The notes below the pieces were generated by a model. It did no database searches and had not been told where the DNA came from. It saw nothing but the letters and a program-made list of their open reading frames with translations. From an uncultured Alphaproteobacteria bacterium (GTDB taxonomy: Bacteria > Pseudomonadota > Alphaproteobacteria > CAAHEQ01 > UBA3637), in assembly GCA_947627155.1 (NCBI GenBank), contig CANQUX010000015.1:1-40664 (forward strand): a stretch of DNA of 40,664 nucleotides. The letters run 5' to 3'. Shown piece by piece: positions 1 through 40,664 of the stretch (the first letter of the stretch is position 1; each line of letters starts with the position of its first letter). A program made the translations under genes and the position numbers.

Positions 1-39
1 CTCAACTTCCGGTCGCCTCTCATCAAGGCGATTTTTTTT
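1..39 (+). ncRNA. 3' end of a second copy of the structured RNA (partial)
   Basis: Positions 2-37 are identical to 31055-31090, the 3' end of the structured RNA candidate upstream of the fourth pilin gene. It contains the same intrinsic terminator: stem TCGCCT (13-18) / AGGCGA (26-31), then eight T. The rest lies beyond the window edge. As at the other locus, a pilin gene follows, but here an inverted-repeat element sits in between. The identity is seen directly; the RNA nature is inferred. Confidence 0.5.
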
Positions 40-54
40 GAATATGCATCAAAA

Positions 55-211
55 AAACGTACGTTTTTTGCAACACTTTTTTTTGATTTTTTCAAAAAAA
101 ATTTAATGTGAGGTAAATTTAATGCAATATCAAACGGTTATAAAAAGCCTGTTTTACCAATTTTTGAGGGTATTTTTAGCCCTGAATCAGCGTTGCATTA
201 AAGGTACGTTT
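55..211 (+). repeat. Inverted-repeat element, copy 1 (candidate invertible promoter)
   Basis: This 157-bp element is bounded by AAACGTACGTTTTTTGCAAC (55-74) and GTTGCATTAAAGGTACGTTT (192-211), which are reverse complements except for a few central bases. The interior begins with a T-tract/A-tract block shared by all four copies. The right repeat contains TTGCAT, a -35 for the following pilin gene. It could be an invertible promoter cassette of a serine recombinase or a MITE-like element with outward -35 hexamers. Confidence 0.8.
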
Positions 212-221
212 AATTTATGCT
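193..221 (+). promoter_or_regulatory. Hybrid promoter of the first pilin gene
   Basis: The -35 TTGCAT (193-198) lies inside the right inverted repeat and the -10 TATGCT (216-221) lies just outside it, with 17-bp spacing. The pilin ribosome binding site follows about 10 bp downstream. The arrangement recurs at copies 2 and 3. Confidence 0.55.
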
Positions 222-246
222 ATTTGCATTGAAAGGAAGCGAAAAA

Positions 247-1743
247 ATGAAGAAAAAACAAGTTCAAAATCAAGCGCAAGAAGGCCGCAGTATGGTTGAA
301 ATGCTGGGCGTTTTGGCCATTATCGGGGTTATCTCAATAGGCGGCATTTCAGGATATAGAATGGCAATGAATCGATATCAAGCGAATCAAATAGCAAATG
401 AAATTAACCTGATGCGTACCGATGCAAAAATGAAAGTTGCCCGCGGGGTGGAAGAATTATTGCTCGGTTCGCCGTACGATGACGAAAAGCATTTGAATTT
501 TAATGCAAATTATGGCGTTAAGGTGGATTTTCCGGTTACGATATCGGATGAAGAAGGGGGAGAAGAGGGCTATTCATTTACATTATCGGGCATCCCGGCG
601 GGGGTATGTAAACCGTTAGCCACGTTATTAGACGGCATGGATGACACGGCCGTATTAGAAATTAACGGTAAAGATTATGAGACGGCAGAAACCCTTTGTG
701 ATAATGAAGAAAATGAAGTACTGGTAGCCTTTTCAACCAAAGATTTAGGTGGTATAAAAGTATGCAATCCCGAAAAGTGTCCGGGAGAATGTACCGAAAA
801 TGGCGAGTGCGAATGTCCAGAAGGAAGTCATTTAAGTGGCGATGAATGTGTAACTTGTTCGGATGAGGCGCCGTGGAATGGCAGTGAATGTGCTTGTCCG
901 GAAGCAAATGAATATTGGAACGGGAATGTATGTGTGGGTTGCAAAGGCGGTACATGGGATAATGATACAAAAACATGCACCTGTACCAGCGAAGAGCAGA
1001 CATGGAATGTGGCCACCGGTGAATGCACTTGCTCGTCAGAAAACCAACATTGGAATGGTTCCGGTTGCGTATCGTGTGAAAGAAATGAAGTATGGAATGA
1101 GGTTGATGGGCAATGTGAAGTGCCGGAATCGTACTGTCGCACGAATGCAGATTGTAATAAAGAGGGTAAGAAAGGTTATTTTTGCTACACGCGGTTGGGT
1201 AAAGATTGTTATATTGAGTTTGAAGATGGCGGCAATCGTAATTCAGGAACATGCAAACTAGTGAGTAGCTTTTTGAAGAAAAAAGCAAAGATTGGCGGCA
1301 CGACATACTATGGCACAACGAGTAATATGACGTGGTGGAGTGCGTGTCGGTTCTGTGCGGCAAGGAAAGGAGCAGATGATGGGATTTGTAAATCAGGCAC
1401 GTCGGGCACGACAGGCACAACGGAAGAACCGGATTTTATGGCAGGGTATGAAATGTTGCAATGTGCAGACAAGATAGATGTGGATAATCAAAAGACCGGT
1501 TATTGTCATGAAAGTGAAGCCGGGAACACAAGCAGAGCTGATGATAATATATCGGAGAAGGTGAAGGATTTAAGGGAAATGTATGGTTGTAGCAGAGAGG
1601 ATACGAGTTGTGATAACTATCCCTGGTTGAGAGACAGTTATTCTTCCTGCCGCGCGTACCGCGTCAGACTCGGCAATGGTAGCGTCAGCGACGTCACTCG
1701 CTACGCCAGCAACGGCCTCGACTACATCGCCTTATGTGAGTGA
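247..1743 (+). CDS. Type IV pilin-like adhesin with a DGR-type variable C-terminus
   Basis: This 498-residue protein has a prepilin-type leader of 13 residues ending in Gly, then RSMVE (Glu at +5) and a hydrophobic helix (about 19-38). I infer processing by prepilin peptidase and assembly into, or at the tip of, a surface pilus. The middle (about 175-310) is Cys-rich with EGF-like CxC repeats. The last 150 residues contain a TYYG...WWS...FC block and end in WL-D-Y...ALCE, resembling the C-type-lectin-like fold of DGR target proteins. Codons 466-498 are strongly biased to NNC/NNT, unlike the AT-rich body of the gene. The start at 247 is preferred over the in-frame ATG at 217 because AAAGGAAG precedes it and 217 lies over the -10. 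Fold and pilus role are inferred from motifs. Confidence 0.85.
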   Translation: MKKKQVQNQAQEGRSMVEMLGVLAIIGVISIGGISGYRMAMNRYQANQIANEINLMRTDAKMKVARGVEELLLGSPYDDEKHLNFNANYGVKVDFPVTISDEEGGEEGYSFTLSGIPAGVCKPLATLLDGMDDTAVLEINGKDYETAETLCDNEENEVLVAFSTKDLGGIKVCNPEKCPGECTENGECECPEGSHLSGDECVTCSDEAPWNGSECACPEANEYWNGNVCVGCKGGTWDNDTKTCTCTSEEQTWNVATGECTCSSENQHWNGSGCVSCERNEVWNEVDGQCEVPESYCRTNADCNKEGKKGYFCYTRLGKDCYIEFEDGGNRNSGTCKLVSSFLKKKAKIGGTTYYGTTSNMTWWSACRFCAARKGADDGICKSGTSGTTGTTEEPDFMAGYEMLQCADKIDVDNQKTGYCHESEAGNTSRADDNISEKVKDLREMYGCSREDTSCDNYPWLRDSYSSCRAYRVRLGNGSVSDVTRYASNGLDYIALCE

Positions 1744-1771
1744 GGCCGGCTTTTGAGAGGACGAAGCCATC
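1642..1771 (+). other. Candidate DGR variable region (VR1) and its conserved 3' tail
   Basis: Twenty-four of the 30 codons from 1642 to 1731 end in C, in a gene that otherwise prefers A/T. Aligned with the partial adhesin at 40020-40664, 15 of 23 ungapped codons differ, and 13 of these keep the third base. Most differing sites have A in one copy, as expected from adenine-directed mutagenesis of AAC/AAT template codons. After this, 1729-1771 matches the complement of 39992-40034 with one mismatch, the position of an initiation-of-mutagenic-homing element. No template repeat was found in the window. Confidence 0.75.
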
Positions 1772-1781
1772 TCCCTCCTGA

Positions 1782-1815
1782 TGCCCCGCCTTTAAGACTT
1801 CCATTCAGCGGGGCA
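1782..1815 (+). repeat. GC-rich stem-loop downstream of VR1
   Basis: TGCCCCGC (1782-1789) pairs perfectly with GCGGGGCA (1808-1815) around an 18-nt loop. It is repeated in reverse orientation at 39701-39734 with nearly the same loop. DGR variable regions are commonly followed by a hairpin or cruciform needed for retrohoming. This could be that element or a transcription terminator, although no T-run follows directly. Confidence 0.55.
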
Positions 1816-1827
1816 CCTCTTTTCTTC

Positions 1828-1866
1828 TTTTCGACCCACCGCGCCGACACTTTCCGCCGAAAGAGA
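1828..1866 (-). repeat. Truncated compound palindrome, family A
   Basis: TTTTCG...CCGCGCCGACACTTTCCGCCGAAA is a shortened reverse copy of the family A palindromes of 38.6-39.7 kb. The outer stem remains but the inner hairpin is lost. Confidence 0.55.
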
Positions 1867-1872
1867 AAAATT

Positions 1873-2142
1873 TTAAATATCAATTTTATGTTTGTTTTTT
1901 CTGGGAAAAACATAGTCTATCCGTTCATATTCATTTAATTTTCTTCGAAAATATGATAACACAAACAATCGCGTTGCGGAGGATAATCCTAAACGTCCCC
2001 GAGTCCGATCCAACGCAGAACATATTTCATGTATTGTTACTTTTTCACGTAAACATATATCCGCCAACGATGTCCACGTTTCCTGTTCCAATCTCATACT
2101 CGTTCGACGGCCGTTCACTTTAACATTTTTGCATATAAACAT
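1873..2142 (-). CDS. Ribbon-helix-helix domain protein (RHH_4-like)
   Basis: This 89-residue protein has the pattern RRTSMRLEQETWTSLADICLRE...LSSATRLFVLSYFR, characteristic of the RHH_4 family (PF13467), which is common in Alphaproteobacteria and presumed to bind DNA. A ribosome binding site AAGGAG lies 6 nt before the ATG at 2142. It stands alone between two pilin genes, convergent with the first, so it might regulate pilins, but nothing in the sequence proves that. A second, better-placed RHH_4 gene lies next to sspB at 21894. The C-terminal tail is Lys/Arg/Tyr-rich and AT-coded. Confidence 0.7.
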   Translation of the reverse strand: MFICKNVKVNGRRTSMRLEQETWTSLADICLREKVTIHEICSALDRTRGRLGLSSATRLFVLSYFRRKLNEYERIDYVFPRKNKHKIDI

Positions 2143-2474
2143 ACATTGCTCCTTTCAATAATGCTATACCAAAGTGTTAATGATAATTGATTTATGCACA
2201 AGGAAAAAAATAATTTATGTTAATATTTTTAAAAGAAAATCAGAAAATTACATAAAAATACAACTTAAAGTAATCATATTCTGCAAATTGAGAGGGCAAA
2301 AGAAGAGAAATCGGATGAAAAATTTTCGAAAGGATGATAAAAAAGCAACAAAAAAAATATATATGCATGATTAACTGATTGTTTCATAAAGAAAAAAACG
2401 TTTAATACGATTCGAAATATGCAAAAATAATGTGGTGATAGTAGATAATATTTATTGATTCTCTTTCCTCAATT
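2143..2474. other. AT-rich intergenic stretch
   Basis: This stretch is very AT-rich, with no convincing gene on either strand. A 66-codon open frame at 2174-2374 has no ribosome binding site and low-complexity Lys/Ile composition, so it is not called. The last 16 bases (complement AATTGAGGAAAGAGAA, 2459-2474) equal the right flank of inverted-repeat copy 4. Confidence 0.5.
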
Positions 2475-2630
2475 AAACGTACGATTTTTGCAACACTTTT
2501 TTTGCATTTTTGTAAAAAAAATTTAATTTAAGCGGAAATAATTGATTTTTCGAGTGTTTTTTAAGGGTGATTTTTTGCCTTTTGAAGGCAATTTTTACCC
2601 CCGAAACCGCGTTGCATTAAAGGTACGTTT
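2475..2630 (+). repeat. Inverted-repeat element, copy 2
   Basis: This 156-bp element is bounded by AAACGTACGATTTTTGCAAC (2475-2494) and GTTGCATTAAAGGTACGTTT (2611-2630). It has the same orientation and internal T/A-tract as the other copies. Its left flank, read outward, is AATTGAGGAAAGAGAA, identical to the right flank of copy 4 at 38470-38485. Confidence 0.8.
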
Positions 2631-2640
2631 ATTTTATGCT
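2612..2640 (+). promoter_or_regulatory. Hybrid promoter of the vWA pilin gene
   Basis: TTGCAT (2612-2617, inside the inverted repeat), 17-bp spacer, TATGCT (2635-2640, outside). The ATG at 2668 follows a GAAAGGGAG ribosome binding site. Confidence 0.55.
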
Positions 2641-2667
2641 ATTCGTAGAGTGAAAGGGAGTCGGAAA

Positions 2668-4272
2668 ATGACAAGACAATTCAAAAAACAAGTTCAAAAT
2701 CAATCGCAAAGCGGCCGTTCAATGATTGAAATGCTCGGCGTGCTGGCAATTATTGCTATTTTATCCATCGGGGGGATTGTGGGGTATAAATTAGCCATGA
2801 ATTATTATCAAGCCGACCAAATTGCTAATGAAATCAATCTCATGCGTAACGATTTAAAGGTAAAATATGCTTTGGGGAATGAAGAATTGTTGCTCGGGGA
2901 TCCTTATGATGATACACCCGAAAATGAAAATTACAGCGGGCATTTATCAACACAATATGACCGTTATCCTGTTGATTATGATTGCATTCGCAAAGACAAA
3001 GCAGAATTTTATAACTGCCGCGAAGCAGATGCTTATTATATTAAAGTCGGGAATGTTTCGAAAGGCGTTTGTAAACCGCTTACAACGCTTGTCAGCGCCA
3101 TGGACGGTTTAATGTATATGGAAATCAATAAAAAAGTTTATAAAGAAGATGATTTATGTGATGAAGCCAATGAAATTTACATTCAGTTTGACGCAGAGGA
3201 TGTGAACGGCAATTACGATTCGAATCGTCCAGAAGGATGGTGTGGCAAAGATGGTGATTGTGAAGAGCCGCAAGTTTGCGATAAGGAAAACAATACATGT
3301 GTAGAATGTACGGAAAATACACATTGTGCCTCAAATATATGTCGGAAAGATCATACTTGCGGTGAATGCACAAAAGATTCGGATTGTTCGAATCCGCGTC
3401 CGATTTGCGATACGGAATCGGCAACATGTATGAGATGTGCTGTTGATGATGAATGTCAAAAAGCCAATGTAAATAAACCTGTTTGCGACATGGGCACCGG
3501 TGCTTGTTGTGATGATTCGCTCATGACATGGAACGGCAGTGAATGCGTTTGCCCCGAAGATTATGCCAAATCGGAAACCAGCTCCGGTAAAGCCGTTTGT
3601 TTGCCCTATTGCGAGCAGGAAGTCGGCATTATTTTGTTAATTGATCATAGCGGTTCTATTGCCGGTATGATTAACGATTCTGATTTAGACAAAGTTCAAA
3701 AATATCACAAAGCAGTGGAACAAGTTGAAACAGCCATTGCACAACTTAATATTCCCCAAGAAGTTTATTCAGCGGTTTATTTATCGGGATGTTGGTATAA
3801 TAAAAATCACTACACTTGTAATAAAGTATGCAACGGATTAAGTTCCGATTCGAATGAGGGATATAAAATCAATGAACATTTGAAATATGGATTGCATAGT
3901 CCGGCACAAATTGCGGCAGCCATGAAAATTGACAGAGTTAAAGATGATATTTTGAGCGAGAAATGCAGTACTGTGGGATATGCCATCAAAGACAAAATTA
4001 TTCCTTTATGTAAAACAGGGGAAGAAAAATTTATTGTTGTTATTTATTGGGATAATTTTGACGAGATTGTTGATCCGCAATTAGAGGCGTTGGTTCAAAA
4101 ATGTCCTCAAACAAAAATTTATAATGTTGCCATAGACGGAAAATCTTATACGGGTTCAGGTGCTGCCGGTAACTTTAATTTAAATAATATCAACGATTTA
4201 AATAATGATATTAACAATGCATTGAATGAAGCCATTCAACAAGAAGCTTGTGTGCAACGCCCGGGCGGATGA
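2668..4272 (+). CDS. Type IV pilin-like protein fused to a von Willebrand A domain
   Basis: This 534-residue protein has leader MTRQFKKQVQNQSQSG, then RSMIE (Glu +5) and a hydrophobic helix, the prepilin signature. Residues 17 to about 190 are nearly identical to the pilin at 14153. Cys-rich CxxCxxxxxC repeats follow (about 190-310). From about residue 318 a von Willebrand A domain begins, with the MIDAS motif DHSGS (Asp326, Ser328, Ser330), a metal-dependent ligand-binding fold used by tip adhesins. The domain runs to the end and finishes in an Asn/Asp-rich helix. The likely role is a pilus-tip adhesin; no sortase motif or second membrane segment is seen. The start at 2668 is chosen because GAAAGGGAG precedes it and it matches the paralogue; the in-frame ATG at 2542 lies inside the inverted-repeat element. 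Confidence 0.85.
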   Translation: MTRQFKKQVQNQSQSGRSMIEMLGVLAIIAILSIGGIVGYKLAMNYYQADQIANEINLMRNDLKVKYALGNEELLLGDPYDDTPENENYSGHLSTQYDRYPVDYDCIRKDKAEFYNCREADAYYIKVGNVSKGVCKPLTTLVSAMDGLMYMEINKKVYKEDDLCDEANEIYIQFDAEDVNGNYDSNRPEGWCGKDGDCEEPQVCDKENNTCVECTENTHCASNICRKDHTCGECTKDSDCSNPRPICDTESATCMRCAVDDECQKANVNKPVCDMGTGACCDDSLMTWNGSECVCPEDYAKSETSSGKAVCLPYCEQEVGIILLIDHSGSIAGMINDSDLDKVQKYHKAVEQVETAIAQLNIPQEVYSAVYLSGCWYNKNHYTCNKVCNGLSSDSNEGYKINEHLKYGLHSPAQIAAAMKIDRVKDDILSEKCSTVGYAIKDKIIPLCKTGEEKFIVVIYWDNFDEIVDPQLEALVQKCPQTKIYNVAIDGKSYTGSGAAGNFNLNNINDLNNDINNALNEAIQQEACVQRPGG

Positions 4273-4304
4273 TTTTTTTATTCGCCTTAAAAACGGTTAT
4301 TTAA

Positions 4305-5672
4305 TTATTTTAAAAAGAAATTTTTTAAATAACTTTCCAAATCTTGAACGGCAATGCGTTCTTGCGCCATGGTATCCCGATTGCGAACGGTCACCGTGGC
4401 CGGTGTTTGCTCAATGCTTTCAAAATCAACGGTTACGCAAAGCGGTGTTCCGATTTCATCATGCCGCCGATAAGCTTTGCCGATGTTGCCCGAATCTTCA
4501 ATCATCACCCGTCCGATACCTGTTTTTAACAGATTGTTTTTAATCTCATGCGCCATTTTCACAATTTCCGGTTGATTGCGTTTTAAAGGAATAACCGCCA
4601 CTTTAACGGGCGCCAAATGCTTTTTAAGCTTTAAAACCGTGCGTGTATCGCCGCTCGGCAACACTTCTTCGGTGTAAGCTTCACTCAAAACGGCTAAAAC
4701 ACCGCGTTCCACACCGGCAGACGGTTCAATGACAAACGGCACAAACCATTTTTTCGTTTCATCATCGAACAAAGCCAGTTTGGCAGCGCTTTCCTTGTTT
4801 TCATGAACATGCGCCTGAATGTTTAATTCACTTTGATAGCGTGTGTGATTGCCTAAATCATAATCGCTGCGATCGGCAACGCCTTCCAATTCTTCCAAAC
4901 CGTGCGGAAATTGATATTCCAAATCATAAGTGGCTTTGGAGTAATGTGCCAAATCGGCCTTATCAATAAAATGCGCAACCAGTTTTTCTTTGCTTAATCC
5001 TTGCGCATACCACCAGTTCATACGCGTTTCTTTCCATGTTTCCAACCAGTCTAAATCCGTGCCGGGTTTGACAAAAAATTCCAGTTCCATTTGTTCGAAT
5101 TCGCGCACACGGAAAATAAAGTTGCGCGGCGTGATTTCGTTTCGGAAAGATTTACCGATTTGGGCAATGCCGAACGGCGCTTTGCGCGCTGTTGCATCAA
5201 CCACGTTTCGAAATTGCGTGAAAATGGCTTGCGCCGTTTCGGGACGTAAATAAGCATAATTATCGCCGCCTTCAATAGGGCCGACCGTTGTTTTAAACAT
5301 TAAATTAAATTGACGCGGTTCGGTTAATTCGGTACTGCCGCAAACCGGACATTTCCCGTCTTTAATATGATCGGCCCGAAAGCGGTTTTTACATTTTTTG
5401 CAATCGGTCAGCGGATCGGTAAACGTTGCTTCATGGCCGCTGTATTGTAACACTTTCGGATGCGTTAAAACGGCAGCATCCAAGCCTTCCACGTCATCTC
5501 GCTCATAAACCATGGAACGCCACCAAGCGGCTTTTAAATTGTTTTTGAGTTCAACGCCCAACGGGCCGAAATCGTAAACACCTTGTAAACCGCCGTAAAT
5601 ATCGGCACTTTGAAAAATAAAACCCCGACGTTTGCATAAAGAAACAAGTTGATCCATTGATGTGGCTGCCAT
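4305..5672 (-). CDS. glyS: Glycyl-tRNA synthetase, single-chain (alpha2) type
   Basis: This 455-residue class II synthetase attaches glycine to tRNA-Gly. The N-terminal block [16 protein letters not shown]...YDFGPLG, a zinc-binding pair CKKC...CPVC (about 90-115), PRQFNLMF, the catalytic RPETAQ and RNEITPR motifs, and a C-terminal anticodon-binding domain (about 360-455) mark the eukaryote/archaea/Firmicute-like homodimeric form. Many Proteobacteria use the unrelated GlyQ/GlyS tetramer instead, so this form suggests lineage-specific replacement or ancient transfer. The start at 5672 (MAATSMDQ) is preferred over 5738 because AAGGAGT sits just upstream and the extra 22 residues look like leader translation. 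It ends 32 bp from the convergent vWA pilin gene. Confidence 0.95.
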
Positions 5673-5778
5673 AATATTTTTACTCCTTATAAAAAAATTG
5701 AATATCGGCATTTTAGCAAGTGTTTTTTGAAAAGTCAATGTCTTTTCAAAAAACTTTTTTGCAACTTGTTTTCCTCAT

Positions 5779-5820
5779 AAAAAAAATGTCGCTAACTCGA
5801 AAGTTTGCGACATTTTTTTT
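5779..5820. terminator. Bidirectional intrinsic terminator
   Basis: AAATGTCGC and GCGACATTT form a perfect stem with A-tract and T-tract ends, so it can work on both strands. On the minus strand it ends the 109-residue gene at 5832 before glyS. Confidence 0.8.
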
Positions 5821-5831
5821 TAAATCAACTT

Positions 5832-6161
5832 CTATTTAGAATTACTTTTTTCGCGTTTCCAAATATTGTTTTGATCTTTTTTAAAGGTTTCAACACCCCA
5901 GTTATCCCAGTCTACCACAATTGTGTCATTTGTTAACTCAACAATTGTTGCCGCATCTTTATTGGCTTTACGATAAACACGGCCGGGTTCTTTATCCGGA
6001 ACGAGGGTATCTTTCCAAAGACCTTGTTCAACAGAAATTTCTGCCGGTAAGATTTTGGGAGCAATTATGTTGGATTCTTCTTCGGCTTTATTCATGGTAT
6101 AAAAAATAATTCCACCGGTTAAAACGCCCAAAACAACTGCAAAAATAATAATTTTTTTCAT
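5832..6161 (-). CDS. Small membrane-anchored protein of unknown function
   Basis: This 109-residue protein has one N-terminal hydrophobic segment (about 3-23, IIIFAVVLGVLTGGIIFYTM), then a charged, probably periplasmic domain containing WDNWGVETF near the end. There is no lipobox Cys, so it is probably a signal anchor. I do not recognise the family. A ribosome binding site AGGAGG lies upstream of the ATG at 6161. It is followed by its own terminator, and the next gene upstream on the same strand is another small anchored protein, so the two could be co-transcribed. Confidence 0.7.
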   Translation of the reverse strand: MKKIIIFAVVLGVLTGGIIFYTMNKAEEESNIIAPKILPAEISVEQGLWKDTLVPDKEPGRVYRKANKDAATIVELTNDTIVVDWDNWGVETFKKDQNNIWKREKSNSK

Positions 6162-6226
6162 TTTCTAATCCTCCTGACAAAAGCATTGTAACAAAAAAAA
6201 ATTAAAAAGCAAGAAAAAAATAACCT

Positions 6227-6628
6227 TTAAAAAGAAAAAGGAATTTTTGTTCGGATAAATCCGCAATCTAAATTCGGTAAACTGCCGGAATTTTTATTAT
6301 TTGACTTTTGAAAGCGCTGTTGTAAATAGTCCGGAGCTCGCGGGTTGGGAACGCATTGTGAAAAGGAAATATATTCCCAAATCGGTTTTGTTGTGCTTGC
6401 CTCCTTTTTTATTTCAGGTTGTTTTAACTTGTTTTTCTTTGCTATTTTAATATCGGAAATATCCCATGTCAACGGTTGCAAATAGTTTATTGTTAAATTT
6501 TCGGGAAGAAAAGCTGATTTTAAGGTATCATCTTCGAACAATTCTTTTCGGGGATAAGCCATACATAAGAGCAAAATTCCCGCTATTATAAAAAACTTCA
6601 ATAAAAATCGTATGCTTTTTCCGAACAT
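6227..6628 (-). CDS. Hypothetical membrane-anchored protein
   Basis: This 133-residue protein has an N-terminal hydrophobic helix (about 8-23, LLKFFIIAGILLLCMAY) followed by a polar domain with two Cys residues that could form a disulfide in the periplasm. There is no known motif. It lies 65 bp upstream of the 109-residue protein on the same strand and is separated from hsp20 by a strong terminator, so it probably has its own promoter. The ATG at 6628 has only a weak ribosome binding site; the function is unknown. Confidence 0.6.
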   Translation of the reverse strand: MFGKSIRFLLKFFIIAGILLLCMAYPRKELFEDDTLKSAFLPENLTINYLQPLTWDISDIKIAKKNKLKQPEIKKEASTTKPIWEYISFSQCVPNPRAPDYLQQRFQKSNNKNSGSLPNLDCGFIRTKIPFSF

Positions 6629-6665
6629 AATCGAAGGCTAGCACACAATTGAAAAAAAAGCAATT

Positions 6666-6695
6666 AAAAAGCCCTTGCTGCAACAAAGGCTTTTT
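6666..6695. terminator. Intrinsic terminator of hsp20
   Basis: AAAAAGCC and GGCTTTTT stems, extended by TTG/CAA around a short loop, lie just after the hsp20 stop. They give a U-run on the minus transcript. Confidence 0.8.
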
Positions 6696-6700
6696 AAAAA

Positions 6701-7228
6701 CTATTTCTTTTGAACGGGTATTTTCTTTATTTTTCGCGTCGATTCGGCTGTCTTGGGAATAGAAACCGATAAAATGCCGTTTTCAAAAGAGGCCGATGCC
6801 GAATCGTAATCCAAATCCGGCGGTAACGGTATGGTTCGTTGCATGGTACCGTAGGAAAATTCGGAAAAATAAGCACCGCTTTGCTCATCGTTTTGAGAAA
6901 CGCGATGTTGTTTTTCACCGCTGACGGTTAAATAGCCGTCCTGCGATACATTGACCTGAATATCCTCGGAATTAATTCCCGGCATTTCTGCCGAAACAAC
7001 CACTTCTTTGGGTGTGTCGGAAATTTCAATATCCGGTTCCAGCCATTTTTCATCATCAAGCGAAAGCATGGGAATCGGCGGCCGTCTGAAAAAATCCGCC
7101 AACAAATGTTCCGGCGAATGAGGAACGTGTCGGGGCAAATGATGTGCCGGTTCTTCATGCAACCGACATTCTTTCCCGCAAACATGACGTGATTGTTTTT
7201 TCTTTAATGCATTTATTTGTTTTGACAT
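6701..7228 (-). CDS. Small heat-shock protein, Hsp20/alpha-crystallin family
   Basis: This 175-residue ATP-independent holdase binds unfolding proteins in the cytoplasm. The alpha-crystallin domain spans about 62-165 (PDIEISDTPKEVVVSAEMPGI ... FENGILSVSIPK), with the conserved A-x-x-x-N-G-I-L motif near its end and a short basic tail. The N-terminal 50 residues are unusually rich in His and Cys (HVCGKECRLHEEPAHH), which might bind metal or sense oxidants; this is inference. GAAAGGAT lies upstream of the ATG. The leader carries a small hairpin (see the regulatory entry) and the gene has its own terminator, so it is probably monocistronic and heat-inducible. Confidence 0.93.
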   Translation of the reverse strand: MSKQINALKKKQSRHVCGKECRLHEEPAHHLPRHVPHSPEHLLADFFRRPPIPMLSLDDEKWLEPDIEISDTPKEVVVSAEMPGINSEDIQVNVSQDGYLTVSGEKQHRVSQNDEQSGAYFSEFSYGTMQRTIPLPPDLDYDSASASFENGILSVSIPKTAESTRKIKKIPVQKK

Positions 7229-7273
7229 ATCTCAAAATCCTTTCAAAAAAGTTGCGACACTCCTCAGGTAAGA

Positions 7274-7297
7274 CGGGTTCGACCTGAAAGCAATTAT
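7274..7297 (-). promoter_or_regulatory. Hairpin in the hsp20 leader region
   Basis: TCAGGT and ACCTGA form a 6-bp stem with a 12-nt loop in the 95-bp gap between the ABC transporter and hsp20, about 45 nt before the ATG. It might be a leader structure, but it does not cover the ribosome binding site, so a thermosensor role is not supported. Confidence 0.25.
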
Positions 7298-7323
7298 TTG
7301 CAAACTTTATGGTAAGGTGTTTT

Positions 7324-9126
7324 TTAGTTTGAAGCAATTGTGTGATTTTTTGCCTTAAATTGCGCCATATAAAGCGCGTAATAGGCGCCTTTTTTATCGA
7401 GCAATTCTTCGTGCGAGCCTTCTTCAATAATTTTGCCTTCGTTTAACACAACAATCTGATCGGCATTTTGAACCGTGGATAAGCGATGCGCAATCACAAA
7501 AACCGTTCTGTTTTTCATTAAATTATCAATGGCTTGTTGCACAATGGCTTCCGATTTGTTATCCAAAGCGGAAGTGGCTTCATCTAAAATAATAATCGGC
7601 GCGTTTTTCAAAAAGGCGCGCGCAATGGCAACCCGTTGTTTTTGTCCGCCCGATAACAAGACGCCGCGTTCGCCGATATGCGTATCCAATTTTTGGGGAA
7701 GTGATGCAATAAATTCATCTAAACAGGCACATTGAAGGGCTTTTTTTATTTCTTCTTCCGTGGCATCGGGACGCCCCAGCATAATATTATCGCGAATGGT
7801 TCCTTCAAATAAGAAATTATCTTGAAAAACAACAGCTATGTTATTACGCAGAGATTTTAATGTCATATCGTTAATTTTAACGCCGTCAATGGTAATATTG
7901 CCTTTGGATAAATTATAAAAACGCGGCAGTAAATTGACCAGCGTTGTTTTTCCGCCGCCGGAATTACCGACAAGAGCAATCGTTTGACCTTTTTTAATGG
8001 TTAAATTGATATCGGATAAAACATTTCTGCCCGAAGCATAACCGAACGAAACGTTTTTATATTCAATTTTATCTTTTATGACCGGACAAACAACGGCATT
8101 TTTCTTTTCCCGAACGGAAGATTGCATTCCCAAAAAGTCAAAAATACGTTCAATGGCCAAAAAGGAAAGCTGAACGGCGGCAAAGTTTCTCCCGATGTTT
8201 TTAATGGGCGTATAGAGCATTAAAAGCGCCGTCATAAAGGCAACAAAATCGCCGCTGGTAATGGTTTTCGATTTAATTAAATAACTGCCGTACCAAATTG
8301 TGAGCGCAATGCCGATGGAAATAATAATGTGCATCATCGGCGAAAGCCAAGCTGTTTTTTGCGTCAGTTTAATCTGTAAGTGAAAAATTTGTTTTAAAAC
8401 CGTTGAGAATTTTGTTGATTGGGTGTCTTCCAAATTATAAGAAGCAATGGTTTTTAAGCCGGAAAAAGTTTCATTTAAAGCGGAAATGGCTGCACCGCCG
8501 GCAATAACGGTTGAATCCATAACGGTTTTAATTTTTTTGCGAATTTGTGTTAAAGGCCATAAAGAACAACTTAAAACAATAATGGCAATAATGGCCAATT
8601 GCCAGGACGTGTAAAACAGAACGCCGACAAGCGAAATGGTTGAGAAAACACGCGTTGTAAACACTTTTATGTTTGTTAACAGTCCGGAACAGGCCGTATC
8701 GGGATCGGTATTGCACCGCATAATCACAACACCGGAAGAATTTTGATCGACATAAGAGGCTTCGCAATTCACCAACCGCTCAAAAATGCGTTGTTTAACG
8801 GCATTTGTAATTTTTCCGCCGACCCAAGTGTTCAAATAAGAAGACGAATAATCCAAAATACTTTGCAAAAGCGTAAAAAGAACAATGAAAACAGGAATGG
8901 TGTAAAGCGGTAAATTAAACGGCGTACTGCCGCCTTTATCCATAATAACCGTATCCATAAACGGCTTTAAGGCCAGCGCAATCACGGCATCGAGCGAACC
9001 GATGGGAATGGTAATTAAAGTTGCCACAAGCGCCCGAAACCAATAAGGCTTTACAAACGGCCACATACGGGAATAATTGAGAATAAACGTGTTTTTCTTA
9101 ACTTTTTTTTTGTTTTTTTGAAACAT
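7324..9126 (-). CDS. MsbA-like ABC exporter
   Basis: This 600-residue half-transporter has the exporter order: six membrane segments (about 30-325), then an ATPase domain with Walker A GNSGGGKTT, Q-loop FQDNFLF, signature LSGGQKQR, Walker B IIILDEA and H-loop IAHRLS. The closest well-known relatives are MsbA-type lipid A/lipid flippases, which work as inner-membrane homodimers, though drug or peptide exporters share the architecture. The transmembrane part is ordinary in length. The Lys-rich start has a ribosome binding site GAAAGG about 10 nt upstream of the ATG at 9126. It lies upstream of hsp20 on the same strand with a 95-bp gap, so it is probably a separate unit. Substrate specificity cannot be read from sequence. 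Confidence 0.9.
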   Translation of the reverse strand: MFQKNKKKVKKNTFILNYSRMWPFVKPYWFRALVATLITIPIGSLDAVIALALKPFMDTVIMDKGGSTPFNLPLYTIPVFIVLFTLLQSILDYSSSYLNTWVGGKITNAVKQRIFERLVNCEASYVDQNSSGVVIMRCNTDPDTACSGLLTNIKVFTTRVFSTISLVGVLFYTSWQLAIIAIIVLSCSLWPLTQIRKKIKTVMDSTVIAGGAAISALNETFSGLKTIASYNLEDTQSTKFSTVLKQIFHLQIKLTQKTAWLSPMMHIIISIGIALTIWYGSYLIKSKTITSGDFVAFMTALLMLYTPIKNIGRNFAAVQLSFLAIERIFDFLGMQSSVREKKNAVVCPVIKDKIEYKNVSFGYASGRNVLSDINLTIKKGQTIALVGNSGGGKTTLVNLLPRFYNLSKGNITIDGVKINDMTLKSLRNNIAVVFQDNFLFEGTIRDNIMLGRPDATEEEIKKALQCACLDEFIASLPQKLDTHIGERGVLLSGGQKQRVAIARAFLKNAPIIILDEATSALDNKSEAIVQQAIDNLMKNRTVFVIAHRLSTVQNADQIVVLNEGKIIEEGSHEELLDKKGAYYALYMAQFKAKNHTIASN

Positions 9127-9246
9127 TTAATTTGAACCTTTCAGATAAGTGCCATTTTATGCGAAACTTTTAAAAAAGTCAAGTCGGATATAAAAAACCA
9201 TACTTTCTTGAACTTTTTTTACCTTTTTTTACAACTTTTTCATACA

Positions 9247-9304
9247 GTTAACCTGTTCGTTTTAAAAGAAAAAAAACGAAAATTCTTGTTAACCTTTTGT
9301 TAAC
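9247..9304 (+). promoter_or_regulatory. Three GTTAAC sites upstream of the autotransporter
   Basis: The hexamer GTTAAC occurs at 9247-9252, 9288-9293 and 9299-9304 in an AT-rich promoter region. The last two are 11 bp apart, about one helical turn. They might be operator half-sites, but chance is possible in AT-rich DNA. Confidence 0.3.
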
Positions 9305-9398
9305 ATATTGATTTTTTTATAAAAAAATGCTTTTTTATCTTGCGTTTGAATGAAAAATATGGTAGGACTGAAAAAAACAAATCAAGGAGTGCTTTTGA

Positions 9399-12300
9399 AT
9401 GTTTTATCGGCTAAAACAATCCGTTTTCTGTTTATGTGTTTCTTTTTATGCGTTTACTGTTTTTGCGCAACAGGCAACGGATACTCAAATTGAAATCAGC
9501 AAAGATAATCCGTCGTATGAGAATGATCAAGATTTAACAACTCAAAACGGTTATGATGTGTGGGTTAACGGTTTAGAGGGTTTTTCGGGATCATTTACCA
9601 ACAAGGGAAGCTTAAAAGTAACCGGTGCCGGTTGGGGTATATATGAATCGGCTTATCAAACACGTCCCGTTCAATTTGAATTGACGAACAATGGCACCAT
9701 TCAACGCATTCAATTAGAACAAATTGATAATCAGGCAATGGATTTAACGCAAAACGGTTCCATCTCTTTGAAAGACCTCCGCCCCAATAACTTTGATTAT
9801 CATCGCGGCAGCCCTTATTTAATAACGAATAACGGAACCATTGAAGGATCGGCCTGGTTCGGTGTGAATACAACCGTTTTCAACAATGGAGAAGGTAAAT
9901 TTAAAAATTTCAGCTTGGATAATTCGAATACGGATAAAGGCAATTTGGTTTCGTTCGGATATAACGGATTGTTTTTGAACGGTGTGAAGTGGAATATTGA
10001 AGAAGATGAAGCAGGAAATCTTAGCCTGACCTCTGTTACGTTTGCACCTTCTGCCGAGCTGACAACCGATAAAGTGCAATTTGCTTATCAGGGAATGCTC
10101 TTGAACGGCGGTATTATCAATAATAAATCGCTCACGTTCGGTGATTCGGGGTATTTATATAACGTCGGCAACGCGTATGATAAAGAAGATATCGGCGGGT
10201 TGTCAAAATATGGTGCAACCATTACCACCGGCAGTGTTATTATGGGAGCGAACAGTCTGCTCATCAATGAAATGGGAACGCATTTTACCGCTGACAGTAT
10301 ACAAATGGGTGACGGGGCTTTTGTTTCTTTGGGTGATGATTATAATTTATATGTTGAAGAAACCGAATCGATTACCGTAACGAATTCGGACGGCTCGGAA
10401 ACCACGGAAGAAGTTGTTATTCCCACTTTTCCGCACCAAGCGGAAATGAACGTTAAAAAAGCAACTTTCGGAAATAATTCTGCGTTTTCCATATTGAATG
10501 ACGCCATTTATCAAGGGGAAACAATGTCATTTAAGGACAACGGCATTTTCTCCATGCAAAGCGGAAATATCACACTTCAAAATAACGACGGTAACGGCTT
10601 GTTATCATTCGGCAATAATGCCCAAATCGATATTGACGGTATGGTTCAACAATTTCCGGTATTGACTGACACGGATGCGGAAGATGCGGAAGAAGAAGAT
10701 TCTAAAACAGCACCGACTTACACAATAACTCAAAAGCTTTTAGATGCTGATTTAACCGTTGATACCTTTCAAACGGGTACCGGTGCGCTCATTAATATCG
10801 CAACGAACAACGGTTGTATTACAGATGAATACGGCAACGAAAAATGTGCGAACGTTAATGTAAATGTTAAGCAGGGTCTTTTCGGTGATCAAACGCACAT
10901 GGTTTTAGGTGATAAAAATGCAAAACTGACGGCAGAAAATTTTCTTTCATTCGGCAATAATTCAATATTGGAAAACGGGCAAGATGAAAATAAAAGTAAT
11001 GCTTTTATTTCTTCCCCGCTGATTACTTTTGGCGATAACGGCGGTTTAATAAATAAAGGAACAATAAACGGCGAAAGCTTAATTATGGGACGAAACAGCC
11101 AAATTGATAATTATAAAAGCATTTCTTTAAAAACAACGCTCGGCAGTAATTCAACGGCCAATTTAATATGGGGATCTCCCCAAGATTTTAATTATATACG
11201 TGGGGTCGTTCTTCCCAAATTTACCGGTGGTGTGCAGCGGGCGGAAGGCGCAACGGGTGTTCATATTGTAAACAAAACAGGATATGATTCTGAAAGAGAA
11301 GAGTTCATTGCCGGTTACATTACCGGCGGTATCAACGTGGATTCAATTTTGGTTGACACGGGTGAATTGCAAATGTCGGGTGATGTGCGCGGCATTATCG
11401 GCATTAACACCGATGCGCAATTACGGTTGGTTGATACCGATGTGTTTATTCATGATTCGATATCCAAATTATCTGATGCCACCAACACAAAATTGATTAT
11501 TGATTTAGAAGGCGATGATCATTTTTACAAAACAAGCAACACCATTAATGTTGATCATATTTTGGTTGCGGGCGGCGGCTTTGAAATTAACAATCCCGTA
11601 CGGGCAAATGAAATTAAATTAGAAAGTAACACGTCCGTTCGGTTAGATGGTAATTATTTTGCGGGTGATATTGTTGAAATGCATGAAGATGCCACCAATA
11701 CAACATTGGATGTTAATGCGCAAAACGGTAAAACCATTTATTCGCCCGGCGTTATTAAAGTTGATCGCGTTGTGGTTGAAAACGGCACGTTTGATATTAA
11801 TCACGCCATGGAGGCAACCTATAAATCCGAATCATCGGTCATGCCGCTCACCAACGAATCGGGTTTGGAGTTAAACAGCAATACCGTTGTTAATGTCAAT
11901 TCAAACGATGTGAATGTCAATCGTATCGTGCGCGGACAGTTGGCATTAAAGCAAGGAGAAAACGTTGAGAACACAACCGTCAATGTGAATGGCGGCAAAT
12001 TAACGGTTGAACGCAATACCGATGTGGATCGGCTGTCCATTAACGGCGGTACGTTTGAATTTAAAAACGAAGATACGAATAACGTGATTAACATCGGCAA
12101 AAATGTATCCGTCAATCATAACGGGCAAATTGCCGGCAGCGGTTTAATGAACATTCGCGACGGCTCGTTGGATATTAACGAAGGCGGACGTCTTTCCGTT
12201 TCAACCGAATCGGTTTATAAAAAGCCGCTGGGTGTTATGGAAATTATGCAATCTCAAACGGTTTATTCCGATGCTGCCGAGGTGACCGATAAAGGAAACG

Positions 12301-13796
12301 CAACGGTCAACTTTAATGCGGGCGGTATATTGGATTTACGCGCCCAAGACAAGGAAAGTGATAAAATTGTTGTGTCGGGCACGGTTAATTTGGGTGAAGA
12401 TATGCGCGTTATTTTGCGCGATATTAAACCCAATCAGGAATATGATATTTTAAGCGCCACGCAACTGAACGGCGATATTGAAAAAATTCGCACGTCGTTT
12501 TTATGGTCGGGTGCAACGTTTAAAAACGAAGACAATGTGTTATCTTTGAAAATTGACGGATTGCAAACGCTTAACGAGGGCATTCAAGCGGTGCAACATT
12601 CCGCCAACATTGACAGCATTGCCGCGGCAATGGAGGCTATTAACAATCGAACGGCCTCAAACACCGTTGATCCGTTTTTGGATCGCGTGTTCTATGCCTT
12701 TACGGCCGATGAAGCCGTTGACGTGATGGGGCAATATTCGCCGGAGGGATATTTAAACACGCAGCAGGCCGGTTTGCGTTTAACAAGAATGTTTAAGGCG
12801 GCCGCCTCCGATGAATTGAACGATTTAAGAACATATAAAGAAGCCTATGAAAACCGCTATTTAAAACCGCGTGCCGTTTATGATCCGCATTACTACGGCC
12901 GTCCGGGCTATGAATCTTATTACAGCGACTGGACAAATAAGCGCGGAAATCAACGGCGCACGCGCACCGATAAAGGCGGTATTTGGGTCAAACCGTTTAT
13001 GATAAATGTTAATCAGGACAATAACAAAAACATTGCCGGTTACGAATTTTCGAACTATGGTTTAACGGCCGGTATTGATAAACGATTCGGCTCATTGTCT
13101 TTGGGTTTGATGGGCTTATATGCCGACGGGTCAACGGATCAAAACAATAAATTGATTGAAACCGATATGAAAACTTACGGTGCCGGCATTTACGGTTATT
13201 TCCGCCCCTATAAATCAAGACAATTCTTGAATTTATATGCTTTATGGACTCAAACCTCCAATTCGGCAAAGCATCATATCAATTCGTTGGTGGAAGCCGC
13301 CAAAGCCGATTTTGATATGACAACTTATGCCGTCGGGGCAGATATCGGCGTGGATATTCCCGTCAATCCGCGCTTTATTCTCACGCCGAAAGTCGGCATT
13401 GATTATGCCAAAGCCTCGTTGGATGAAATTAACGAAACAGGTGATTCATTAGGTCGGTTAAAGGTAACGGCCAATGATTATACATCCCTGCAAACGCCGG
13501 TGGAATTACGCGCACTGCTTGATTTGGGCAATGAGACTTTCCGCTTTAAACCCGAAGCCCATGCCCGCTGGACGCATGAATTCGGTGATACAAAATCAAC
13601 GGGGCAAGGCTTGTTTGTCAATTATAATCAACCGTTCGGCATTGAAAGCGTTACCGCTGATAAAGATACGTTCACGCTGGGCGGTTCGCTCTTATGGCTT
13701 TATGCCGTTTCGGAGTTAGAACTGAAATACGATTATGATTTCGGCAGCACCAGTACGGGTCATTCGTTGAATGCGTCATATAAATATTTATTCTGA
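9399..13796 (+). CDS. Large autotransporter adhesin (type V secretion)
   Basis: This 1465-residue protein has a Sec signal peptide (residues 1-24, cleavage after VFA) and a long passenger of repetitive Asn/Gly-rich beta-strand segments (NNGTI, GGxxxIN, FGNNS patterns, about 25-1100) typical of a beta-helix. The C-terminal autotransporter barrel (about 1190-1465) starts at GGIWVKPF and ends in aromatic YKYLF, as outer-membrane barrels do. It would insert in the outer membrane and display the passenger, probably for adhesion or autoaggregation. There are almost no Cys residues, as usual. AAGGAG precedes the ATG. It stands alone, followed by a compound palindrome and the third pilin promoter element. 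No protease triad was recognised. Confidence 0.9.
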   Translation: MFYRLKQSVFCLCVSFYAFTVFAQQATDTQIEISKDNPSYENDQDLTTQNGYDVWVNGLEGFSGSFTNKGSLKVTGAGWGIYESAYQTRPVQFELTNNGTIQRIQLEQIDNQAMDLTQNGSISLKDLRPNNFDYHRGSPYLITNNGTIEGSAWFGVNTTVFNNGEGKFKNFSLDNSNTDKGNLVSFGYNGLFLNGVKWNIEEDEAGNLSLTSVTFAPSAELTTDKVQFAYQGMLLNGGIINNKSLTFGDSGYLYNVGNAYDKEDIGGLSKYGATITTGSVIMGANSLLINEMGTHFTADSIQMGDGAFVSLGDDYNLYVEETESITVTNSDGSETTEEVVIPTFPHQAEMNVKKATFGNNSAFSILNDAIYQGETMSFKDNGIFSMQSGNITLQNNDGNGLLSFGNNAQIDIDGMVQQFPVLTDTDAEDAEEEDSKTAPTYTITQKLLDADLTVDTFQTGTGALINIATNNGCITDEYGNEKCANVNVNVKQGLFGDQTHMVLGDKNAKLTAENFLSFGNNSILENGQDENKSNAFISSPLITFGDNGGLINKGTINGESLIMGRNSQIDNYKSISLKTTLGSNSTANLIWGSPQDFNYIRGVVLPKFTGGVQRAEGATGVHIVNKTGYDSEREEFIAGYITGGINVDSILVDTGELQMSGDVRGIIGINTDAQLRLVDTDVFIHDSISKLSDATNTKLIIDLEGDDHFYKTSNTINVDHILVAGGGFEINNPVRANEIKLESNTSVRLDGNYFAGDIVEMHEDATNTTLDVNAQNGKTIYSPGVIKVDRVVVENGTFDINHAMEATYKSESSVMPLTNESGLELNSNTVVNVNSNDVNVNRIVRGQLALKQGENVENTTVNVNGGKLTVERNTDVDRLSINGGTFEFKNEDTNNVINIGKNVSVNHNGQIAGSGLMNIRDGSLDINEGGRLSVSTESVYKKPLGVMEIMQSQTVYSDAAEVTDKGNATVNFNAGGILDLRAQDKESDKIVVSGTVNLGEDMRVILRDIKPNQEYDILSATQLNGDIEKIRTSFLWSGATFKNEDNVLSLKIDGLQTLNEGIQAVQHSANIDSIAAAMEAINNRTASNTVDPFLDRVFYAFTADEAVDVMGQYSPEGYLNTQQAGLRLTRMFKAAASDELNDLRTYKEAYENRYLKPRAVYDPHYYGRPGYESYYSDWTNKRGNQRRTRTDKGGIWVKPFMINVNQDNNKNIAGYEFSNYGLTAGIDKRFGSLSLGLMGLYADGSTDQNNKLIETDMKTYGAGIYGYFRPYKSRQFLNLYALWTQTSNSAKHHINSLVEAAKADFDMTTYAVGADIGVDIPVNPRFILTPKVGIDYAKASLDEINETGDSLGRLKVTANDYTSLQTPVELRALLDLGNETFRFKPEAHARWTHEFGDTKSTGQGLFVNYNQPFGIESVTADKDTFTLGGSLLWLYAVSELELKYDYDFGSTSTGHSLNASYKYLF

Positions 13797-13858
13797 TGTG
13801 TCTTGAAAAAGGTAAATCCCGCTCTGTCGCCTGAAAATTGTGTTGTTAACGGTTATTT

Positions 13859-13920
13859 CCCTCTATCGGCGGGTGTGACAGACGGCTTTATGTCGTCTGT
13901 CGCTGTGGATCGATAGGGGG
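13859..13920 (+). repeat. Compound palindrome, family C
   Basis: The outer stem CCCTCTATCGGC pairs with the GATCGATAGGGGG side and encloses an inner hairpin GACAGACG/CGTCTGTC. It is the same unit as three copies at 38.8-39.5 kb. It follows the autotransporter stop and could act as its transcription end. Confidence 0.75.
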
Positions 13921-13958
13921 AAAGTGAGCGGTTTATTTTAAGGAGTGTTGCACAAATT

Positions 13959-14114
13959 AAACGTACGTTTTTTGCAACACTTTTTTTTGATTTTTTCAAA
14001 AAAAATTTAATTTGGCCGGAATTCATTGATTTTTCGACTGTTTTTGAGGGGTGAATTTTTATTTTTTGAGAGCAATTTTAACCCCGGAATCCGCGTTGCA
14101 TTAAAGGTACGTTT
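13959..14114 (+). repeat. Inverted-repeat element, copy 3
   Basis: This 156-bp element is bounded by AAACGTACGTTTTTTGCAAC (13959-13978) and GTTGCATTAAAGGTACGTTT (14095-14114). The symmetry extends outward on both sides by AATT. The left repeat contains a perfect palindrome AAACGTACGTTT. It has the same orientation as the other three copies. Confidence 0.8.
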
Positions 14115-14125
14115 AATTGTATACT
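14096..14125 (+). promoter_or_regulatory. Hybrid promoter of the third pilin gene
   Basis: TTGCAT (14096-14101) in the right inverted repeat, 18-bp spacer, TATACT (14120-14125) outside the element, 27 bp before the ATG. Confidence 0.55.
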
Positions 14126-14152
14126 ATTCGTAGAGTGAAAGGGAGTCGGAAA

Positions 14153-15685
14153 ATGACCATGCAATCAAAAAAACAATTTAAAAATCAATCTCAAAGCGGG
14201 CGCTCAATGGTTGAAATGCTGGGCGTGTTGGCTATTATTGCTATTCTGTCCATCGGCGGGATTGTGGGCTATAAATTAGCTATGAACTATTATCAGGCCG
14301 ATCAGATTGCGAATGAAATTAACTTAATGCGCAACGATTTAAAGGTTAAATACGCTTTGGGAAATGAAGAATTGTTGTTGGGGGATCCTTATGATGATAC
14401 ACCCGAAAATGAAAATTACAGCGGGCATTTATCAACACAATATGATCGTTATCCCGTTGATTATGATTGCATCCGTAAAGACAAAGCAGAATTTTATAAC
14501 TGCCGTGAAGCGGATGCTTATTATATTAAAGTGGGGAATGTTTCGAAAGGGGTTTGTAAACCGTTAACAACACTTGTTAATGCCATGGACGGTTTAATGT
14601 ATATGGAAATTAACAAAGAAGTTTATAAAGAAAACGATTTATGTTCAAGTGATGAAGCCAATGAATTTTATATTCAGTTTGATGCAGAAGAAGTGAACGG
14701 AAACTATGATTCGAATCGTCCCGAAGGTTGGTGTGGTGATGATGAAGATTGTGAAGAGCCGCAAGTTTGCGATAAAGAGAGCAATATGTGTGTGGAGTGC
14801 ACGGAAAATGCGGATTGTGACTCAAATATATGTCGGAAAAATCATACTTGCGGCGAATGCGTCTCCGATTCGGATTGTACAAATACCGAAACACCCAAAT
14901 GCAACCAAAATACAAACACTTGCGAATCGTGTCCGCCGGAAACGCCCATATGGTATAACAATAAATGTGTGGAGTGCATAACATATAACGATTGCACGAA
15001 TGATATTGATAAACCGAACTGTAACGCGGGAACAAACACATGTGAACCGTGTCCGCAAAATTCGTTTTGGGACGGGGAAAAATGTCAAGAGGGGTGTCGA
15101 GAAAACAGTCACTGTGCCGAAGATGAATATTGTTATAAATTGGATGGATTTTCTTGTACGGATGAATGGAAAAATGAAGAAGATTTCAGCGGTTCCTGTC
15201 GAAAAGTGGAGGGTGATTTAATTTCCGGAACAGTGGATGGGCAAACTTATTACGGATCAAACAATGCAATGAATTGGTGGAGTGTGAAACGGTTTTGTGA
15301 AGCAGCCGCTCAATTGGGACACGGAAACGGACAAATGGCCGTTTGGGGAAAGCCGGACTTTAAATGTCATTCGTTTTCCGAGCTGACAACATCAAGCGGT
15401 CCATATTGTCATAAAAACGACACTGATGTTCATATTGGAGATTTTAATGATCTTTCAACAACGGTGGAAGAATTAAGGAAAATGTTTGGTGTGACCCACA
15501 CGGGAGAATGGGATACGGAAACGATTGATATTTGGTTATTAAATCAACCATCAACCGATTGTCTTATGTTTGAGATAGAAATTTCCACGCCTCAAAACTC
15601 CAAAGGACAAAAACCAGGAGTTATTCTGCATGCCACCGAAGCTACACATCTTCAACGAGCAAATCATGCCTTATGTCAACCTTAA
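14153..15685 (+). CDS. Type IV pilin-like adhesin, non-variable lectin-like C-terminus
   Basis: This 510-residue paralogue of the protein at 2668 has a nearly identical first 190 residues (leader MTMQSKKQFKNQSQSG, RSMVE, hydrophobic helix), then Cys-rich repeats (about 190-330). The C-terminal domain of about 170 residues (GQTYYGS...MNWWSVKRFC ... NHALCQP) is homologous to that of the variable adhesins. Its final codons are ordinary AT-rich ones, and the shared GCCTTATGT tail diverges right after, without the 43-bp conserved element. It therefore looks like a family member outside, or escaped from, DGR targeting. GAAAGGGAG lies before the ATG at 14153; the in-frame 14117 is upstream of the -10 and was rejected. 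An adhesive pilus-tip role is inferred. Confidence 0.85.
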   Translation: MTMQSKKQFKNQSQSGRSMVEMLGVLAIIAILSIGGIVGYKLAMNYYQADQIANEINLMRNDLKVKYALGNEELLLGDPYDDTPENENYSGHLSTQYDRYPVDYDCIRKDKAEFYNCREADAYYIKVGNVSKGVCKPLTTLVNAMDGLMYMEINKEVYKENDLCSSDEANEFYIQFDAEEVNGNYDSNRPEGWCGDDEDCEEPQVCDKESNMCVECTENADCDSNICRKNHTCGECVSDSDCTNTETPKCNQNTNTCESCPPETPIWYNNKCVECITYNDCTNDIDKPNCNAGTNTCEPCPQNSFWDGEKCQEGCRENSHCAEDEYCYKLDGFSCTDEWKNEEDFSGSCRKVEGDLISGTVDGQTYYGSNNAMNWWSVKRFCEAAAQLGHGNGQMAVWGKPDFKCHSFSELTTSSGPYCHKNDTDVHIGDFNDLSTTVEELRKMFGVTHTGEWDTETIDIWLLNQPSTDCLMFEIEISTPQNSKGQKPGVILHATEATHLQRANHALCQP

Positions 15686-15899
15686 TAATTTTTTCTTGTT
15701 CATAAGAAAACTGAATAAAAACGCTTTGAGAGGAATTTTGCCTGTAAATTAAGCAGGTTGAGCAAATATTTTTGCTTGAAAAACAGGTCAATTGATATAT
15801 TTTTTAAGGAAATTCCGTTTTTTTGTGAAAAAAGTGTTTATTTTTTAAAAAAAGTTTGATATAGTAAGTTTATTCAAAACAAAAAGTAGGATAAAATTG
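15686..15899 (+). other. AT-rich gap with a weak promoter
   Basis: After a weak TTTTCTT/AAGAAAA hairpin near 15692-15711, the stretch is AT-rich. TATAGT at 15860-15865 could be a -10 for the lipoprotein gene, without a convincing -35. No gene is seen. Confidence 0.3.
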
Positions 15900-16508
15900 A
15901 TGAAATATTTGTTCTTTGTGTCACTTGCCTGCTTTATGCTGACAGGATGTTTCGGGCAAAAAGCCGATGAGGGTGTTTACGGATATAACGGCAATTTAAG
16001 AGCACCGGTGAAGGCTGCTTATAAGCCGGCACCGCAAGAAACGGCACCTGTTGTCGTGCCGCAGTCGGTTACGCAGCCGGCACCTGCGCAACAACCGTTC
16101 GTGCAAACAATCGTTATTCCGCAATATGCGCCGCAGCCGATGTATGGTGCCGGCGGTATGCCCGTTGTACAGAATATGCCGTATGGCTCTGTTCCCGCGC
16201 CCGTAACTCCTGCGCCGAGTGTGCCGACAGTCGGGCAGAATAAAGAAGGCGTTTATCCCTCGTGGGCTGCTTCCGATTATACACCGCCTGCACAAACACA
16301 AGCCAATAACTCAAATAACATTGTTTTGTTGCAAAGTGCGAATCGAACCGAAACCGTTCAATGCGCCGTTTTTGATTCTATGTGTATCAATTCTTATTTG
16401 CAACAGGGATATCATCAAATATCCGGGCAAAAATTCCCCGGTCGGATTGATGAAGCAGGTTATCCGCAAACGGTGCAAAAGGCAGAAAGTAATATTCCCA
16501 GATGGTAA
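15900..16508 (+). CDS. Proline-rich lipoprotein
   Basis: This 202-residue protein has a lipoprotein signal peptide ending in LTGC (Cys about 17). It would be lipidated and held in the inner or outer membrane. The middle (about 45-140) is rich in Pro, Ala, Gln and Val, and is probably extended to span the periplasm. The C-terminal 60 residues contain two Cys (VQCAVFDSMC) and a QQGYHQISGQKFPGR segment that could be a small folded domain. I do not recognise the family. The ATG at 15900 is preferred over the TTG directly before it. It ends 31 bp before comM, on the same strand. Confidence 0.75.
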   Translation: MKYLFFVSLACFMLTGCFGQKADEGVYGYNGNLRAPVKAAYKPAPQETAPVVVPQSVTQPAPAQQPFVQTIVIPQYAPQPMYGAGGMPVVQNMPYGSVPAPVTPAPSVPTVGQNKEGVYPSWAASDYTPPAQTQANNSNNIVLLQSANRTETVQCAVFDSMCINSYLQQGYHQISGQKFPGRIDEAGYPQTVQKAESNIPRW

Positions 16509-16539
16509 AACCCGTTTGGCTTGATTTTAAGGATGAAAT

Positions 16540-18051
16540 ATGTTAGCGACAACACATACCGTTGCTTTTTCAGGCGTTGAAGTTTTAACCATTCAAACAG
16601 AAGTGCAAATAACAAACGGGTTGCCGGCGTTTACCATTGTCGGCTTGGCGGATAAATCCATTGCCGAAAGTCGGGAAAGGGTGCGTTCGGCGTTGCATTC
16701 CGTCGGGTTGGAGTTGCCGGCGAAACATATCACGGTGAATTTGGCGCCGGCCGATGTCGTGAAAGAGGGCACGCATTATGATTTACCCATTATTATGGCG
16801 CTGTTGGCTGCTATGGGCGTTGTTGAGCCGAATCAAATCAGTCCTTATTTTATGATGGGTGAGTTGGGGCTTGACGGTTCCGTTCGCGCCGTTTCGGGTA
16901 TTCTGCCGGCAGCGGTGTGGGCTTCGAAAAAGCAAATGGGGCTTATTTGTCCCGCCGAACAGGGATCCGAAGCCTTATACGGTAAAGCAGAACCGTTGTT
17001 GGCCGTGCAAAATTTAGTGCAATTACTCAATTATTTTAAAAATCAAATTGCCATACCGGCGCCCGCGGTGCAAGAGGAAAGCGAAACGCCGCAAACGCTG
17101 ATTGACTTAAAAGAAATTAAAGGACAGGAAATTGCCAAACGGGCGTTGGAAATTGCTGCCGTCGGCGGACATAACTTGTTGATGATCGGCCCGCCGGGTT
17201 CGGGAAAATCAATGTTGGCAAGGCGTTTAACCACGATTATGCCGCCCATGAATCGCTATGAAGTGTTGGAAGTGAGTCAAATTCATTCCATTGCCGGAAA
17301 ATTACCCGAAGGACGGTTAATTACCGAGCGTCCGTTTCGCAATCCGCACCATTCGGCAACCACGCCGGCGTTGGTGGGCGGCGGTGCGCATTCCAAGCCG
17401 GGGGAAATTTCTTTGGCGCATCACGGTATTTTGTTTTTGGACGAATTGCCCGAATTTAATCGCACAACGCTCGAATCGCTTCGGCAGCCGCTGGAAACGG
17501 GTATTGTCACCGTTGCGCGCGCCAATGCACACATTACTTATCCCGCACGGTTTCAGTTGGTGGCGGCCATGAATCCTTGTCGATGCGGTTATTTGGGAAC
17601 ACGCGGGCGGGAGTGTTCGCGGGCACCGAAATGCGGTGCGGAATATCAGTCAAAAATATCCGGCCCGCTTTTGGACAGAATTGATTTACAAATTGAAGTG
17701 CCGGCCGTCAATCCGTGGGAGTTGGCGCAGGTGCCGACGGGCGAATCGTCCGAAACAATTCGCGAACGGGTTAAAAAGGCGCGTTTGTTTTCGCAGAATC
17801 GATTTATTGAAACGCCGTTTTGCAATAATGCCCAAGCGGACGGCTCGTTTTTGGAAACCATTGCACCGATGGAGGCCGATGCCGCCGCTTTACTGCGTGA
17901 TGCGGCCGAAAAGTTAATGCTGTCGGCGCGCGGATATCATCGCATTATTCGTGTGGCGCGCACCATTGCCGATTTGGCCGAGTCGGACGTGATTAATCGG
18001 TTGCATGTGAGTGAAGCGCTGTCGTTTCGAAACCCGTTACAAAAAGGATAA
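16540..18051 (+). CDS. comM: ComM/YifB-family AAA ATPase
   Basis: This 503-residue protein has an N-terminal ribosomal-S5-like fold domain (about 20-140), a magnesium-chelatase-type AAA core with Walker A GPPGSGKS and Walker B GILFLDELPEF, the family motif HHSATTPALVGGG, a four-Cys cluster (CRCGYLGTRGREC) and a C-terminal lid. In naturally transformable bacteria ComM is a helicase promoting branch migration during recombination of incoming DNA. The pairing with type IV pilin-like genes is suggestive, but no competence genes are seen here and comM is widespread. The ribosome binding site is AAGGAT. The PAS gene starts 3 bp after its stop, so the two are translationally close. Confidence 0.93.
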   Translation: MLATTHTVAFSGVEVLTIQTEVQITNGLPAFTIVGLADKSIAESRERVRSALHSVGLELPAKHITVNLAPADVVKEGTHYDLPIIMALLAAMGVVEPNQISPYFMMGELGLDGSVRAVSGILPAAVWASKKQMGLICPAEQGSEALYGKAEPLLAVQNLVQLLNYFKNQIAIPAPAVQEESETPQTLIDLKEIKGQEIAKRALEIAAVGGHNLLMIGPPGSGKSMLARRLTTIMPPMNRYEVLEVSQIHSIAGKLPEGRLITERPFRNPHHSATTPALVGGGAHSKPGEISLAHHGILFLDELPEFNRTTLESLRQPLETGIVTVARANAHITYPARFQLVAAMNPCRCGYLGTRGRECSRAPKCGAEYQSKISGPLLDRIDLQIEVPAVNPWELAQVPTGESSETIRERVKKARLFSQNRFIETPFCNNAQADGSFLETIAPMEADAAALLRDAAEKLMLSARGYHRIIRVARTIADLAESDVINRLHVSEALSFRNPLQKG

Positions 18052-18054
18052 AGA

Positions 18055-19155
18055 ATGACGCTTATTTTCCTTTGGGTTTATACATTTATTTTTCTGTGCT
18101 GTTTGCTGGCCGGCGTTTATTTAACGCGCTTGCGTCGACAAGTTCAAAAAGCGCGGGAGGCCGCCAATCAGTTGGAGGATTTGTTGGATTCGGCACCCGA
18201 CGGATATTTTTGCTCCACCGTGTTGAAGAAAAAAGAATATACGCGTTGTTCGCGGCGGCTTTGTCTGTTGTTAAACATTGTGGAAACAAATGCGTCTTTA
18301 AGCGCTATTTTGGATCGGCTTTCGGCAGATGATGCCCGCTTGTTGGCCGAGTCGTTTCAAAACTTAACGCAAAAAAATATGCCGTTTGAATTAACGGTTT
18401 CAACCGAGGGTAAAAAGCTTTATTTTATGGTTGTCGGGCGCGTGTTGCATACCGCGGATAAAAATTTGAATTCTTATGTGTTGTGGTTTAAAGACGTGAC
18501 CCATAAAACCGCTCTTTTAATTGAAGAACGCAAAGCTTATACGCAATTATTGCAGCAGCGGGAAATTTTTACCAAAACATTGAATGCCTTGCCGTTTCCG
18601 TTGTATGTGGAGGATCAAAGCGGCGCGATTTGTTTTTCAAATAAGGCTTATTTGTCGGCCGGTGAAGATTTAATGGATATGCATTGGGTGGAAATGCCGT
18701 TGTCACTCGGGAAAAATATGCCGTTTTTGTTGAAATACGGACAGGATAAAACAACGGAAGAAGGATTGTCCATTTTGTTGAAAGAGGCAGAGCAGGCGCA
18801 TCGCACCGTGTTGAAAGAAATACCGTTCGGGGTGGTGTTGTTCAGCTCAACGGCGCGACTGACCTTTTTTAACGGTGCCTTTTGCAATTTGTGGGGAATC
18901 GATTCGCATTGGTTGCGCAAAGAGCCGCTGTATGCCGAGTTTTTAGATAAGATTCAAGAAAAAGGAATGCTGCCGCAGGTGAAAGATTTTGCCCAATATA
19001 AAAAAGTACAAATGAAAAATTTTGCCCAGTTAACGCGCGTTACCGAAGAATATCTTTATTTGCCGAAAGGGCAGATTATCAGGCGTTTGATGATACCGTA
19101 CGCCCAAGGCAGCGTGTTGATGATGGACGAATTGAAAACACCCCCCACGGGGTAA
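18055..19155 (+). CDS. Membrane-anchored PAS-domain protein
   Basis: This 366-residue protein has an N-terminal membrane helix (about 3-22), a short coiled coil (about 24-45), then PAS-like modules: LLDSAPDGYFCST... (about 43-160) and ALPFPLYVEDQSGAICFSN / EIPFGVVLFSSTARLTFFNGAF (about 180-300). There is no kinase, GGDEF, EAL or HTH domain; the protein stops after the last PAS-like segment. It resembles the sensor half of a DivL-like or histidine kinase, perhaps a truncated relic or a signalling scaffold. It follows comM after 3 bp and probably shares its transcript. The last residues (LKTPPTG) come from a C-run just before the stop, compatible with a frameshift, but the following 90 bp do not encode a visible kinase. 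Confidence 0.75.
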   Translation: MTLIFLWVYTFIFLCCLLAGVYLTRLRRQVQKAREAANQLEDLLDSAPDGYFCSTVLKKKEYTRCSRRLCLLLNIVETNASLSAILDRLSADDARLLAESFQNLTQKNMPFELTVSTEGKKLYFMVVGRVLHTADKNLNSYVLWFKDVTHKTALLIEERKAYTQLLQQREIFTKTLNALPFPLYVEDQSGAICFSNKAYLSAGEDLMDMHWVEMPLSLGKNMPFLLKYGQDKTTEEGLSILLKEAEQAHRTVLKEIPFGVVLFSSTARLTFFNGAFCNLWGIDSHWLRKEPLYAEFLDKIQEKGMLPQVKDFAQYKKVQMKNFAQLTRVTEEYLYLPKGQIIRRLMIPYAQGSVLMMDELKTPPTG

Positions 19156-19179
19156 AAATGAATTTTTATAAAAAAAATG

Positions 19180-19208
19180 TTGACAATGTTTGTTAAATAT
19201 GATATATA
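19180..19208 (+). promoter_or_regulatory. Strong sigma70-type promoter
   Basis: TTGACA (19180-19185), 17-bp spacer, TATATA (19203-19208). It drives the small gene at 19246. Confidence 0.75.
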
Positions 19209-19245
19209 AGAAACAATGGCAAGTTTTTTTTAGAAAGGACTTCTG

Positions 19246-19455
19246 ATGAGAACAGTAGAAGATGTTAGAGCGGGGGGAAATTTTAATGAATGCTTTGCAA
19301 GCGGTCGGGAAAATGCCGTTTCCGTAAATGATATCAAAAAAGGATATCCCGAACGTTTTCCGTGCGGAGCACATAGTCGTTCTCATCCGTTGGAACAATT
19401 TAAAATAACGGAATTTACAAGTTATACCGTACCAACGGAACAAAAGGAACGTTAA
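19246..19455 (+). CDS. Small orphan protein, 69 residues
   Basis: The sequence begins MRTVEDVRAGGNFNECF and has two Cys, several Asn/Gly/Pro and no hydrophobic segment, so it is probably a soluble cytoplasmic protein. I do not recognise it. Support for a real gene is a near-consensus promoter 38 bp upstream, an AGAAAGGA ribosome binding site, a proper ATG and an intrinsic terminator right after the stop: a compact single-gene unit. The strong promoter suggests high expression. It could alternatively be a regulatory RNA with an incidental frame. Confidence 0.6.
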   Translation: MRTVEDVRAGGNFNECFASGRENAVSVNDIKKGYPERFPCGAHSRSHPLEQFKITEFTSYTVPTEQKER

Positions 19456-19463
19456 AATGTGTG

Positions 19464-19490
19464 AAAGGCCTTGTTATCAAGGCTTTTTTT
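19464..19490 (+). terminator. Intrinsic terminator
   Basis: GCCTTG (19468-19473) pairs with CAAGGC (19478-19483) and is followed by seven T. It ends the 69-residue gene. Confidence 0.85.
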
Positions 19491-19582
19491 GTAAGCGGTT
19501 TGTCGGAAAAAGACAAAAAAACACATAAATTTGATTTTTTGCTTGCTTTTTTACAAAAAAAAAGATATAAGATATTCGCATT

Positions 19583-19658
<76 letters not shown>

Positions 19659-19672
19659 TTTTTAAGCTTCCG

Positions 19673-19698
19673 GCCTTTCTTTATGAAAGGCTTTTTTT
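19673..19698 (+). terminator. Terminator of tRNA-Thr
   Basis: GCCTTTC/GAAAGGC stem with a 5-nt loop and a T-run directly after. Confidence 0.85.
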
Positions 19699-19819
19699 AT
19701 GAGCCGCTCAAAATGAAAAAATGTGTTTGTAAAAGAAGCTGAAAGGCAAGCTTATAAACGGTTTTTGTTTTATTTCAAAATTGTTTTAAAATAAATTTAT
19801 AAAAATGCGTTTCTTTATC

Positions 19820-19848
19820 TTGACTTTTGGCGCAATGCATACTATTTA
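19820..19848 (+). promoter_or_regulatory. groESL promoter
   Basis: CTTGACT, with -35 TTGACT at 19820-19825, 17-bp spacer, TATTTA (19843-19848). The CTTGAC form also fits alphaproteobacterial RpoH (heat-shock) promoters, and rpoH lies in this window. No CIRCE inverted repeat is seen. Confidence 0.5.
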
Positions 19849-19891
19849 ATACACATCATATTTTGATAATTGAACGAAAGGAAGGAAAAAT

Positions 19892-21842
<1,951 letters not shown>

Positions 21843-21862
21843 GCCTGAAACCTTAAAAAATG

Positions 21863-21896
21863 AAAAGGATTCTGTGAAAAGCAGAATCCTTTTTTA
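21863..21896. terminator. Bidirectional terminator between groEL and the RHH gene
   Basis: AAAAGGATTCTG (21863-21874) pairs perfectly with CAGAATCCTTTT, with T-rich and A-rich flanks. It slightly overlaps the 3' end of the RHH gene. Confidence 0.85.
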
Positions 21897-22103
21897 TTTT
21901 TGAAGCTTTTTTTGAAGTTCCGTTAACACAAACACGCGCAAAGCACTGGCCAGGTTTGTCGTGCGGTGATTATCAACCGTGATAATAAGCTGCCGAACGG
22001 AGGTTTTTCTTTCTTCGGCTAATTTTTTTAAAGCGTTCCAAAACGCCTCCTCCAATGAAACGCTGGTTTGATGACCGGTGAGTTGTACGGATTTTTTAAG
22101 CAT
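21894..22103 (-). CDS. RHH_4 ribbon-helix-helix protein, sspB-linked
   Basis: This 69-residue protein has HQTSVSLEEAFWNALKKLAEERKTSVRQLI...NLASALRVFVLTELQ, the RHH_4 pattern of a small presumed DNA-binding dimer. It begins 1 bp after the sspB stop, so the two are co-translated. An RHH_4 gene close to sspB is a known alphaproteobacterial arrangement, which supports both the call and the taxonomic assignment. The target is unknown. It is shorter than the second RHH_4 protein at 1873. Confidence 0.8.
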   Translation of the reverse strand: MLKKSVQLTGHQTSVSLEEAFWNALKKLAEERKTSVRQLIITVDNHRTTNLASALRVFVLTELQKKLQK

Positions 22104-22104
22104 C

Positions 22105-22506
22105 TTATTTTCTTAAATCGTCCAAACGAATAATTTTCGGTGTTATTTTTTGGGGTTCTGCGGGCGGTTGCGGTTGAAAAGCAAGAACAAAATTGTGATG
22201 GGGATCGGCAAATTGTTTTAAAGCCCGAAAGGGAATGCAAACCGTGGAAGAAACACCGCCGAAAGCTAAATCCACCGTTATTTTTTCAGAATCGACACAC
22301 AAATTTTCGAACTGATTTTCCAACACGAGTGTGATTTCCGTTGGATATTTTTGCCGAACAAAATCAGGTAACTCAACATCCTCCCGATTCGTTTCAATGG
22401 TTAAGTAATAAGCGCAATCCGGTTCAATTCCTTCTTGTGCAACCGTTTCCAAAATATCGTGAACGGCGGTTAAAAGCGCTTTTTGCAAGTAAGATCGATA
22501 ATCCAT
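22105..22506 (-). CDS. sspB: SspB-like ClpXP proteolysis adaptor
   Basis: This 133-residue protein delivers ssrA-tagged and other substrates to the ClpXP protease. The start DYRSYLQKALLTAVHDILETVAQEGI, the core YPTEITLVLENQFENLCVDSEKITVDLAFGG and IPFRALKQFADPHHNFVLAF match the alphaproteobacterial SspB pattern. The C-terminus (about 105-133, KITPKIIRLDDLRK) is the usual tail with a ClpX-binding-like end. It lies 12 bp after radC and 1 bp before the RHH gene, in a probable map-radC-sspB-RHH operon. Alphaproteobacterial SspB is very divergent from the E. coli protein, so the call rests on pattern and context. Confidence 0.85.
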   Translation of the reverse strand: MDYRSYLQKALLTAVHDILETVAQEGIEPDCAYYLTIETNREDVELPDFVRQKYPTEITLVLENQFENLCVDSEKITVDLAFGGVSSTVCIPFRALKQFADPHHNFVLAFQPQPPAEPQKITPKIIRLDDLRK

Positions 22507-22518
22507 TTTGTGTTTTCC

Positions 22519-23241
22519 TTATCCGATTAAAGATTTGTTGTTGAATGAATAAATTTTATGATTGGCAATAATTAAATGGTCATATAATTGTATGCCGCTG
22601 TTCAAAAGATAAACGCGAACATTTTCCGTTTGAATCAAATCCTCCCGAGAAGGACGCGCCTCACCGGAAGGGTGATTGTGAACCATAATAACGGATAAGG
22701 CGTTGAGGTTTAAAGCGCGTTTTAAAATCTCTTGCGGAAAAATCGGCAATTTATCGGAGGAGCCTTTTTGAAAATCATCAACCGTTATCAGTTTCATTGA
22801 CTTATCTAAATAGATTAAATATAAATGTTCTTGATTTTTATGTGATAAATTGAAACGACAATAATCAATAATTTGATTCCACTCGGACAATACGGTTTTG
22901 TTGGTTGTATCCGGTTTTAATAAAACGCAACATGTTCCTTCAATCAGTTTTAACAAAGAAATAACGGATTCTTTAACGCCTTTTATTTGTTGTAAAACAG
23001 TCACGTCGGCATGAATAACGCCGGAGAGCGTGATAAATTGACGCAAAAGCTGTTTGGCAAGCGGTTTCACGTCGCGTCGGGGCAGGGCCGTCATTAAAAT
23101 CATTTCCAATAATTCGGCATCGGAAAAAGAATCGGCACCTTTTGATAATAATTTTTCCCGCATTCTGGCGCGATGGCCGAGATAATCGGGCTTTAACGAA
23201 TCGGCGACAGAAGAAGAAAAAGGCTGAACGACTTTCGTCAT
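22519..23241 (-). CDS. radC: RadC family JAB-domain protein
   Basis: This 240-residue protein has an N-terminal helix-hairpin-helix-like part (about 15-100: DYLGHRARMREKLL, LLEMILMTALPRRDVKPLAKQLL) and a JAB1/MPN metalloprotease-like domain with motif HNHPSGEARPSREDL (zinc-ligand His-x-His and Asp). The old name DNA repair protein is not well supported, and the biochemical role is unclear. It lies between map (11 bp) and sspB (12 bp). The start at 23241 is in frame with family starts. Nothing is truncated. Confidence 0.93.
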   Translation of the reverse strand: MTKVVQPFSSSVADSLKPDYLGHRARMREKLLSKGADSFSDAELLEMILMTALPRRDVKPLAKQLLRQFITLSGVIHADVTVLQQIKGVKESVISLLKLIEGTCCVLLKPDTTNKTVLSEWNQIIDYCRFNLSHKNQEHLYLIYLDKSMKLITVDDFQKGSSDKLPIFPQEILKRALNLNALSVIMVHNHPSGEARPSREDLIQTENVRVYLLNSGIQLYDHLIIANHKIYSFNNKSLIG

Positions 23242-23252
23242 TAAAAAATTCC

Positions 23253-24041
23253 TTATTTATAGGGCGGATAAGTCCAATGATGGGGTGACAAAGTAAATAT
23301 TTCATAACCCGTTTCGGTAATGCCGAGCGTATGCTCAAACTGCGCCGATAACGAACGATCTTTGGTAATGGTTGTCCACCCGTCGGATAACGTTAACGTG
23401 CGATAAGTGCCGATATTTACCATCGGTTCCACCGTAAAGACCATACCGGGTTCCAGCTTGGTGCCGGTGTGCGGTGTGCCGTAATTTAAAATATTCGGTG
23501 CGCCGTGAAAAACGCGCCCGATTCCGTGTCCGCAAAAATCCAGCACAACGGAAAAATTTTCCGACGCCGCCAATTCCTGCATGGCATGGCCGATATCGCC
23601 GGTTGTGTTACCCGGCAGACATTGCCGAATGCCTGCCCACATGACTTCATATGTTGTTTCAACAAGTCGTTTGGCTTTAATACTCGGTTTGCCCACATAA
23701 TACATACGGGACGTATCACCGTACCACCCGTTCAGAATAACGGTAATGTCAATGTTGATAATATCGCCGTCCTGCAAAATTTTATTATGAGAGGGAATGC
23801 CGTGACAAACAACATGATTCGGCGAAATGCAACTGGCTTTTTCATAGCCGTGATAGCCGATGGTTGCCGGTATGCCGCCGTGTTGACGCATAAAGGCCTC
23901 CAATAAATCGTCCAACGCGCCGGTTGAGACGCCGACCTTAACAAACGGTGTAATATAATCCAACGTTTCAGCCGCCAAACGGCCGGCTTTGCGTAAACCT
24001 TCAAAATCTTTTATATCATACTTTGTAACATTTTTTGTCAT
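23253..24041 (-). CDS. map: Methionine aminopeptidase
   Basis: This 262-residue type I enzyme removes initiator Met from nascent proteins. Metal ligands are visible in DIINIDITVILNGWYGDTSRMYYVG (two Asp), GHGIGRVFHGAPNILNYG (His), MVFTVEPMVNIG (Glu) and SAQFEHTLGITETGYEIFT (Glu). The length is normal. The AAGGAT ribosome binding site precedes the ATG at 24041. It is the first gene of the minus-strand operon with radC, sspB and the RHH gene. Confidence 0.97.
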   Translation of the reverse strand: MTKNVTKYDIKDFEGLRKAGRLAAETLDYITPFVKVGVSTGALDDLLEAFMRQHGGIPATIGYHGYEKASCISPNHVVCHGIPSHNKILQDGDIINIDITVILNGWYGDTSRMYYVGKPSIKAKRLVETTYEVMWAGIRQCLPGNTTGDIGHAMQELAASENFSVVLDFCGHGIGRVFHGAPNILNYGTPHTGTKLEPGMVFTVEPMVNIGTYRTLTLSDGWTTITKDRSLSAQFEHTLGITETGYEIFTLSPHHWTYPPYK

Positions 24042-24193
24042 GACTTCAATCCTTTTTTATATATGCTACTTCTTTTTTTTTCTCACTTCAAGCACTTTTT
24101 AAAAAAAAGAACTGGCTTTTTAAAAAAAATGAGTGCATAATTCAATTCTGTCAAAAAAATATAAAGTGTTTTTTTCAAAGAAAGGTTTTTTTT

Positions 24194-24286
24194 ATGAGCC
24201 CGTTTCAACATTTTTTGATTGGTGCAGCCATTGTCGGCATTATTTTGTATTATTTCCTGCAAAACTCGCCGCTGACAAATCCCTAG
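24194..24286 (+). CDS. 30-residue single-helix membrane peptide
   Basis: This short frame starts MSPFQHFLIGAAIVGIILYY and ends NSPLTNP. One hydrophobic helix (about 7-22) is flanked by polar ends, like known small membrane proteins. A GAAAGG ribosome binding site lies about 8 nt before the ATG. It is unannotated-size, so support is only composition, the ribosome binding site and position in an otherwise empty gap between map and rpoH. Confidence 0.45.
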   Translation: MSPFQHFLIGAAIVGIILYYFLQNSPLTNP

Positions 24287-24359
24287 AAAAAAATGTGCAT
24301 TTTTATATCATTGTATGGTAAGAACGTGAAAAAACATATTCTTTTAGGTTAAAAGCCTC

Positions 24360-24388
24360 TTGACAATGATAAATATTTAGCGTAAACT
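24360..24388 (+). promoter_or_regulatory. rpoH promoter
   Basis: TTGACA (24360-24365), 17-bp spacer, TAAACT (24383-24388), with a leader of about 60 nt before the ATG of rpoH. Confidence 0.65.
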
Positions 24389-24456
24389 AATTTCGTTAAC
24401 GAATTGTCTATCAATAGAGATTCGAGTTATATTGCTTTTTTGAAAGGATATAAGAT

Positions 24457-25332
24457 ATGCAACAATCTAATGTACTCTCTTTGCTTTATACGCATAATTC
24501 TCTTTCGCTTTATTTGGCGGAAGTGAATAAATTTCCCATGCTTGATGCCGAACAGGAATTTATGTTGGCAAAACGATATCATGACTATCACGATATTGAG
24601 GCGGCGCATAAATTAACCACGTCACATTTACGGCTAGCAGCCAAAGTGGCATTATCGTTTCGGCATTACGGGTTATCACTGGCCGATTTAATTTCGGAAG
24701 CCAATATCGGTTTAATGCAAGCCATTAAAAAGTTTGATCCGAACAAAGGGTTTCGCTTGGCAACGTATGCCATTTGGTGGATTAAAGCCTCCATTTCCGA
24801 ATTTATTTTAAAATCATGGTCGTTGGTGAAAATCGGAACGGTTGCCACGCAAAAACGGCTTTTTTATAATTTGCACAAAATTAAGTCGCGGTTGGGATTA
24901 TATGACGAAACGGCTTTAAACGAAGAAACGGCCGAACAAATTTCCAAAATGTTGGGTGTTTCCAAAAAAGATGTTTTGGAAATGGAACAACGGTTAAGCG
25001 GCGATTCTTCTTTAAACACAACGTTATCTTACGATTCAACAACCAATCATTTGGATATGTTGGTTGATAAAACGCAATCCATTGAAGAACAATTGGAAGA
25101 TTCGCAAGATTTGGCCGTGAAAAAACGGTTGTTGTTTGAAGCCATCGGGCGTTTATCCGAACGGGAACAAATTATTGTGAAAGAGCGGTTTTTGAGCGAA
25201 ACGCCCAAAACGCTGGAAGAACTGGGTGAACAGTTTAAAATCAGCAGAGAACGGGTGCGTCAAATTGAAACAAAGGCTTTTGAAAAAATTTCAAATGCCG
25301 TTAAAACAGAAGCGGCTGCGTTGACCATTTAA
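24457..25332 (+). CDS. rpoH: Heat-shock sigma factor RpoH (sigma-32)
   Basis: This 291-residue protein directs RNA polymerase to heat-shock promoters. Region 1.2/2 is visible (SLSLYLAEVNKFPMLDAEQEF, DLISEANIGLMQAIKKFDPNKGFRLATYAIWWIKASISEFIL), followed by the RpoH box QKRLFYNLHKIKSRLG and a region 4 helix-turn-helix (LEELGEQFKISRERVRQIETKAFEKI). The RpoH box separates it from the housekeeping sigma70. The ribosome binding site is GAAAGGA. groESL and hsp20 in this window are natural targets. Sequence alone does not show a thermosensor in the leader. Confidence 0.95.
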   Translation: MQQSNVLSLLYTHNSLSLYLAEVNKFPMLDAEQEFMLAKRYHDYHDIEAAHKLTTSHLRLAAKVALSFRHYGLSLADLISEANIGLMQAIKKFDPNKGFRLATYAIWWIKASISEFILKSWSLVKIGTVATQKRLFYNLHKIKSRLGLYDETALNEETAEQISKMLGVSKKDVLEMEQRLSGDSSLNTTLSYDSTTNHLDMLVDKTQSIEEQLEDSQDLAVKKRLLFEAIGRLSEREQIIVKERFLSETPKTLEELGEQFKISRERVRQIETKAFEKISNAVKTEAAALTI

Positions 25333-25362
25333 GAAATGTAAAAAATGCGGTGAAAAAATCGT

Positions 25363-26295
25363 TTAAGAAAGCTGCCCTTGCTTTTGGTGCGCCAGTGTGT
25401 TGAATTGTTCGATTTTTTCTTCATCAAAACCGGCAAGACGCAAATCTTCTGCCGAAATAAGTTGTCCGGCTTGATCCAAAGATGTTTTTGTTTGAGCTTG
25501 TTCGCTTAATTCGGAAATTTTATCAATTTCCTCATCGGTAAATCCTTTGTTTTTCATATCTTTTTTTGAAAGTGTAAATTGAACCGGCGCTTTTTCGGTT
25601 TCCTGTTCCGATGCACCGAATAATTTTCCGAGTAATCCGCCGCCGAAAATACCGACAAGAGATCCTAAAAAGCCTAAATTATTCAATTCGTTTTGAACAA
25701 CATTTTCTGTTGTCGACTCTTTTTTTCCGGCTTGATAGGCAAAAGCAATATAATCACTCTTTTTTTCATCTTCCTCTTTGAGTTTTTTTTCAATTTCCTT
25801 CCAGTCATTCAGGGGCGAACGATAATGAATGCCCGTGCTTTGCCCGCTGAGCGATGAGTCGATTGCCATGGTTTGCGGTGAAATCGACGAGATATTTTGC
25901 GGCATATCGCCGTTTAAAATAAATTGCGGATCAACGGCTTGTCCGACCGCGTTTCTCACTTCAAAATGCAAATGCGGTCCCGTGCTGACACCGGTTGAGC
26001 CGACAAAGCCGATTTGATCACCCTCATGAATAACCTGTCCGGGTTGAATATCGGTAAAGCCGCTCATGTGACCGTAACGGGTTTCGCTGCCGTCGGCATG
26101 CTTAATATAAACAACGTTGCCGTAACCTCTTTGCGTGCCTTTAACGGAAATAACGCCGTCGGCTGCTGCGAAAACGGGTGTGCCGGCAGGGGCGGCAAAA
26201 TCCATTCCTTTATGAAAACGGCTGGCGCCTTTGGTGGGGGCGTTGCGATAACCGAACCATGAAGAAATACGGGAAAAAGAAGGGAGTACAAACAT
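25363..26295 (-). CDS. M23 (LytM) peptidase-domain protein
   Basis: This 310-residue protein has an M23 metallopeptidase domain at the very N-terminus (about 5-130) with zinc-site motifs FHKGMDFAAP and HLHFEVRN, typical of enzymes cutting peptidoglycan cross-links. The remainder has a Gly-rich segment (GSLVGIFGGGLLGKLFGA, about 215-232) and a helical C-terminus. No signal peptide is seen at the chosen ATG, which is odd for a wall enzyme: it may be exported otherwise, act from a phage-like context, or be non-catalytic. No better in-frame start was found upstream. It is convergent with rpoH over 30 bp. Confidence 0.85.
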   Translation of the reverse strand: MFVLPSFSRISSWFGYRNAPTKGASRFHKGMDFAAPAGTPVFAAADGVISVKGTQRGYGNVVYIKHADGSETRYGHMSGFTDIQPGQVIHEGDQIGFVGSTGVSTGPHLHFEVRNAVGQAVDPQFILNGDMPQNISSISPQTMAIDSSLSGQSTGIHYRSPLNDWKEIEKKLKEEDEKKSDYIAFAYQAGKKESTTENVVQNELNNLGFLGSLVGIFGGGLLGKLFGASEQETEKAPVQFTLSKKDMKNKGFTDEEIDKISELSEQAQTKTSLDQAGQLISAEDLRLAGFDEEKIEQFNTLAHQKQGQLS

Positions 26296-26377
26296 TTTTT
26301 TATCCTGTCATTATAAGATTCAATCAATTTATTATATCACACAATATTTGAAATGTCAAACAAGGGAAAAAATCAAT

Positions 26378-27139
26378 TTATTTTTTGGGGGACACTTTTT
26401 TTTGATTTTCTTTCCATATTTTTTCCGATGTAACAGGATGTTTAAGCAGCTGCCATTTCTGAACTTTTGGAAAATGCGTTTTAATCATTTCTTCCGGCGG
26501 CGTTAAAAACCAATGTTCGTTCACAGTGCGTTTTCCCAATTCAATTTTTTCCGGATGTTTGCGCCGTTCCGACAGCATTTTTTTATAATCCCGTTGCTTT
26601 TGATAGGTTTGATTGAGCATATATTGTCCGCCCATGGCCCAAGTGACATCAAGCAAATGCCATTTTCCTTTAATTTTAACGGCATTCCACGCATGCGGCG
26701 ATTGTGAGGCTGTTTGCGGTGTTAAATTATAGCCGGCATGTCCGACTATTTTTTCACAATTCAAATGCGCTTTTAATGCCATTTGCACAAACAGCGTGGC
26801 AATATCGTCACAAACCCCTAAACGTGTTTGATAAGGATTATTTTTTTTCACAAAGCCCTTTTTGCGATTGTTCAGCTTGACAATATTATCGGCTTTGTAG
26901 GCATCGTATTGAATATGCGTGGCAATCCACATAAAAATAACACGGGCTTTAAGTTTTTCATCTGCCCGAAAGGGTTGAATCAAATATCGAACCAAATCGG
27001 GCATATCATCAAACTCCGGCGCGTTTTTGGCACGCTCATCGGCCTGCGTGTAATCGATTTTTGGTGTTGCATTGTCAGCCGAAAATGTCGGCAGAGCCAT
27101 GAAAAGAAGCGAAAGAAACAAAGCGTAAATTATTTTCAT
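26378..27139 (-). CDS. Secreted transglutaminase-like protein
   Basis: This 253-residue protein has a Sec signal peptide (about 1-21, ending TFSA). The transglutaminase/protease core has its catalytic triad in order: Cys in RLGVCDDIATLF, His in SPHAWNAV and Asp in LLDVTWAMGG. Bacterial members act as periplasmic or secreted cysteine peptidases or cross-linkers, some on cell-wall peptides. The substrate is unknown. It lies about 80 bp upstream of the M23 gene on the same strand, so it may work on the envelope together with it. The C-terminus is Lys-rich. Confidence 0.85.
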   Translation of the reverse strand: MKIIYALFLSLLFMALPTFSADNATPKIDYTQADERAKNAPEFDDMPDLVRYLIQPFRADEKLKARVIFMWIATHIQYDAYKADNIVKLNNRKKGFVKKNNPYQTRLGVCDDIATLFVQMALKAHLNCEKIVGHAGYNLTPQTASQSPHAWNAVKIKGKWHLLDVTWAMGGQYMLNQTYQKQRDYKKMLSERRKHPEKIELGKRTVNEHWFLTPPEEMIKTHFPKVQKWQLLKHPVTSEKIWKENQKKVSPKK

Positions 27140-27228
27140 ACTTTTTATTATATAATATCGATAAGCTTTTTGTAAAGAAATAAAAAAAATGATTGCAAAA
27201 AAAATAATTGTCGGTATTTTAAAAACAA

Positions 27229-28140
27229 ATGAAAAATAAAATAAACGGTTGGCTGATTATTGATAAGTCTGTTAATACGGGATCTACAAACGTTGTTTCC
27301 CGATTAAAAAGAATACTGCATCCCGAAAGAATCGGGCATGCCGGTACGTTGGATCCGTTGGCCACCGGTGTTTTGCCGATTGCGTTGGGCAGTGCAACCA
27401 AAACAATTCCGTTTGTGATGGACGGCAAAAAAACATATGTCTTTGAGGTGACATGGGGCGTGCAAACGGAAACGGATGATCGGGAGGGGGCCGTTATTTT
27501 CACTTCATCTTTGCGGCCGAGTCGGGAAGACGTGGAAAAAATCATTCCTTCTTTTACGGGAACGATTTTACAAACGCCGCCGGCATACAGTGCTTTAAAA
27601 GTAAACGGCAAACGGGCTTATTCTTTGGCGCGCAAAGGGCAGGAGGTTATCTTATCGGCACGCCCCGTTCAAATCGATTCGCTTCGCATTTTGTCACATA
27701 CGAATGAGGCAACCGTTTTTGAAGCGGTGTGCGGCAAAGGAACCTATATTCGCTCATTAGGGCGGGAAATGGGAGAAAAACTGGGTTGTTACGGTTTTAT
27801 TTCATCACTCAGGCGCACAAAATGCGGACCGTTCGATGTTAAAAATGCAATTTTACTTGAAAATTTTGAAAAAGAAGTTTATAATGGATCAAGTTTAAAT
27901 TTTATTCCGGTTTTAACCGCACTGGACGACATCTTGGTGCTGGCCGTAGAGCGGAAAGATTTAAACGCGTTGGCACACGGACAAGCAATCGGAATCGATT
28001 CGTTTTCGTCCGCCGAAAAAGAACGTTTAAGTCGATTAGCGCCGCAAAGCGTTGTCGGATTGGCGTTTGAAAGTCAACTGATCGCGTTGGCAAAATATGA
28101 AGAGGCGCACTTAAAGCCGTTTCGTGTTTTTGTCGATTAA
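27229..28140 (+). CDS. truB: tRNA pseudouridine-55 synthase TruB
   Basis: This 303-residue enzyme makes pseudouridine 55 in the T-loop of tRNAs. The N-terminal GWLIIDKS, catalytic Asp in [60 protein letters not shown] and [16 protein letters not shown] are visible, with a C-terminal PUA-like region (about 225-303). The ribosome binding site before the ATG is weak. rpsO follows after 29 bp and then pnp: the conserved truB-rpsO-pnp order. Confidence 0.96.
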
Positions 28141-28169
28141 GTTTAATTTTTTATCGAAAGGAAAAAACG

Positions 28170-28439
28170 ATGTCGCTTTCAAAAGAAAAGAAACAACAAA
28201 TTGTTAAAGATTATGCTTTGCAAGCCGGAGATACGGGTTCACCGGAGGTTCAGGTTGCTGTTTTAACGGCAAAAATCGAATATTTGTCCGAACACATGAA
28301 AACCCATGCCAAAGATTTTCATTCCCGTCGCGGATTAATGAAAATGGTTTCTTCTCGTCGGCGTTTGTTGTCTTACTTAAAGAAAGAAAATGAAGAGCGT
28401 TATGCAACCTTAATTAAGAAATTGGGATTGCGTAAATAA
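28170..28439 (+). CDS. rpsO: 30S ribosomal protein S15
   Basis: This 89-residue protein binds 16S rRNA in the 30S platform. It is family length throughout: [35 protein letters not shown], then the rRNA-binding [31 protein letters not shown] precedes the ATG. It is followed by a strong hairpin and pnp. In many bacteria rpsO is autoregulated at its own leader; no clear pseudoknot was resolved here. Confidence 0.98.
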
Positions 28440-28446
28440 ATCTCCA

Positions 28447-28474
28447 AAGGGAGGTATCAAGGGATGCCTCCCTT
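28447..28474 (+). promoter_or_regulatory. Hairpin in the rpsO-pnp intergenic leader
   Basis: AAGGGAGGTATC (28447-28458) pairs with GATGCCTCCCTT over 12 bp (one G-U) around a 4-nt loop, with no T-run after it. In E. coli a long hairpin at this place is cut by RNase III and mediates PNPase autoregulation. The same role is inferred by position. Confidence 0.65.
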
Positions 28475-28500
28475 CAATTGTTTGTAGGAAGGAAAAGAAA

Positions 28501-30651
28501 ATGAGTATATTTACAACATATAAAAAAGAAATAGAATGGGGTGGAAAAACACTCTCGATTGAAACCGGTAAAATATCCCGGCAGGCTGACGGTGCCGTAA
28601 TTGTCAAATATGGCGATACGGTTGTTCATGCGGCAGTTTGCGCCAGCAAAAAAGAGCCTGATACTTTTGAAGATTTTATTCCGTTAACGGTCAATTACAT
28701 TGAAAAAAGTTATGCGGCAGGGCGTATTCCGGGCGGATTTTTTAAACGGGAAGGCAAGCCCTCCGAAGAAGAAATTTTAACCTCGCGCCTGATTGATCGT
28801 CCGATTCGGCCGTTGTTTGTGAAAGGCTTTAATAACGAAACGCAGGTAACGGCAACATTGTTAAGTTTTGATATGAAAACCCAGCCGGATATTGTGGCCA
28901 TGATTGCGGCTTCCGCAGCGCTCACCATTTCCGGATTGCCGTTTTTAGGCCCCATTGCCGGCGCTCGAATCGGCTATGTGAACGGCGAATATGTTTTAAA
29001 TCCCGATGTGGATGTGTTAAAATCCAGCCGATTAAATTTGGTTGTTGCCGGTACGCAGGAGGGTGTGTTAATGGTGGAATCGGAAGCGCAGGAGCTTTCC
29101 GAAGAAACCATGCTCGGTGCCGTTTCCTTCGGGCATGATTGCATTAAGCCCGTTATTCAAATGATTATCGAATTGGCGGAAATGTGTGCCAAAGAGCCGT
29201 GGGCCGTGAAAGAAGAACCGGCGGAATATGAAGTCGTGCGTAACGAAATTTCCGCACAATTGGGCGAAGAAATTAAGGCGGCTTATCACATTCACGAAAA
29301 GCAAAAACGGTTGTCCGCGTTAGATGAAATTCGGGAAAAAGCCAGAGCGTTGTTTGCCGATAAAGAAGCCGAAAGTGCCGTTTGCGATAAGGTGTTTCAT
29401 GAGTTGGAAGCCCGCACGGTGCGCGATATGGTGTTAGACACGGGCTTGCGCATTGACGGACGCGATACAAAAACCATTCGCGTTATTGAAACGGAAGTCG
29501 GTGTGTTACCGAAAACGCACGGTTCGGCCTTATTTACGCGCGGTGAAACGCAAGGCTTGGTTGTTGCCACGTTAGGTACGGGCGAAGATGAGCAGATTGT
29601 TGATTCTTTGGCGGGCGAATATAAAGAAACGTTTATGTTGCACTATAATTTCCCGCCGTTTTCCGTGGGTGAAGTCGGTCGAATCGGATCTCCGGGTCGG
29701 CGTGAAATCGGACACGGAAAATTGGCCTGGCGCGCCATTCACCCCATGTTGCCGAGCAAAGAAGAATTCCCTTATACCATTCGGGTTGTGTCGGAAATTA
29801 TGGAATCGAACGGTTCGTCATCAATGGCAACGGTTTGCGGTTCCACTTTGGCGTTAATGGATGCCGGCGTACCGATGAAAAAACCGGTGGCGGGTATTGC
29901 CATGGGCTTAATTAAGGAACAAGATAAATTTGTTGTTTTATCCGATATTTTGGGTGATGAAGACCATTTGGGCGATATGGACTTTAAAGTTGCCGGCACA
30001 AAAGACGGTGTAACCGCTTTGCAAATGGATATTAAAATCACCTCCATCACCAAAGAAATTATGGCACAGGCGTTGGCGCAGGCGCATGAAGGTCGTTTGT
30101 TCATTTTAGGCAAAATGGCCGAGTCTTTGGCAGCACCGCGGCCAACCATCAGCGAAAATGCTCCGCGTATTTTATCTTTGCAAATTGATAAAGAGAAAAT
30201 TCGGGATGTGATTGGTACCGGCGGCAAAGTCATTCGGGAAATTGTTGAAAAAACGGGTGCCAAAATTGATGTTGAAGAAGACGGAACCGTTCGTATTGCT
30301 TCCGTTTCCGGTGAAGCCGGCGAGCAAGCCTTAAAATGGATTAAAGGCATTGTGAGCGAACCGGAAATCGGTGCCGTTTATGACGGAACTGTTGTTAAAA
30401 TTATGGAATTCGGTGCCTTTGTGAACTTTATGGGTAATCGGGACGGACTGGTTCATGTGTCCGAAATTGCCCCGCATCGTGTTGAAAAAGTGACCGATGT
30501 TTTAAAAGAAGGCGATAAAGTTAAAGTCATTTGCATCGGTATTGATAACCGCGGCAAAATTAAATTGTCCATGAAGCGGGTTAATCAGGAAACGGGCGAA
30601 GAAATCCCGATGGAAGAAAAGCCCAAACATCATAAACCGGCAGCCGAATAA
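28501..30651 (+). CDS. pnp: Polyribonucleotide nucleotidyltransferase (PNPase)
   Basis: This 716-residue phosphorolytic 3'-5' exoribonuclease is a degradosome core and forms a trimer. Two RNase PH domains are visible: the first from [24 protein letters not shown], and the second with [22 protein letters not shown] and catalytic [19 protein letters not shown]. They are followed by a KH domain ([27 protein letters not shown]) and an S1 domain ([15 protein letters not shown]). The ribosome binding site is GGAAGGAAA. It ends with a strong terminator that is itself duplicated at 32.6 kb. Confidence 0.98.
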
Positions 30652-30658
30652 TTGCTGT

Positions 30659-30703
30659 CGATAAAATCTGAAAAAGGCTGCTTTTTAAGGCAGCCTTTTT
30701 TAT
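30659..30703 (+). repeat. pnp terminator, left copy of a 45-bp direct repeat
   Basis: The stem AAAAAGGCTGC/GCAGCCTTTTT (30671-30700) ends pnp. The whole 45 bp from CGATAAAATCTG to the final TAT is identical to 32554-32598, bracketing the RNA-pilin block. A related sequence is at 37086-37118. Confidence 0.85.
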
Positions 30704-30760
30704 GACGGGATAAAATTTTATTTTTTTTAGGAATGGTGACTATATCCGTTTTCTTTCTTC

Positions 30761-30815
30761 TTTTCGGCGGGAAGTGCCGGCTCGTGGAACGTGAGCCGGC
30801 GCGGTGTGCCGAAAA
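30761..30815 (+). repeat. Compound palindrome, family A
   Basis: Outer stem TTTTCGGC/GCCGAAAA, inner hairpin GCCGGCTC...GAGCCGGC. It is the same inner module as 39635-39689. Confidence 0.75.
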
Positions 30816-30846
30816 TAAGAAAAATAAATAATGCTGTTTTTTCTGC

Positions 30847-30875
30847 TTGACATTGGTATGAAAAGCTTTTATTCT
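30847..30875 (+). promoter_or_regulatory. Promoter of the structured RNA
   Basis: TTGACA (30847-30852), 17-bp spacer, TATTCT (30870-30875). The start is expected near 30882. Confidence 0.7.
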
Positions 30876-30881
30876 GGAGGC

Positions 30882-31090
30882 AAGGCAAGTGATGTGTGCC
30901 CCGAGGTGTGACAACCTCTCTTACTGTATCCTTGAAAAAGGATAAATATTACTCTCTTTTGACTGTGTGTCAAAGGAAAAGTAGGTCAAGTGGCCGGAAG
31001 GTAGTAAAATAAGCCTTTTGGTCAATATACTGCACTATATCAGTAAGATAGTTGTCAACTTCCGGTCGCCTCTCATCAAGGCGATTTTTT
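30882..31090 (+). ncRNA. Structured RNA or leader of unknown family (about 209 nt)
   Basis: It runs from a good promoter to an intrinsic terminator (TCGCCT 31066-31071 / AGGCGA 31079-31084, six T). Internal hairpins are GAGGT/ACCTC (near 30903-30918), ATCCTT/AAGGAT (30929-30943), CTTTTGAC/GTCAAAGG (near 30956-30977) and TACTG/CAGTA (near 31027-31045). CCGGAAG (30994-31000) pairs at distance with CTTCCGG (31059-31065), directly next to the terminator stem. The terminator ends 16 nt before the pilin ATG, so this is either a stand-alone small RNA or a leader with an attenuator. It does not match the 6S, SRP, tmRNA or c-di-GMP riboswitch motifs I know. Its 3' end recurs at position 1. Confidence 0.6.
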
Positions 31091-31106
31091 CATAAAGGAA
31101 GCGAAA

Positions 31107-32234
31107 ATGACAAACAAAAGAAAGCAGTTAAAACAAATTCAAAATCAAGCACAAGACGGGCGTTCAATGGTTGAAATGCTTGGCGTTTTAGCTATTATCG
31201 GCGTTATTTCACTTGGTGGCATTGCGGGATATAGATTAGCAATGAATCATTATCAGGCGAATCAAGTTGCCCACGAATTGAATATGATGCGTACCGATGC
31301 GCAGGTAAAAATTGCCCAAGGGACGGAAAAATTAACGCTGGGCAGCCCTTATGATGATCATAAAATCAATTTTAACGACTATAAAACGAACTTTGATTGT
31401 GCTTTGGCCAATGAAGAAGAAGTTATACTCAATGATGTTTCCTGTTATGCCGCGAACGCTTATTATATAGAATTGCAAGAGATTCCCGAAGATGTGTGTC
31501 AACCGCTGGCACGCCTGATTAACGGCATGGATAATTTAATTGATTTTTATGTAAACGAATCTGATGCGGAAGGAGTAGGAAAAGACACTTGCGATGAAGG
31601 AAACAACACATTAACGGCAATTTTCGGCGCCGATTCGGATTCGAACGCCATTAAATGCGATGATGCCGACGAATGCCCCGAAAACTTGCCTGTTTGTCTT
31701 AACCATATGTGTGTGGAGTGCGAAACGAAAGCTCAATGTTCGGCAAGGGGAAAAGATCCCTATTGTGATGAAGAAACACATCGTTGCGATTGTCCTGACG
31801 GGGGAACATATCAAAATGAATATAACGCTTGCGTGATTGATGTTGAAACAAAATTTTTCATTACACCGAATCCGTCATGCACTAAAATAACACCCCGACC
31901 GTTTGGCCCTTATAAACATTCTTATGAAATTTGGGGACATGGAACAATTGATGATTTTCTTCTTTTATATTTAAATAAAGAGGGTCCGGAAGATACATCT
32001 GATGTAACAAAATGTAACAGTGGTTATGATGCCATAAGACACGGTTGCGGTGACTCTAAAAGAGATTTCTGTCCTGATTTTAAATTGTGGGATTTAAAAG
32101 CGGGTGATTATGGAAATTTAGTTGTGGGTGATCCTGTTACATGGGGTAGTTGGGGTATTGGTTGGGTTGATGAAACAGAGGGCAAACCGCACCGAAATGA
32201 TGGCAAGATTTGGTTGATTTTAAAAGATGAATGA
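31107..32234 (+). CDS. Type IV pilin-like protein with a distinct C-terminal domain
   Basis: This 375-residue protein has an 18-residue leader ending QDG, then RSMVE (Glu +5) and a hydrophobic helix to about 43. The region to about 180 is homologous to the other pilins (NHYQANQVAHELNMMRTDAQVKIAQG). A short Cys-rich part (about 185-240) follows, then a C-terminal domain (about 245-375) unrelated to the lectin-like or vWA modules: IWGHGTIDDFLLLYLNKEG, GDPVTWGSWGIGWVDE, ending IWLILKDE. I do not recognise it; it is probably another tip module. The ribosome binding site is AAAGGAAG. Unlike the other pilins, it lacks the inverted-repeat element and sits directly behind the structured RNA's terminator. 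Confidence 0.85.
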   Translation: MTNKRKQLKQIQNQAQDGRSMVEMLGVLAIIGVISLGGIAGYRLAMNHYQANQVAHELNMMRTDAQVKIAQGTEKLTLGSPYDDHKINFNDYKTNFDCALANEEEVILNDVSCYAANAYYIELQEIPEDVCQPLARLINGMDNLIDFYVNESDAEGVGKDTCDEGNNTLTAIFGADSDSNAIKCDDADECPENLPVCLNHMCVECETKAQCSARGKDPYCDEETHRCDCPDGGTYQNEYNACVIDVETKFFITPNPSCTKITPRPFGPYKHSYEIWGHGTIDDFLLLYLNKEGPEDTSDVTKCNSGYDAIRHGCGDSKRDFCPDFKLWDLKAGDYGNLVVGDPVTWGSWGIGWVDETEGKPHRNDGKIWLILKDE

Positions 32235-32298
32235 AACATTCGATTGCATCTTTTGAAAAACAACCAATCGAAAAAGTTTTGACAAATACTCTCTTAAT

Positions 32299-32330
32299 TT
32301 GCGCTGCTCCGCACCCGCCGAGAATGAGAG
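32299..32330 (-). repeat. Truncated compound palindrome, family B
   Basis: GCGCTGCTCCGC...GCCGAGAATGAG is the right part of the family B unit seen complete at 39347-39407. Confidence 0.5.
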
Positions 32331-32364
32331 ATAAAAACACAATTTCCGTTTCCAGCCTTTCATA

Positions 32365-32419
32365 TTTTCGGCACATCGCGCCGGCGCATATTCCACGCGC
32401 CGACACTTTCCGCCGAAAA
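32365..32419 (-). repeat. Compound palindrome, family A, reverse orientation
   Basis: TTTTCGGC/GCCGAAAA outer stem with an inner GCGCCGGCGC...GCGCGCCG module, after the fourth pilin gene. Confidence 0.7.
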
Positions 32420-32501
32420 TAAGAGAAAATCGAATATATCCCCTCTAAAAAATAAATTATCATCAGTCGGAAATTAAGAAAAAGTGCCGAATTTTACCCT
32501 T

Positions 32502-32558
32502 CCCCCTATCGGCCCATAGCGGAGCGGCACTTTCGGCAGTGCACCACTTCCGCCGATA
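32502..32558 (-). repeat. Hybrid compound palindrome (family C outer stem, other inner stem)
   Basis: The outer stem TATCGGC/GCCGATA is as in family C, but the inner part contains GGAGCGGCAC and GTGC, as in family B. It suggests inner-module exchange. Confidence 0.55.
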
Positions 32559-32598
32559 AAATCTGAAAAAGGCTGCTTTTTAAGGCAGCCTTTTTTAT
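32554..32598. repeat. Right copy of the 45-bp direct repeat and terminator
   Basis: Identical to 30659-30703. It acts as a bidirectional terminator between the fourth pilin block and the convergent CsgG-like gene. Confidence 0.85.
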
Positions 32599-32614
32599 TT
32601 CAAGCAACAATTTT

Positions 32615-33769
32615 TTAATTAAGCGGTAAAGCATAATTAACCGATTGTACCGGCTGTGTTCTTTTTCTTTGAGGCGCTGACGGAATTGCTTTCGGAGCGG
32701 GTGTGTAATCCGGAAAAATATCCGTGAGCAACTTTTCCGATGCTTCTTTAATGGCTTGACTGAACAGTAATTCTTCAACTGCCGAACATGATGAAAAAGC
32801 ACTTTCTTTACGGAATGTTTTTTCAACCGAATCGGCAGAAATAATTTCCATTGTTGCCGTTTCCAACAGTCTGTATGAAATTTTTACTTTGGCGGAAGCC
32901 GAATAATTTGTTTCTCCCGTCAATGCAATATAATCTCTTGTTTGAGAGGCTGAAAAATGATCGATATTTCCAACCAAAATATAATCAGCCGGAACAATAT
33001 TTCGAAGGCTTGTTTTGTTTTCTGCCAATGTCATATTATCGGTAATTAAAGCAATTTCATCGGCATAATTATCAAAATTATTTCTATCAACCATATTAAA
33101 TTTGTGACTGGGTGTTAAGTGCTCAATAAAGGCATTGGAAATAAGAGTGTTTATTTCATTCAAATTTAGGGCTTGCCCCAAGCAGGTAAATTTTTTTGTT
33201 GTTTTAAACGGCAATACGGCCAAAGAATAATCGGCTTTTTTTTTCAATCTTTTAGATTTGTAATCATGCGAATCATAAACATCTTCTTTAATAATAAGCG
33301 CATTGATTTTTACCTGATGTTTGCCGTTTAATTGGGTATGTTCAACAACTTCATAGGAAGAAACAACACCTTGATATTGTGCGGGAATATATTTCGAGTT
33401 ATCTTGAACGCCTGTGGTTATCTTTTCCGTTTCGCTTGCATTGCTTTCGGCCTGTATTAAAATATCTCCTTGAATATTTCCGTTTCTTTTCACGCCGTCA
33501 TCATTTACGGAAACATCAGCAAAAGAACTTCCTTGCACGAAAGCGTTTGCCGAATTGTTTTTTTCACGGGCCACATAGGCAGAGGCATCAATTTTATGCA
33601 AGCCGTTTCGAGAAACGGAAACAGCACTTGTTTGTCTGACGGCATTTTCAACCGCATTTAAAACAGCCCAGTCATAATCTTCTCCTTCACCGAAAGCCGA
33701 GACAACAATTTCTTTGGCAGTGGCCGAGAATGATATTGACAGGATTAAAGCGAATAATAATTTTTTCAT
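32615..33769 (-). CDS. CsgG-like exported protein
   Basis: This 384-residue protein has a Sec signal peptide (about 1-18, ending ATA) without a lipobox. From about 180 the pattern LAVLPFKTTKKF...LISNAFIEHLTPSHKFNMVDRNNF...VPADYILVGNIDHF resembles the CsgG/LpoB-type periplasmic domain. The N-terminal 170 residues (EIVVSAFGEGEDYDWAVLNAVENAVRQ) are typical of proteins found beside such genes. A Pro-rich C-terminus (about 355-375) may contact other envelope parts. It is last in a four-gene envelope operon, 15 bp after lpoB. A pore function is not shown by sequence. Confidence 0.75.
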   Translation of the reverse strand: MKKLLFALILSISFSATAKEIVVSAFGEGEDYDWAVLNAVENAVRQTSAVSVSRNGLHKIDASAYVAREKNNSANAFVQGSSFADVSVNDDGVKRNGNIQGDILIQAESNASETEKITTGVQDNSKYIPAQYQGVVSSYEVVEHTQLNGKHQVKINALIIKEDVYDSHDYKSKRLKKKADYSLAVLPFKTTKKFTCLGQALNLNEINTLISNAFIEHLTPSHKFNMVDRNNFDNYADEIALITDNMTLAENKTSLRNIVPADYILVGNIDHFSASQTRDYIALTGETNYSASAKVKISYRLLETATMEIISADSVEKTFRKESAFSSCSAVEELLFSQAIKEASEKLLTDIFPDYTPAPKAIPSAPQRKRTQPVQSVNYALPLN

Positions 33770-33784
33770 AATGTTTTCCTTTCA

Positions 33785-34378
33785 CTACCACGTCATGGTA
33801 TTTTTATCGGCTATTTTTTTAATTTTCTTTTCACCCTCCCAAATGGTTAACCCGTTGGATAATTCGGTAATGGATAAAGAAAAACGATATTCAATTCTTT
33901 TCTTACCTGAAACGGTAAATTCTCTTTGTGTGATTTTTCCGGACAAGCTTAATTCCGGTGCCGCCAAAGAAGCTTTTTTTCTGACATTGGCCTGATTAAA
34001 TTCTCCGGATTTTCTTAATTGGGAACTTGCCATAACCATATTATCTTCTTGAAAAGCCGTTACGCGAACTTTTCCGCTTTTCATAAGCGCAATTCGAATG
34101 GATTTGGATAATTCATCGACATCAATGCGTTGCATGGTATCATTTTCAATACGGGAAATAATTAAAATATAAGGTTGCCCGTTGGGTTTGCTTAATGTGC
34201 CCATATCCAACATATCTTGAATCATGGCATTGGAGGCTTCTTCAAAATCACGTCCCTCTAATGCCGCTGCACGTTCGGTTGAATCATTTTCTTCATCAAT
34301 CAGTTGCGTTTCGGTTGCACAGCCGTTTAAAGTAAAAGCCAAAGCCAAGCAACAAAATAATTTCACATAATTTTTCAT
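33785..34378 (-). CDS. lpoB: LpoB-like penicillin-binding-protein activator lipoprotein
   Basis: This 197-residue protein has a lipoprotein signal ending LNGC (Cys about 19). The core matches LpoB: SNAMIQDMLDMG, PYILIISRIENDTMQRIDVDELSKSIRIALMKSGKVRV and the ELSLSGKI...YRFSLSITELSNGLTIWEGEKKIKK ending. In Enterobacteria LpoB is an outer-membrane lipoprotein that reaches through peptidoglycan to activate PBP1b. LpoB is best known in Gammaproteobacteria, so its presence beside YcfL and COG3014 here suggests transfer of the whole operon. The ribosome binding site is AAAGGATC. Confidence 0.85.
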   Translation of the reverse strand: MKNYVKLFCCLALAFTLNGCATETQLIDEENDSTERAAALEGRDFEEASNAMIQDMLDMGTLSKPNGQPYILIISRIENDTMQRIDVDELSKSIRIALMKSGKVRVTAFQEDNMVMASSQLRKSGEFNQANVRKKASLAAPELSLSGKITQREFTVSGKKRIEYRFSLSITELSNGLTIWEGEKKIKKIADKNTMTW

Positions 34379-34399
34379 ATTAAAGATCCTTTCTGATGT

Positions 34400-34777
34400 T
34401 TATTCAATAATTCCGTTGCCGATATCATCGGTAATGTAAACTTTATAGGCAACGGCTCGTTTTGAAGGTGCTGCCGCATTCCAGAAAAATTCGACATTCT
34501 TTCGCAGATTAACCTTTTTCCAACGAGATAATCCGGTGGAAATTTTCATACCGTTCGAATCAAACCATTCAAATTTATAATAAACAGATTGATTAGAGGC
34601 CGCGGTTCCGGAAATTTGAGCTAAAATCTGACCGTCTCTTTCGCGAATGCGGCTTTGTGTGTTAACAGCCGAAAGATTGACCCCCGAATCAACGGAAATT
34701 TTTTCATGATCATATTCTAACGGTGTTGCACAAGCACCTAAAAATAAAAACACACTGAATAAAATTATTTTTTTCAT
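34400..34777 (-). CDS. ycfL: YcfL-like lipoprotein
   Basis: This 125-residue protein has a lipobox LFLGAC (Cys 15). The body has the YcfL (DUF1425) pattern: ISGTAASNQSVYYKFEWFDSNGMKISTGLSRWKKVNLRKN followed by AYKVYITDD. Its function is unknown, but the gene is usually next to lpoB. Spacing is 21 bp to lpoB and 12 bp from the upstream gene, so it is part of one transcript. Confidence 0.8.
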   Translation of the reverse strand: MKKIILFSVFLFLGACATPLEYDHEKISVDSGVNLSAVNTQSRIRERDGQILAQISGTAASNQSVYYKFEWFDSNGMKISTGLSRWKKVNLRKNVEFFWNAAAPSKRAVAYKVYITDDIGNGIIE

Positions 34778-34789
34778 ATTTTTTATCCT

Positions 34790-36190
34790 TTATAAATCAA
34801 TAACTTGAATAACCGGCGCGGATTCTTTTGTCGGCACCCGAACATATATAACGGAATGATTGTTTTCCGGAACTTTAACCTGATAGTTTCGTCCGCCGAT
34901 GGTTAGAGTTAAATTTGAACCGGCTTTATTGATTTTAGCCAATTGTACGTTTTTCGGCAAACTGTACCAGCTGCGCGTATCGGCTCCGGCAGTTGCAACG
35001 GAATAGGTTGCCATGGCAATACCGCCCAAATCGCCCAGTTTGTTTTGCATGACAGCTTGCGCAACGGTTTGCAAAGTTAATTTTGTTACGGCTTTCGTAA
35101 CGATAATCGGTAATTTTTTCTTAAATTCGGCAATAAAAATATTATCAATATCTGCCAACAATTCTGTTTTCACCTGTTGTGTGCCGTTTGATACGGAAAT
35201 ATTTTGATAAGCTGCTTCTCTTTCTTGCGGATAAGGCAAAGCCAACGAAGCTGTTTTAACATTGTTTGTTGCAATAAAGACAGGTAAATCTATCCGAAAT
35301 TCTTTAAAATTGGCAACCAATCCGTTTTCAAAAATAACCCATGCGGTCGGATTTAAATTGCTTTGTTTTTGAGCGGCTAAATTATTGGCCTGAGCTAAAT
35401 CGTGCTTAACAAAACGATTGTTTTGAACCATACCCGAAACACGCTTTAAATAATTTGAAGCCGTTTCATAATCACTGCCGGAATGCCCGTTTGTCATTAA
35501 ATATAATCCGCTCATATAGGTTATGTAAGGATTAACAAAGTTAGCATATCCGTGCCATCTTTCAAACTCTTTATAATTATTTAAGACATTTAAAATATTT
35601 TTATTATTAACAGCTTGTGCCTCTTTTTGTATTTGCATCATATCTTTAACGGTTTCTTCTTTTTGCTTTTGAATTTCTTTATTGAATTCTTCCACGGCCT
35701 TTTGCTGGACGGCATAGGCTCTGTTGACTTGAATTTTTGCTTCATCTTTATTGTTTTGCGCCAAGGCATTCAGAAGCGTATATGAATGTAAATAAATTCC
35801 GTCCATAATCATCGGGTTATAATCTGTAAGACTTGCATTTGCCGCTACTTCAACGGCACTTCTTGCTAAACCGAGGGATTCGAGATCTTCTTGAATTTGT
35901 TCCGAGGCATTTTCAAAAAATTTATCGGATATTTCCTGTTTTTGAGCTAAAAATAAAGCCGTTCCGCCGTTTAATTGCTCATCAATATTAAAATCATCAG
36001 GCTGTATATCATCGGCAGACATATCACACATACCGCTCTTTTCTAAAACTTTATCGGCGGCAGCACAATAATCGGCTTGATTATAGGCTTTTTGAAATTC
36101 GGAAAATTTCATTTTATTGGCTGTACCGCAGCCGGTTATTGTTGCGGATAACATAATTGTCAGAAAAATATTTAAAGAACTTTCACGCAT
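34790..36190 (-). CDS. COG3014-family lipoprotein
   Basis: This 466-residue protein has a lipoprotein signal ending TITGC (Cys about 21). The N-terminal part is helical and TPR-like (AYNQADYCAAADKVLEKSGM; GGTALFLAQKQ), with a coiled coil around 165-200 (EEFNKEIQKQKEETVKDMMQIQKEAQ). The C-terminal domain contains LPVFIATNN, TRSWYSLPKNVQLAKI and YVRVPTKE. This matches the family that sits beside ycfL and lpoB in some Gammaproteobacteria. The role is unknown, presumably in the envelope. GGAGG precedes the ATG. It is first in the operon; a TATAAT-like -10 is on the minus strand at 36242-36247. Confidence 0.75.
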   Translation of the reverse strand: MRESSLNIFLTIMLSATITGCGTANKMKFSEFQKAYNQADYCAAADKVLEKSGMCDMSADDIQPDDFNIDEQLNGGTALFLAQKQEISDKFFENASEQIQEDLESLGLARSAVEVAANASLTDYNPMIMDGIYLHSYTLLNALAQNNKDEAKIQVNRAYAVQQKAVEEFNKEIQKQKEETVKDMMQIQKEAQAVNNKNILNVLNNYKEFERWHGYANFVNPYITYMSGLYLMTNGHSGSDYETASNYLKRVSGMVQNNRFVKHDLAQANNLAAQKQSNLNPTAWVIFENGLVANFKEFRIDLPVFIATNNVKTASLALPYPQEREAAYQNISVSNGTQQVKTELLADIDNIFIAEFKKKLPIIVTKAVTKLTLQTVAQAVMQNKLGDLGGIAMATYSVATAGADTRSWYSLPKNVQLAKINKAGSNLTLTIGGRNYQVKVPENNHSVIYVRVPTKESAPVIQVIDL

Positions 36191-36466
36191 AAATCCTCCA
36201 TAATTTTATTTTAACAGTTCTAAAAAACGAGTAACAAATTAATTATACATAAACCAACGTTTTTGTTCAGGATTCAAGAATAATACCCATTATCAATGCA
36301 TCGGAATAAAAAACTCTTGCTTCTTTATTATTTTCAATGTGTTATCTTTTTTGCATAAAAATACTTTTTTATGCATATTTCAATTGACAAAAACGTTCTA
36401 TTAAGTTGAGCGGGTAAAAAATAAATTAACCAATGAAAACAAATAAAAAATTGAAAGGAATAAATT
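36191..36466. promoter_or_regulatory. Divergent promoter region
   Basis: This 276-bp gap lies between the lipoprotein operon (minus) and the recombinase (plus). The complement of 36242-36247 reads TATAAT. TTGACA is present at 36385-36390 facing the recombinase, but without a good -10. No copy of the pilin inverted repeat is found here. Confidence 0.4.
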
Positions 36467-37069
36467 ATGTGTATTATCGGATATATTCGTGTGAGTTCAA
36501 TTAAACAAACCGTTGATCATCAACGCTATGAAATTCAAGAATTTGCCAAAAAAAATCATATTCAAATAGATACTTGGATTGAAGAAACCATTTCTTCCCG
36601 TCAGGCATTAAAACGGCGTAAATTAGGCCGCTTACTCGATTGTTTAAATGCGGGAGATATTTTAATTTCCTGCGAAATTTCCCGACTGGGACGCTCTTTG
36701 TTGGAAATTATGCATATTTTGGAAACGTGTTTGAATAAAGACTGCCAAGTATGGACAATTAAAGAACATTATCGGTTGGGCAACGATATTCAATCAAAAG
36801 TAATGGCATTTGCGTTTGGCTTGGCGGCAGAAATTGAAAGAAATTTAATTTCCGAACGCACAAAATCATCGTTAGCGAACATTAAAGCCGGCGGAAAAAA
36901 ATTGGGACGGCCTTTTTCGGCACAATCGCGAAAATTAAAATTGGCGAAAAATACGCAACGTGTGGGTGAGCTTTTAAAAAACGGTTTTTCCAAATCACAA
37001 ATAGCCCGTATGATGGGTGTTCAACGAATTACTTTGGTTCGTTTTTTAATGCGTTCGGGGCTTCAATAA
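36467..37069 (+). CDS. Serine DNA invertase resembling Mpi
   Basis: This 200-residue member of the resolvase/invertase family has the catalytic Ser in GYIRVS (Ser10), the SRLGRS motif and AFAFGLAAEIERNLISERTKSSL (long helix), then GRP and a C-terminal helix-turn-helix (NGFSKSQIARMMGVQRITLVRFL). The stretch QTVDHQRYEI...WIEETIS...VWTIKEHYRLGNDIQSKVMAFAFGL is, from memory, strikingly like Bacteroides Mpi, which inverts many promoters. Here four copies of a 156-bp inverted-repeat promoter element occur in the same window, natural substrates. AAAGGA precedes the ATG. It stands alone with its own terminator. Substrate assignment is inference. Confidence 0.85.
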   Translation: MCIIGYIRVSSIKQTVDHQRYEIQEFAKKNHIQIDTWIEETISSRQALKRRKLGRLLDCLNAGDILISCEISRLGRSLLEIMHILETCLNKDCQVWTIKEHYRLGNDIQSKVMAFAFGLAAEIERNLISERTKSSLANIKAGGKKLGRPFSAQSRKLKLAKNTQRVGELLKNGFSKSQIARMMGVQRITLVRFLMRSGLQ

Positions 37070-37085
37070 TCCGGTCGTATATGTT

Positions 37086-37118
37086 AAAAAAGGCTGTTTT
37101 TTTAAGGCAGCCTTTTTT
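37086..37118. terminator. Bidirectional terminator between invertase and glycosyltransferase
   Basis: AAAAAAGGCTG pairs with CAGCCTTTTTT around a short loop. It is closely related to the pnp terminator and its copy, including the AAAATTTTATTT that follows. Confidence 0.85.
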
Positions 37119-37134
37119 GTTACGATATAAAATT

Positions 37135-38265
37135 TTATTTCTTGTTTAAAATGCTTTTAAAATTGTGTTTGAAAGCGTTGAGAGTATGTTGTTGAATGAA
37201 ATCATGCCAATAAGGTTCAAAATTTTGTTTTTGAATCATTCCCGCATCTGTTTTTTCCAATATTTGCGCTAATTCTACCGTATTTTGCGGTTCAAACAAA
37301 ACGCCTCTTTTGCCGTTGGCTAAAATTTCCCGCGGGCCGGAAACACAATCGGACGAAACGGGAATAGTGCCGCAAATCATGGCTTCAAGCAGCACCATTC
37401 CGTACCCCTCCGAGAAAGAAGATAAAATTAAAGCCTTTGATTGGCGCATATAAGGAAAAGGGTTGGCCGTATCGCCTTTCAGAATAATCTGTTTTTCAAG
37501 ATGAAGTTCTTGAATGAAGTTTTTGTAATAAGTAACCTGAGTGCCCGTTCCGCAAAGGTAAAGTTTTGTGGCAGAGTGGGTTTTTTCATAAAACAGTTTA
37601 TAAGCGTTAATGAGTGTTGTTATATCTTTATCGCCGTCAATACGTCCGACATAAACAAAAAAAGGCGTTTTATTCGGGGGAATATCAGCTAAACTTTGTC
37701 GGGCAATTTTTTCGACATTCAGCGGATTTAGAATGGTTTCTATGGAAATATTCGGCAATTTTTCTTTTACGTTTTTCGTAAATGTATGGCTGATACCGAT
37801 GATTTTATCATATTGTTTAATCTTATTATTTAAATCTTTTATTTCCCACCAAAAATCGGAACCGCCTTGTATCCAACACCATTTATGAAGAGAAGAGGGC
37901 AATTCTTCAGCATATTTGTAAAAGGCAAAATTCAAAAAATCAATCCATAACAGGGTGTTTTCGTCACACAGTTTTTTCATAAAGTTCAAAGACTTTTTAA
38001 AAGGTTTTTTTCTGATAAAAATTTTCCAATATATTTTTTTTAAAGTTTTTTTCGGTTTAGGTAAAGAAGGAAATAATTTCTCTAAACAGGTAACGGGAAC
38101 ATTCAGGTTTTTTAATTGATCAAATAATTCGCATTGTTTAGGAACAGTTCGAATAATAACATGAATATCATAATCATTTTTAAGCGCTTCAATTGCATTA
38201 ACCAAAACCCGTTCGGCACCGCCTGTCACAAATTGCGGCATATTAAAAATAATTTTCTTTTTCAT
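37135..38265 (-). CDS. GT4-family glycosyltransferase
   Basis: At 376 residues this is the normal length. It has an N-terminal GGAERVLVNAIEAL (GT-B fold acceptor domain), FVYVGRIDGDKDITTLINAYKLF, LYLCGTGTQ, and the donor-sugar motif SSFSEGYGMVLLEAMICGTIPVSSD (E-x7-E type). Such enzymes build lipopolysaccharide, capsule or glycoprotein sugars at the inner membrane. It has no glycan cluster neighbours in the window. The start at 38265 (MKKKIIF) is preferred over 38313 because a promoter formed with the left repeat of inverted-repeat copy 4 would start transcripts near 38298. Phase-variable surface sugar is a natural inference. Confidence 0.85.
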   Translation of the reverse strand: MKKKIIFNMPQFVTGGAERVLVNAIEALKNDYDIHVIIRTVPKQCELFDQLKNLNVPVTCLEKLFPSLPKPKKTLKKIYWKIFIRKKPFKKSLNFMKKLCDENTLLWIDFLNFAFYKYAEELPSSLHKWCWIQGGSDFWWEIKDLNNKIKQYDKIIGISHTFTKNVKEKLPNISIETILNPLNVEKIARQSLADIPPNKTPFFVYVGRIDGDKDITTLINAYKLFYEKTHSATKLYLCGTGTQVTYYKNFIQELHLEKQIILKGDTANPFPYMRQSKALILSSFSEGYGMVLLEAMICGTIPVSSDCVSGPREILANGKRGVLFEPQNTVELAQILEKTDAGMIQKQNFEPYWHDFIQQHTLNAFKHNFKSILNKK

Positions 38266-38304
38266 TTTACAATCTGCATTTTTAAATGATATTATATATA
38301 CTCT

Positions 38305-38332
38305 GTTATACATAAACGTACGATTTTTGCAA
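38305..38332 (-). promoter_or_regulatory. Hybrid promoter of the glycosyltransferase gene
   Basis: On the minus strand, TTGCAA (38327-38332, inside the left repeat), 16-bp spacer, TATAAC (38305-38310, outside). The long A-tract of the element lies directly upstream, like an UP element. Confidence 0.5.
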
Positions 38333-38469
38333 CACTTTTTTTTGATTTTTTCAAAAAAAATTTTTTTGAGGTGTAATTTTTTGATTTCAAAAGGTTTTTT
38401 GCTTGTTTGCCTTGCTTTTTATAAGTGCTTGAAAAGTGTCGAAAAAATCGTTGCATTAAAGGTACGTTT
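38314..38469 (+). repeat. Inverted-repeat element, copy 4
   Basis: This 156-bp element is bounded by AAACGTACGATTTTTGCAAC (38314-38333) and GTTGCATTAAAGGTACGTTT (38450-38469). The right flank AATTGAGGAAAGAGAA (38470-38485) is the left flank of copy 2 in reverse. The interior is the most diverged of the four after its first 35 bp. Confidence 0.8.
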
Positions 38470-38516
38470 AATTGAGGAAAGAGAAGCAGAGAAAATATGT
38501 TTATTTTATTCGGTCT

Positions 38517-38572
38517 CTCTTTTATTTTCAGCGGAAAATGCCGGCTTGTAGAATATGTGTCGGCGCGGTGAC
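38517..38572 (+). repeat. Degenerate compound palindrome, family A
   Basis: TTTTCAGCGGAAAATGCCGGCTTG...GTCGGCGCGGTG keeps the family A layout with many mismatches. Confidence 0.5.
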
Positions 38573-38681
38573 AAGTAAAGGCTGAATTTATGTTTTCCTG
38601 TTTACAGGTGATGACTTCTCTCTCTTATTTTCGGGGTGATGATAATTTATTTTGAGGAAAGATTATCGCTTTGTTTCTTAA

Positions 38682-38735
38682 TTTTCGGTGGGAAGTGCTA
38701 TCCCGCAATTGTGGGATAGCGCGGTGTGCCGAAAA
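38682..38735 (+). repeat. Compound palindrome, family A
   Basis: Outer stem TTTTCGGT/GCCGAAAA, inner hairpin CTATCCCGC/GTGGGATAG around AATT. Confidence 0.75.
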
Positions 38736-38799
38736 TAAGAAAGGCAGAAAAAATGAATTCGGCATTATTGCTTAAAATTGTGTGGCACTCTCCTTTTTT

Positions 38800-38860
38800 C
38801 CCTATCGGCGGATGGGACAGACGGCGTTCAGTCGTCTGTCGCTATGGGCCGATAGGAGGG
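38800..38860 (+). repeat. Compound palindrome, family C
   Basis: Outer stem CCCTATCGGC/GCCGATAGGAGG, inner hairpin GACAGACGGC/GTCGTCTGTC. Confidence 0.75.
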
Positions 38861-38946
38861 GATAGACGGCAGACTGTCATTTTGGTAAAAGTGGTAAAGA
38901 TAAAGGATATTTTTCTCTCTTTGTTTGTAATTGGCTCACTTTCTTC

Positions 38947-39000
38947 TTTTCGGCGGGAAGGGCTATCCCGCAATTGTGGGATAGCGTGGTTTGTCGAAAA
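38947..39000 (+). repeat. Compound palindrome, family A
   Basis: Outer stem TTTTCGGC/GTCGAAAA, inner CTATCCCGC/GTGGGATAG, with small changes in the shoulders (AGGGC, GTGGTTTG). Confidence 0.75.
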
Positions 39001-39047
39001 TAAGAGGCGATTCGGTGAAAAACAATAAGTTTGCTGTAAACTTTTTT

Positions 39048-39110
39048 CCCTCTATCGGCGGATGGGACAGACGGCTTTATGTCGTCTGTCGCTATGGGCC
39101 GATAGGGGGA
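39048..39110 (+). repeat. Compound palindrome, family C
   Basis: Outer stem CCCTCTATCGGC/GCCGATAGGGGG, inner GACAGACGGC/GTCGTCTGTC; nearly identical to 39487-39546. Confidence 0.8.
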
Positions 39111-39235
39111 ATGACGGCAGGGAAGATAAAGATTGCTAGTATTCCTTCTCCTCTCAATTTGCAGACGATGACTCTTTTTTCTTATTTTTTGCAATATTTA
39201 TTTTTTTATGGCGATTGTATTTGCTTTCTTTCTTA

Positions 39236-39289
39236 TTTTCGGCGGGAAGTGCTATCCCGCTTTTGTGGGATAGCGCGGTGTGCCGAAAA
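39236..39289 (+). repeat. Compound palindrome, family A
   Basis: Outer stem TTTTCGGC/GCCGAAAA, inner CTATCCCGC/GTGGGATAG with loop TTTT in place of AATT. Confidence 0.75.
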
Positions 39290-39346
39290 TTAAGAAAAGA
39301 AGAAAGCAAAAAAAAGAGAGAGGAATGCTTGATTGTGTCTCTGCCT

Positions 39347-39407
39347 CTCATTCTCGGCGGATGTGGAGCGGCACAATTGCGCCGCTCCGCTATGTGCCGA
39401 GAATGAG
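39347..39407 (+). repeat. Compound palindrome, family B
   Basis: Perfect 12-bp outer stem CTCATTCTCGGC/GCCGAGAATGAG and inner hairpin GGAGCGGC/GCCGCTCC. Confidence 0.8.
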
Positions 39408-39486
39408 AAAGAAAAGGCAGCGAATCGAAAGCAGAGTTATTTATTTGATATAGCAGTCTATTATCTGTATGTAGCACTCTCTTTTT

Positions 39487-39546
39487 CCCTCTATCGGCGG
39501 GTGGGACAGACGGCTTTATGTCGTCTGTCGCTATGGGCCGATAGGG
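39487..39546 (+). repeat. Compound palindrome, family C
   Basis: Outer stem CCCTCTATCGGC/GCCGATAGGGG, inner GACAGACGGC/GTCGTCTGTC. Confidence 0.8.
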
Positions 39547-39634
39547 GAAAAGGGACGGCAGGTTGTTATTTTGGCAGAAGTGGTAAAGACAAACGATATT
39601 TTTCTTCTCTATTTGCAGTGAGCACTCTCTTTTC

Positions 39635-39689
39635 TTTTCGGCGGGAAGTGCCGGCTCGTGGAACGTGAGCCGGTGCGGTGGGCTGAAAA
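39635..39689 (+). repeat. Compound palindrome, family A
   Basis: Outer stem TTTTCGGC/GGCTGAAAA, inner GCCGGCTC/GAGCCGG, the module also seen at 30761. Confidence 0.7.
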
Positions 39690-39700
39690 GAGAGGAGAGG

Positions 39701-39734
39701 TGCCCCGCTGAATGGGAGTCTTAAAGGCGGGGCA
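39701..39734 (-). repeat. GC-rich stem-loop, reverse copy of 1782-1815
   Basis: TGCCCCGC/GCGGGGCA with nearly the same 18-nt loop as downstream of VR1, in the opposite orientation. With the neighbouring palindrome it extends the inverted homology between the two window ends. Confidence 0.6.
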
Positions 39735-39744
39735 TCAGGGAGCG

Positions 39745-39762
39745 GTCGGCGCAAGCGCCGAC
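39745..39762. repeat. Short perfect hairpin
   Basis: GTCGGCGC and GCGCCGAC with a 2-nt loop AA; very GC-rich for this window. Confidence 0.6.
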
Positions 39763-39945
39763 TCGGGGATTTATCGGCGTTAATAATTGTGCCTTTCTTA
39801 AACTCCTTTTTTGCGTTTTCATCTCTTTTTCTTTTCTCCGTTTCTGTTTTACCGTTTCATTTGCGTTTTAAACGGGTTTTAAAGCCCGCAGGCGCGTTTT
39901 CTGTTGTACTTCCTGATAAGTTACCCTGCCTCCTTCGGGAGCCCT

Positions 39946-39974
39946 CCCCGCGGGCTTTTAAATGCCCGCTGGGG
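39946..39974 (-). repeat. GC-rich stem-loop downstream of VR2
   Basis: CCCCGCGGGC and GCCCGCTGGGG form a 10-bp stem with one mismatch around an AT loop, about 45 bp after the last adhesin stop. This is the same place as the hairpin after VR1. It is a candidate DGR target hairpin or terminator. Confidence 0.5.
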
Positions 39975-39991
39975 AAGTTTTAAAGTGGGGC

Positions 39992-40124
39992 GATGGCTTC
40001 GTCCTCTCAAAAGCTGGCCTCACTCACATAAGGCGTAGTGGTTGAAGGTGCGATAGCTGTTGTCGACGTGACCACTGCTAAGGTTGACGTAGTACGCGTT
40101 GTGGGAAGAATCGTACATATCGGA
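39992..40124 (-). other. Candidate DGR variable region (VR2) and its conserved 3' tail
   Basis: On the minus strand the final codons of the adhesin are mostly NNC (CAC, AAC, TAC, GAC, AGC, TTC), and they differ from VR1 at codon positions 1 and 2. The tail 39992-40034 matches 1729-1771 with one mismatch. VR2 is four codons shorter than VR1 near its end and one codon longer near its start. Confidence 0.75.
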
Positions 40125-40664
40125 CAACCAGTACAAATTGTTTCCATATTTTTCTCTCAATGTTGTAACTGTGCTTGATATATTACTGTCATCCTTACTT
40201 GTGTTCCTCGCCTTTGTTTGATGGCAATAACCGGTTTTCCCTTTTACTATTTCATCGGCACAATTTAAATCAGATATGCTCGCCATGCTTTTATTATGAC
40301 TTGCACAGAAGTTTTCAGCACTCCACCAACTCATATATTCGTTTTTCGCTATAAATGTCTTTCCATTTACCTCTACCGTTCCGGTAGGCATATTACTTCT
40401 ACATTCTCCATAACCTGCTTGTTTAGCAGCATTGTTTGAAGAATAAAAATAGCAATACTGGTTTGCTTCACAATCTTCATTGCTTTCGCATTCACCGAGT
40501 TTTTGCGTTGTCGTTGTTACAGTCGTGGTGGTTACAGTTGTAGTGGTAGTTGTGGCCTCTGTCGTTGTTGTAGCCTCCGTTGTCGTGGTTTCCGGCGTTG
40601 TTGTCACAGTCGTGGTTGTCGTGGTCGGCTCCGTTACCTCAGGCGTGTAAATATGCTCCGACGT
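40020..40664 (-). CDS. Partial pilin-family adhesin with Thr-rich linker and variable C-terminus
   Basis: The frame is open to the window edge, so the gene starts beyond 40664; the GTG at 40607 is inside a linker and is not a start. The visible 214 residues are a Thr-rich stretch (TTTTEATTTTEA, about 55 residues, probably an O-glycosylatable or extended stalk), a Cys-rich EGF-like piece (CESNEDCEANQYCYF), and a lectin-like C-terminal domain with NGKTFIAKNEYMSWWSAENFC...GYCHQTKARNTS...WLSDMYDSS...HYALCE. It is homologous to the C-terminus of the protein at 247. A pilin-type N-terminus is expected outside the window. It ends in a candidate DGR variable region. Confidence 0.8.
   Translation of the reverse strand, partial: TSEHIYTPEVTEPTTTTTTVTTTPETTTTEATTTTEATTTTTTVTTTTVTTTTQKLGECESNEDCEANQYCYFYSSNNAAKQAGYGECRSNMPTGTVEVNGKTFIAKNEYMSWWSAENFCASHNKSMASISDLNCADEIVKGKTGYCHQTKARNTSKDDSNISSTVTTLREKYGNNLYWLSDMYDSSHNAYYVNLSSGHVDNSYRTFNHYALCE

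Follow-up and report, generated by a model that had tools for sequence, protein, structure and literature searches.

A serine DNA invertase of an uncultured alphaproteobacterium and the 138-bp segment adjoining its gene are likely to form a portable phase switch, of which four more segment copies lie in trans, and the approximately 90 elements with a TA core found in the same genome would constitute a second regulon. The window (the whole stretch of DNA analysed, 40,664 nucleotides) is a complete contig of a genome of 1.56 Mb, which comprises 32 contigs and is 95.8% complete. This genome is designated here as G000, and C5, C9, C13, C23 and C24 are contigs of it.

The invertase and its adjoining inverton

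The open reading frame in question encodes a serine invertase of the Mpi type. It carries a Pfam Resolvase domain (PF00239, 114.7 bits), and its full-length match to the NCBIfam model NF009949, "master DNA invertase Mpi family", reaches 271.4 bits over residues 3-197 (0.6 bits under the curated cut-off of 272), well ahead of all other families, the runner-up scoring 40.7 bits. A second search gave 271.8 bits for the same model, and 272.2 bits with neighbours in frame. The match of the C-terminal end to HTH_7 is borderline (22.1 bits, below the cut-off of 23.8). Residues R8, S10, R73 and R76 of the Resolvase domain, which we take to be the catalytic Ser and Arg residues of serine invertases and resolvases, are invariant in an alignment of 11 sequences; likewise, the motifs ETIS and VWTIKEHYRLGNDIQSKVMAFAFGL, on which the original prediction had based a resemblance to Bacteroides Mpi, fall in conserved stretches of the family alignment. 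The named relatives of the enzyme are mostly metagenome-assembled genomes (MAGs) labelled Alphaproteobacteria from animal guts. The Mpi-like invertase and the alphaproteobacterial host that had been proposed are borne out, the named relatives pointing to a gut bacterium, and the family search does not group the enzyme with plasmid resolvases, the Mpi family being far ahead.

Directly upstream of the invertase gene there is a second inverted-repeat element, overlooked in the original prediction, whose repeat (AACGTTTTTGT) lies at -211 and -80. This AA-core inverton (Table 1) sits between the invertase gene and a divergent lipoprotein/LpoB/CsgG operon, and its 138-bp segment is the best-supported substrate of the window invertase. 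We infer the pairing of enzyme and site, the position of the crossover and the strength of the promoter in each state from the sequence. According to the proposed mechanism, two short inverted sites, with half-sites around AAACC-AA-CGTTT, would be recombined by the enzyme at their central AA, which would flip the segment between them; the -35 hexamer would thereby move, whereas the TATAAT -10 hexamer, at a distance of 16 bp, would keep its place in the flank. Once the TTGACA end is beside the -10, a TTGACA-16-TATAAT promoter would drive the divergent operon, and each inversion would complete or break that promoter. In the assembly, TGAACA stands 16 bp upstream of TATAAT, and TTGACA would take that place after inversion; the assembled state is read as OFF because the weak TGAACA end faces the -10. 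These hexamers were read by eye, and their consensus strength in this host may differ.

Table 1. Position of the features of the window (strand and basis are given where available).
Feature	Position	Strand	Basis or remark
Mpi-type serine DNA invertase, 200 aa, ATG start	36467..37069	+	ORF list, Pfam, NCBIfam, tree
AA-core inverton	36251..36404	.	11-bp exact inverted repeat; sites AAACC-AA-CGTTTTTGT (left) and ACAAAAACG-TT-CTATTAA (right)
Invertible segment, 138 bp	~36258-36395	.	putative crossover position
TTGACA, strong -35-like segment end, now on the invertase side	36384..36389	+	sequence; putative function
TGAACA, weak -35-like segment end, now on the lipoprotein-operon side	36264..36269	-	sequence; putative function
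TATAAT, stationary -10-like hexamer in the flank of the segment, 16 bp away from the -35 position	36242..36247	-	sequence; putative function
Presumed local target operon (divergent)	32615..36190	-	ORF list, family search
466-aa protein, lipoprotein-like start, no Pfam hit	34790-36190	-	presumed target operon
DUF1425 protein	34400-34777	-	presumed target operon
LpoB-like protein	33785-34378	-	presumed target operon
CsgG-like protein	32615-33769	-	presumed target operon
TA-core element 1, before pilin-like gene 217-1743	55..211	.	
TA-core element 2, before pilin-like gene ending 4272	2475..2630	.	
TA-core element 3, before pilin-like gene ending 15685	13959..14114	.	
TA-core element 4, no pilin-like gene on R side; A-tract end faces glycosyltransferase gene	38314..38469	.	
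Glycosyltransferase gene	37135-38313	-	
Pilin-like protein, GRSMVEMLGVLAIIG N-terminus, C-terminal domain maybe C-type-lectin-like	217..1743	+	N_methyl weak; folds
Pilin-like protein, likely start at downstream ATG 2668	2542..4272	+	
Pilin-like protein, likely start at ATG 14153	14117..15685	+	

The AA-core elements, their number and the -10-like sites fixed in their flanks emerge from comparison among copies, as does the inversion of the segment. The short AA arm pattern, with 2 mismatches allowed, is not commoner on its own than its control (36+26 vs 39+49), and it is the pairing of arms at 128-131 bp that stands out. The composite pattern occurs five times in the window genome (the window copy, C9, C23, C24a and C24b; reversed-pattern control, 0), and at 11 places in 5 of the 96 genomes searched, with a control of 0 in all of them. 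The four copies outside the window precede genes for proteins starting with MKYSKTALMYLSHEY, one of which was examined and contains an autotransporter beta-domain (146 bits). Between C23 and C24b, the 143-bp segment is identical at 141/143 positions as reverse complement and at 66/143 in the forward direction, and the flanks match in the same orientation (137/150 and 100/100). The AA-core segment has therefore inverted, since it is reverse-complemented between conserved flanks; the C24a segment is likewise reversed (131/143). This comparison proves past inversion, ongoing switching being a separate matter. Two of the four trans copies are in the ON orientation and two in the OFF orientation, and the -10 of the autotransporter copies is weak (TTTACT).

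The window enzyme probably flips these four distant copies in trans. The global surface switch that had been envisaged consequently stands in part: with five matching elements in one genome, one local and four distant, action of the enzyme on several distant surface genes is likely, the pairing being drawn from sequence, whereas the TA-core pilin set probably does not belong to it (see below). Two other genomes, G012 and G016, have AA-core elements that lack an adjoining invertase gene and also precede MKYSKT autotransporter-like genes. In G016, the element is present, yet no Mpi match above E 1.8e-6 was found in that genome, which speaks against the pairing.

TA-core elements and pilin-like genes

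Several inverted-repeat elements of the same type had been claimed for the window, and four were indeed found, each 156-157 bp long (Table 1). Their arms are AAACGTACGWTTTTTGCAAC (L) and, as reverse complement, AAACGTACCTTTAATGCAAC (R), spaced ~144 bp apart. Chance does not account for the TA-core elements: when at most 3 mismatches are allowed, the L-arm pattern has 99+89 matches in the whole genome against 0+1 for the reversed-pattern control. In the loci sampled from the window genome, 88 distinct places resemble the L arm, and 81 of these are matched by an R arm 134-144 bp away; by a second criterion, the loci contain 87 complete elements. A pilin-like gene lies on the R side only in 72 of these 87, on the A-tract side only in 1 and on both sides in 1, and 13 have neither assigned. 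Altogether, 91 pilin-like N-termini were counted in the window genome.

The assignment as type IV pilin-like relies on (i) a recurring but sub-threshold Pfam N_methyl match in 5/5 proteins; and (ii) the predicted fold of a short pilin-like protein of a relative (a long N-terminal helix plus a sheet, mean pLDDT 85), whose best PDB match by Foldseek is the type IVb pilus of ETEC (E 0.026, probability 0.97). As a lead only, the C-terminal domain of the pilin-like protein encoded at 217-1743 may be lectin-like: its weak Foldseek matches are the C-terminal domain of Legionella Lcl (probability 0.60) and Bd2740 (0.63), with several C-type-lectin folds lower.

With regard to promoter architecture, a TANNNT hexamer is found at a distance of 16-18 bp from TTGCAW in 68/73 TA-core elements of G000 and 22/25 of G006 on the gene side, and in 0/73 and 0/25 on the far side (shuffled flanks, 12%); in other genomes, this spacing occurs on the gene side in 1/5 (G007) and 0/1 (G009). 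Because the spacing is confined to the gene side, the TA-core element is read as carrying the -35-like hexamer and an A-tract inside and the -10-like hexamer outside, with the core AAACG-TA-CGTTT between them. TA-core elements and AA-core segments thus appear to share a split-promoter plan. The R end in G000 also has TTGCAT at the -35 position, so the OFF state may be leaky. Scored by the side of the -10, the A-tract end points away in 71 elements of G000 and towards in 3 (12 unscored, 1 at an edge); two of these three (L063 and L069) are not beside pilin-like genes and were scored by the short hexamer alone. The corresponding away and towards counts are 23 and 2 (of 31) in G006, 1 and 1 (of 8) in G007 and 2 and 4 (of 7) in G009. 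The sister species G001 and G008 have equivalent elements of 142-143 bp with core GA and TTGCAA at one end only. Among the listed elements (30 loci for 142 arms), the flagged pilin-like gene is opposite the TTGCAA end in 7/7 cases in G001 and 8/11 in G008, and at the TTGCAA end in 3/11 in G008.

This near-uniform orientation (72/73 pilin-adjacent and 71/74 scored elements) and an almost constant length would also be expected if the TA-core elements were non-invertible and had been copied together with pilin-like genes, either as a static promoter module or as a repeat of the MITE type. We regard such a static module as unlikely, given that (i) the opposite orientation is found at L062, in two L238 elements and in 4/6 scored elements of G009; (ii) the sister GA-core type stands both ways round beside pilin-like genes in G008 (3/11); and (iii) the palindromic cores match sites that adjoin invertases. 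A flank-BLAST comparison of orthologous TA-core loci between species was set aside owing to too many paralogous matches, and only single clear cases were kept.

Within 93 genomes, TA-core elements occur in number in G000, G006, G007 and G009 only (2 hits in G027 and 1 in G066), and the tree places near relatives of the Mpi paralogue on C5 (L100:2637-3371) in exactly these four genomes, with a more distant one in G001. The C5 paralogue, which has no inverted repeat upstream, is present in 4/4 TA-element genomes, syntenic over ~4.5-5 kb and beside dnaA. Since its distribution matches that of the elements, it is the best candidate for the TA regulon, and the approximately 90 TA-core elements are probably served by it and not by the window enzyme. 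G006 has two Mpi homologues only, of the C5 and C13 types. G008 counts against C5: it has GA-core elements, yet the C5 homologue there is frameshifted, with fragments besides, and no clear intact orthologue was found. The C13 paralogue (L079:1983-2567) was rejected as master of the TA set: at up to 1 mismatch, the genome holds only its own local pair of sites (G000:C13:27451-27605, core TT), a purely local inverton.

The original prediction assigned the nearby pilin-gene elements to the window invertase itself. Such an assignment, extended from the four window elements to the genome-wide set, draws on membership of the same enzyme family, on a common core plan (AAACS-NN-CGTTT) and on the similar inner half-sites of AA and TA elements (CGTTTTTG vs CGTTTTTTGC); moreover, in related systems one enzyme can accept several cores. 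We nevertheless consider this assignment improbable and rejected it: the elements differ from the AA-core element in core and half-sites and are plentiful in G006 and G007 (both MAGs, with 76-77% completeness), in which the search for an orthologue of the window invertase found none; the window invertase has an AA-core set of its own, and the distribution of C5 fits better. An AU test did not firmly set the C5 enzymes apart from the window enzymes (p 0.097). Given the similar inner half-sites, cross-action between the AA and TA systems may occur.

With C5 as the probable enzyme of the TA set, a broader picture can be tentatively drawn, to which we give somewhat less credence than to its rejection: one small genome might hold at least two invertase regulons told apart by core dinucleotide and half-sites (AA for autotransporters and the lipoprotein operon; TA for approximately 90 pilin-like adhesins), all of them moving only the -35 across a crossover in the spacer, with nearly all of the pilin set OFF and one or few pilins displayed, and with sister species shifted to GA. 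If true, the small genome of this uncultured gut alphaproteobacterium would hold a set of invertible surface promoters that ranks among the larger ones for any single genome, and the serine-invertase family would diversify its site code within one lineage, several switches coexisting without crossing.

Some further observations concern the surroundings of these elements. The pilin-like gene at 31107-32234 has no element, and its upstream sequence (31061-31110) resembles the flanks of element 1 (1-54 and 211-246), with the look of an empty site. The A-tract end of element 4 provides a promoter-like TTGCAA-16-TATAAC at 38298-38326, directed into the glycosyltransferase gene. The ATG listed for this gene overlaps that sequence, and translation probably starts further downstream. 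GC-rich, hairpin-like repeats occur near pilin-like genes (38540-39760, 13860-13920, 30760-30820 and 32300-32430). Other palindromic cores upstream of pilin-like genes are AAAGG-AA-CCTTT (L276, G012), AAAGG-AT-CCTTT (L280, G014) and AAACG-TC-CCTTT (L271, G004).

Cassettes beside related invertases

A strict inverted-repeat search near the invertases of the window enzyme's clade found few repeats, and a looser search together with alignments revealed cassettes. Of the 31 distinct clade loci that offer at least 200 bp of upstream sequence, 16 have a left site (AAACCAACG-NT) combined with a right site (CGTTCTAWTAAA) upstream of the invertase (5/6200 in shuffles), and the other 15 lack this pair. 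Going by where the TTGA hexamer lies, 4 of the 16 cassettes are ON (L051, L154, L159 and L165), 11 are OFF and 1 is ambiguous (L147). Upstream segments are inverted between related invertases of named MAGs, namely L153 vs L154 (77/85), L151 vs L154 (128/130) and L147 vs L157 (61/78).

The divergent genes to the left of the cassettes vary: by reading of the sequences and not by family search, they are lipoprotein-like, autotransporter-like, pilin-like and DNA methyltransferase-like genes and genes with ankyrin-like repeats. That the AA-core segment serves chiefly to control the invertase gene itself, and not the divergent operon, is in our opinion quite unlikely. The right end of the segment does lie ~60-70 bp before the start codon, TTGACA faces the invertase in the assembly and the right flank is conserved; against this, no convincing -10 could be seen by eye at 16-18 bp on the invertase side, and four of the five copies stand without an invertase gene and still have, to their left, a divergent gene of autotransporter-like type.

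Two side observations can be added here. L153 and L167 have DNA methyltransferase-like genes to the left of the cassette, which suggests possible phase-variable methylation; the AA cassette may thereby also switch methylation states in relatives. In addition, the first 61 bases of L130:1-255 (G005:C66) are the exact reverse complement of the pre-invertase flank, a possible trace of both orientations in the assembly.

Known switches and origin of the enzyme

In Bacteroides switches of the Mpi type, the whole promoter lies inside the invertible segment. This is not the case here, where the -10-like hexamer is outside (at the AA-core inverton of the window and in 68/73 TA-core elements, far side 0/73) and the -35 inside. 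The system shares with B. fragilis Mpi the NCBIfam family, several short inverted-repeat promoter elements and surface genes as neighbours; it differs in its alphaproteobacterial host, its own clade, the presence of surface proteins instead of capsule loci and the coexistence, within one genome, of several paralogous enzymes that differ in their site cores. Invertases of the Hin/Gin type have in common with the window enzyme the serine recombinase fold and the N-terminal catalytic domain, but the best solved relative scores 45.6 bits, and the promoter here is split at the crossover site.

Mpi of B. fragilis inverts 13 regions, seven of which are capsule promoters (PMC4747536). The same paper describes Tsr19/BF2766 of B. 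fragilis as acting on a local and a distant promoter (PMC4747536), which resembles the present arrangement of one enzyme with local plus distant promoters; nevertheless, Tsr19/BF2766 is a tyrosine recombinase and the window enzyme a serine invertase. A split promoter with its crossover in the -35/-10 spacer would escape screens for complete promoters inside segments, such as the one that filtered for promoters inside invertible regions (PMC8748976). Searches of an open-licence library brought up neither a split -35/-10 inverton nor a system of this kind from gut Alphaproteobacteria, which is weak evidence of absence; a paper on Enterousia genomes contains none of the terms invert, recombin and phase variation (PMC12306168).

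Recent acquisition of the enzyme from gut Bacteroidetes, as the original prediction had suggested, is very improbable and, for the sampled Bacteroidota sequences, not supported: in spite of a common family model and 54-60% identity with Bacteroidota members, constraining the enzyme with 9 Bacteroidota rows (a group named after the tree was seen, B. fragilis Mpi not being among the rows and the Bacteroidales row L178 having been lost at ORF extraction) costs 168 log units and is rejected (p-AU 1.2e-8). The window enzyme belongs to a 38-row clade without Bacteroidota (support 98), whose named rows are all alphaproteobacterial or MAGs unplaced as "bacterium" or "proteobacterium".

Follow-up and report, generated by a model that had tools for sequence, protein, structure and literature searches.

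A dispersed family of prepilin-like DGR target genes with an inferred core in a 1.56-Mb alphaproteobacterial genome

Described systems and the locus studied here

The DGR of Bordetella phage BPP-1 (Mtd, Brt, Avd) has adenine-directed codons, a target with a C-type lectin fold, a conserved 3′ tail and a GC-rich hairpin downstream of the variable region (VR); the hairpin has a stem of 7–10 bp and a 4-nt GRNA loop, and such a downstream structure is needed for efficient homing (PMC3240598). The locus described here is alike in these respects, but has at least 25 dispersed targets rather than one, hairpins that mostly have an 8-bp stem and an 18-nt loop, targets that vary in length by whole codons, and an assembly without the core. 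The TvpA-type DGR of Treponema denticola is similar in that several remote surface-protein targets are served by one template repeat (TR) and one reverse transcriptase (RT), and some isolates have targets but no RT or TR (PMC4891356); it differs in having at most seven TvpA-like targets with an FGE-sulfatase domain, as against 25 prepilin-like targets and what appear to be at least three templates here. Thiohalocapsa PB-PSB1 likewise has incomplete loci that are rewritten in trans and many targets per genome (9 loci, 15 targets; PMC10907252), although those are proposed to be conflict-system sensors and involve several RT classes, whereas the targets described here all belong to a single pilin-like family of paralogs, in a genome of 1.56 Mb. 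For Pseudomonas, a case of 91 TR-VR pairs is mentioned as atypical, with few A-to-N substitutions (PMC6642488), and surveys limited to RT neighbourhoods would miss targets of the kind described here (PMC8144416). Both larger-than-usual sets of targets in trans and targets that persist in genomes without RT or TR are already known; what is new is the scale within a 1.56-Mb genome, the uniformly prepilin-like targets, several apparent templates combined with codon-unit length differences, and, in a sister genus, candidate template/VR satellites that have no RT.

Closer comparison is provided by relatives that carry avd-TR-RT cassettes (genomes G001, G004, G008, G010, G026 and G028, each with a template), whose templates read NVN..NNNNRNNNNY or similar. 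The RT of these relatives matches PF00078 and has as its best PDB match chain 8ub7_A (E 5.5e-29), which we take to be the BPP-1 enzyme, and their Avd matches bAvd and DivGenRetAVD. Avd is not universal in DGRs. The cassettes resemble the present system in having template Asn-codon runs ending in ALC or AVC, NWWSA-motif targets and a C-terminal VR, and differ from it in having few targets each with the core present; G010 carries, besides its cassette, two TR/VR pairs that lack RT and Avd.

The window analysed is a 40,664-nt stretch of DNA from a gut bacterium with a very small genome, corresponding to an entire contig (C15), so both of its VRs lie near contig ends (Table 1). We consider it likely that the VR near its right end (VR2) is the C-terminal tip of a prepilin-like adhesin whose family has at least 25 members and is diversified in trans by a DGR that uses at least three templates, and whose core is unassembled, unbinned or very recently lost. 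Neither RT, template nor Avd was found in the assembly, and for this reason we speak of a family of DGR targets whose core is inferred and not of a complete DGR. The family is unusually large, and is probably trans-acting and multi-template.

Table 1. Coordinates of DGR-related features in the window
Feature	Position	Strand	Description
Target gene 1	217..1743	+	Prepilin-like N terminus (GRSMVEMLGVLAIIGV), Cys-rich stalk, C-terminal VR1
VR1 and conserved end	1645..1740	+	9 codons in AAC run; template type CCCT
VR1 tail, 43 bp	1728..1770	+	Exact reverse complement of search pattern
VR-associated GC-rich hairpin after VR1	1781..1818	+	8-bp stem, 18-nt loop
VR-associated hairpin element copy (ATGCCCCGCC...GCGGGGCACCT)	39698..39735	-	One of 24 genome copies
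VR2 tail and ~300-bp downstream segment	39746..40049	-	Common to the C2 locus with RT remnant (local alignment)
GC-rich hairpin, 53 nt after VR2 stop	39950..39969	-	6-bp stem, 8-nt loop; hairpin scan p 0.025 vs shuffles
Extended tail, 43 bp	39993..40035	+	7 genome copies with 0–1 mismatch
Core tail GCCTTATGTGAGTGAGGCC, 19 bp, IMH-like	40016..40034	-	Stop codon inside
VR2 including core tail	40016..40106	-	C-terminal VR of prepilin-like, Thr-stalked protein
Target gene 2	40020..40664	-	5′ end beyond contig; Thr-rich stalk, Cys-rich segment, C-terminal C-type-lectin-like domain with VR
VR2 proper	40035..40106	-	19 codons (TCC...CGC) and 5 AAC-run codons; aligned with 24 other VRs

Target genes, tails and downstream hairpins

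The initial annotation placed a second VR at the far end of the window from the first, in a Thr-stalked gene ending as a DGR target, and both points are borne out: the 43-bp tails of the two regions differ by one mismatch, and target gene 2 has a Thr-rich stalk and the adenine pattern. The visible part of this gene is open to the contig end with zero internal stops. VR2 ends with GCC TTA TGT GAG TGA, and in its alignment with 24 other VRs the variable positions are the A sites and the conserved positions are the others.

The whole assembly (G000; 1,558,032 bases in 32 contigs, 95.83% complete) was searched with a hypothetical template in which each variable codon is AAC or AAT, and this reveals 25 strong VR copies (E 9e-25 to 6e-9) on 16 contigs. 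All 25 lie inside open frames, with the stop codon within a conserved tail (GCC TTA TGT GAG TGA G, a few with one-base variants). The IMH-like 3′ tail common to all 25 VRs has a conserved core of only 19 bp (GCCTTATGTGAGTGAGGCC), and the 43-bp version is present in seven of these, the two in the window and five beyond it that the suggested search for further tail-bearing genes recovers; a reversed-pattern control gives 0 copies. The concern that the tail might occur beside non-variable sequence is not borne out: each of the 25 strong copies terminates a variable gene, and the three weaker ones resemble decayed VRs, one being a C3 gene whose tail carries a 15-bp insertion and the other two fragments of the tail alone, on C9 and C6. 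Matches to the 19-mer in Halieaceae/Luminiphilus are coding coincidences in another gene. The earlier proposal of one DGR acting in trans on several genes stands to the extent that VR2 is far from any RT, implying action in trans, but its count of two targets understates a set of 25 VRs.

The prepilin-like N terminus (GRSMVEMLGVLAIIGV...) is present in 22 of the 25 VR genes, the remaining three being cut upstream of the motif. Its leader reads G(R)SMVE and runs into a hydrophobic helix, as in type IV prepilins, and a prepilin peptidase (A24) is encoded in the genome at C21:7783-8106; the Pfam N_methyl match to the leader is weak (E 1.7). Three more genes in the window (2542-4272, 14117-15685 and 31047-32234) have the same prepilin-like leader without a VR or tail, and the leader family is thus larger than the DGR target set. 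An element of ~157 bp with terminal inverted repeats (TAAACGTACG...GTACGTTTA) occurs four times in the window (55-212, 2475-2631, 13959-14115 and 38314-38470), in three cases a short distance 5′ of a prepilin-like gene. Its left motif is present in 18 of the 23 VR-gene loci fetched genome-wide, on the gene's strand where checked, and the element appears to be either a promoter or 5′ leader that the genes have in common or a mobile repeat bearing one. The pilin-like adhesins in the window are accompanied by a 1465-aa autotransporter (9399-13796; PF03797, E 1.8e-41).

Pfam assigns no family to the target domain. An AlphaFold model, with the window protein and 29 paralogs and relatives as input, has a pLDDT of 81.8 and is similar to C-type lectin domains, with VIA-align Z scores of up to 11.7 and an rmsd of 1.8 Å over 88 residues, and Foldseek likewise matches it to such domains; in this predicted structure the variable residues are carried by a C-terminal C-type lectin domain. 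Known DGR variable proteins have this fold too. Solved DGR variable proteins are absent among the best Foldseek matches, which carries no weight either way. Likeness of fold by itself says nothing on function; the variable tips presumably bind surfaces or cells.

A GC-rich hairpin is located 24–58 nt past the stop codon in 25/25 VRs, and is significant against shuffled sequences (p<0.05) in 24/25. The commonest of these (ATGCCCCGCC...GCGGGGCACCT) has 24 copies in the genome, of which 21 are within ~60 nt 3′ of a VR stop. Hairpins had been noted within about 50 bp after each tail in the window, and they begin 53 nt (VR2) and 41 nt (VR1) after the stop. A hairpin or cruciform 3′ of the VR is a character of DGRs, and its loop is here unlike the BPP-1 consensus. 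Because the loop is usually 18 nt, as against the 4-nt GRNA of BPP-1, a role in homing is putative; alternatively, the hairpins may be transcription terminators. Further hairpins form an intergenic array 3′ of the VR2 gene (38640-39680), in which large repeats of 50–70 bp alternate (TCGGCGGATGGGACAGACGGC... and TTTTCGGCGGGAAGTGCTATCCCGC...), and units resembling these are also found 3′ of other VR genes.

Variation, template types and VR length

Variation was scored over 57 alignable bases in the 25 VRs relative to a template inferred from the VRs themselves. The VRs differ from it mainly at template adenines, as in DGRs, with 267/525 cells (51%) differing at A sites and 82/900 (9%) at the others (Fisher p ~4e-69). 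Within AAC/AAT codons, positions 1–2 are changed in 265/500 cells and position 3 is no longer a pyrimidine (C/T) in 7/250. The real templates of relatives agree independently with the inferred one (...SCNAYNVNLNNGNVNNNNRNNNNYAVCR in G026 and ...SSNAYNVNLSSGAVNNNNRNNNNYALCE in G010), and by its substitution pattern the variation belongs to the type that DGRs produce. It is scarcely credible that no DGR is involved and that a paralogous adhesin family was instead diversified through point mutation, selection and gene conversion: the genes are indeed paralogs with some exchange evident, but variation is limited to positions 1–2 of codons that are AAC/AAT in the templates of relatives, while silent sites are fixed. 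Diversification with no DGR is in practice refuted.

Among the 82 non-adenine differences, 45 are located in four silent columns that are mutually linked. These define three main haplotypes (CTCT, TCTC and CCTC) and a rare one (CCCT); the marker haplotypes are also present in the congeneric genome G006, and CTCT is found on contigs of other rabbit-gut bins as well. As the VRs fall into three main types by the four linked markers, the simplest reading would be that at least three template repeats are used, a single template that altered through time being a weaker alternative. Several templates per RT do occur in the family, since the sister-genus genome G010 has three intergenic templates on three contigs, each beside a matching VR gene, together with one RT and Avd. 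Two of the G010 template/VR pairs (C16:2309-2387, locus L172, and C32:2149-2208, locus L173) have no RT or Avd nearby, with the single RT elsewhere in the genome, and are candidate non-autonomous DGR satellites.

The VRs also differ in length. Between CGC and GCC-TTA there are 5 codons in VR2 and 9 in VR1, so the four-codon difference reported between them is real; lengths across the genome range from 4 to 9 codons, always in whole codons. These differences fall mostly in the (AAC)n run and are present within each marker haplotype. They also occur in relatives with a single known template, where one VR in G004 has an added AACACA unit and one in G001 an added codon. The initial annotation took the length difference to suggest separate templates, and while separate templates are supported through the linked silent markers, length is ruled out as proof of them, as it varies both within haplotypes and in the single-template relatives. 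Whole-codon variation is as would be expected from reverse-transcriptase slippage, and slippage on AAC repeats in multiples of three was proposed earlier for DGR indels (PMC12875486). Slippage in the VR after mutagenesis is not favoured, with 23 adjacent identical AAC-run codons observed against 21.7 expected (p 0.41). In G006 one VR (L072/L079) carries a tandem duplication of 21 nt that lies between two GACAAT repeats, and this duplication came after mutagenesis because both copies carry the same mutated codons. The many natural VRs, with their several template types and lengths, offer a direct test of slippage as a source of useful loop-length diversity.

The inferred core, an RT remnant and a proposed mechanism

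The assembly (95.8% complete) has no RVT_1/PF00078 match, and a relative's RT used as query also finds none; a family-profile search for Avd gives no match in G000 or G006. The search for template repeats proposed in the initial annotation yields none among the 25 strong matches in the assembly, and intact RT, Avd or template were also not found in G006 (76% complete). A Thr-repeat gene at the end of C5 was rejected as a template, having low-complexity matches only. A profile of four family RTs has a single match, ~75 codons resembling the RT C terminus, located directly 3′ of a VR gene (C2:90443-90679, L097). The remnant is at the same place in G006 (C17:7646-7828, L098) and is more eroded in G007, likewise congeneric (L062, about 1170-1260); as it is common to all three genomes, one RT locus was lost before the three species split. 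The segment that follows VR2 in the window is the same as that separating the C2 VR from the remnant, with the homology ending at the hairpin where the RT remnant starts on C2, and the two loci are therefore related by duplication.

The remnant bears on a second reading, which we regard as unlikely, that the core was lost and that the 25 VRs are inherited fossils, selected as fixed lectin tips and reshuffled by ordinary recombination. It fits the two assemblies without RT, Avd or TR and the remnant shared by three species, and T. denticola isolates that have targets but no RT/TR provide a published precedent (PMC4891356). Replacement of gene bodies at syntenic loci is also in keeping with it: at two clearly syntenic G000/G006 loci the gene bodies differ (~68–70% identity), indicating that gene replacement alters these loci besides rewriting, and VR differences at syntenic loci were consequently dropped as proof of activity after the split. 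However, the remnant is older than the G000/G006 split, and fossil VRs should show the 7–20% four-fold site divergence seen in most G000/G006 orthologous genes (range 2–30%), whereas only 2/139 four-fold VR sites deviate in G000 (P 0.009 assuming 6% per lineage and 4e-6 assuming 12%). The smaller G006 set has 2/65 (P 0.24 if 6%, 0.012 if 12%); the test is strong only when pooled, uses modest numbers and assumes the per-lineage divergence. Moreover, non-adenine sites are homogeneous and adenine sites are not, a pattern that gene conversion does not yield. Non-adenine deviations are unevenly distributed in G000, with zero in seven VRs and 4–6 in a few, as expected if VRs were refreshed at different times. 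These comparisons favour rewriting that went on after the G000/G006 split, in which case the core would be other than the remnant, and we infer that a working RT/Avd/template core is present elsewhere in the cell but was not assembled or binned, or that it was lost very recently.

The positions of the VRs suggest how a core could be missed. For ten of the 25, a contig end is no more than 2.5 kb away, where 2.6 such cases are expected (p 1e-4), and such loci therefore break assemblies. Breakage, and a fall below binning length, would be a particular risk for a locus that holds several near-identical templates, and this is a candidate explanation for the missing core. It is quite improbable that the core is instead on a mobile element (phage or plasmid) that was left out by binning and rewrites chromosomal genes in trans. 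RT and TR are absent from two separately assembled genomes, as such an element would predict, and relatives of the RT are present in viral contigs (24–46% identity), but the templates of these viral relatives all differ from the inferred template, viral contigs contain no exact tail match, the target domain has no relatives in phage or plasmid records, and the cassettes of close relatives are on contigs of up to 147–253 kb. A similar NVNNNNRN core is present in four phage templates, all of them from other DGRs.

In the trans-acting DGR that we favour, an RT-Avd complex would copy the template RNA with random bases placed opposite adenines, and the cDNA would then take the place of a target gene's 3′ end at the conserved GCCTTATGTGAGTGAGGCC tail, a step in which the hairpin that follows probably assists. 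Slippage on AAC runs, either as the template is copied or in the template itself, would add or remove whole codons and thereby change loop length. A broader generalisation, which we hold tentatively and with some doubt, is of a distributed DGR in which one RT and several templates serve at least 25 pilin-tip genes in trans in a minimal genome, AAC slippage, by changing loop length, regularly diversifies the tips along a second axis besides base substitution, and families of targets survive while the RT core is repeatedly lost and relocated. Should the core be confirmed, the target set would be among the largest that we found described in one cell (compared with 15 in Thiohalocapsa and 7 in T. 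denticola), and type IV pilin-like fibres would rank as a main class of targets for the cellular DGRs of gut bacteria.

Rabbit-gut bins with probable mis-binning were rejected as a place for the RT, since the sole one found (in the Gastranaerophilales bin) has an unrelated template. VR-bearing contigs of the same alphaproteobacterial type are present in public bins labelled Akkermansia and Gastranaerophilales (L074, L075 and L078), a placement that likely reflects mis-binning.
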